Assembly: GCF_025060375.1 (NCBI RefSeq)
Contig: NZ_JANXCG010000094.1
Coordinates: 1 to 35,998 of the forward strand
Length of the DNA: 35,998 nt
Origin: Meiothermus sp.
GTDB lineage: Bacteria; Deinococcota; Deinococci; Deinococcales; Thermaceae
Reading direction: 5' to 3'
Below, piece by piece: positions 1 to 35,998 of the stretch. The position numbers and the translations under genes were made by a program. How positions within the stretch are numbered: the stretch's first letter is position 1; each line of letters opens with the position of its first letter. The notes beneath the pieces are model-generated. The model saw only the letters and a list, made by a program, of their open reading frames with translations. It had not been told where the DNA came from and did not search any database.

Positions 1-2234
1 CCGCAGATGCCGATGTACTTGCCCATCTTCTTGGCGGCCCCGATGGCGCGGGAGAGCAGGAACTTCACCGCTTCGTCCTGCTCGTCGAAGAGGTCGGCCA
101 CCAGCCCCGAGTCGCGGTCGAGGGCCAAGGTGAGCTGGGTAAGGTCATTGGAGCCGATGGAGAAGCCGTCGAAGAGCTCCAGGAACTGCTCGGCCAGGAT
201 GGCGTTGGAGGGCACCTCGCACATCATGATGAGCTTGAGGCCGTCCTTGCCGCGCTCGAGGCCGTTCTTCTTCAGAATCTCTATCACCGCTTGGGCCTCG
301 CCCACCGTGCGCACGAAGGGCACCATCACCCAGACATTCTTGAGGCCCTTCTCCTCCCGCACCTCGCGGATGGCGGCGCACTCCAGCGCAAAGGCCTCGG
401 CGAACTCCGGGTTGCGGTAGCGCGAGGCCCCGCGGAAGCCAATCATCGGGTTTTCTTCCTGAGGCTCGTAGCGGCTTCCCCCCAGAAGGTGGGCGTACTC
501 GTTGGACTTGAAGTCTGAAAGCCGCACGATAACCGGATTGGGGGCAAAGGCTGCGGCAATCATGCCGATGCCCTCGGCCAGCTTCTCGCGGTAGAAGGCC
601 ACCGGGCTCTCGTAACCGGCGGTGCGGCGGGCGATCTCCTCTTTGAGGTCTTCGGGAAGCCGGTCAAACTCCAGCAGAGCCTTGGGGTGGATGCCGATGG
701 TGTTGTTGATGATGAACTCGAGCCGCGCCAGCCCCACCCCAGCGTTGGGCAGGTGGGCGAAGCTGAAGGCCCGCTCAGGGCTGGCCACGTTCATCATGAT
801 CTTGGTGGGGATTTCGGGCATTCTGTCGAGCTCAATCCGCCGCACCTCAAACCGGGGGGTGCCCGCATAGACCCGCCCCACGTCCCCCTCAGCGCAGGAG
901 ACCGTGACCACCTGCCCGTCCTTGAGTACCTCGGTGGCCCCGGCCGCCCCCACCACCGCGGGAATGCCCAGCTCCCGGGCCACGATGGCCGCATGGCAGG
1001 TGCGCCCGCCCCGGTTGGTCACGATGGCCGCGGCCCGCTTCATCACCGGCTCCCAGTCGGGGTCGGTCATGTCGGCCACCAGTACGTCGCCGGGCTCCAC
1101 CTTGTGCATCTCTCGGGGGTGGTGGATGACCCGCACCCTACCCGTTCCAATGCGCTGCCCCACTGCCCGGCCCGTCACCAGCACCTCGCCCCGCTCCTTC
1201 ATGAGGAAGCGCTCGATGACCCGGCTGGCACGGCTCTGCACCGTTTCGGGCCGGGCCTGCAGGATGTAGATCTGCCCGTCCAGGCCGTCCTTGGCCCACT
1301 CGATGTCCATCGGACGGCCGTAGTGCTGCTCGATCAGGAGGGCCTGGCGGGCCAGTTCCAGCACCTCGGCGTCGGAAAGGGCAAAGCGGCTTCGCTCCTC
1401 GAGGGAGGTGGGCACCGCCACCACCCCCTGCCCCTCCCCGGCGTAGACCATCTTCTGCAGCTTGCTCCCCAGGGTGCGCTGCAGGATGGTGTTGCGCCCC
1501 TCCAGGAGCCCCGGCTTGTAGACGTAGAACTCGTCCGGGTTCACCCCCCCTTGCACCAGCAGCTCGCCCAGGCCGTAGGTGGCGGTGATGAAGACCACGT
1601 CGCGGAAGCCCGACTCGGTGTCCAGGGTAAAGGCCACGCCGCTCGCGCCCAGGTCGCTGCGCACCATGCGCTGCACCCCTGCCGAAAGGGCCACCTCCTC
1701 GTGAGCGAAGCCGTGGTGGACTCGGTAAGCGATGGCCCGGTCGTTGTAAAGCGAGGCAAAGACCTTCTTTATGTGTAGCAGGACGCTGTCCACGCCTTTT
1801 ACGTTCAAGAAGGTCTCCTGCTGCCCGGCAAAGCTGGCCTCGGGCAGGTCCTCGGCGGTGGCGCTGGAGCGCACCGCAACAGAAAGCCCGCCCTTGGAGG
1901 CGGACTCGAGGCGGATGTAAGCGTCTACGATGGCTACCTCTAGAGCCCTGGGTAGCTCAGCTTCCTCCACCCACCTCCGAATCTCGGCCCCTACCCGGGC
2001 CAGCTCAGCCACATCCTCTACGTTCAGGTTTTTCAGGGCCTGGGCGATTCGCTCCTCTAGCCGGTTGTGCTTTAGGAAGTCTCGGAAGGCCTCGGCTGTG
2101 GTGGCGAACCCCCCGGGCACCCGCACCCCAGCTTGGGACAGGTGGGCCATCATCTCGCCCAAGGAGGCGTTCTTGCCACCGACCTGCTCCAGGTCTTTCA
2201 TGCCTATGGTTTCAAACCAACGGATGTAGGCCAT
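1..2234 (-). CDS. ppsA: Phosphoenolpyruvate synthase (pyruvate, water dikinase), C-terminus cut off
   Basis: Makes phosphoenolpyruvate from pyruvate and ATP (AMP and phosphate released), the entry to gluconeogenesis; cytosolic. The ATG at 2234-2232 begins [20 protein letters not shown], a typical PpsA N-terminus (nucleotide-binding domain). The phosphohistidine domain carries [13 protein letters not shown] with the catalytic His at about residue 414 (codon 995-993), close to His421 of the E. coli enzyme. The reading frame stays open through base 1, where it reads [10 protein letters not shown], the start of the conserved C-terminal GICGQ block of the PEP/pyruvate-binding domain. About 744 residues are present, so roughly 45-60 are missing beyond the window edge. 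It diverges from the gene for its presumed regulator at 2361. Identity is certain at family level. Confidence 0.96.
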
Positions 2235-2291
2235 GGTGCACCTCGGTGTTCTTGATGGTAGGCTGGAAAAGGCAAGCGTTGGAGTAGGGCC

Positions 2292-2350
2292 ATCTGGTGT
2301 AGATAAGGCCCCCAATCTGGTGTATATTGCGCTACACACGTAAATTACAC
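2292..2350. promoter_or_regulatory. Candidate operator: paired GTGTA/TACAC boxes between ppsA and its regulator
   Basis: The 126-bp divergent intergenic region holds ATCTGGTGTA twice in direct repeat (2292-2301 and 2315-2324, 23 bp apart), then TACAC twice in the opposite sense (2333-2337 and 2346-2350, 13 bp apart). The second and third boxes form GTGTA-N8-TACAC. TACACT at 2346-2351, nine bases before the ATG at 2361, could be a -10 box for a leaderless transcript. I see no convincing -35 for either gene. A shared control site is an inference. Confidence 0.4.
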
Positions 2351-2360
2351 TAGGCGTGCC

Positions 2361-3176
2361 ATGCAACGCACGGTGTTCATCGTCTCTGACCACACCGGCC
2401 TCATCGCCGAGTCGGTGGCGCGGAGCCTGCTAGCCCAGTTCGAAGGGGTTGCGTTTCGCTACGTAATGCGGCCCTTCACCGATAGCGAGGAGGAGGTCTA
2501 CGAGCTTCTGTACGAGATAAACGCCACCTTCGAGCGGGAGGGGGTGCGGCCCATTGTCTTCTCCACCCTAGCCAACCCGGCCCTCAACGACCAGCTAAAG
2601 ACCGCCCCGGCGCTGCACTTTGACCTTTTTCGCACCTACCTAGGGGAGCTCGAGCGCGAGCTGGGCCGTCCGCCCACGGGCCGGGTGGGGCGGCTGCACA
2701 GCATAAGCGACCGCAACTACTTCGCCCGCATCGAGGCGGTGGACTTTGCCCTGGCTACCGACGATGGTCTGGGGGAGCGCTACTACCAGATGGCGGACGT
2801 AATCCTGGTAGGGGTGAGCCGGGCGGGAAAGACCCCTACCTGCCTGTTTCTGGGGATGCAGTACGGCATCCGGGCTTCCAACTACCCCCTGGCCGAGGCC
2901 GACTTTGAGCGCGAGGCCCTGCCGGAGCCCATCCGCCCATACCGCCAGAAGGTCTTTGGCCTCACCATCCAGCCCTTTCGGCTCCACCAAATTCGCACCC
3001 AACGCAAGCCCGGCAGTCGGTACGCTTCGCTGGAGCAGTGCGAGTACGAGGTGCGCCGGGCGGAGCAGATGTTCCGCCGGCTGGGCATCCGCCACTTCGA
3101 CACCACCAGCGCCTCGGTGGAGGAGATTGCCGCCAACATCATGCAGACCGCGGGCCTTCGGCGGCGCATAGACTGA
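2361..3176 (+). CDS. ppsR: Putative PEP synthase regulatory protein (bifunctional kinase/pyrophosphorylase, DUF299 family)
   Basis: Family members reversibly inactivate PEP synthase or pyruvate phosphate dikinase by ADP-dependent phosphorylation of a threonine next to the catalytic histidine, and reactivate it by phosphate-dependent dephosphorylation. The 271 residues match the family length. The family P-loop variant GVSRAGKT lies at 151-158, followed by the usual PT..L..QYGI..SNYPL stretch. The H..SD..YF.RIEA.DFA..TDDG region at 113-136 is also typical, although many members have HDDG where this one has TDDG. No clear Shine-Dalgarno precedes the ATG. Its position back to back with ppsA makes PEP synthase the obvious target. 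Plant-type PPDK regulators belong to the same family, but no PPDK gene is visible here. Confidence 0.93.
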
Positions 3177-3202
3177 ACGCTGAGAAATCCCAACTAAACT
3201 AC

Positions 3203-3231
3203 TATACTTTCTTGAAAATAGGGCGTATACT
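3203..3231 (+). promoter_or_regulatory. Possible suf operon promoter: two TATACT boxes 23 bp apart
   Basis: TATACT occurs at 3203-3208 and again at 3226-3231, each a good -10 element. Neither has a convincing -35 hexamer at 16-18 bp. TTGAAA at 3212-3217 lies too close to the second one. Use of the second box would start the transcript near 3238, at the base of the leader hairpin. Confidence 0.4.
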
Positions 3232-3235
3232 GCTA

Positions 3236-3276
3236 GTTGCAAGCGATTCGCAGTAAGGTCTGCGGGCGTTTGCAAC
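3236..3276 (+). promoter_or_regulatory. Long hairpin in the 5' leader of the suf operon
   Basis: GTTGCAAGCG (3236-3245) pairs with CGTTTGCAAC (3267-3276): ten pairs, one of them G-U. After an ATT/GG internal loop, CGCAG (3249-3253) pairs with CTGCG (3260-3264) around a TAAGGT loop. The structure ends 15 bases before the sufC ATG, and the ribosome-binding purines AGAGGGGAAA follow it directly. At DNA level each outer arm contains the palindrome TTGCAA, 33 bp centre to centre (about three helical turns), so a two-site operator is an equally good reading. Confidence 0.5.
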
Positions 3277-3291
3277 CAGAGGGGAAACAAC

Positions 3292-4047
3292 ATGGCCAAC
3301 GAGCTTGAAATCCGCAACCTGCATGCCCGTATTGTGGACGGCGAAGCCATTCTCAAAGGGGTCAACCTGGTGGTGCCTAAGGGGCAGATCCACGCGGTGA
3401 TGGGTCCCAACGGGGCCGGGAAGAGCACCTTGGGCAAGGTGATTGCGGGCGACCCGGGCTACGAGGTAACCCAGGGCGACATCCTGGTGGACGGGGAGAG
3501 CATCCTGGAGCTCGGACCCGACGAGCGGGCCCGCAAGGGGCTCTTCCTGGCCTTCCAGTACCCGGTGGAGGTGCCGGGGGTTTCCAACGCCAACTTCCTG
3601 CGCCTGGCCCTTCAGGCCAAGCGGGGCGAGGAGGTGAGCGTCCAGGAGTTCTACGCCAAGCTGCAGAAAGCCCTGGAGACCCTCGAGTGGGATGAGAGCA
3701 TCCTGACCCGCTACCTCAACGACGGCTTCTCCGGTGGCGAGAAGAAGCGCAACGAGATTATGCACATGATGGTTCTGGAGCCCATCTACGCCATCCTGGA
3801 CGAGACCGACTCGGGGCTGGACATCGACGCCCTTAAGCTCGTGGCCAAGGGGGTGAACGCCATGCGGGGTCCCAACTTCGGTGCGCTGCTCATCACCCAC
3901 TACCAGCGGATCCTGAACTACATCGTGCCCGATGCGGTGCACGTGATGATCGATGGCCGCATCGTGACCTCGGGCGGCCCTGAGCTGGCCATGAAGCTCG
4001 AGGAGCAGGGCTACGACTGGGTCAAGGAGCTGGCTCTGGCCAACTAG
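3292..4047 (+). CDS. sufC: Fe-S cluster assembly ATPase SufC
   Basis: ABC-type ATPase of the SufBC2D scaffold, which builds Fe-S clusters in the cytosol; ATP hydrolysis drives rearrangement of the SufB-SufD core. At 251 residues it has the usual length. Walker [10 protein letters not shown] is at 38-46, the signature [10 protein letters not shown] around 145-154, Walker B and D-loop [11 protein letters not shown] around 166-176, and the switch histidine in [14 protein letters not shown] is diagnostic of SufC among ABC ATPases. The ATG has AGAGGGGAAACAAC in front. First gene of sufC-sufB-sufD-Rieske, with 31 bp to sufB. No sufS, sufU or sufE is in the window, so the sulfur donor must be encoded elsewhere. 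Confidence 0.98.
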
Positions 4048-4078
4048 CCGATGGCCGTCATGGCCGAAGGGAGCTGCT

Positions 4079-5488
4079 ATGTCCGAGAATTTCCTGGTAG
4101 AAGACATCGGGAACGAATACAAATACGGCTTTGTGGACGAGGTTCAACCGGTTTGGAAGGCCGAGAAGGGGCTTTCTAGGCGGGTGGTGGAGGCCATCAG
4201 CTACCACAAGGAGGAGCCCGCCTGGATGCTCCAGTTCCGCCTCAAGGCGCTGGAGATTTACCAGGCTAAACCGGTGCCCACCTGGGGGGCTGACCTCTCG
4301 GGGCTCAACATGGACGAGATCTACTTCTACGCCAAGCCCACCGAGAAGCGCGACGCCCAGAGCTGGGACGAGGTGCCCGAGGCCATCCGCCGCACCTACG
4401 AGCGGCTGGGTATTCCCGAGGCCGAGCGCAGGGTGTTGGCTGGGGTGGGGGCGCAGTACGACTCGGAGATGGTCTACCACCAGGTGCGCGAGGAGCTCAA
4501 GCGCCAGGGGGTTATCTTCGTCTCCATTGAGGAGGGGCTCAAGCACTACGAGGACCTCTTCCGCGAGTACTTCGCCACCGTGGTTCCCCCGGAAGACAAC
4601 AAGTACGCCGCACTCAACTCCGCGGTCTGGTCGGGGGGAAGCTTTGTGTACGTGCCTAAAGGGGTCAAGGTGGAGCTGCCCCTGCAGGCCTACTTCCGGG
4701 TGAACACCGCCGAGCTCGGGCAGTTTGAGCGCACCCTGATCATCGTGGACGAAGGTGCGGAGGTCCACTACATTGAGGGTTGCACCGCACCTGTCTACAC
4801 CACCGATTCCTTCCACTCTGGAGTGATTGAGATTGTGGTCAACCAGGGGGCCCGTAGCCGCTACACCACCATCCAGAACTGGCCTCACAACATGTACAAC
4901 CTGGTCACCCAGCGGGCCATCGTAAAGAAGGACGCCTACCACATGTGGCTGGATGGCAACCTGGGTTCCAAGGTGACCATGAAGTATCCCTCTTCCTACC
5001 TGGTGGAGGAAGGGGCCCGCTCGGACATTCTCTCCATTGCCTTCGCCAACACCGGCCAGCACCAAGATGCCGGCGGCAAGCTCATCTTCGCGGCCTCCCA
5101 TACCGGAGGTTCCATCGTCTCCAAGTCCATCTCCAAGGGCTCGGGTCGCAGCAGCTACCGGGGTCTGATTAAGGTCTACGAGGGGGCCAAGCACGTCAAG
5201 GTGAACGTGGAGTGCGATGCCCTCCTCATCAATGAGGAGTCCCGTACCGACACTTACCCCTACATGGAGATTGAGGACGACACCGCCACCGTGGGCCACG
5301 AGGCCACCGTAAGCCGCCTCAACGACGAGCAGATCTTCTACCTGCAAAGCCGGGGCCTGCCCGAAGACGAGGCCGCCGCGCTGATTGTTCGGGGATTCAT
5401 TGAGCCGGTGGCCAAGGAGCTGCCGCTCGAGTACGCCGTAGAGCTCAACCGGCTGATTGAGCTGGAGATGGAAGGGTCGGTGGGCTAG
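4079..5488 (+). CDS. sufB: Fe-S cluster assembly scaffold protein SufB
   Basis: Scaffold subunit of SufBC2D that receives persulfide sulfur and carries the nascent Fe-S cluster. The 469 residues match the family. The N-terminus (residues 1-60, with EDIGNEYKYGF and a DEVQPVWKAEKGLS segment) is typical of long SufB. The C-terminal right-handed beta-helix includes SRTDTYPYMEIEDDTATVGHEATVSRL, a SufB hallmark. Cys379 in VECDALL lies where E. coli SufB has the cluster-related Cys405. The ATG at 4079 follows GGGAGCTGCT. It lies between sufC and sufD and is co-transcribed with them. Confidence 0.98.
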   Translation: MSENFLVEDIGNEYKYGFVDEVQPVWKAEKGLSRRVVEAISYHKEEPAWMLQFRLKALEIYQAKPVPTWGADLSGLNMDEIYFYAKPTEKRDAQSWDEVPEAIRRTYERLGIPEAERRVLAGVGAQYDSEMVYHQVREELKRQGVIFVSIEEGLKHYEDLFREYFATVVPPEDNKYAALNSAVWSGGSFVYVPKGVKVELPLQAYFRVNTAELGQFERTLIIVDEGAEVHYIEGCTAPVYTTDSFHSGVIEIVVNQGARSRYTTIQNWPHNMYNLVTQRAIVKKDAYHMWLDGNLGSKVTMKYPSSYLVEEGARSDILSIAFANTGQHQDAGGKLIFAASHTGGSIVSKSISKGSGRSSYRGLIKVYEGAKHVKVNVECDALLINEESRTDTYPYMEIEDDTATVGHEATVSRLNDEQIFYLQSRGLPEDEAAALIVRGFIEPVAKELPLEYAVELNRLIELEMEGSVG

Positions 5489-5525
5489 CCGACCGGAAAC
5501 CGCCCATCTGGATGGAAAATTTGCT

Positions 5526-6860
5526 ATGGAGCTGACCACTGCCCTTTCCCGCGACCTGGTTTTAGGTCTTTCCCAGTCGCTTGGCGAGCCCGAGTGGCTC
5601 CAGAACCAGCGCCTGGCGGCCTGGGAGACCTTCGTGAAGCTGCCCTACCCCACCACCCGCACCGAAGAGTGGAAGTACACCGATATCTCCGAGGTGCCCT
5701 TTGAATCGCTGGCCCTCGAGCGGCCCACCGGGCGGAAGGGGGCCATCCCGGAAGCTGTGCAGGCCCGCATTGCCCAGGCCGACCTGGCCGGCTATGCCGT
5801 GTTTGTGGGCTCTGACCTGGTGCACGTGGAGTTGCCGGAAGCCTACCGGGCCCAGGGGGTCATCTTCACGGGCCTACACGAGGTGTTGAAGGAACGCCCC
5901 GAGCTGGTTAGGGAAAACCTCTTCAAGACGGTGAACTGGAACGACCTGGTGGGCCCCCAGGCCCGCCGGCCAGAGAATTCCAAGATTCCTGCCCTGAACG
6001 CGGCCCTCTTCACCCACGGGGTGTTCCTCTACGTGCCCAAGGGGGTGGAGTTCAGCAAGCCCATCGGGGTCTTTAAGTACCTCGAGGGGGGCCACCTCTC
6101 CGCCTCGCGCACCCTGATTGTGGGGGATGTCAACAGCCAGGCAGTCTACATCGAGGAGTACATTTCTCCGACCCAGGTAGCCCCTTCGGTCAACACCTCG
6201 GCCACCGAGATCGTGCTCAAGCAGGGGGCCAAGGTGCGCCACGCCCACATCCAGCTTTTGGGCCAGGGCTTCTACCACTTCCACCGTCAGCGGGCCCTTC
6301 TGGAGCGGGACGCGGCCCTGAACGATCTGGTGGTGAACATGGGGGCCAGCCTGAGCCGGGCCGAGGTGCAGTCGGAGATGCTGGGGCCGGGTTCGGCCTC
6401 GGAGATGCTGGGCCTGTACTTCACCACCGGAACGCAGCACGTGGACCACTACACCCTGCAGCACCACGTGGCCGACCACGCCTACTCCGACGTGCTCTAC
6501 AAGGGCGCGGCCAAGGACCAAAGCCGCACCGTCTACGCCGGCCTCATCAAGGTGGAGCAGGGGGCCCAGAAGACCGACGCCTACCAGACCAACCGCAACC
6601 TGCTCCTCTCGGAGGACGCCCGGGCCGACTCGGTGCCCCAGCTCGAGATTGGGGCCAACGACGTGAAGTGTTCCCACGGCTCCTCCACCGCCCCGGTGGC
6701 CCCGGAGGAGCTCTTCTACCTGATGAGCCGCGGTCTGCCCCGCCACATGGCCCAGCAGATTCTGGTCAAGGGCCACATGGCCGATGTGCTCACCCGCATT
6801 CCCATTGAGCCTCTTCGGCAGTACATCGAGAGCATCATTGAGGAGAAGGTCCGGGTCTAG
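5526..6860 (+). CDS. sufD: Fe-S cluster assembly protein SufD
   Basis: SufB paralogue that forms the SufB-SufD heterodimer, needed for iron acquisition by the scaffold. I chose the ATG at 5526 (MELTTALSRDLVLGLSQSLG, 444 residues). An in-frame ATG farther upstream at 5457 lies inside sufB. The N-terminal LPYPTTRTEEWKYTD motif is typical of SufD. The C-terminal beta-helix ends with DVKCSHGSSTAPVAPEELFY, which includes the histidine (KCSH) equivalent to the functionally important His360 of E. coli SufD. The gap to sufB is 37 bp and to the Rieske gene 2 bp, so translation is probably coupled. Confidence 0.97.
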   Translation: MELTTALSRDLVLGLSQSLGEPEWLQNQRLAAWETFVKLPYPTTRTEEWKYTDISEVPFESLALERPTGRKGAIPEAVQARIAQADLAGYAVFVGSDLVHVELPEAYRAQGVIFTGLHEVLKERPELVRENLFKTVNWNDLVGPQARRPENSKIPALNAALFTHGVFLYVPKGVEFSKPIGVFKYLEGGHLSASRTLIVGDVNSQAVYIEEYISPTQVAPSVNTSATEIVLKQGAKVRHAHIQLLGQGFYHFHRQRALLERDAALNDLVVNMGASLSRAEVQSEMLGPGSASEMLGLYFTTGTQHVDHYTLQHHVADHAYSDVLYKGAAKDQSRTVYAGLIKVEQGAQKTDAYQTNRNLLLSEDARADSVPQLEIGANDVKCSHGSSTAPVAPEELFYLMSRGLPRHMAQQILVKGHMADVLTRIPIEPLRQYIESIIEEKVRV

Positions 6861-6862
6861 GC

Positions 6863-7177
6863 ATGTGGACGCCCGTTGCCAAGCTCGAGGACTTCCAGAA
6901 CGGCCGCCTGGTCGTGCGGGTGGAAGGGGAGAAGACCCCTGTGCTGTTGCTCTACACCGGTGAGGAGGTCTTTGCCATCGCCGATGTTTGCACCCACGAC
7001 AAGAACCCCCTCTCCGATGGCCCCCTAGACCTTACCCCAGGGGCCGAGACCATCCAGTGCACCCGCCACGGCGCCCGCTTTAGTCTGCGCACGGGCAAGG
7101 CCACCCTGCCCGCCCCTCGGCCGGTGAAGGTTTATCCCGCCAGGCTCGAGGAAGGCCAGGTCTGGCTGGACGTGTGA
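6863..7177 (+). CDS. Rieske-type [2Fe-2S] ferredoxin linked to the suf operon
   Basis: Small soluble electron carrier of the NirD/BphF-like Rieske group, 104 residues, no signal peptide or membrane anchor. Cluster ligands are C43 and H45 (CTH) and C66 and H69 (CTRH), with the spacing of Rieske ferredoxins. The C-terminal FSLRTGKATLPAPRPVKVYP segment is also typical of the fold. It begins two bases after the sufD stop codon and is the last gene before a strong hairpin at 7188-7212. A role in supplying electrons for Fe-S assembly or cluster reduction is inferred from context; the partner is unknown. A ferredoxin subunit of an oxygenase is the alternative, but no oxygenase gene is nearby. Confidence 0.92.
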   Translation: MWTPVAKLEDFQNGRLVVRVEGEKTPVLLLYTGEEVFAIADVCTHDKNPLSDGPLDLTPGAETIQCTRHGARFSLRTGKATLPAPRPVKVYPARLEEGQVWLDV

Positions 7178-7187
7178 GGCCTCGCAG

Positions 7188-7212
7188 GGCGGCCGGGGCT
7201 TCCCCGGCCGCC
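7188..7212 (+). terminator. GC-rich terminator hairpin after the suf operon
   Basis: GGCGGCCGGGG (7188-7198) and CCCCGGCCGCC (7202-7212) form a perfect 11-bp stem with a CTT loop, ten bases after the Rieske stop codon. Only a short T stretch follows (GCGCTTTGG), so termination would rely on the very stable stem. Confidence 0.7.
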
Positions 7213-7581
7213 GCGCTTTGGGTTCGTGCTGGGCCCAGTTGCCGAAAACGCCAGCACCGCTTGCCCGTGAGAGCGGGTTTTCCGCCCGATTCCAGCGCAG
7301 GGGCTCCGGTCACGCGCCCCGTTTTGGAAGGGGCTGCCCTCCCGTCGCCAACGGATAGCACCAAAAGCCCCCATGCGCAGTGCGCCCGTTGGCGGGAGCA
7401 AAAGCTGGCTGGGAAGGCCCCCGAGCCGGGTCAGAAGAGCGGGGAGGTGCTCGCCCTGGACCAAGGTGGCCCACGGGGAGCAGCACTCTGGGCGGGAGGG
7501 GTGCGGGTGCTGCTGTTTTGCGGCTCTTGGGCAGATAGCCGACAACCCGTCCTGGTTGCTCGAGGGCTGTAGGCCCGCCCC
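7213..7581. other. Non-coding island rich in inverted repeats
   Basis: No frame here looks like a protein: the open frames are arginine/proline/alanine-rich with no family features. The sequence is structured instead. CTCCC (7339-7343) plus GCCAACGG (7347-7354) pair with CCGTTGGC (7386-7393) plus GGGAG (7394-7398), and this stem encloses the perfect palindrome GCGCA-G-TGCGC (7375-7385). AGCAGCAC (7479-7486) pairs with GTGCTGCT (7507-7514), followed by GTTTT. CAACC and GGTTG form a small stem around 7542-7557, close to the 3' end of uppS. It may hold a small RNA, a dispersed repeat, or only terminators for the two convergent operons. Confidence 0.5.
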
Positions 7582-8424
7582 TCAGTGGCCGAAGCGGCGC
7601 TCGCGCCGCTGGTAGTCGCGCACTGCACGCAAAAAATCCAGCCTGCGGAAGGCTGGCCAGAAGGCGTCGAAGAAGTAGTATTCGCTGTAGGCCGACTGCC
7701 ACAGCAAAAACCCCGACAACCGAATTTCTCCTGAGGTGCGGATGATGAAGTCGGGGTCGGGAACCCCTGCGGTATAAAGCCGTTCGGAGATGTGCTGCAA
7801 ATCCAGCTCCTCAGCCAGCTCCTCGGGGGACTTACCGGTTTGAGCGGCTTCCAGGAGCAGGCTTTTGACCGCATCCACTATCTCCTCGCGGCCACCGTAG
7901 CCCATGGCGATTTGCAACAGCATACCGCTGTGGTGGGCGGTGGCCCGCTCCAGCTCCTCTAGGGCCTCTAGCACCTTGGGGGGGAAGCGGTCATGGCGAC
8001 CTATGACCCGTACCCGCACCTCGTTGGCGTGGATGCGCGGGTCCTGGGCCATGCGTTTGGCCTCGCGCACAAAGAGCCCCATCAGGGTTTCCACTTCAGC
8101 GGGGCTGCGCTTCCAGTTGTCGGTGGAGAAGACCCAGATGGTCACGGTGGGAATGCCCAGCTCCAAGCACCACTCCAGCACCTCGTAGGCTTTCTGCACA
8201 CCGAACTCGTGTCCCTCATGCCCCGGCAGCCCCAGCTCGCGGGCAAAGCGTCGGTTGCCGTCCAAAATCAGCCCCAGGTGTTTGGGTAGCTGCCCCTGTC
8301 GCACCTCGGCCTCAATGCGCTGTTCGTACCACCAATACAGGGGCTTGAGCAGAACCTCGGCCAGCTTTACGAGCCGCTTCCTCAGGGAAGTTTTGGGCGC
8401 GCGGACAGGGGAAGTGGGCGCCAT
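7582..8424 (-). CDS. uppS: Cis-prenyltransferase: undecaprenyl diphosphate synthase family
   Basis: Condenses isopentenyl diphosphate in cis onto an allylic primer to make the C50-C55 lipid carrier for peptidoglycan and glycan synthesis, at the inner face of the membrane. LILDGNRRFARELG contains the catalytic Asp (D55), followed by GHEFGVQKAYEVLEWCLELG, VFSTDNWKRS, and the C-terminal DFIIRTSGEIRLSGFLLWQ and SEYYFFDAFWP blocks, all diagnostic. The 280 residues exceed the usual 240-250 because of a 50-residue N-terminal extension with LLKPLYWWYEQRIEAEV. That segment resembles archaeal/actinobacterial-type cis-prenyltransferases, so the primer or chain length may differ. The ATG follows GAGGTGATTC. 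It is divergent from the secreted-protein gene at 8598. Confidence 0.93.
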   Translation of the reverse strand: MAPTSPVRAPKTSLRKRLVKLAEVLLKPLYWWYEQRIEAEVRQGQLPKHLGLILDGNRRFARELGLPGHEGHEFGVQKAYEVLEWCLELGIPTVTIWVFSTDNWKRSPAEVETLMGLFVREAKRMAQDPRIHANEVRVRVIGRHDRFPPKVLEALEELERATAHHSGMLLQIAMGYGGREEIVDAVKSLLLEAAQTGKSPEELAEELDLQHISERLYTAGVPDPDFIIRTSGEIRLSGFLLWQSAYSEYYFFDAFWPAFRRLDFLRAVRDYQRRERRFGH

Positions 8425-8444
8425 GAATCACCTCAACCCTCACC

Positions 8445-8474
8445 ATCTTAGCGAGGAGTGTGGGCCAATCGTAA
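8445..8474 (-). promoter_or_regulatory. Candidate uppS promoter
   Basis: On the minus strand TTACGA (8474-8469), an 18-bp spacer and TAAGAT (8450-8445) lie about 20 bases before the uppS ATG. The -10 is good and the -35 only moderate (three of six consensus bases). Confidence 0.4.
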
Positions 8475-8597
8475 GAAAAAGGAGCGCTTTCACCGGCCAG
8501 GTTCGGGAAATTAAGGTTTTTGTAACGCCGCTTTGGGCAAACTGAGGCTGAGCGGGCTTCCTGGAAACGGGTGGGCCCTTTGGCAAGGAGGGGGTTT

Positions 8598-10163
8598 ATG
8601 GCGCTGCGTTTGTTGTTGGCGTTGGTACTGTGGGGATGGGCTTGGAGCCAAGGGGTGGGCAATGGACGCCACACCGATAGCCTGCACGGGTTCTCGGTTC
8701 TGGTGCCGGAGGGCTACCAGGTCAAGCTTCCGCCCTATGGGCTTCTCATAGGCGATTTGGAAGGACTGATCCTGGTGCGAGGAGCTCCTCTAAAGGACCC
8801 CCGCGGGGTGGTGGGGGCCCTTGTGGAGGAAGCCCGGTGGTTCTCCGGAGGAAAAGCCCAGCACCACTACAAGGAGGTACCCGGTGGGCTTTTGGTGTTG
8901 GCTCGAGGTCTGGCCTACCCCTACCATCTGGCTGATAACCTTGCCGGTCTGCCCCAAGGTGCCCTTCAGGATGGCTTCCTGAGGTCGCTGTCGTACGAGG
9001 TCGCCCATCTGCTCGTACCCGGAAGCCGAAGCCTGCTCGTGGTGAGCGTTTATCTGCCCAAGGATGCCTCGCCCGCCCTGCGCAGGCAAACCCTCTCGGT
9101 TTTGCGCTCCCTAGAGTTTCTTCCCCAGTCCTCGCGGGTGGCCTACGAGACCCAGGTGGTGCGCGACCCGGTTTTGCGGATGGAGGCCTTCTATGCGCCA
9201 GTGCCCCGGGGCTTCACTTTCCAGGGCGGGCTGGTTCCCGTGAACAGCACCATGCGCTCGCTGGCCTTTTCGCTCCAGGGCATGGGGGCCTCTTTGCGAG
9301 CGGACCTGCTTTACGCCGAAGGAAGCGCCCTTCAGACGGGGTTTGGCGGCAGTGCCGTCAGCCGAATCATCTGGAATGGGCAGGCCAGCCAGTTCCAGGG
9401 TTTTCTCTGCCCCAGCTCGGCTTCTGAGGTGGCAGAGCTTCTGACCACCCTTTGGGCCCAGGAGAAGGGGGCTTCGTGGCGGGTTCAGAAACTCGAGGCC
9501 GTAAAAACCCCGACTAACCGAGTCTACCGTCGCATCCAGGAGATAAAGGCCCAGGAAGAGGCCGCCGCCTTGATGGGGTTGCCGGTGGTGCCTCGGCAGT
9601 ACCGCCCCAACTTCACCCTTCGGGCCGGGTCGGGAGACCAGGTGCGGGAAGCCCATATCACCGGGCAGGTAACCGCTTTTTCGCGGGCCGACTACATCGC
9701 CCAGGACGCGAGCTGCTTTACCCAGCTGGGGGTGGTGCTGGGCGAGGGTAGTTCCGCCGCCTTGGCCCAGGCCATGCCGGTCTTCCGGGGCTTCCTGATG
9801 GGGCTACGGACGAACCCCGATTGGCCCTGGCAGGAGGCCCAGCGGGCCCAGCAGCAGAGCAAGACGACCACCCGGGTGGTGCTTGGGTGGCTGCGCGAGC
9901 AGCGGGAGTTCAACAGCTGGATGAGCCGGAGCTGGAGCAACCTGCTCTCCGACCAAACCTACACGCGCGACCCCTCGACGGGCGAGGTCTTCCGCGCCTA
10001 CAAGGCCTCTTTTGATACGGGAACCTTCTGGCGCGATCCGGTCTTTGGGGGGGTGGTGGGCGCCGTGGAGCGGGAGGGCAGCCTGGAGGGGCTTCTGCGC
10101 CAGGGAGGGTGGCGGCAGCTCGAGGAGTCCCTCTCCGGCCTGCCGGGCACATGGCGCAGGTAG
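8598..10163 (+). CDS. Secreted or periplasmic protein of unknown function
   Basis: I do not recognise a family. The ATG at 8598 has AAGGAGGGGG directly upstream and opens a signal peptide (MALRLLLALVLWGWAWSQ, cleavage probably near residue 18), giving 521 residues. An in-frame ATG at 8571 would put charged residues before the signal. After the signal, GFSVLVPEGYQVKLPPYG and, near residue 190, a second segment FYAPVPRGFTFQGGLVPV look like two repeats of a beta-rich module of the kind seen in secreted DcrB/PsbP-like proteins. The C-terminal 130 residues are rich in Gln, Arg, Ser and Trp (WLREQREFNSWMSRSWSNLL). No catalytic motif and no C-terminal anchor are visible. It converges on the EamA gene with 7 bp between stop codons. 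Confidence 0.85.
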   Translation: MALRLLLALVLWGWAWSQGVGNGRHTDSLHGFSVLVPEGYQVKLPPYGLLIGDLEGLILVRGAPLKDPRGVVGALVEEARWFSGGKAQHHYKEVPGGLLVLARGLAYPYHLADNLAGLPQGALQDGFLRSLSYEVAHLLVPGSRSLLVVSVYLPKDASPALRRQTLSVLRSLEFLPQSSRVAYETQVVRDPVLRMEAFYAPVPRGFTFQGGLVPVNSTMRSLAFSLQGMGASLRADLLYAEGSALQTGFGGSAVSRIIWNGQASQFQGFLCPSSASEVAELLTTLWAQEKGASWRVQKLEAVKTPTNRVYRRIQEIKAQEEAAALMGLPVVPRQYRPNFTLRAGSGDQVREAHITGQVTAFSRADYIAQDASCFTQLGVVLGEGSSAALAQAMPVFRGFLMGLRTNPDWPWQEAQRAQQQSKTTTRVVLGWLREQREFNSWMSRSWSNLLSDQTYTRDPSTGEVFRAYKASFDTGTFWRDPVFGGVVGAVEREGSLEGLLRQGGWRQLEESLSGLPGTWRR

Positions 10164-10170
10164 CCCAGCC

Positions 10171-11040
10171 TCAGGCGTTTTTGGGTTGGTCCCTAGGGTT
10201 GTCCTGTGGGCCGAGCACCATCCAAACCACCCCCAGGAGCACCAGCCCGGCCCCCAGGTAGCCCAAGGGACTGAAGCGCTCCCCCCAGAAGAGCCAGGCG
10301 GCTAGGGCAGCCACCACCGGCTCCAGGGTGGCCACCACCGAGGCCCGGGTGGCCTCGAGCCGCTTCAGCCCGGCAAAGTAGAGCGTAACTGCGAAAAAGG
10401 TGGAGGCCACGGTGAGGAAGCCAATGGCTGCCCAGGCTTCGGCAGTTTTGGGGGCGAAGCGCACGAAGGGAAGGAGCCCTAGCGCCCCCACTGGCAGGGC
10501 ATAGAGGAAGAGCGTGGGGGTGCTGTACCTGCCCAGGTACAGCTTTCCGAAGAGGTAGTAGGTGGCGTAGGTTAGGGCTGAGAGCAGCCCCCATAGGACC
10601 GCCGCTGCGGTGATTCGCGCCTCACCCCCCTGCAGGCTGACCAGGGCCACCCCCAGCAGGGTCAGCCCCACCGCCGAGAGCTTGTGGGGTCCCATCGGCT
10701 CACGTAGGAGGAGCCAGGATAGAAGGGCCACGATGGCCGGAGCGGTGTACAGGAGCACTGAGGCCAGGGCTGCCCCTCCGTTTTGGATGGCGAGCTGGTA
10801 GGCCCCGTAGAAGAGTGAAACCCCCACCAGACCAAACCCCACCACTGCCCAGCGGTCGGCGGGCTCAACCCGCACCTGGCCGAGGATAAAGGCCTGGGCT
10901 CCAAAGAGCACCCCGCCCAGTGCGGCCCGCCAGAAGGCCACCTCGAGGGGGCTCACCCCCGCTGCAAAGGCCCACTTGGAAACCACCCCCAACAGCCCCC
11001 AGAGGAAGGCTGCTGCGGCAACGTAGAGGTACCCCGCCAC
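10171..11040 (-). CDS. EamA/DMT-family inner-membrane transporter
   Basis: Drug/metabolite transporter superfamily permease with about ten predicted membrane helices in two EamA repeats of five (AAAAFLWGLLGVVSKWAF at the N-terminus, AAAVLWGLLSALTYATYY at the start of the second half). Such proteins usually export amino acids, nucleobases or other metabolites; the substrate cannot be told. It starts with GTG at 11040 and has 289 residues, the usual length. Three bases separate it from the stop codon of the small membrane protein upstream, so the two are co-transcribed. Confidence 0.9.
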   Translation of the reverse strand: MAGYLYVAAAAFLWGLLGVVSKWAFAAGVSPLEVAFWRAALGGVLFGAQAFILGQVRVEPADRWAVVGFGLVGVSLFYGAYQLAIQNGGAALASVLLYTAPAIVALLSWLLLREPMGPHKLSAVGLTLLGVALVSLQGGEARITAAAVLWGLLSALTYATYYLFGKLYLGRYSTPTLFLYALPVGALGLLPFVRFAPKTAEAWAAIGFLTVASTFFAVTLYFAGLKRLEATRASVVATLEPVVAALAAWLFWGERFSPLGYLGAGLVLLGVVWMVLGPQDNPRDQPKNA

Positions 11041-11043
11041 GGC

Positions 11044-11295
11044 CTACTTGGTCCGGCCGTTGCGGCGGCCCAGCAGGCTCAGCACTAGCCCCAGCCCCAG
11101 GAGCAGCCCCGAGCCGAAGACCACCAGATAGGTCGCCCAAAGGCGGGGGTTCACGTTGTAAAAGTCGCGGCTGCGCTGGGCGGTTAGGGCCACCAGGTAG
11201 TCGCGAATGGTGATGAAGTTCATAGTGGCTAGAACAATAGCCAAAATCAGCAGAACCAGGCCCAGAATCAAGGAGATACGCCCCAAGACGTTCAT
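11044..11295 (-). CDS. Small membrane protein with two transmembrane helices
   Basis: 83 residues, no family recognised. Helix 1 is ISLILGLVLLILAIVLATM (about 7-25) and helix 2 is TYLVVFGSGLLLGLGLVLSLL (about 55-75). Between them lies a polar loop with RDYLVALTAQRSRDFY, and the tail is basic (GRRNGRTK), which suggests a cytoplasmic C-terminus. Start: ATG at 11295, preceded by TAGACT and GGGGCC, the spacing of a leaderless transcript. It is the first gene of a pair with the EamA transporter and may be an accessory subunit, although only adjacency supports that. Confidence 0.75.
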   Translation of the reverse strand: MNVLGRISLILGLVLLILAIVLATMNFITIRDYLVALTAQRSRDFYNVNPRLWATYLVVFGSGLLLGLGLVLSLLGRRNGRTK

Positions 11296-11336
11296 GGCCC
11301 CAGTCTACCGAATTTGTCGGTCTGGCGTTTTTGTCC

Positions 11337-12551
11337 CTAGTTTTCTGGGAAGGGAATGGCCAACAGCACCTCCCCTACGCCTTTTGAAGCTCCTGCTTCC
11401 ACCGCCACCAGGGCGTTGCCTAGGGCCATGGAGTGAAGCACCACGCTGGACTGGTTGCCCGTGGAGGCCGCCCGATACTCTCCCTTTTCCCAGCGCAGCA
11501 CCGCCCGGCGGTAGGCCCGGCGGGTCGGGTGGGCCTCAAAGGGGGTCTCCGCCACCGCCTCAACCTGCTGGTAGGGTGGGTCGTTGCGGCCCAGCAGACG
11601 GAACAGCAGGGGTCGGCCGAAGAGCAGGAAGGTAACCATGGTCGAGACCGGGTTGCCGGGCAGGCCCAGCAGGGGCAGACCCCGCCAGGTGGCGAAGAGC
11701 AGGGGCCCCCCGGGCTGTATCCGCACCCGCCAAAAGTGCACCTCCCCCTCCCGCTCAACTAGCTGACGCACGATGTCGTAATCCCCCATGGAGACCCCCC
11801 CCGAGGTGAGGAGAAGGTCAAGGGGGCCCGCCTGGGCAAGCCGGGCGCGTAGACCCTCTATATCGTCGTGGGCCCTTCCTAGGGGAATCGGCTCTCCTCC
11901 GGCCTCCGCTACCAGCCCGGTCAGGGCGTAGCCATTGGCGTTGTAGACGCCCCCGTAGGGAAGAGGCTGGCCCGGCTCCACCACCTCGTCGCCGGTGACC
12001 AGGATGCCCACTCGAGGTCGCCGCACCACTGGAAGGCTGGCGTGGCCCAGGGCCGCGGCCAGGGCCACCCGTCCTGGGGTGAGGCGGTCGCCTTTGAACA
12101 GATAGGTTTTTCCTTCTGTCAGGTCGGTCCCCTGCGGCCGGATGTCGGAGGGGGTGGCGGGCTTCAGAAGCCAGACGAAGTCGCCCTCCCGCCGGGTGTC
12201 CTCCACCCGTACCACGGCATCGGCTCCAGGTGGTATGGGTGCCCCAGTAAAGACCTGTACGGCCTCGCCGGGTCCAACCCGCCCCTCGAAGGGCCTGCCG
12301 GCGGGAGATACCCCGATAACCCGGAGCCGCACCGGGCTATCGGGCTGGGCGGTGTGGCTGTCGGCTTCACGGCAGGCATAGCCGTCCACTGCGGTGTCGT
12401 TGGTCTGGGGGTGGTTGACTTTGGCGGCCAGGTCAGCCCCTAGGGTTCGCCCGAAGGCCGCGGTCAGAGGCAGATGCTCCAGCTCGGCGATGGGGCGGGC
12501 TCGTTCTAGGATGGCTTCCAGGGCCTCTTCGGCGCTGAGGTTTTGCCGCAT
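11337..12551 (-). CDS. moeA: Molybdopterin molybdenumtransferase MoeA
   Basis: Inserts molybdate into adenylylated molybdopterin, the last step of basic molybdenum cofactor synthesis; cytosolic. The 404 residues match the family. Visible motifs are NDTAVDGYACREAD (about 50-63), FTGAPIPPGADAVVRVED, the MogA-like core GILVTGDEVVEPG and LLTSGGVSMGDYD, the loop LPGNPVSTMVTF, and a C-terminal beta domain. The ATG at 12551 lies just after the AT-rich palindrome TTAATTAA (12556-12563), which could be part of a -10 region. Dtd is encoded 35 bp upstream in the same direction. No other moa/mob/mog gene is in the window. Confidence 0.96.
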   Translation of the reverse strand: MRQNLSAEEALEAILERARPIAELEHLPLTAAFGRTLGADLAAKVNHPQTNDTAVDGYACREADSHTAQPDSPVRLRVIGVSPAGRPFEGRVGPGEAVQVFTGAPIPPGADAVVRVEDTRREGDFVWLLKPATPSDIRPQGTDLTEGKTYLFKGDRLTPGRVALAAALGHASLPVVRRPRVGILVTGDEVVEPGQPLPYGGVYNANGYALTGLVAEAGGEPIPLGRAHDDIEGLRARLAQAGPLDLLLTSGGVSMGDYDIVRQLVEREGEVHFWRVRIQPGGPLLFATWRGLPLLGLPGNPVSTMVTFLLFGRPLLFRLLGRNDPPYQQVEAVAETPFEAHPTRRAYRRAVLRWEKGEYRAASTGNQSSVVLHSMALGNALVAVEAGASKGVGEVLLAIPFPEN

Positions 12552-12586
12552 GGGCTTAATTAAAACCCAAGCGGGGCCCGGGGTGC

Positions 12587-13057
12587 CTAGTCGTGCTGAC
12601 GGCGGGGGCTATGCCGTTCGCTGGAGTCCAGTATCAGGGTTACTGGCCCATTGTTGACCAGGTGGACCTCCATGTGGGCTTGGAAGACCCCAGTCTCCAC
12701 GTGCAGGCCTTGCGCGGCAAGCAGGTCGCAGAAGCGCTCGTAGAGCCGCCTTCCCTCTTCGGGGGAGGCAGCTTGGGTAAAGCTGGGCCGGTTGCCCCTA
12801 CGGGTGTCGCCGTACAGGGTGAACTGTGAGACCACCAACACCTCACCCCCAACCTCCAGGAGGGCCCGGTTCATCTTCCCCTCGAGGTCGGGGAAGACCC
12901 GCAGCCCGGCAATCTTCCGGGCTAGGTAAGCGGCGTCCTCCTGGGAGTCACCCCGACCTACCCCGAGCAGGACCAGAAGCCCCTGGCCGATCTGGCCCAC
13001 CGGCTGGCCCTCTACCACCACCCGGGCTTCCTTGACTCGCTGAACCACCGCGCGCAC
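12587..13057 (-). CDS. dtd: D-aminoacyl-tRNA deacylase
   Basis: Hydrolyses D-aminoacyl-tRNA (and Gly-tRNA(Ala)), keeping D-amino acids out of translation. Start GTG at 13057 ([17 protein letters not shown]). The catalytic SQFTL motif is at 77-81 (family SQxTL) and NNGPVT at 135-140 stands where most members have N-x-GPVT with the cross-subunit Gly-cisPro pair. The 156 residues exceed the usual 145-150 by a polar tail ([12 protein letters not shown]). The GTG lies six bases after a TATTGT box, so the message is probably leaderless. Followed by moeA. Confidence 0.96.
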
Positions 13058-13063
13058 GCCCAG

Positions 13064-13093
13064 ACAATACCAGGCCTCCCCTTTCCAGGCAAA
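13064..13093 (-). promoter_or_regulatory. Promoter of dtd-moeA, probably giving a leaderless transcript
   Basis: Minus-strand TTTGCC (13093-13088), an 18-bp spacer and TATTGT (13069-13064) are followed by six bases and the GTG of dtd. The spacing places transcription start at or next to the start codon. Confidence 0.55.
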
Positions 13094-13118
13094 GGCCTGC
13101 CGGCGGCCGCCCTCGGGT

Positions 13119-13919
13119 CTATCCCCCTAGAAGCGAGCGCATCTGCCGCTGGATAAAGCGGGTGGCCCAAGCCGGAGCCAGGCGGTAGAGAAAGTCCATC
13201 AGGCGGGCATCGGAGCCTACCAGCACCCGAAAGCGGTTTTGCTCCATGCCCGCGATGATGCGCCTGGCAGCCTCCTCGGGGGGTAGGGGCTTCAGTGAGG
13301 AGCGCCGTCCTTCAGACTGACGAACCTCCACCCCTGAGTTGGTGGTGATGTTGGTGGCCACCGCTCCAGGAAAGACCACCGTGACCCGCACCGGGGTGCC
13401 TAAAAGCTCAGCATAGAGCCCCTCGGTCAGGAGCTTGACCGCGGCCTTGGAGGCCCCGTACAGGCTCTGCCCCGGCACCGGCAGAAAGCCGCCCATGCTG
13501 GAGATGTTCACGATGTGAGCCTCGGGGCGCTTGAGCAGGTAGGGCAGAAAGGCCTTGGTCATGTAGAGGGTGCCGTAGAAGTTAACTTCCATGACCCGCT
13601 CGATGGCCACGTAGTCCAGTTCGTTGACCCGCGCGAAGGGTTGGATGATGCCGGCGTTGTTGATGAGGCCGTCCACTGCGCCGTGCCGGGCCACCACCGC
13701 GGCTGGAAGGGCTTCTGCCTCCTCCCGGTGGGCGACGTTGAGCACGTGAGTGGAGAGGCGCTCACCAGCCCTAGCCAGCCTGCCCGTTTCCTCTAGGCTC
13801 TCGGCGTTTAGGTCCACCGCCACTACCTGGGCCCCTTTGGCCAGCAACTGCAGGACCAGGGCCCGCCCAATCCCGCTGCCCCCGCCGGTAACCACGATGA
13901 CCTTGTCCGCAACCTGCAC
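13119..13919 (-). CDS. Short-chain dehydrogenase/reductase (classical SDR)
   Basis: NAD(P)-dependent oxidoreductase, 266 residues. The Rossmann motif TGGGSGIG is at 11-18, NNAG at 87-90, the catalytic Ser at 140-141 (NISSMGG) and YGASK with Tyr154 and Lys158. An Asp at the end of the second strand (VVAVDLN) favours NAD(H) over NADP(H). The C-terminus ends with a basic amphipathic stretch ([19 protein letters not shown]), as in membrane-associated SDRs of lipid metabolism. Start is GTG at 13919 with AGGGGGG upstream. The substrate cannot be inferred. It lies 80 bp downstream of the proline operon and may or may not be part of it. Confidence 0.92.
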
Positions 13920-13998
13920 GTTGCCCCCCTGGGATCGTTTCTAGCATGTCCGGGGAAGGCTTATGTCCCCGGGCACGAGAGCCCGCGGCCGGCCTTCC

Positions 13999-15087
13999 CT
14001 AAAGCGCGCGCGCCTGAGGGCTTCTCGGCAAAAGAGACACCAAGGCCTCCTGCATCAGCTGGGCCACGGCATAGGCGTCGTAGAGGTCGGAGTAACCCAT
14101 GAGGGAAACCCGGAAGACCTTTCCTTTGAGCTGGCCCTGCCCGCCGATGATGGTGGCCCCCCGTGCGGCAAAAGCCTCCTTAACCTGCGCGTAGGAGACC
14201 CCATCGGGCAGGTAGAAGCAGGTGGTGGCAGGGCTTTTGACCTCGGGCACGGGCTTCAGGCCCAGCCCCTCGCCCGCCGCGTAGAGAATCTGATTCTGCG
14301 CCTGCTTGAGGGCCAGGTGCTCCTCCAGGCGGGGTAGTACCTCTTCCAGCACCGCCGCTGTAGCCGCCACCAGGTTGATGGCCGGTGTCCAAGCCGACTC
14401 CCCCGAGCTTTGTGCCTTGAGTTCGGAGGCCAGGTTTAGGTAAAAGCCACGGGGCTTGAGCCGCCCTATGGCCCGGGGCGACAGGGCCAGGTAGGCCAGC
14501 CCGGGGGGGCACATGAGGCCTTTTTGAGAGCCGGCCACTGCGGCGTCCAGACCCCAGCCCTCCAGGGCAAACGGGCTTACAAACAGGCTGGTGATGGCAT
14601 CCACCACCACCAGCGCCTCGGGGAAGCGGGCTTTGAAGACCTGGGCCAGCGTGCGCACGTCGTTCAGGGCTCCGGTGGAGGACTCGGAGTGGGTCAAAAG
14701 CAGCCCAGAGAAGGGGCCTGAAGGCTTCTCCAGGTGTTCTGGAAGCACCACCCGGCCCCAGGGGAGTTCGAGCCGCTCCACCTGTAGACCGGCCTCCTGG
14801 GCGATCTTGGCCCAGCGCTCCGAGAAGTTGCCGTGCACTGGCACCAAGACCCGCTCGCCGGGGGCAAAGAGGTTCTGCACCAGCGCGTCCATGCCGAGGG
14901 TGCCCGAGCCGGTGAGCAGGAGGACCTGGCCTCTAGTCTGGAAGGCGGCCTCGAGACCGGCCTTGGCCCGCAGGAAGACCTGCTTGGCCGCCTCCGAGCG
15001 GTGATGGAGCTGGGGGCGGCCAAGGGCCTCCTGCGCCCTGGGATGGAGCTCCACAGGACCGGGGGTGAGTAAGCGGGAGCGGTACAT
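13999..15087 (-). CDS. Class V aminotransferase, alanine/serine-glyoxylate type
   Basis: PLP enzyme of the alanine-glyoxylate/serine-pyruvate aminotransferase group. It begins [17 protein letters not shown], and LLTPGP is the group signature. The PLP lysine lies in [12 protein letters not shown] (K189 from the start chosen), and VVVDAITS holds the Asp that pairs with the pyridine nitrogen. 362 residues. Two in-frame ATGs exist. I chose 15087 because TAAAAT stands seven bases before it, the pattern seen at other genes here; 15096 would add three residues. A hairpin covers the alternative start. It follows P5C dehydrogenase closely, so transamination of glutamate, alanine or glycine/serine pools with proline catabolism is plausible. 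It is not SufS-like despite the common fold. Confidence 0.9.
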
Positions 15088-15108
15088 GGCCCCCATTTTA
15101 AGGGGGCC
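15088..15108 (-). promoter_or_regulatory. Hairpin at the start of the aminotransferase gene
   Basis: GGCCCCC (15088-15094) and GGGGGCC (15102-15108) form a perfect 7-bp stem with a 7-base AT-rich loop. It touches the ATG at 15087 and contains the alternative ATG at 15096. It lies in the short gap after the P5C dehydrogenase stop codon and could act as an attenuating or processing structure between operon genes. Confidence 0.4.
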
Positions 15109-15111
15109 GCC

Positions 15112-16659
15112 TCAGAACCGTTCGGTCACGCTTTTCATCTGCAGGAAGTTGAGCAGGTAGTCGGGCCCTCCGGCCTTGGTGTCGGTGCCCGAGAGGTTGA
15201 ACCCGCCGAAGGGCTGCACCCCCACCAGGGCGCCGGTGATCTTACGGTTGAAGTAGAGGTTGCCCACGTGGAACTCCCGGCGGGCCTTTTCCAGCCGCTC
15301 CCGCTTGCGTGAAAAGACCCCACCGGTAAGGCCGTAACGGGTGTTGTTGGCCACCTCCAGCGCAGTGTCAAAGTCGGGCACCCGCAGCACCGAGAGCACC
15401 GGGCCGAATATCTCCTCTTGGGCAATTCGGGCGTCGGGGGAGACCCGGTCAAAGAGGGTGGGGGCCACGAAGAAGCCGCTGCCCTCGAGCCGTCGCCCTC
15501 CCAGCAGGAGCCGGCCCTCCTGCCGCCCGACCTCGATGTAGGAGAGCACGGTTTCTTCCTGTTTCTGGCTGGCCAGGGGGCCTAGGTCGGGGTTTTCCTC
15601 CGCGGGACCCACAATCAAGGCCTCCGTGCGGCCCAGCACCTCCTCCACCAACAGGTCGTAGATGCCGTCCACCACGATGAGCCTCGAGGCGGCCGAGCAC
15701 TTTTGCCCTTGGAAGCCGAAGGCGCTTTGCACGGTGGCCTGGGCGGCGGCCTTGAGATCGGCGGTCTCGTCCACGATTATGGCGTCCTTTCCGCCCAGCT
15801 CGAGGAATACCCGCTTGAACCAGACCTGCCCCGGTGAGAGCCGGGCGGCCGTCTCGTTGATCTGCAGGCCCACCTCCAAGGAGCCGGTGAAGTTGATGAA
15901 GCGGGTTCGGGGGTGCCTGACCAGGTAGGCCCCCACCTCGCTGCCCTCCCCCGGCAGGTAGTTGGCCACCCCTGGGGGAAGCCCAGCCTCCTCCAGGACC
16001 TCAAACAGCTTCGCCGCGGCGACCACGGTGTCCTCCGCAGGCTTGACCACCACCGTGTTCCCCACGGCAATGGGCGCGGCGGTCATGCCGGTCAGGATGG
16101 CCAGGGGGAAGTTCCACGGGGCGATCACCACCCCAGCCCCCAGGGGAATGTAGAAGGCCTCGTTGTCCTCGCCGGGGTAGGGGAGCACCGGGGCCCCATC
16201 CTTGTACTTCAGGGCCGAAATCGCGTAGTAGCGTAGAAAGTCAATGGCCTCGGCCACATCGGCGGCGGCCTCGGTCCAGTTCTTGCCGATCTCGTAGACC
16301 AACCAGGCCTCCAGCTCCCTCTGGCGCCGCTTCATAATCTGCGCTGCTTTTAGGAGCAGGCGGCTGCGGTGCTCCTGGGGCCAATCCCGCCAGCCCGGGA
16401 AGGCCCGCCAAGCTGCATCCAACGCTGCGTCGGCCTCTGCGATGCCAGCCTTCGCGCTCTGGCCCACCACCTCCACCGGATTGGAGGGGTTGGTTGAGAC
16501 GATGGCCTCCGGCGTGTTCACTCGCTCCCCACCGATGATGAGGGGATAGTGGCGGCCAAACTGGGCCCGCACCTCAATCAGGGCCTTCCGCATGGCCTCG
16601 AAAGCTTCGTGGCTCTGGAAGGTTTCAACCGGCTCGGGGCGGTAGGGTTCGGGGGTCAT
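15112..16659 (-). CDS. pruA: L-glutamate gamma-semialdehyde (P5C) dehydrogenase
   Basis: Second step of proline catabolism: oxidises glutamate semialdehyde, the open form of 1-pyrroline-5-carboxylate, to glutamate with NAD+. The 515 residues are almost the length of the well-studied Thermus enzyme (516). Aldehyde dehydrogenase motifs: APWNFPLAI (180-188), FTGSLEVG (258-265), the general base Glu287 in FLELGGKDA and the nucleophile Cys321 in [12 protein letters not shown], which is the P5CDH form of the cysteine motif. [20 protein letters not shown] near the C-terminus is also P5CDH-specific. It starts with ATG 24 bp after the proline dehydrogenase stop codon. The two enzymes are separate polypeptides here, unlike PutA of Gram-negative bacteria. 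Confidence 0.97.
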
Positions 16660-16683
16660 ACGGCTCCTTTCTTGCTGATGGGC

Positions 16684-17607
16684 TCAACCCTGAAGTAGGC
16701 TTCGGGCTACAAACCACAGGTTCTCCGGGCGCTCGGCAATGCGGCGGGAGAGATAGGGGTACCAGTCGGTGCCGTAGGGCACGTAGGCCCGCACGGTGTA
16801 GCCCTCCTGGGCCAGCCTCCTCTGCTCGCCGGGACGCACCCCGTAGAGCATCTGGAACTCAAAGCACTCTCGACCGACGCCGCGCTCAGCGACCCAGCGT
16901 TTCATCTCCTCGATTAGAACAGGGTCGTGGGTGGCGATGGCGGTGTGGAGACCGTTCTCAAGGGACTTCTTGCAAAGCCAGAGAAACTGGGCGTCCACCA
17001 GGCGCTTATCCTGAAAGGCCACCTCAGGGGGCTCCCTGTAGGCCCCTTTGACGATACGCACGGGGGTGCCTAGAGGGATGAGGCTCTCCAGATCGCGCTC
17101 GCTGCGCTTCAGGTAGCTTTGCAGCACCACCCCCAGCCGGGTGTACCCAGCCTCCCGCAGCTGCCGGTAGACCTTGAGGACCCTGTCTATCCGCGGGCTG
17201 TCCTCCATGTCTATCCGCACGAAGCAGTCCACCTGCTGCGCCTCCGCCAGCACCTCCTCCAGCAGGTCGGCGGCCAGGTCTTCGGAGATGTCCAGGCCGA
17301 GCTGGCTGAGCTTGAGGGAGACGTAGCGGGGGTAGGCCCTCCCACCCAGCGCCCGCACCAGTCCAATGAGCTCCTCCTGGAACTTACGGGCCTGCTCCTC
17401 CGAGGTGACCATCTCCCCTAAGAGGTCGAGGATGGCGTGCACACCCCCCTGCTCCAGCGCGTCTACTGCCCTCAAGGCTTCCTCCAGGGTATCGCCGGCC
17501 ACGAAGCGCCGCACCAGCCGGCGGCCCCGGGTCCTCAGCAGGGCTTGGAAGCGAGGGCTTTGGGCCACGGCCAGCACGAAGGCGCGGTAGCTTTGGTTCC
17601 AGTCCAT
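16684..17607 (-). CDS. Proline dehydrogenase (monofunctional, FAD-dependent)
   Basis: First step of proline catabolism: oxidises L-proline to P5C with FAD and passes electrons to the quinone pool at the membrane. At 307 residues it equals the length of the Thermus thermophilus enzyme, with the same N-terminal helical arm ([20 protein letters not shown]) before the beta8-alpha8 barrel. Barrel motifs include [45 protein letters not shown] and [10 protein letters not shown]. The C-terminal [12 protein letters not shown] carries the two Arg residues that bind the proline carboxylate. Start ATG at 17607, nine bases after the regulator gene ends. Pathway assignment is firm because P5C dehydrogenase follows. 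Confidence 0.97.
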
Positions 17608-17616
17608 GGCGCTCTC

Positions 17617-18276
17617 CTAAACCCGAGCGGCCTCCAGAAGGCTTCGGGCCACCAGGTCGCGAAAGTAGTGGATGTGGGCTCGAGCCGCTCTGGCGGCCTG
17701 CTCGGGGTCGCGCGCCCTCAGGGCGGCAAGAATGGCCCAGTGCTGCTCACGGGTTCTGGGGTGCTGGGAGAGGGTGCGCTGGAAGCCACGGGCCAGCACC
17801 AGGCTCGAGCGCAGCCCAGCGTAGATGCGGGCTAGGGTTTTGTGGTGAGCGGCCTCTACCAAAGCGGTGTGAAAGGCGAAGTCCACCTGCATCTGCTTGG
17901 TGTAGTCCTCGGGGGGAAGGGCCTCCAGGGTACGCAGTAGCCCCCCGAGGGTCTCCAGTTCGGCCGCGCTGGCCCGCTGGGCGGCCAGGGCGGCGGCCTC
18001 GCTCTCGAGGAGGGCCCGCACCTCGTAGACCTCCTGCACCTCCGCTGGGGAGAGCATCCGTACCCGCGCGCCTTTGCCCGGGGACAGCTCCACCAGCCCT
18101 TCCTGGGCCAGCCGTTGCAGGGCCTCGCGCACCGGGGTGCGGCTTACCCCGAGTTCCCGGGCCAGCCCGGCCTCAAGGATGCGGGTCCCGGGGGACAGAA
18201 GGCCCCCCAGGATGGCTTCCCTCAGGTGGGCGTAGGCCGCCTCACGCACCGAGTGGGGTCGCTCAAAGGGGGGCAT
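17617..18276 (-). CDS. GntR-family regulator, FadR/FCD subgroup, of the proline catabolism operon
   Basis: Winged-helix transcription factor with a C-terminal FCD ligand-binding domain. The DNA-binding part is ARELGVSRTPVREALQRLAQEGLVEL (about 41-66 from the start chosen), the usual GntR recognition region. The FCD domain has FAFHTALVEAAHH and a late HWAILAALRARD...AHIHYFRD segment with the metal-binding histidines of this subgroup. I chose ATG 18276 (MPPFERPHSVREAAY, 219 residues). A longer TTG start at 18297 would place the palindromic operator inside the coding sequence. It is the first gene of the operon with proline dehydrogenase and P5C dehydrogenase, so it probably regulates both itself and them. 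The effector (proline, P5C or glutamate) is not visible. Confidence 0.93.
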   Translation of the reverse strand: MPPFERPHSVREAAYAHLREAILGGLLSPGTRILEAGLARELGVSRTPVREALQRLAQEGLVELSPGKGARVRMLSPAEVQEVYEVRALLESEAAALAAQRASAAELETLGGLLRTLEALPPEDYTKQMQVDFAFHTALVEAAHHKTLARIYAGLRSSLVLARGFQRTLSQHPRTREQHWAILAALRARDPEQAARAARAHIHYFRDLVARSLLEAARV

Positions 18277-18278
18277 AT

Positions 18279-18295
18279 GCGTATACAGTATACGC
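18279..18295. promoter_or_regulatory. 17-bp palindromic operator at the GntR gene start
   Basis: GCGTATAC-A-GTATACGC is a perfect inverted repeat ending two bases before the ATG at 18276. It contains GTATAC twice; GT-nn-AC cores are typical of FadR/FCD-type GntR regulators. TATACT inside it could be the -10 box, so a bound regulator would block initiation. The divergent alaX gene starts 43 bp away and could share the site. Confidence 0.75.
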
Positions 18296-18338
18296 AAGAC
18301 CCATTGACGCCGGTCCCCTTTGCCTGGAGCCTGAGGTC

Positions 18339-19505
18339 ATGCGGTTGTACTGGGAAGCGCCCTATCAGGAGGAGTTTGAAGCCCAGGTGGTGAGGGCTTG
18401 GAGTGAGGGGGGGGCCCACTACGCGGTGCTGGACCGGACCCTTTTCTACCCCGACGCTGGGGGTCAGCCCTGCGATACCGGAACCCTGGGGGAAGCAGCG
18501 GTACTGGAGGTGCAGGAGAGGGACGGGGAGATTGTCCATCGCCTGGAGCGTCCCTTGCGGGAGGGAGAGCGGGTGCTAGGGCGGCTTGACTGGGCCCGGC
18601 GCTACCGGCACATGCAGCGGCATACCGCCGAGCACATTCTGGGGCAGGCCTTCCTAAGGGTGGGAGGCTGGCAGGTGCGGGCGGTCAACATGAAGGGGAC
18701 GGTGTGCACCGTGGACCTGGATGGCCCGCCGGAGGAGAGGGTGGTGCGCCAGGCCGAGGCCCTGGCCAACGGGGCGGTCTACGCCAACACCGAAGTGCGC
18801 AGCTACTTCCTGGATGAGGCCGAGGCTGCCCACCACGGGCTGCGCAGGCACCCCAGCCCCAAGGTGGAGGGGCGTTTTCGCGTGGTGGAGGTGGTGGGCT
18901 GGGACAAGGTGCCCTGTGGGGGGCTGCACGTGGCCCGCAGCGGGGAGGCCGGGCCGATCAAGGTCCTCAAGTTTGAGCGGCATAAGGGGGGTACCCGCGT
19001 CCACTTCACGGCGGGCTGGGAGGCCCTGGAGCTCTTCGATCAGGAGCATCGCCTGCTCCAGCGGCTAGGGGAGAGGTTCAGCACCGGGCCTTTAGACGTG
19101 GAGAGGCCAATTGCCAGCCTGCAAGAGGGCTTCTATAAGCTGCGCGCCGAGCAGGCCCTTCTGAGAGATGAGCTGGCCGAGCGCATCATGCGGGAGCTTC
19201 TGGCCGACTTCCCTGGTCTCACCATCTGGGCCCAGGTGCCGGACTGGGCGCTGGAGATGGTGGGCAAGCGGCTGGCGGAGTGGCCAGGAGTGCTGGCCCT
19301 TCTGGTGGCCCAGGCCGGGGGAAGGACCCGGTACGCCCTCCTGAAGCACAAAAGCCGTCAGGAGGACCTGGGGGCCCTCTGGGAGGCAGTTTTGAAGCCC
19401 CTGGGGGCTCGAGGGGGTGGCGCTTTAGTCAAACTGGGCTCGCTCAGCGCACCGCCGCACGTGGCCTTGGAAGCCTTCCGCAGCCACGTGGCCCCCATGG
19501 GGTAG
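18339..19505 (+). CDS. alaX: Free-standing alanyl-tRNA editing protein (AlaX-L type, with DHHA1-like C-terminus)
   Basis: Trans-acting editing enzyme that removes Ser or Gly wrongly attached to tRNA(Ala), homologous to the editing part of AlaRS. FYPDAGGQPCDTG is at 36-48. Zinc ligands are His95 and His99 (HTAEH) and Cys193 and His197 (CGGLH), followed by GEAGPIKVLKFERHKGGTRVHF. Residues from about 235 on (EHRLLQRLGERF onwards) look like the linker and DHHA1-like domain, so this is the long form. 388 residues with the ATG at 18339. It is divergent from the GntR gene and its stop codon lies ten bases before glpD. Confidence 0.93.
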   Translation: MRLYWEAPYQEEFEAQVVRAWSEGGAHYAVLDRTLFYPDAGGQPCDTGTLGEAAVLEVQERDGEIVHRLERPLREGERVLGRLDWARRYRHMQRHTAEHILGQAFLRVGGWQVRAVNMKGTVCTVDLDGPPEERVVRQAEALANGAVYANTEVRSYFLDEAEAAHHGLRRHPSPKVEGRFRVVEVVGWDKVPCGGLHVARSGEAGPIKVLKFERHKGGTRVHFTAGWEALELFDQEHRLLQRLGERFSTGPLDVERPIASLQEGFYKLRAEQALLRDELAERIMRELLADFPGLTIWAQVPDWALEMVGKRLAEWPGVLALLVAQAGGRTRYALLKHKSRQEDLGALWEAVLKPLGARGGGALVKLGSLSAPPHVALEAFRSHVAPMG

Positions 19506-19515
19506 GCTATAGCCT
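19504..19515. promoter_or_regulatory. 12-bp palindrome between alaX stop and glpD start
   Basis: AGGCTATAGCCT is a perfect palindrome that overlaps the alaX TAG and ends directly at the glpD ATG. TAGGCT (19503-19508) also fits a -10 box seven bases before the start, so glpD could have its own leaderless promoter with an operator on top. Confidence 0.4.
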
Positions 19516-21114
19516 ATGGACCGCGCCGAACTGTTGGATCGGCTTGCCCAGGAGACCTTTGACCTGCTGGTGGTGGGTGGAGGGGCCAGCGGGGCCGGGG
19601 TGGCTCTTGAAGCGGCCTTGCGGGGCCTTCGGGTGGCCCTGGTGGAGCGCTACGACTTTGCCGAAGGCACCTCGAGCCGCAGCACCAAGCTTATCCACGG
19701 AGGGGTGCGGTATTTGGAGCTTGCGGTGAAGACCCGGGACCCGGTGCAGCTCAACCTGGTGCGGGACGCCCTTCGGGAGCGGGCCATCCTGCTTCGGCTG
19801 GCCCCCCATCTGGCGCGCCCCCTGTGGCTGCTCACCCCGCTTTACCGGCCCCTCGAGCTGCCCTACTACTACCTAGGCCTCAAGCTGTACGACCTCTTGG
19901 CTGGCAAGGCCCGCCTGGCTCCGGCACGGCTGACCCCTAGGCGGGAGGCCCTGGAGCTTTTTCCCGCCCTCAACCCGGTGGGACTCAAAGGGGCGGTGGC
20001 CTACCAGGATGGTCAGTTCGACGACGCCCGGTACAACCTGGAGCTGGCCCTCACCGCCCTGGCCCACGGGGCGGTGGTGCTCAACCACGCGCGGGTGACC
20101 GGGCTTGTCAAGGTTGGCGGACGGCTCGCCGGAGCGGTGGTGCAGGACCGCCTCGGGGGGCGGGAGGTGGAGGTCATGGCCCGCGGGGTGGTCAACGCCA
20201 CCGGGCCCTTCGCCGATGCCCTGAGGCGGATGGACGACCCCGAGGCTCCCCCCATCATCGCCCCGAGTTCCGGGGTGCACCTGGTGCTGGACGGAAAGTA
20301 CACTCCCCCGCAGACCGGCCTGCTGGTGCCCAGGACCGAGGACGGGCGGGTGCTCTTCGTGCTACCCTGGCGGGGTGCAACCCTGGTGGGCACCACCGAC
20401 AACCCCTCGGCGCTCCACGACCATCCCCCGGTGAGCGAGGAGGAGGTGGGCTACATCCTGCGCCAGGTACGCCCCTACCTGGGCGAGATACCCCGCTCGG
20501 CGGTGCGTGCGGCCTGGTCGGGTTTGCGGCCGCTGGTGGCCCGGGGGGCCGCCGATACCGCCCGGCTGGCCCGCGACCACCTGATAGAGGAGCGCCCCTC
20601 GGGCCTCATCAGCCTGGTTGGGGGTAAGTGGACCACCTACCGCAAGATGGCCCAGGACCTGGTGGATTACGCGGTAGGCCGGTTGGGGCTCCAGGCGGGG
20701 CCTTCCCGGAGCGCGGAGACCCCTTTGGTGGGCGGGCAGGGGTTTGACCCGGAGGGCGCCCGAAGGCTTGAGGAGATAGGTCTTCCTCCCCAGGTGGCCC
20801 AGCACCTGCACCAGGCCTACGGGGCCCGGGCCCCCCAGGTGGCCCAGCTCGCCCTGGAGGGCTACGGGGCGCCCCTGGTGGAGGGCTGGCCTTACCTGGA
20901 GGCTGAGGTGGTCTACGCAGCCCGCTTTGAGATGGCCCAGACCCCTCTGGACGTTCTGGCCCGCCGCACCCGGCTGGCTTTCCTGGATACCCAGGCTGCC
21001 CTGGCCGCCTTGGCACGGGTAGGGGAGCTTCTGGGGAAGGAGCTGGGGTGGACCCAGGAGGAGCGGCAGCGGCGGATGGAGGAGGGGAGGGACCAGCTTT
21101 TGACCGCGCTGTAG
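19516..21114 (+). CDS. glpD: Aerobic glycerol-3-phosphate dehydrogenase (FAD-dependent)
   Basis: Oxidises sn-glycerol 3-phosphate to dihydroxyacetone phosphate and feeds electrons to the quinone pool; peripheral membrane enzyme of glycerol and lipid metabolism. The FAD-binding VVGGGASGAGVALEAALRG is at 19-37, followed by EGTSSRSTKLIHGGVRYLE, the GlpD signature. Later blocks are ALNPVGLKGAVAYQDGQFDD, NATGPFAD, LPWRGATLVGTTD, AAWSGLRPLV and LISLVGGKWTTYRKMA. The C-terminal 130 residues form the DAO C-terminal helical domain (FEMAQTPLDVLARRTRLAFLD). The 532 residues are normal. No glpK, glpF or glp regulator is in the window. It converges with the PIG-L gene with 4 bp between. Confidence 0.96.
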   Translation: MDRAELLDRLAQETFDLLVVGGGASGAGVALEAALRGLRVALVERYDFAEGTSSRSTKLIHGGVRYLELAVKTRDPVQLNLVRDALRERAILLRLAPHLARPLWLLTPLYRPLELPYYYLGLKLYDLLAGKARLAPARLTPRREALELFPALNPVGLKGAVAYQDGQFDDARYNLELALTALAHGAVVLNHARVTGLVKVGGRLAGAVVQDRLGGREVEVMARGVVNATGPFADALRRMDDPEAPPIIAPSSGVHLVLDGKYTPPQTGLLVPRTEDGRVLFVLPWRGATLVGTTDNPSALHDHPPVSEEEVGYILRQVRPYLGEIPRSAVRAAWSGLRPLVARGAADTARLARDHLIEERPSGLISLVGGKWTTYRKMAQDLVDYAVGRLGLQAGPSRSAETPLVGGQGFDPEGARRLEEIGLPPQVAQHLHQAYGARAPQVAQLALEGYGAPLVEGWPYLEAEVVYAARFEMAQTPLDVLARRTRLAFLDTQAALAALARVGELLGKELGWTQEERQRRMEEGRDQLLTAL

Positions 21115-21118
21115 GGGC

Positions 21119-21895
21119 TCAGAGCCCCGCCAGCAGGTCTAGGGGTTCCTTTGGGAAGGCCCCGCGGAGCCCTCCCAGGGCGAAGCACTCCTCCTCCAAA
21201 AGCCCCGGCCAGTCCTCCAGAATCCGCTCGAAGCCCTCCTCTGGCCCGATTTGGGAGCGGTGGGCCAGGAGCGCTGCCCGGATGGTCTGGGCGTGGGGCC
21301 GCACGTCCACCCGCACCGCGATGGAATCGGAGGATACCCCATAGCGGTCGGGGTCAAAGCGGGTCCGGGCCACCCGCTCCCTGGGTCGCACTGGGAAGAA
21401 CAGGCGCCGGGGGGGCTCGTCCATCCGGTTGCCGGCTCGCCAGAAGGCCCCCAGGGTGGCCCGGTGGAGGTGGATGTGGTCTGGGTGGCCGTAGTAGCCC
21501 TTCGGGTCAAAGCCGATGACCACATGGGGCCGGAGCCGCACGATCTGCTCCAGCACCGCTTCCTCCACCTCCTCCAGGCTTTGGTGGATGAGGCCCCGGG
21601 GGTTGGCCTGGGCCACCTCGAGCGGATACCCCGAGTCCTGATAGCCCAAAAAGATGGGCGGCTTCAGGCCCAAAACCTGGCAGGCGGCCTCCAGTTCAGC
21701 CTGCCGCAGCCGTCCCCGGGCCTCCCCCTTGGGGTAGCGGCCAGGGTCTATGTCCGGGTGGCGGATCTCCCCCTGCTCCCCCCGGGTGGCGCAGACCAGG
21801 TAGACCGAGTGGCCCATGGAGGCGCACCAGGCCAGGGTACCCCCGCAGAAGAACGACTCGTCGTCGGGGTGGGCGAAGACGGCCAGAAGGCGCAC
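21119..21895 (-). CDS. PIG-L (LmbE) family zinc deacetylase
   Basis: Metal-dependent de-N-acetylase fold. AHPDDE is at 8-13 and HPDH at 137-140, the zinc-binding and catalytic elements; CATRGEQGEIRHPD around 35-48 also fits. 258 residues, GTG start at 21895, no signal peptide, hence cytosolic. Relatives remove acetyl groups from N-acetylglucosamine conjugates such as GlcNAc-malate (bacillithiol, BshB), GlcNAc-inositol (mycothiol, MshB) or GlcNAc-PI. The phylum makes bacillithiol, so a BshB2-like role is possible, but no bshA or bshC is near. It is the last gene of the seven-gene operon, six bases after meaB, and could act on that operon's substrate instead. Confidence 0.88.
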   Translation of the reverse strand: MRLLAVFAHPDDESFFCGGTLAWCASMGHSVYLVCATRGEQGEIRHPDIDPGRYPKGEARGRLRQAELEAACQVLGLKPPIFLGYQDSGYPLEVAQANPRGLIHQSLEEVEEAVLEQIVRLRPHVVIGFDPKGYYGHPDHIHLHRATLGAFWRAGNRMDEPPRRLFFPVRPRERVARTRFDPDRYGVSSDSIAVRVDVRPHAQTIRAALLAHRSQIGPEEGFERILEDWPGLLEEECFALGGLRGAFPKEPLDLLAGL

Positions 21896-21901
21896 GGGTT
21901 C

Positions 21902-22831
21902 CTATCCGGTTCCCACACCGCGGGGGAGACCCATCAGCTCCATGGCTGCCTCCTCCGGGCTCAACTCCCCCCGGGCCACCCGGGCGATTAGGGCCTGGCC
22001 CTCCTGGGTCTTGCGGCGGCCCCACTCCTGGATCACGCTCTCCACCTCAAACCGCGCCCGCTCGAGCCGGTCGGCCTCGAGCAGGCCGTGCGCAAGCAGG
22101 TGCTGGTGATGAGCCTCTATGGCCTCAAACAGCTCGGGGATGCCTTCGGCCTTGGGGGCCACCGCGGTGAGCACCGGTGGCTTCCAGCCCCCCGGGCGAG
22201 GAGCGGCCAGCTCCAGGGTGGTTTTGAGTTCCTGTACGATGCGCTCTCCTCCGGGTAGGTCAAACTTGTTGACCACAAAGACATCCGCGATCTCCATCAC
22301 TCCGGCCTTGAAGGCCTGCACCGCATCCCCTGCTGCAGGGGTGAGCACCAGTACCGTGGTGTCGGCTACCCTGGCGATATCTACCTCGCTTTGCCCCACC
22401 CCTACAGTTTCCACGAAGATGCGGTCAAAGCCGAAGGCCTCGAGCAGGGTCAGGGTGGCCACGGTGGCCCCAGCCAGCCCGCCCAGTGCCCCCCGGCTGG
22501 CCAGGGAGCGGATGTAGACCATGGGGTCTTGGTGGTGGCGCATCATGCGGATACGGTCGCCCAGGATGGCCCCGCCGGTGAAGGGGCTGCTGGGGTCCAC
22601 CGCCAGCACCGCAACCCGCTCACCCCGCTTGCGGGCCTCCTCGATGAGCCGGTCGGTGAGGCTGCTCTTGCCGGCCCCAGGGCTTCCGGTGAGGCCCACC
22701 ACCCGGGCCCTGCCCTGGCCCCGGAGCCGCCGCAGCAAGGCCTGCCCTTCGGGGTAGCCGGCCTCTACCAGGGTGATGGCCCGGGCCAGTGCGCGGGCGT
22801 CTTGGGCCAGAAAGCGCTCGTAGAGGCTCAT
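21902..22831 (-). CDS. meaB: MeaB/ArgK-type G3E GTPase (methylmalonyl-CoA mutase chaperone)
   Basis: GTPase that loads cobalamin onto and protects adenosylcobalamin mutases such as methylmalonyl-CoA mutase. Walker A GSPGAGKSS is at 49-57, then AVDPSSPFTGGAILGDRIRM, VETVGVGQSEVDIA and the base-specificity motif NKFD, all typical of MeaB. 309 residues, close to the family norm. The ATG overlaps the ridA stop codon (ATGA), indicating translational coupling. No mutase or B12 gene is in the window, so its client lies elsewhere. The link with a CoA-transferase and an importer suggests that the imported acid enters through propionyl- or methylmalonyl-type CoA intermediates; this is inference. Confidence 0.94.
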   Translation of the reverse strand: MSLYERFLAQDARALARAITLVEAGYPEGQALLRRLRGQGRARVVGLTGSPGAGKSSLTDRLIEEARKRGERVAVLAVDPSSPFTGGAILGDRIRMMRHHQDPMVYIRSLASRGALGGLAGATVATLTLLEAFGFDRIFVETVGVGQSEVDIARVADTTVLVLTPAAGDAVQAFKAGVMEIADVFVVNKFDLPGGERIVQELKTTLELAAPRPGGWKPPVLTAVAPKAEGIPELFEAIEAHHQHLLAHGLLEADRLERARFEVESVIQEWGRRKTQEGQALIARVARGELSPEEAAMELMGLPRGVGTG

Positions 22832-23202
22832 AGGAGGGCGATGCAGGCCACCTCAACCCTCACGTTGCGGGGCAGGCGGGCCACCTGCACCGTGGCGCGG
22901 GCAGGGTAGGGCTCGCGCACGTACTGGGCGTAGACTTGGTTGAAGGCCGGGAAGTCGTCCATATCGGCCAGGTAGCAGGTGGTTTGCACCACCTTCTCCC
23001 AGGAGCTCCCGGCCGCCTCCAGCACCGCGGCCAGGTTGCGCATCACCTGGTGGGTCTGGGCCTCCACGCCGCCCTCAACCAGCTCCCCCGAGGGGGTAAG
23101 CGGTATCTGGCCGGAGCAAAAGACCATCCCCCCCGCCACGATAGCCTGGCTGTAGGGGCCGATGGCCTGAGGGGCCTTGGGGGTCTGTACGGGTTTCACC
23201 AT
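22828..23202 (-). CDS. ridA: RidA family reactive enamine/imine deaminase
   Basis: Hydrolyses reactive 2-aminoacrylate-like enamines and imines formed by PLP enzymes and amino acid oxidation. 124 residues; IGPYSQAIVAGGMVFCSGQIPL is typical and Arg102 in PARATVQVARLP matches the catalytic Arg105 of E. coli RidA. ATG at 23202, 26 bp after the binding-protein gene. Its place inside an importer operon suggests that the imported compound yields an imine, or that this is one of the Rid subfamilies with a pathway-specific role. Confidence 0.94.
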   Translation of the reverse strand: MVKPVQTPKAPQAIGPYSQAIVAGGMVFCSGQIPLTPSGELVEGGVEAQTHQVMRNLAAVLEAAGSSWEKVVQTTCYLADMDDFPAFNQVYAQYVREPYPARATVQVARLPRNVRVEVACIALL

Positions 23203-23228
23203 GCCTAAAGCTTATACCAGAGGAGCCC

Positions 23229-24224
23229 TTAGGGCTTGGGCACCCGGTCCACAAAGGCGTTGGTGTAGGTTTTTTTGAGGTCAATCTGCGACCGGGCCAC
23301 CGCCTCATCGAAGCCGGAGAGCACCACCAGAGGACGCAAGGGGGCGCTGTCGCTGAAACGGCCTGTTTTGGAGAACATCTCTGTGGAGTTCCTGAGCACC
23401 TGCAGGTAGAGTTCCCGGTCGCCCAAGAAGTACTCCTCGGGGAGTACCCGGGCGATCTCCTCAGCGCTTTTGCCCTGCATCCAGCGCAGGCCCCGGACCA
23501 TCGCGTTGACCAGTTTTTGGGCGGTCTCGGGGTTGCGCTCGAGCCATCCCCGGGTGGTGTAGAGCACCGCCGCAGGGTACTCCCCGCCGAAGACCGCCCG
23601 GGCCCCCTGGGCCGTGCGGGTATCGGCCAGCACCCGGATCAGACCGCGCCGCTGGAGCAGGGTGATGGCCGGGTCCACGTTGACGATGGCGTCAATTTGG
23701 CGCCGCTCCACCGCCGCTACCGCTTGGGCGCCGGTGCCCACCCCGATCACCGCCACGTCGGTGGGCCGGAGACCGGCCTTGATGAGCCAGTGGTTGAGGT
23801 AGAAGTTGGTGGATGAGCCGGGTGCGGTCACCCCCACCCGCATGCCCTTGAGGTCGGCGATGCCCTGAACTCTCTCTAGGTCGGTTCGCACGCCCAGCAC
23901 CACCCCAGGGTAGCGCCCCACCTCCACGAAGGCCGTGATGTCGCGGCCCTGGGCCTGCATCTGGATGGTGTGGTCGTAAAAGCCCATCACCACGTCGGCG
24001 GAGCCGCCGTTGAGGGCGGCCAGGGCCCGCGAGCCCGCCTGCAGGTCCTGGATCACCACCTCCAGGCCTTCCTGCTGGAAGTAGCCGAGCCGCTCCACCA
24101 ACGTAAGCGGCAGGTAGACCACCGCGGTCTTCCCCCCCACTGCCAAAACCACCCGCCGCTGCTGGGCGAAGGCCATCCCCAGAAGAAGCACCAACCCGAA
24201 GACCAGTAGCAGGATTTTCCTCAT
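23229..24224 (-). CDS. ABC transporter substrate-binding protein, NMT1/SsuA type
   Basis: Extracytoplasmic solute-binding component. A signal peptide MRKILLLVFGLVLLLGMAFA with probable cleavage after residue 20 and no lipobox is followed by VVLAVGGKTAVVYLPLTLVERLGYFQQEGL, the NMT1/THI5-SsuA fold start. IADLKGMRVGVTAPGSSTNFYLNHWLIKAGL and AVERRQIDAIVNVDPAITLL are characteristic later blocks. 331 residues. The family binds aliphatic sulfonates, taurine, nitrate, pyrimidine precursors, phthalate and other small acids, so the ligand cannot be named. It lies 9 bp after the permease gene. Confidence 0.93.
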   Translation of the reverse strand: MRKILLLVFGLVLLLGMAFAQQRRVVLAVGGKTAVVYLPLTLVERLGYFQQEGLEVVIQDLQAGSRALAALNGGSADVVMGFYDHTIQMQAQGRDITAFVEVGRYPGVVLGVRTDLERVQGIADLKGMRVGVTAPGSSTNFYLNHWLIKAGLRPTDVAVIGVGTGAQAVAAVERRQIDAIVNVDPAITLLQRRGLIRVLADTRTAQGARAVFGGEYPAAVLYTTRGWLERNPETAQKLVNAMVRGLRWMQGKSAEEIARVLPEEYFLGDRELYLQVLRNSTEMFSKTGRFSDSAPLRPLVVLSGFDEAVARSQIDLKKTYTNAFVDRVPKP

Positions 24225-24233
24225 CGCGTCCTC

Positions 24234-25010
24234 CTACACTTGGTTTTCGACCGCCTGGGGCCGCCAGCGCAGTAGCCTAGCCTCTACCCGGCTCACCAGG
24301 TGGTCGAGTACCAGCACAAAGGCCATCAGCACCGCGATTCCGGCAAAGACGCCGGTGGTGTCGAAGACCCCTTCGGCCTGCTGGATAACATAGCCAAGCC
24401 CCGCGGCTGAACCCAGGTACTCGCCGATCACCGCACCAATCACCGCAAAGCCGATGGAGGTGCGCAGCGAGCTGAAAATCCAGCTCGCCGCCGAGGGCAG
24501 GTAGACGTGCCGGAGTAGCCTGCTCCCGTCGGCACCCAACATCCGGGCGTTGGCCAGCACCACTGGGTTAACCTCCCGCACCCCCTGGTAGGTGTTGAAG
24601 AAGGCCACGAAGAAGACCAGGGTGATGCCCAGGGCGATCATCTTGAGCATCCCCAGGCCAAACCAGATGGTGAAGATGGGGGCCAGCAGAACCCGGGGAA
24701 TGGAGTTGAGCGCCTTGATGTAGGGGTCCAGCACCGCCGCCACCGGGGGGGAGAGGGCCAGCCAGAGCCCCATCGCCACCCCGAGCAAGGTGCCGATGGC
24801 GAAGGCCAGGAGCATTTCCACCGAGGTCACCCAAAGGTGCCGGTAAATCTCGCCCTCGCTGAACCACTTGACAATCCGGGCGGCAATCTCGCTGGGCTGG
24901 GCAAAGTAGAGCTTGTCCAGGCGGCCGGTGCGGGCCCCCCACTCCCAAAGCCCCAGGAAGGCCAGCAGGATACCGAGCTGCCATAAGCGCACCCTAGCCT
25001 TGTTGGGCAT
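24234..25010 (-). CDS. ABC transporter permease, SsuC/TauC type
   Basis: Inner-membrane subunit of the importer, 258 residues, about six membrane helices beginning LWQLGILLAFLGLWEWGAR. The BPD_transp_1 coupling motif (EAA loop) is seen as ANARMLGADGSRLLRHVYLPSAASWIF. SIPRVLLAPIFTIWFGLGMLKMIALG is typical of the SsuC/TauC/NrtB group. The ATG at 25010 lies within the end of the ATPase gene (17-bp overlap), so the two are translationally coupled. Confidence 0.94.
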   Translation of the reverse strand: MPNKARVRLWQLGILLAFLGLWEWGARTGRLDKLYFAQPSEIAARIVKWFSEGEIYRHLWVTSVEMLLAFAIGTLLGVAMGLWLALSPPVAAVLDPYIKALNSIPRVLLAPIFTIWFGLGMLKMIALGITLVFFVAFFNTYQGVREVNPVVLANARMLGADGSRLLRHVYLPSAASWIFSSLRTSIGFAVIGAVIGEYLGSAAGLGYVIQQAEGVFDTTGVFAGIAVLMAFVLVLDHLVSRVEARLLRWRPQAVENQV

Positions 25011-25788
25011 AACTCTTCTGCACCTCCCCCCGCAACAGCGACCAGATCTCCTGGTGGATGCTCAAAAACTCCTCCGTGAGCCGGACCTCTGCCACATCGC
25101 GGGGCCGCCGCAGTGGGATGTGGAAGCTCCCGATGGGCCGGCTGGCCGGGCCTGCCGAGAGCACCACCACCCGGTCGGCCAGGGCGATGGCCTCCTCGAG
25201 GTCGTGGGTGATGAAGATGACCGACTTGCGGTCCTCCTGCCATAGGTCCAGAAGCAGGTTCTCCATCAGGTGGCGGGTCTGCACGTCCAGCGCCGAGAAG
25301 GGTTCGTCCATCAGCAACAGCCGGGGGTTGGTGATGAGCACCTGGGCCAGCCCGACCCGCTTTTTCATTCCGCCGGAGAGCTGGTGCGGGTAGCGGTCGC
25401 TGAAGCGGGCCAGCCCGACCCGCTCGAGCCAGGGCCTGGCGCGCTCACGGGCCTCTCTAAGCGGGACCCCGCGGAACACCAGGCCCATGGCGATGTTGTC
25501 CAGGGCTGTCTTCCAGGGCAGCAGGGCGTCCTGCTGGAACAGGTAGCCGGCCCTCCGATTGGGCCCCTCTACCGGCTCACCCATGGTGTAGACCTCGCCG
25601 GCAGAAGGGGGCAGGAGCCCGGCCACCACGTTCAGGATGGTGCTCTTCCCGCAACCCGTGGGCCCCACCAGGGCCAGGAACTCCCCTTCCGCCACCTCGA
25701 GGTCTACCCCCTGCACCGCCGTGTAATCGCCAAAGCGCACGGTCAGGCCCCGGAGCTCCACAGCTGTTTTGACCCTCGGTTCAACCAT
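24994..25788 (-). CDS. ABC transporter ATPase, SsuB/TauB type
   Basis: Cytosolic motor of the importer. Walker A GPTGCGKST is at 42-50 from the start chosen, the Q-loop in YLFQQDALLPWKTALDNIAMG (long form of SsuB/TauB/NrtD), signature LSGGMKKRVGLAQ, Walker B LLLMDEPFSALD and switch FITHDLEEAIALAD. I chose the ATG at 25788 (MVEPRVKTAVELRG, 264 residues). A further upstream in-frame start would lie inside the CoA-transferase gene and add non-family residues. With this start it overlaps the CoA-transferase stop by 8 bp. Second gene of the operon. Confidence 0.95.
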   Translation of the reverse strand: MVEPRVKTAVELRGLTVRFGDYTAVQGVDLEVAEGEFLALVGPTGCGKSTILNVVAGLLPPSAGEVYTMGEPVEGPNRRAGYLFQQDALLPWKTALDNIAMGLVFRGVPLREARERARPWLERVGLARFSDRYPHQLSGGMKKRVGLAQVLITNPRLLLMDEPFSALDVQTRHLMENLLLDLWQEDRKSVIFITHDLEEAIALADRVVVLSAGPASRPIGSFHIPLRRPRDVAEVRLTEEFLSIHQEIWSLLRGEVQKSYAQQG

Positions 25789-26947
25789 AAGGCGCCCCTT
25801 CCCTATCCTCCAGGCCAAATTCCCGCAGCACGCTTGCGGTGTGGGCGCCCAGCGGCGGGCCTGCCCAGGCGACAGCCCCCGGGGTATCCGACAGCTTCGG
25901 CACCACCCCCTGCATGACCAGCCGGCCCAGCGGGGTGTCCACCTCCAGCAGGGTTCCCCGCTCGCGGAAGTGAGGGTCTTGGACCACCTCCCGGGCGCTG
26001 TTGACCGGTCCTGCGGGGACCCCGTGCTCGGCCAGGAGCCGGTCCAGCTCCTCCAGGCTCAGGCTGCGCGTCCACTCGGCGATGAGCTGGTCCAGCAGGG
26101 TTTGGTGCTCCCCGCGGGCCTCGTGGGTGGCGAAGCGGGGGTCTTGGGCCAGCTCGGGGCGGCCCATGGCCTGGCACAGCCGGGCAAAGGGGCCGTCGGC
26201 GTTGGCCCCAATCTGGATGTAGCGGCCCTCCCGGGTGGGGTAGAGGTTGGAGGGGGCCACCCCCGGCAGGATGTTTCCGGTGCGCTCGCGCACCACCCCC
26301 AGGGCGCTGTACTCGGTGAGCACGCTCTCCAAAACCGCCACCACTGCGTCCGTGAGGCCCACGTCCACAATCTGCCCCCGCCCGGTCTGCTCCCGTGCCC
26401 GCAGCGCGGCCAGCACGCCGAAGGCGGTGAACAGCCCGGCTAGGGTGTCACCGATGGAGAGGCCTACCCGGGGTGGGGGTCGGTCGGGAAAGCCGGTGAG
26501 GTAGCGCAGCCCCCCCATGGCCTCGGCCACGCTGCCGAAGCCCGCGCGGTCCCGGTAGGGGCCGCTCTGCCCGAAGCCCGAGACCCGGGCCACGATGAGC
26601 CGGGGGTTGTCTGCCATCAGCTCCTCTGGCTTTAGCCCGAGCCGTTCCAGCACCCCAGGCCGGAAGTTTTCCAAAAGCACGTCCACCCGCCGGGCCAGCT
26701 CCCGGGCCAGCCGGCGGCCCCGCTCGGTGCGCAGGTCAAGCACCACGCTCTTCTTGTTGCGCCCAATAACCGGCCACCAAAGGGACTCCCCCTCCTTGAG
26801 CCGCACCCCCCAGCGGCGCATCGCGTCGCCCTCCGGGGGTTCTACCTTGATTACCTCTGCGCCGTGGTCGGCGAGGAGCTGTCCGGCGAAGGGACCGGCA
26901 ATAAAGCTGCCTAGCTCGAGCACCCGTACTCCATCAAGCGCGCCCAT
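25781..26947 (-). CDS. Class III CoA-transferase (CaiB/BaiF family)
   Basis: Moves CoA from a donor acyl-CoA to a free carboxylic acid. ATG at 26947 gives MGALDGVRVLELGSFIAGPF, a typical start; a TTG six bases upstream is possible. AGQLLADHGAEVIKVEPPEGD and VLLENFRPGVLERLGL are family blocks. The catalytic Asp is probably D167 in VGLSIGDTLAGLF. 388 residues fit the 380-430 range. Members act on formate/oxalate, carnitine, succinate/malate, mesaconate, phenyllactate and others, so the acid is unknown. It leads a seven-gene operon with an ABC importer, which suggests that the imported acid is activated straight after entry. Confidence 0.94.
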   Translation of the reverse strand: MGALDGVRVLELGSFIAGPFAGQLLADHGAEVIKVEPPEGDAMRRWGVRLKEGESLWWPVIGRNKKSVVLDLRTERGRRLARELARRVDVLLENFRPGVLERLGLKPEELMADNPRLIVARVSGFGQSGPYRDRAGFGSVAEAMGGLRYLTGFPDRPPPRVGLSIGDTLAGLFTAFGVLAALRAREQTGRGQIVDVGLTDAVVAVLESVLTEYSALGVVRERTGNILPGVAPSNLYPTREGRYIQIGANADGPFARLCQAMGRPELAQDPRFATHEARGEHQTLLDQLIAEWTRSLSLEELDRLLAEHGVPAGPVNSAREVVQDPHFRERGTLLEVDTPLGRLVMQGVVPKLSDTPGAVAWAGPPLGAHTASVLREFGLEDREGAPYG

Positions 26948-26985
26948 ACCCAAGGTGGTTCCGCTGCACGCAAGAGTTTCCCCAG

Positions 26986-27014
26986 AGTATAAGGTTGGGT
27001 TGGGGCTTGGGCAA
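26986..27014 (-). promoter_or_regulatory. Promoter of the CoA-transferase/importer operon
   Basis: Minus-strand TTGCCC (27014-27009), a 17-bp spacer and TATACT (26991-26986): four and five of six consensus bases with ideal spacing. Start of transcription near 26979 would leave a leader of about 32 bases before the ATG at 26947. Confidence 0.7.
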
Positions 27015-27224
27015 GCTTTATCCAGGGAGGAACCGCTTGTTGCCGTTGGGTTGCCGGTCTGTGCCCTTCCGGCAGGCGACCTTTTGTGGCACCAGGCCCT
27101 GCCGGGATGCGGACGCCCTGGGGACGTCGGCCCCGCCGGAGCAGGACTCCCTTTGCCTTGCCCCTAGAGCGGGGGCGCAAGGAGGAACCTGGCAAAGCGG
27201 TTTCCGGAGGGTATGGCCCCCCAA
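27015..27224. other. Non-coding stretch with nested inverted repeats
   Basis: No frame resembles a protein. CTTTGCC (27151-27157) and GGCAAAG (27191-27197) form an outer repeat. Inside it CCTTGC (27156-27161) and GCAAGG (27177-27182), plus CCC/GGG next to them, form an inner stem. The rest shows nothing I can name. Confidence 0.4.
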
Positions 27225-27256
27225 CCTCCCCGCACCCCCCAAGGGGGTGGGGGAGG
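27225..27256. terminator. Terminator-like GC hairpin after the unknown gene
   Basis: CCTCCCC (27225-27231) pairs with GGGGAGG (27250-27256) and ACCCCC (27234-27239) with GGGGGT (27243-27248), a 13-bp stem with one small internal loop. It lies seven bases beyond the stop codon of the minus-strand gene at 27263. No T run follows on either strand. Confidence 0.5.
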
Positions 27257-27262
27257 GACGGG

Positions 27263-27700
27263 TCAGTACCCCTGGGTGGCGCGCTGGGCGATAGGGGTGT
27301 GGGTAGAGAGGGCCACCTGGGGGGGTTCAACCTCGAGGCCTAAGTGGGCCAGAGGGGCGTTGGACTCGAGGTCGGCCGCCATGATCAGGTAGTCCAGCTC
27401 GCTCAGAGTCCAAAGGTGTACCCCTGCTGGGAGGGCAAGATCCTGCGGCGCTTCCGAAAGCAGGATCAGGATGAGCCTTTCGTTGGGGCGGGGTCCGGCC
27501 GCCAGGACGGCCCGGGCTTTTGAGAGGGAGGTGTGTGCCTCGATCCGGTAGTGTACCCCGCTTGGTGAGCGGGCCAGGATGCAGTCCTGCCCGGACGCGG
27601 GGGCGGCTACCCAGTGGGGGCAGCGGTTGAGCAGGCCGGCTACGTAGCGCAGAAGACCCTTTTGGAGGCGGCCGGGTTCGTTGGGCATACGTGCCCCCAT
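27263..27700 (-). CDS. Unknown protein next to the DnaA-box cluster
   Basis: No family recognised. The composition looks like a real soluble alpha/beta protein: VHYRIEAHTSLSKARAVLAAG, ERLILILLSEAPQDL, LWTLSELDYLIMAADLES. The pattern D-x-I-L then HYRIEAH (about residues 46-61) faintly recalls the core strands of PD-(D/E)XK nuclease folds, too weak to call. I chose ATG 27700 (MGARMPNEPGRLQKGLL, 145 residues) because GGTGGGA lies six bases upstream. ATG 27688 is a second option, and a longer GTG start at 27763 would put the start codon inside a DnaA box. Transcribed away from the cluster. Confidence 0.65.
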   Translation of the reverse strand: MGARMPNEPGRLQKGLLRYVAGLLNRCPHWVAAPASGQDCILARSPSGVHYRIEAHTSLSKARAVLAAGPRPNERLILILLSEAPQDLALPAGVHLWTLSELDYLIMAADLESNAPLAHLGLEVEPPQVALSTHTPIAQRATQGY

Positions 27701-27755
27701 GCTTTCCCACCGAGATGGGTCGGAGGTGAAAATCCCCCTCATCTTTTCTTTAGGG

Positions 27756-27824
27756 TTTTCCACAGGGGGCTGTGGATAACTCTGTGGATAACCCCAGGGC
27801 TCCTGTGGATAAGTCTGTGGGCAA
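27756..27824. other. Cluster of five DnaA-box-like sequences (candidate origin or DnaA-binding locus)
   Basis: TGTGGATAA, the perfect DnaA box, occurs at 27771-27779, 27783-27791 and 27804-27812. TGTGGGCAA (27816-27824) is a two-mismatch copy, and TTTTCCACA (27756-27764) is an inverted variant. The four same-sense copies are spaced 12, 21 and 12 bp start to start. A comparatively AT-rich, pyrimidine-rich run (27728-27760) adjoins them. The cluster lies in a 218-bp gap between an unknown gene and an acetyltransferase gene. Genes to the left are mostly on the minus strand and genes just to the right on the plus strand, as expected near an origin. No dnaA, dnaN or rep gene is in the window. Confidence 0.85.
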
Positions 27825-27918
27825 CCTGAGGGTTTCCCGGAGGTGCGGCCGGGAATTGCCCTTTGAGTAGGTGGGTTGTGGTTGGGGGGGGCGTGAAACA
27901 GTTGCGCGCCTGAGGCCC

Positions 27919-28524
27919 TTATGGTAGGGCTGCCCCATCCAGGGATTTGACCCAGAAGACCATGGGTTTGGGTGTCTCTTGTGCCTCCCCCAGGTCTTTC
28001 CAGGGGAAGTAGGCCCGCAGGTCAGGCCGCCTGGTATACCCCCGCCGGCTCCAGAACCCGTCCAGCGGAACGTAGCCTGCGGGCTTGAGGGGGTGCTCAG
28101 GGGGGCGCTCTACGGCGCAGAAGGTCACCTGGGCATAGCCCAGTTCCCGGGCCCGGGCCTCGCGCTGTCGGAAGAACTCCGCTCCCAACCCACGCCTCCG
28201 GTAGGCCGGTTCCAGCACGGACTCGCCAAAGTAGTACCAATTGCTGGGCTCGAGCCCGGCGCGCAGGAAGGGTTCTTGAAACTCAGGCTCGGCCTCAGCC
28301 AGGGGCAGCGCGGTGGAAGCGCCAACCACCCGCTCGCCATCCCGCACCAGCACCAGGGTGCCTTCCGGCAGGGAGGAAAACTTAGCCAGATAGCGCGCCT
28401 CGTACTCGAGGCTGCCCTCGTACAGGTAGGGCCACTCGCGGAAGACCAGGATGCGTAGCCGCGCCAACTCAGGGATAAAGGGCTCTATCTCAGCCCCCAC
28501 CAGCACATCCACCTGAATCCCCAT
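27919..28524 (-). CDS. GNAT-family N-acetyltransferase
   Basis: Acetyl-CoA-dependent acyltransferase, 201 residues from ATG 28524 (MGIQVDVLVGAEIEPFI). The open frame extends upstream, but that part is intergenic. The acetyl-CoA pyrophosphate loop is RRRGLGAEFF within the motif A helix region (EPAYRRRGLGAEFFRQREAR), followed by LGYAQVTFCAVERP. The N-terminal LRILVFREWPYLYEGSLEYEARYLA is shared by a distinct GNAT subgroup. Substrate unknown. TAAGCT and GGGGGCC directly before the ATG fit the leaderless pattern. It is divergent from the M23 peptidase gene and lies next to the DnaA-box cluster. Confidence 0.9.
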   Translation of the reverse strand: MGIQVDVLVGAEIEPFIPELARLRILVFREWPYLYEGSLEYEARYLAKFSSLPEGTLVLVRDGERVVGASTALPLAEAEPEFQEPFLRAGLEPSNWYYFGESVLEPAYRRRGLGAEFFRQREARARELGYAQVTFCAVERPPEHPLKPAGYVPLDGFWSRRGYTRRPDLRAYFPWKDLGEAQETPKPMVFWVKSLDGAALP

Positions 28525-28633
28525 GGCCCCCAGCTTACCCCAAGGACCCTGCGGGGGCCCAACACCTATTCGGGGCTCGGTTTGTGAGAGTCCCTTTTTA
28601 CCAAGCCTCATCTTGGCTGGAGAGACTAAACCC

Positions 28634-29302
28634 ATGCGTGCGCTGTGGCTGACGTTGGGCCTGCTCTGGGGGTTTCCTGCCCTGGCCCAGACCGCCGAGT
28701 CCGACGCTGAACCGGGTCGGATCTGCAACCCGCCCCCCCTCAACCGGCCGGCCCCCCGCCCTGGGGCCGAGCGGCAGGAGGAGCGCTGGGCCCAGTACTG
28801 GAAAAGGCTCCAGGACTACCTTCAGCGCCTGCCCAAGGAGCCCGACACGCGCCTTCCGATGCCGGTGCAGGGCGTTCGGGTGCGGCAGGTGACCGACACC
28901 TTTGGAGCCCCCCGGGCCGGTTGGCGCGTTCACGAGGGCCAGGATATCTTCGCGCCCCGCGGCACTCCGGTCTACTCCGCGACCCACGGGTTTGTCTGGC
29001 GAATCGGCCACGGTCAGCGGGGAGGGCTTTACGTCTTCGTGGTGGGGCCAGGGGGCCGGCGCTACTACTACGCCCATCTCGACCGCTACGCCCCAGGCTT
29101 GAAGGAGGGTCAGCGGGTCACGCCCCAGACCCTGCTTGGCTATGTAGGCAACACCGGCAACGCCCGCACCACCCCACCCCATTTGCACTTTGGGGTCTAC
29201 TCAGGCAGCCGCCGTACCTGCGACTACCGGGTGATCAACCCCCTGCCCCTTATGGTGGATCGGGACTGGAAGGCGCTGATCAGCCCCGCCCGAAACCGTT
29301 AG
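28634..29302 (+). CDS. Secreted M23-family metallopeptidase (LytM domain)
   Basis: Zinc endopeptidase of the peptidoglycan-cutting LytM/M23B group. I chose ATG 28634 (GGAGAG upstream), which opens the signal peptide MRALWLTLGLLWGFPALA; 222 residues. A polar, Arg/Glu-rich linker (about 40-75) precedes the catalytic domain. Zinc ligands H100 and D104 (HEGQD) and H185 (HLH), and catalytic H148 (YAHLD) and H183, are all present, so it should be active rather than a NlpD/EnvC-like dead activator. GNTGNARTTPPHLHFGVY is the C-terminal signature. It is likely to remodel the cell wall. Followed 21 bp later by the aldehyde dehydrogenase gene. Confidence 0.94.
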   Translation: MRALWLTLGLLWGFPALAQTAESDAEPGRICNPPPLNRPAPRPGAERQEERWAQYWKRLQDYLQRLPKEPDTRLPMPVQGVRVRQVTDTFGAPRAGWRVHEGQDIFAPRGTPVYSATHGFVWRIGHGQRGGLYVFVVGPGGRRYYYAHLDRYAPGLKEGQRVTPQTLLGYVGNTGNARTTPPHLHFGVYSGSRRTCDYRVINPLPLMVDRDWKALISPARNR

Positions 29303-29323
29303 CTCCAGGGGTATGCTGGAAGT

Positions 29324-30766
29324 ATGCCCACCGACCTGAACTTTCCCACCCATGCCTACCTGAATGGCCGCTGGCACTCTACCCCCCGCACTTTCCCGGT
29401 GCGCAGCCCCTACAGCGGCGAAGTGCTGGCCGAGGTTTCCGACTGCGGTGAGGAGGAGGCCCGCCTGGCCGCCGATGCCGCGGTGGTGGCCTTCAGGGAA
29501 TGGAAAAAGCGTACCGGCTTCGAGCGGGGGCGCATCCTGCGCAAGTGGAATGACCTGCTGGTGGCCCACCAGGAAGAGCTAGGCCGCCTGACCGCTTTAG
29601 AGATGGGCAAGCCCATCACCGAGGCTAAGGGAGAGGTGCTGTACGCGGCTAGCTTTGTGGAGTGGTGCGCTGAGGAGGCCCCTCGGGTCAACGGTGAGCT
29701 CATCCACTCGCGCTTTCCCCACAAACGCCCAATGGCCCTGTACGAGCCGGTGGGGCCGGTGTACGCGGTGACCCCTTGGAACTTTCCCACCAGCATGGTC
29801 ACCCGCAAGGCCGCTCCGGCCCTAGCTGTGGGGTGCAGCGTAATTGTCAAACCTGCCGAGCAGACCCCGCTTTGTGCCCTGTACCTGGCCAAGCTCTGGG
29901 AGGAGGCGGGGGGGCCGCCCGGAACCCTTCAGGTGCTGCCTGCCTCCGACCCGGTGCCGGTTTCGAGGGTCCTGATGGAGGATATGCGCATCCGCAAAAT
30001 CACCTTCACCGGCTCTACCCCGGTGGGCAAAATCCTCTACCGGCAGGCCGCCGATACCCTAAAGCGCATTTCCCTGGAGCTGGGGGGCAACGCTCCCTTT
30101 ATCATCTTTGAGGACGCTGACCTGGAGAAGGCCGTGGAGTTCACCCTCCTCTCCAAGTACCGCAACACCGGTCAGACCTGTATCACCACCAACCGCATTT
30201 ACGTGCACCGACGCCTCGAGGCCGACTACGCCCAGGCCCTGGCGGAGGCGGTAGCAAACCTCAAGGTGGGCGACCCGCTGGAGCCCAGTACCCAGATTGG
30301 CCCCCTGGTGGACAAGCAGGGCCTAGATAAGGTGGTGGCCCATGTGGAGGACGCCCTCGCCAAAGGGGCCAGGCTGGCTACAGGAGGGCGGTCCTTGGGG
30401 GGCCTTCTCTACGCGCCTACTGTCTTGACTGGAGTCCAACCCGGCATGCGCATCTTGGAGGAGGAGACCTTTGGCCCAGTGGCGCCCATCATGCCCTTTG
30501 AAGACGAGGAGCAGGCCATTGCCTGGGCCAACAACACCGACTACGGATTGGCTGCCTACATATGGACGAGGGACCTGGGCCGGGCCTTCAGGGTGGCAGA
30601 GGCCCTCGAGTACGGCATCGTGGGGGTCAACGACCCCGTGCCCAGTGCGATGGGCTCCAACCTACCCTTTGGGGGCTACAAGAACTCCGGCCTGGGCCGC
30701 GAGGGAGGACGCTGGGGCTTGGAGGAGTTCCTGGAGACCAAGCTCGTGTCGTTGGCTCTGCCTTAG
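29324..30766 (+). CDS. gabD: NAD(P)-dependent succinate-semialdehyde dehydrogenase (GabD type)
   Basis: Aldehyde dehydrogenase that probably oxidises succinate semialdehyde to succinate (GABA or related catabolism). 480 residues. [20 protein letters not shown] (149-168), FTGSTPVGK (228-236), general base Glu252 in [10 protein letters not shown] and nucleophile Cys286 in [13 protein letters not shown]. The segments [20 protein letters not shown] and [15 protein letters not shown] match the GabD subgroup, and SSADH family members share the [11 protein letters not shown] stretch. Start ATG 29324 with GGAAGT in front. No GABA transaminase is adjacent, so the physiological aldehyde is inferred only from family resemblance. 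Confidence 0.92.
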
Positions 30767-30825
30767 GTTTGGGCGGCTGGTCAAGACCCCGCGTTGGTGG
30801 GCCGCGTAGAAAGTGATGGGAGACC

Positions 30826-30855
30826 TTGCTTTCTTGCTAAGACTCCTGGTATTCT
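30826..30855 (+). promoter_or_regulatory. Promoter of the TlpA-like thioredoxin gene
   Basis: TTGCTT (30826-30831), an 18-bp spacer and TATTCT (30850-30855) lie 34 bases before the ATG at 30890, which has GGAGGCGG as ribosome-binding site. It probably drives the two-gene unit ending at 31612. Confidence 0.55.
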
Positions 30856-30889
30856 CTAACGCTGAACGCGCAGGTATCCGGAGGCGGTG

Positions 30890-31369
30890 ATGAGACCCTG
30901 GCTTGCAGCCTTGTTCCTGGCGCTGGGTGCCTTGGCGGCAACCCAGGGGCAGGTGGCCCCTGACTTTCGCCTGCGCGACCTCTCGGGCAAGGTCTACACC
31001 CTAGCCAGCTTCAGGGGAAAGCCGGTGGTCATCACCTTTTGGGCCAGTTGGTGCCCCATCTGCCGGGCCGAGTTCCCCAAGCTGCACGCCTTGGCCCAGG
31101 AGTACAAGGTACCCTTCGTGGTCATCAGCCGGGAGCCCCGCGACACCGAGCAGGTGGTGCGGGAATACATGAAGAGCTACCCTGCCTTCCTTCCGCTGGT
31201 GGCCCTGCCCGGAGGGGACAATCCCCCAGCGGTGGCCAACCGCTACCGGGTGTTGGGGCAGCCCTGGACGTTCGTGTTGGACAGGGAGGGTAGGGTGGTC
31301 AACCTGTATGCGGGTAAGGTAGAGGTGGAGTCCCTCAGGGACGATCTGGCGCTGGCCGGGTACGAGTAA
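30890..31369 (+). CDS. TlpA/ResA-like thiol-disulfide oxidoreductase
   Basis: Extracytoplasmic thioredoxin-fold protein. The ATG at 30890 (three bases after a GTG) follows GGAGGCGGTG and opens a signal or anchor segment MRPWLAALFLALGALAA. The AhpC-TSA/Redoxin core has APDFRLRDLSGKVYTLASF, ITFWASWCPICRAEFPKL with active-site Cys55 and Cys58 (CPIC), and a cis-Pro region GQPWTFVLD where most relatives have a small residue plus Thr after the Pro. 159 residues. Such proteins reduce apocytochromes or other periplasmic thiols. No cytochrome maturation gene is nearby. Followed 39 bp on by a small membrane protein. Confidence 0.92.
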   Translation: MRPWLAALFLALGALAATQGQVAPDFRLRDLSGKVYTLASFRGKPVVITFWASWCPICRAEFPKLHALAQEYKVPFVVISREPRDTEQVVREYMKSYPAFLPLVALPGGDNPPAVANRYRVLGQPWTFVLDREGRVVNLYAGKVEVESLRDDLALAGYE

Positions 31370-31408
31370 CCTGGGGTCGTCCGTCCCTACCCTAGAGAGG
31401 AGGGGGCT

Positions 31409-31612
31409 ATGGTTCCCAACATCGGAAGCACGGAACGGCTGGTTCGTTACATCCTGGCTGTGGTCTTCCTGCTCATCGCCTTTTTTGGCAGCAGCGGTGG
31501 ATGGGCCTGGGTGTTTGGGATTCTAGGGGTGGTTTTGCTGGTTACCGCCAGCCTCAACTTCTGCCCTCTGTGGGCCCTGCTCAAGATCAACACCCGCGGT
31601 AAGGCCACCTGA
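31409..31612 (+). CDS. YgaP-like transmembrane domain protein (DUF2892)
   Basis: 67 residues with two membrane helices (VRYILAVVFLLIAFFG and WAWVFGILGVVLLVTASLNF) and the family ends NIGSTERLVR at the N-terminus and NFCPLWALLKINT at the C-terminus. The conserved Cys sits at the membrane border, as in YgaP, where this domain anchors a rhodanese. Here it stands alone. The ATG follows GAGAGGAGGGGG. Likely co-transcribed with the thioredoxin-like gene, which suggests handling of thiol or sulfur groups; that is inference. Confidence 0.9.
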   Translation: MVPNIGSTERLVRYILAVVFLLIAFFGSSGGWAWVFGILGVVLLVTASLNFCPLWALLKINTRGKAT

Positions 31613-31639
31613 AACCGGCTGCCTGGGGTCTGGAGAATC

Positions 31640-31663
31640 GGGCGGCTACCTCTACCGCCGCCC
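31640..31663. terminator. Hairpin between convergent genes
   Basis: GGGCGGC (31640-31646) and GCCGCCC (31657-31663) form a 7-bp GC stem between the plus-strand DUF2892 gene and the minus-strand DUF3422 gene, overlapping the last codons of the latter. No T run. Confidence 0.35.
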
Positions 31664-32983
31664 CTCCCCTTGGGTCAAGCGGCGGTGGATCTGCCGGGTA
31701 AGCCACCAGACCCCCAGCACCACGCCCGGGATGGCCAGCCCCGCGGCCAGCTCAGGGGAGAGGGGCAGGCCTGCCTTTTCACCTGCCTTGAAGAGGTAGT
31801 ACAGCAGGCCTACCACATAGTAAGAGATGGCCGCAACGGAGAGGCCTTCTACCGTGCGCTGGAGCTGGTACTGCAGCTCCTGGCCGCGACGAAGCTTGTT
31901 CAGCAGTTCCTGGCTCTGGGTTTCCAGGGCGATGTCCACGCGGGTACGCAGGAGCGCCCCGGCCCTTTCAATGCGCTGGGAGAGGGCTGCAAGCCGGGCA
32001 GCGGTGGACTCCACGGTGGCCATGGCCGGGCTGAAGCGGCGCTGCAGGAACTCCCCGATGGTCTGGGTGCCGGGGATGGGGGTCTCGCGCAGTTCGGCTA
32101 GGCGGGCCTTGACCAGGGCGTGGTAGGCCGCGGTGGCGCTGAAGCGGTAGCTGTGCTCGGCAATGGCGTGCTCGACGCGGGCTGCCAGGGCTTCGAGTTC
32201 ATCCAGCAGCTCGGCGTCCGGCTTGGTTTCGTCGCGGATGCGGGCGGTAATCTGGGCCAGAGCCTGCTCGGAGTCGAAGAGCATGGGGTGCAGGGCCCGC
32301 GCTACCGGAAAGCCCAGCAGGGCCATCATCCGGTAGGACTCGATTTCCAACAGCCGGGCGGCAACGCGCCCTGCGCGGGCCTCGCTGGTGCCCGGAGGGG
32401 CTACCACCACGATGCGCTCGAACCCGTTTGGGCTCAGGCGAAAGTCGGTGACGGCGCAGCTGTGCCCACCCCGGCCCATCACCGAGGCCACCACCGGCCC
32501 CCCACCGAACCAGGGCCGGGCGATCTCCAGGGCCTCCTCCACTGCACCGTGCAACATGATAAGCTTCACCGCTGAGAGGGTGCGACCCGGGATGCCCCGA
32601 AGCCAGGCCGGGTCCACGATCAGGTGTTCCAACAGGTCGGCCTCGGGGCTGGGCTCGAGGCTTGGCATGCCCTGCACCAGGGTATAGGTGCTGAACTCGG
32701 TGTGCCGCTCCCAGCGCAACGAACCTCCAGGGAGGCGCAGGCGCAGGTAGGTGCCCGCGAGCTGGTCGAGCTCGAGCTCCCCCAGGCCCGAAAGGCGGCG
32801 GAGGTGCTCGAGCTCCACCTCCCGGCTCACCTCCTCGTGCCGCACCGCTACCTGTAGTACCAAGGCGGGTAGGCGGATGTGCGGGGTGGGGCGGGCGTGT
32901 AGTTCGTTGTGGAGCTGGAAGCGCAGAGGGTCGTTGGGCGGGAGCACGCCTGCCCCTTGGTAAGGTTCTGCAAGGCGTACCAT
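31652..32983 (-). CDS. DUF3422 family membrane protein
   Basis: 443 residues, function of the family unknown. HNELHARP at 25-32 and WERHTEFSTYT around 94-104 are its signatures. The middle contains long helices (TARIRDETKPDAELLDELEALAARVEHA) with coiled-coil character. The C-terminus has two membrane helices (VAAISYYVVGLLYYLF and LAAGLAIPGVVLGVWWL), so most of the protein is cytoplasmic with a C-terminal membrane anchor. ATG 32983 is preceded by GGGAGGAGA. A good promoter and a candidate 40-residue ORF lie directly upstream. Confidence 0.92.
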   Translation of the reverse strand: MVRLAEPYQGAGVLPPNDPLRFQLHNELHARPTPHIRLPALVLQVAVRHEEVSREVELEHLRRLSGLGELELDQLAGTYLRLRLPGGSLRWERHTEFSTYTLVQGMPSLEPSPEADLLEHLIVDPAWLRGIPGRTLSAVKLIMLHGAVEEALEIARPWFGGGPVVASVMGRGGHSCAVTDFRLSPNGFERIVVVAPPGTSEARAGRVAARLLEIESYRMMALLGFPVARALHPMLFDSEQALAQITARIRDETKPDAELLDELEALAARVEHAIAEHSYRFSATAAYHALVKARLAELRETPIPGTQTIGEFLQRRFSPAMATVESTAARLAALSQRIERAGALLRTRVDIALETQSQELLNKLRRGQELQYQLQRTVEGLSVAAISYYVVGLLYYLFKAGEKAGLPLSPELAAGLAIPGVVLGVWWLTRQIHRRLTQGEGRR

Positions 32984-32993
32984 TCTCCTCCCA

Positions 32994-33116
32994 TTATGCC
33001 CTGGCCTCGCCTGGGGAGGTTGCGGCCCTCTTTAGGGTGGCTGCCCCGTGCGCAATGCCCGTTGGGGCCTGCGCCATCCCCTGTGGGTTCTCGGTTGCGC
33101 TGAGGGTGGTTTTCAT
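32994..33116 (-). CDS. Candidate 40-residue small protein or leader peptide before the DUF3422 gene
   Basis: The ATG at 33116 has the best ribosome-binding site in the region, GAAAGGAGACAC, and stands behind a good promoter. The frame runs 40 codons: MKTTLSATENPQGMAQAPTG followed by IAHGAATLKRAATSPGEARA. The TAA lies ten bases before the DUF3422 ATG, so the two could be coupled. It is rich in Thr and Ala, has no Cys, no membrane segment and no run of one amino acid that would suggest classical attenuation. Caution: part of it (the codons for PTGIAHG) lies in a DNA motif that also occurs in the non-coding island at about 7371-7393, so the frame could be fortuitous. Confidence 0.45.
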   Translation of the reverse strand: MKTTLSATENPQGMAQAPTGIAHGAATLKRAATSPGEARA

Positions 33117-33148
33117 GTGTCTCCTTTCACAAAGTCAGCCTTGGGGCC

Positions 33149-33177
33149 AGTGTAGGGGAGGTAAAGAGGGCCATCAA
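33149..33177 (-). promoter_or_regulatory. Promoter for the small ORF and DUF3422 gene
   Basis: Minus-strand TTGATG (33177-33172), exactly 17 bp, then TACACT (33154-33149); transcription would start near 33142, about 25 bases before the small ORF. The AAGCC/GGCTT repeat at 33176-33192 overlaps the -35 box and could be an operator. Confidence 0.65.
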
Positions 33178-33342
33178 GCCTGATTCCGGCTTTTTATATA
33201 AAAATCTCTTATCAATAAGTGAGTCTGTCTCGAAGAGTGAATTATTGGAGCTGCCCCTCGCTGCAAAAGCGCCTCTGCCTCGGCTCATCTCCCTCCTGCC
33301 CCCCTCACTGACCGGGTAGGGTTGCTTTGGTAGCCTTGGGTG
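33176..33342. other. AT-rich intergenic segment between divergent genes
   Basis: Bases 33190-33260 are unusually AT-rich for this window (TTTTTATATAAAAAT, then CTTAT-CA-ATAAG as a short inverted repeat). AAGCC (33176-33180) and GGCTT (33188-33192) followed by TTTATA would also serve as a plus-strand terminator. No coding frame is credible. TAGCCT at 33331-33336, six bases before the ATG at 33343, with CTGACC 18 bp upstream of it, is a possible leaderless promoter for the hydrolase gene. Confidence 0.45.
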
Positions 33343-34209
33343 ATGTTCGACGGCTTCCAGCGGATGGACATTCAGACCTCCCAGGTGCGCATCCATCTGG
33401 TCAAAGGTGGGGAAGGCCCCCCCCTCCTGCTGCTTCACGGCTATCCTCAGACCCACGCCATGTGGCACAGGCTGGCCCCCGCGCTGGCCGAGCACTTCAC
33501 TGTGGTGGCCCCAGACCTGCGCGGCTATGGCGACAGCGAGAAGCCGCCGGGCGACCCGGACCACCAGAACTACAGCAAGCGCCAGATGGCCCAGGACCAG
33601 GTTGAGGTTATGCAGGCCCTGGGGTTTGAGCGGTTTTCGGTGGTGGGCCACGACCGGGGTGGACGGGTGGGTCACCGCATGGCCCTCGATTACCCCGAGC
33701 GGGTGCTGAAGCTGGCGGTGTTGGACATCGCTCCCACCCCCTACGTCTTCGCCCACTTGAGCCGTGAACTGGCCTTGGCCTACTACCACTGGTTTTTCCT
33801 AGCCCAGCCCAAGGGCTTCCCCGAGCGCCTGATTGGCTTTGACCCCGTTGGGTTTTTGCACCGGAAGCTGGGCGGCTGGGGGACGGGCCTCTCGGCCTTT
33901 GCCCCCGAGGCCCTGGCTGAATACGAGCGCTGTTTCCGCGACCCCGCCACCATCCACGCCACCTGCGAGGACTATCGCGCAGCTGCCAGCATAGACCTAC
34001 AGCACCACGCTGCCGACGCAGAGAGAATACGCTGCCCTCTGCTGGTGCTGTGGGGCCGAAAGGGCGTGGTGCACCGCACCTGCGACCCCATTGCGGCCTG
34101 GCGGGAGTACGCCTGGGACGTGCGGGGGGAGGCCGTGGAGGCAGGCCACTTCCTGTGCGAGGAAAACCCCGCCGAGACCCTCAGGGCCCTGCTCGATTTC
34201 CTGCGCTGA
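33343..34209 (+). CDS. Alpha/beta hydrolase, fluoroacetate dehalogenase-like
   Basis: 288 residues from ATG 33343 (a GTG lies three bases earlier). Nucleophile Asp104 sits in VVGHDRGGRVGHR, with Arg105 and Arg108 for the substrate carboxylate. Acid Asp128 is in LDIAP, and His149-Trp150 in YYHWFFLAQP with Tyr211 in EDYRAAASIDL form the halide site. The base is His269 in EAGHF. This is the complete set of fluoroacetate dehalogenases (Asp104, Arg105, Arg108, Asp128, His149, Trp150, Tyr212, His271 in the Burkholderia FA1 enzyme), at nearly identical positions. HGYPQTHAMW forms the oxyanion region. Soluble, no signal peptide. Defluorination of haloacetates is the family prediction; epoxide hydrolases share the fold but use Tyr residues instead. 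An alcohol dehydrogenase follows. Confidence 0.88.
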   Translation: MFDGFQRMDIQTSQVRIHLVKGGEGPPLLLLHGYPQTHAMWHRLAPALAEHFTVVAPDLRGYGDSEKPPGDPDHQNYSKRQMAQDQVEVMQALGFERFSVVGHDRGGRVGHRMALDYPERVLKLAVLDIAPTPYVFAHLSRELALAYYHWFFLAQPKGFPERLIGFDPVGFLHRKLGGWGTGLSAFAPEALAEYERCFRDPATIHATCEDYRAAASIDLQHHAADAERIRCPLLVLWGRKGVVHRTCDPIAAWREYAWDVRGEAVEAGHFLCEENPAETLRALLDFLR

Positions 34210-34251
34210 AGGGCCTTGACCCACAGGCGGCGCGGGGAAGAAAATCCCTTC

Positions 34252-35259
34252 GTGGAACGGGTTGCGCGGGCCATGCTCCTCGAGCGGGTAGGCCACCCCC
34301 TGCGCCTAGGGGAGCTGAGGTTGCCAGAGCCCCAGGGCCGCCAGGTGCTGTTGCGGGTGCGGGCCTGCGGGGTTTGCCGCACCGATCTGCACATCTACGA
34401 GGGCGACCTGCCCCATCCCAAGCTGCCCTTGGTGCTGGGGCACGAGGTTGTGGGCGAGGTAGTGGCCCTGGGCCCGGAGGCCAGCCGCTTCCGGCTGGGC
34501 CAGCGGGTGGGGGTGCCCTGGTTGGGCTACACCTGTGGCCGCTGCCGCTACTGCCTGAGGGGCCAGGAGAACCTCTGTGAAGAGGCCCGCTTCACCGGCT
34601 ACACCCTGGACGGGGGCTACGCCGAGTACACCCTGGCCCACGAGGACTACTGCTTTGCGCTGCCGCCGGGATTGGACGACCTGGAGGCGGCCCCCCTGCT
34701 CTGTGCGGGCCTGATCGGCTACCGGGCCTACCGGCTGGCCGGGGCGGGGGTGGAGCGGCTGGGGCTTTATGGCTTTGGGGCTGCCGCCCACCTCATTGCC
34801 CAGGTTGCCGTATTTCAGGGGAAAAAGGTCTACGCCTTCACCCGGCCCGGCGACACCCAGGCCCAGCAGCTCGCCCTGCGGCTGGGAGCGGTTTGGGCCG
34901 GGGGCTCCGACCAGAAGCCCCCCGAGCCGCTGGACGCGGCCCTCATCTTCGCCCCGGTGGGGGCCCTGGTGCCCCAGGCCCTCCAGGCCGTCGACAAAGG
35001 TGGGGTGGTGGTCTGCGGAGGCATCCACATGAGCGAGATACCGGCCTTCCCCTACCGCCTGCTTTGGGAGGAGCGAGCGGTGCGCTCGGTGGCCAACCTG
35101 ACCCGTCGGGACGGCGAGGAGTTCTTGGCGCTGGCCGCTCAGGCCAAGGTAAGGCCCCAGGTGCAGCCGTTTGCCCTCGAGGAGGCCGACTTGGCCCTGC
35201 ATGCCCTGCGCGAGGGGCGGGTGCACGGGGCGGCGGTGCTCCGGGTGGGCGGGGGGTGA
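34252..35259 (+). CDS. Zinc-dependent alcohol dehydrogenase (MDR superfamily)
   Basis: 335 residues from GTG 34252 (MERVARAMLLERVGHPL). I prefer it because relatives usually have a residue run like RAM-LLE right after the start; ATG 34273 is the conservative alternative. Catalytic zinc ligands are Cys42 (ACGVCRTDLH), His64 (GHEVVGE) and Cys151. The structural zinc is bound by Cys95, Cys98, Cys101 and Cys109 (CGRCRYCLRGQENLC). The cofactor loop GLYGFGAAAHLIAQVA replaces the usual GxGxxG by GFGAAA, seen in this ADH subgroup. Oxidises or reduces primary/secondary alcohols with NAD(P). It starts 42 bp after the dehalogenase-like gene in the same direction; a common pathway is possible but unproven. 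Confidence 0.93.
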   Translation: MERVARAMLLERVGHPLRLGELRLPEPQGRQVLLRVRACGVCRTDLHIYEGDLPHPKLPLVLGHEVVGEVVALGPEASRFRLGQRVGVPWLGYTCGRCRYCLRGQENLCEEARFTGYTLDGGYAEYTLAHEDYCFALPPGLDDLEAAPLLCAGLIGYRAYRLAGAGVERLGLYGFGAAAHLIAQVAVFQGKKVYAFTRPGDTQAQQLALRLGAVWAGGSDQKPPEPLDAALIFAPVGALVPQALQAVDKGGVVVCGGIHMSEIPAFPYRLLWEERAVRSVANLTRRDGEEFLALAAQAKVRPQVQPFALEEADLALHALREGRVHGAAVLRVGGG

Positions 35260-35346
35260 AGGGGGAGTTGAGGCCCAGCAGACCCAAGCACCGCTGCTAG
35301 AGCATGCCCTCCAGAACAGGGACTGGCTCCCGCGCGGTTTAGCCGC

Positions 35347-35757
35347 TCAGCCCAGCCACTTTTCCATGAAAATCAGCTCGTCGCGGCGATAGCCCAGCCG
35401 CTCGAAGAAGTCCTGGGCCCCGGTGTACGAGGGCTCCACCAGCAGATTCAGCTTCAAGCAGCCCTTGGCCCTCAGGCGGGCCTCGAGCTCCTCCATCATC
35501 CGCTTGCCCCAGCCCTGCCCCTGACCGAAGGGGTGGATGGCCATGTGGTAGAGCCAGCCCCGCCGCCCGTCGTAGCCCGCGAGCAGCGCTCCTAGAATCT
35601 GACCGTCTTCCTCCACCACCAAGAACAGGTCGGGGTCGCGCTCGAGCTTTCGCTTTATCCCTTCAAAGCTGTCCGAAGGATTGAGCTCCAACCCTGCGGC
35701 TTGCCACAGGGCCAGCACGCTCGAGTAGTCTTCCAAGCGGAACTCGCGGATGGGCAT
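35347..35757 (-). CDS. GNAT-family N-acetyltransferase (YpeA-like)
   Basis: 136 residues from ATG 35757, MPIREFRLEDYSSVLALWQA. The acetyl-CoA loop is HPFGQGQGWGKRMMEELEARL, preceded by GWLYHMAIHP, and the C-terminal GAQDFFERLGYRRDELIFMEKWL is typical of YpeA/RimI-like members. Substrate unknown. TAGGCT eight bases before the ATG, with TTTCCC 17 bp farther up, suggests a leaderless transcript. Converges with the alcohol dehydrogenase gene. Confidence 0.92.
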   Translation of the reverse strand: MPIREFRLEDYSSVLALWQAAGLELNPSDSFEGIKRKLERDPDLFLVVEEDGQILGALLAGYDGRRGWLYHMAIHPFGQGQGWGKRMMEELEARLRAKGCLKLNLLVEPSYTGAQDFFERLGYRRDELIFMEKWLG

Positions 35758-35998
35758 GATGCACCAGCCTAGCGCAAACCCAGCCCTGGGGAAAGGGCCG
35801 TAGACTTCCCCTGGAGGACACCGTGCTCACGGCCCGGCCTCCGCCTTCACACCGGTCCTCCTGAAAAGCTCTGGAGAGGGGGATGGCTGGTATGAGGAAG
35901 AAGCCCGTAGGGCGGGCTGTGCCAGGATACGGGCGCAGTCTTCACCACGAGCACGGGGGGCCCGCATCTTGAACCGGGACATGGTGGCCATCATCAGG
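35758..35998. other. Window end without an assignable gene
   Basis: 241 bases. Apart from the promoter elements of the acetyltransferase gene I see no convincing coding. A 29-codon frame (ATG at 35883, after GGAGAGGGGG) reads MAGMRKKPVGRAVPGYGRSL and onward, with no recognisable features. A gene could begin near 35969-35981 (TTG or ATG, reading NRDMVAIIR) and continue beyond the window. Confidence 0.3.

Follow-up and report, generated by a model that had tools for sequence, protein, structure and literature searches.

E. coli, Bacillus and Streptomyces are known to have sites outside oriC that titrate or control DnaA. In B. subtilis, the deletion of six DnaA-box clusters outside the origin leads to early initiation (Okumura et al. 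2012, cited in PMC5295017). In E. coli, a box-rich zone near oriC titrates DnaA (PMC12371093). At the E. coli site datA, all essential boxes point in the same direction and the site lies near oriC, so that it is doubled early; the head-to-tail DnaA contacts used at datA are also used at oriC (PMC5742627). For Thermus and Meiothermus, full-text literature searches of open-access papers returned no account of DnaA boxes clustered outside oriC.

The window analysed here is the whole 35,998-nucleotide stretch that forms one contig (C96) of a Meiothermus genome of 2.39 Mb in 96 contigs. It contains an array of four DnaA boxes, three of them perfect and the fourth degenerate, that share one orientation and fit within 54 bp (27771-27824). 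The start positions of the four boxes confirmed the 12-21-12 bp layout described in an earlier, sequence-only reading of this DNA (Table 1). An inverted box preceding the first box was also present as described, except that the gap was six bases rather than seven. The AT-richer run noted to the left (27728-27760) was real, at 61% AT compared to 34% for the window, but was a mere 33 bp long.

Table 1. Coordinates of the DnaA-box array and its surroundings, numbered from the first base of the window
Feature	Sequence	Position	Strand	Remarks
Small protein, left neighbour		27263-27763	-	Found in Meiothermus only; conserved part from approximately residue 34
Inverted near-box	TTTTCCACA (TGTGGAAAA on the minus strand)	27756-27764	-	One mismatch; six bases before box 1
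DnaA box 1	TGTGGATAA	27771-27779	+	Perfect; none of the nine bases differs among 17 Meiothermus species
DnaA box 2	TGTGGATAA	27783-27791	+	Perfect; 12 bp after box 1; a single substitution in one of 17 species
DnaA box 3	TGTGGATAA	27804-27812	+	Perfect; starts 21 bp from the start of box 2; unchanged in all 17 species
DnaA box 4	TGTGGGCAA	27816-27824	+	Two mismatches; 12 bp after box 3
Heptamer	GTGAAAC	27893-27899	+	Found in each of the 17 species, approximately 70 bp to the right of box 4
GNAT acetyltransferase, right neighbour		27919-28524	-	3' end of the gene faces the array

The array is not a product of chance, as the earlier reading had held. With up to one mismatch allowed, seven DnaA-box matches were found in the window against 1.87 expected, and no shuffle reached seven. 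Across the whole genome there were 20 perfect boxes, compared to 5 for a reversed-pattern control, and by a first-order estimate only about 1e-8 clusters (at least three boxes within 60 bp) would be expected per genome. Eight of the 20 perfect boxes lay in oriC, three in the array and four in two inverted pairs, the rest being singletons. The array was the densest cluster after oriC, with no further dense cluster in the genome.

By analogy with the B. subtilis clusters and datA, the array is probably a DnaA titration or regulatory cluster outside oriC that would help to limit the timing of initiation. Binding of DnaA is predicted from the perfect consensus sites, and the effect on initiation is suggested by the analogy. 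Like the oriC-proximal DnaA-box clusters of B. subtilis, the array is intergenic and lies outside oriC; its position in the five Meiothermus genomes in which this was measurable suggests that it may be origin-proximal as well. In B. subtilis, however, at least six clusters act together, whereas Meiothermus has one dominant, strictly spaced array. The array resembles datA in having few boxes and perhaps in lying near the origin, and all four of its conserved boxes lie on the same strand, as do the essential boxes of datA. In datA, by contrast, an IHF site is required between boxes that lie well apart within approximately 183 bp; the 54 bp of the Meiothermus array leave little room for an IHF loop of that type. 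The likeness to datA is one of layout and proposed function, with no sequence kinship implied.

To determine how widely the array occurs, the pattern TGTGGATAA-N3-TGTGGATAA-N12-TGTGGATAA-N3-TGTGG was searched with up to three mismatches. It was present exactly once per genome, at the same intergenic site outside oriC, in 17 of 18 Meiothermus species; the sole genome without it is 84% complete. The pattern was also found once in each of the 27 Thermus genomes searched, and the same genome search did not find it in the other three Thermaceae genera. Apart from three unrelated singletons, a scan for the exact pattern in the genome_contigs collection returned records of Meiothermus and Thermus only. 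In the alignment of the 17 Meiothermus loci, the invariant columns corresponded to the boxes, a few bases next to them and the GTGAAAC heptamer, while the spacer letters and flanks varied. The 12 bases separating boxes 2 and 3 differed in their letters among the 17 species but were constant in number, and the position of box 4 was occupied by a perfect TGTGGATAA in two divergent species (G001 and G017). Comparison of this intergenic region across Meiothermus, which the sequence-only reading had proposed as a check, thus found the array retained and its boxes nearly invariant. A lack of conservation together with dozens of similar clusters had been named as grounds for doubting a special function; the array is conserved and the dozens of clusters are absent.

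The heptamer to the right of the array equals half of putative parS sites (TGTTTCACGTTTTACA) that are located 3.4-4.1 kb from oriC.

The module found in Meiothermus is the same 12-21-12 module that occurs once per genome in Thermus. At the Thermus loci examined it lies within the full dnaA-dnaN origin, whereas the Meiothermus copy is isolated at a different place and the boxes of the Meiothermus oriC are spaced differently. This resemblance to part of the Thermus oriC could mean that the array is a leftover or structural DnaA site, perhaps a piece of oriC that was transposed or an anchor, and has no part in the timing of initiation, a function that is itself proposed by analogy. Such a reading appears quite improbable, since the invariance of boxes and spacing throughout the genus, amid flanks and surrounding DNA that have mostly diverged, implies continuing selection.

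The inverted near-box is outside the conserved core of the array, since among the other species only G007, the closest relative, had a similar copy and G017 a weaker one. This bears directly on a possible likeness to DARS1 and DARS2 of E. coli, which also have a short core with few DnaA boxes outside oriC. A DARS-like site would reactivate DnaA through exchange of ADP for ATP, and the inverted near-box standing before the tandem boxes in the window recalls boxes I and II of DARS, which face each other head-to-head (PMC5742627). The part conserved in the 17-species alignment is purely head-to-tail, with no head-to-head pair in the core. The identification as DARS was consequently rejected, and a DARS-like function is considered very unlikely.

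The array was also compared with the ordinary origin. The oriC of the same genome was found between dnaA and dnaN (contig C51), with eight perfect boxes within 145 bp, an AT-rich stretch and TAG trios. The array shares with oriC a cluster of DnaA boxes, three perfect and one degenerate, and its spacing matches the module of the Thermus oriC, which would favour a replication origin, whether a displaced oriC or one belonging to an integrated replicon. The other features of an origin were lacking. The best 40-bp AT content was 52-72% at the 17 Meiothermus arrays compared to 78-88% at oriC regions, and all nine oriC regions checked had an AT-rich element. The TAG trio (DnaA-trio) was absent from all 17 arrays and present in seven of the nine oriC regions. 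Cumulative GC-skew was analysed around oriC in three relatives with long contigs, the genome of the window being in 96 contigs. The minimum was at 454,343 in G008, where oriC is at approximately 454,870; it was approximately 1 kb from oriC in G016 and 6.7 kb in G002. No skew minimum was seen at the array in any of the three, in which the array lies 54-139 kb from oriC. A Pfam scan of 30 proteins of the window matched no initiator (rep), partition (par) or integrase gene; a few of these proteins were without any match.

A displaced chromosomal oriC and a second or integrated-replicon origin were both rejected on the normal dnaA-dnaN oriC, the skew in the three relatives and the lack of an AT-rich element and trios, and the 30 proteins scanned gave no rep, par or integrase match. 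An origin of either kind is thus extremely unlikely. The sequence-only reading had offered an oriC separated from dnaA, a second or integrated origin, and a regulatory locus like datA or DARS. Neither origin survived this comparison, the skew minimum that was to be sought at the array being at or less than 7 kb from dnaA-dnaN instead in the three relatives, and of the third proposal the datA-like or DnaA-box-cluster part is retained without the DARS part.

An inverted DnaA-box pair with a 14-bp spacer was observed just upstream of dnaA in the same three relatives (G002, 1,310,073; G008, 456,381; G016, 3,097,422), and is likely to be an autoregulatory site.

The genes on either side were then considered as possible targets of the array. 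Transcription had been described as running mostly away from the site on both sides, which was incorrect: the two genes that flank the array in the window share the minus strand, the one on the left being read away from the array and the acetyltransferase gene ending toward it. Translation of the small left gene probably begins at an internal ATG around 27688-27700, because the conserved part of the protein begins only at approximately residue 34. Among the 61 genomes searched, homologues of this protein were found in Meiothermus only. Its AlphaFold model had a mean pLDDT of 77, and the matches in the PDB were weak and nuclease-like (best E 3e-3), giving no functional clue. MeaB, RidA, the small gene, the array and GNAT usually follow one another in this order. 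The window differs in having an ABC-transporter operon together with a CoA-transferase gene between RidA and the small gene.

In 12 of the 17 species the start of the small gene lies immediately to the left of the array, and its transcription leads away from the boxes. DnaA is a transcription factor elsewhere (PMC4447404). The array could therefore be a DnaA-dependent operator that switches the small gene with the cell cycle, any titration being a side effect. Several observations argue against this. The array was kept in two species without the small gene (G010 and G013), in one where the gene is elsewhere in the genome (G001) and in one where it is apparently split from the array by an IS (G006). 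The small genes that stand apart in G001 and G006 had no array within the 1.5 kb inspected, and in G001 the left neighbour of the array is convergent. The left flank, where a promoter would be expected, is also far more diverged than the array. A simple promoter operator is thus weakened by retention of the array where the gene was lost or relocated, and we regard the operator reading as rather unlikely, although regulation of the small gene by the array is possible in the species that have it.

On the right, the array was kept where the GNAT gene is a remnant (G005) or absent (G001 and G017). As it survives the loss, movement or IS separation of the left gene and the loss of the right gene, the array looks like a free-standing cis element, independent of its neighbours. 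An orthologous copy was looked for beside the GNAT gene in the sister genus g2 and was not found.

As a titration or regulatory cluster, the array would be expected near the origin, as are datA and the B. subtilis clusters. In five relatives with genomes of approximately 3.2 Mb, the distance between array and oriC was 11 kb (G003), 30 kb (G013), 54 kb (G016), 116 kb (G002) and 139 kb (G008). The side on which the array lies and its orientation relative to dnaA-dnaN differed among species. The array travels with the MeaB-RidA-small gene-GNAT block, and in a three-genome baseline 0-23% of other genes located 50-140 kb from oriC in one genome were also within 140 kb in both other genomes. Since shared gene order partly explains it in this way, origin proximity is suggestive only. 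Comparable multi-box clusters of sister genera are far from oriC, at approximately 0.66 and 1.2 Mb.

For a DnaA titration or regulatory cluster, the following sequence of events is postulated. DnaA would bind the array as a short cooperative head-to-tail oligomer of approximately four protomers, the two 12-bp-spaced box pairs set 33 bp apart holding four molecules and the common direction of the boxes permitting head-to-tail contacts. That the same 12-21-12 module is found inside the Thermus oriC shows that this spacing belongs to the DnaA assemblies of the family. Replicated early, the array would double just after initiation, and the doubled array may take up ATP-DnaA or promote its inactivation, helping to prevent a second initiation. 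Against titration by numbers alone, four boxes are few. A compact, IHF-independent switch of the datA type, in which the two head-to-tail pairs would stimulate hydrolysis of DnaA-bound ATP and which the Thermaceae would have evolved from the origin module, is a tentative alternative of low probability. With its fixed spacing throughout the genus, the 54-bp array is an easily tested element. It could reveal whether deep-branching bacteria in general have DnaA sinks, and whether it is the spacing of the boxes that matters rather than how many there are.

DnaA boxes were also observed at several other sites. In the genome of the window, the two inverted pairs that account for four perfect boxes lie in CRISPR leaders or in copies of leaders at contig ends (C73:36632-36656, L014; C86:19962-19986, L016). 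Of the 30 Meiothermus leaders examined (L226-L255), 28 had a perfect inverted pair, TTATCCACA-N6/7-TGTGGATAA, at a distance of 65-66 bp upstream of the first CRISPR repeat; these counts are not independent, as the leaders are homologous. The box sequence of this pair was fixed and its spacer letters were variable. Leaders of two sister genera also carried the pair; none of the 27 Thermus genomes had it. Among the results of the literature search, no paper was recognised that connects CRISPR leaders with DnaA boxes. Control of CRISPR transcription or spacer uptake by DnaA is possible from these sequences. If true, DnaA, with sites both in CRISPR leaders and upstream of dnaA, would act as a small global regulator in Meiothermus.

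In Thermus (L171-L175, L104), tandem boxes with 12-bp spacing adjoin the apparent 3' end of the 4.5S (SRP) RNA gene, which was recognised by eye. The distance of these boxes from oriC was about 82-94 kb in four of the genomes; in a fifth it was 284 kb. Another conserved multi-box cluster, beside trpF and/or a small gene, was seen in genus g2 (L176, L183) and genus g4 (L179, L046), far from oriC where measurable. Lastly, four Meiothermus genomes (L185, L186, L187, L190) carried a second conserved cluster near transporter-like genes, consisting of three perfect tandem boxes with spacings of 12 and 11 bp.
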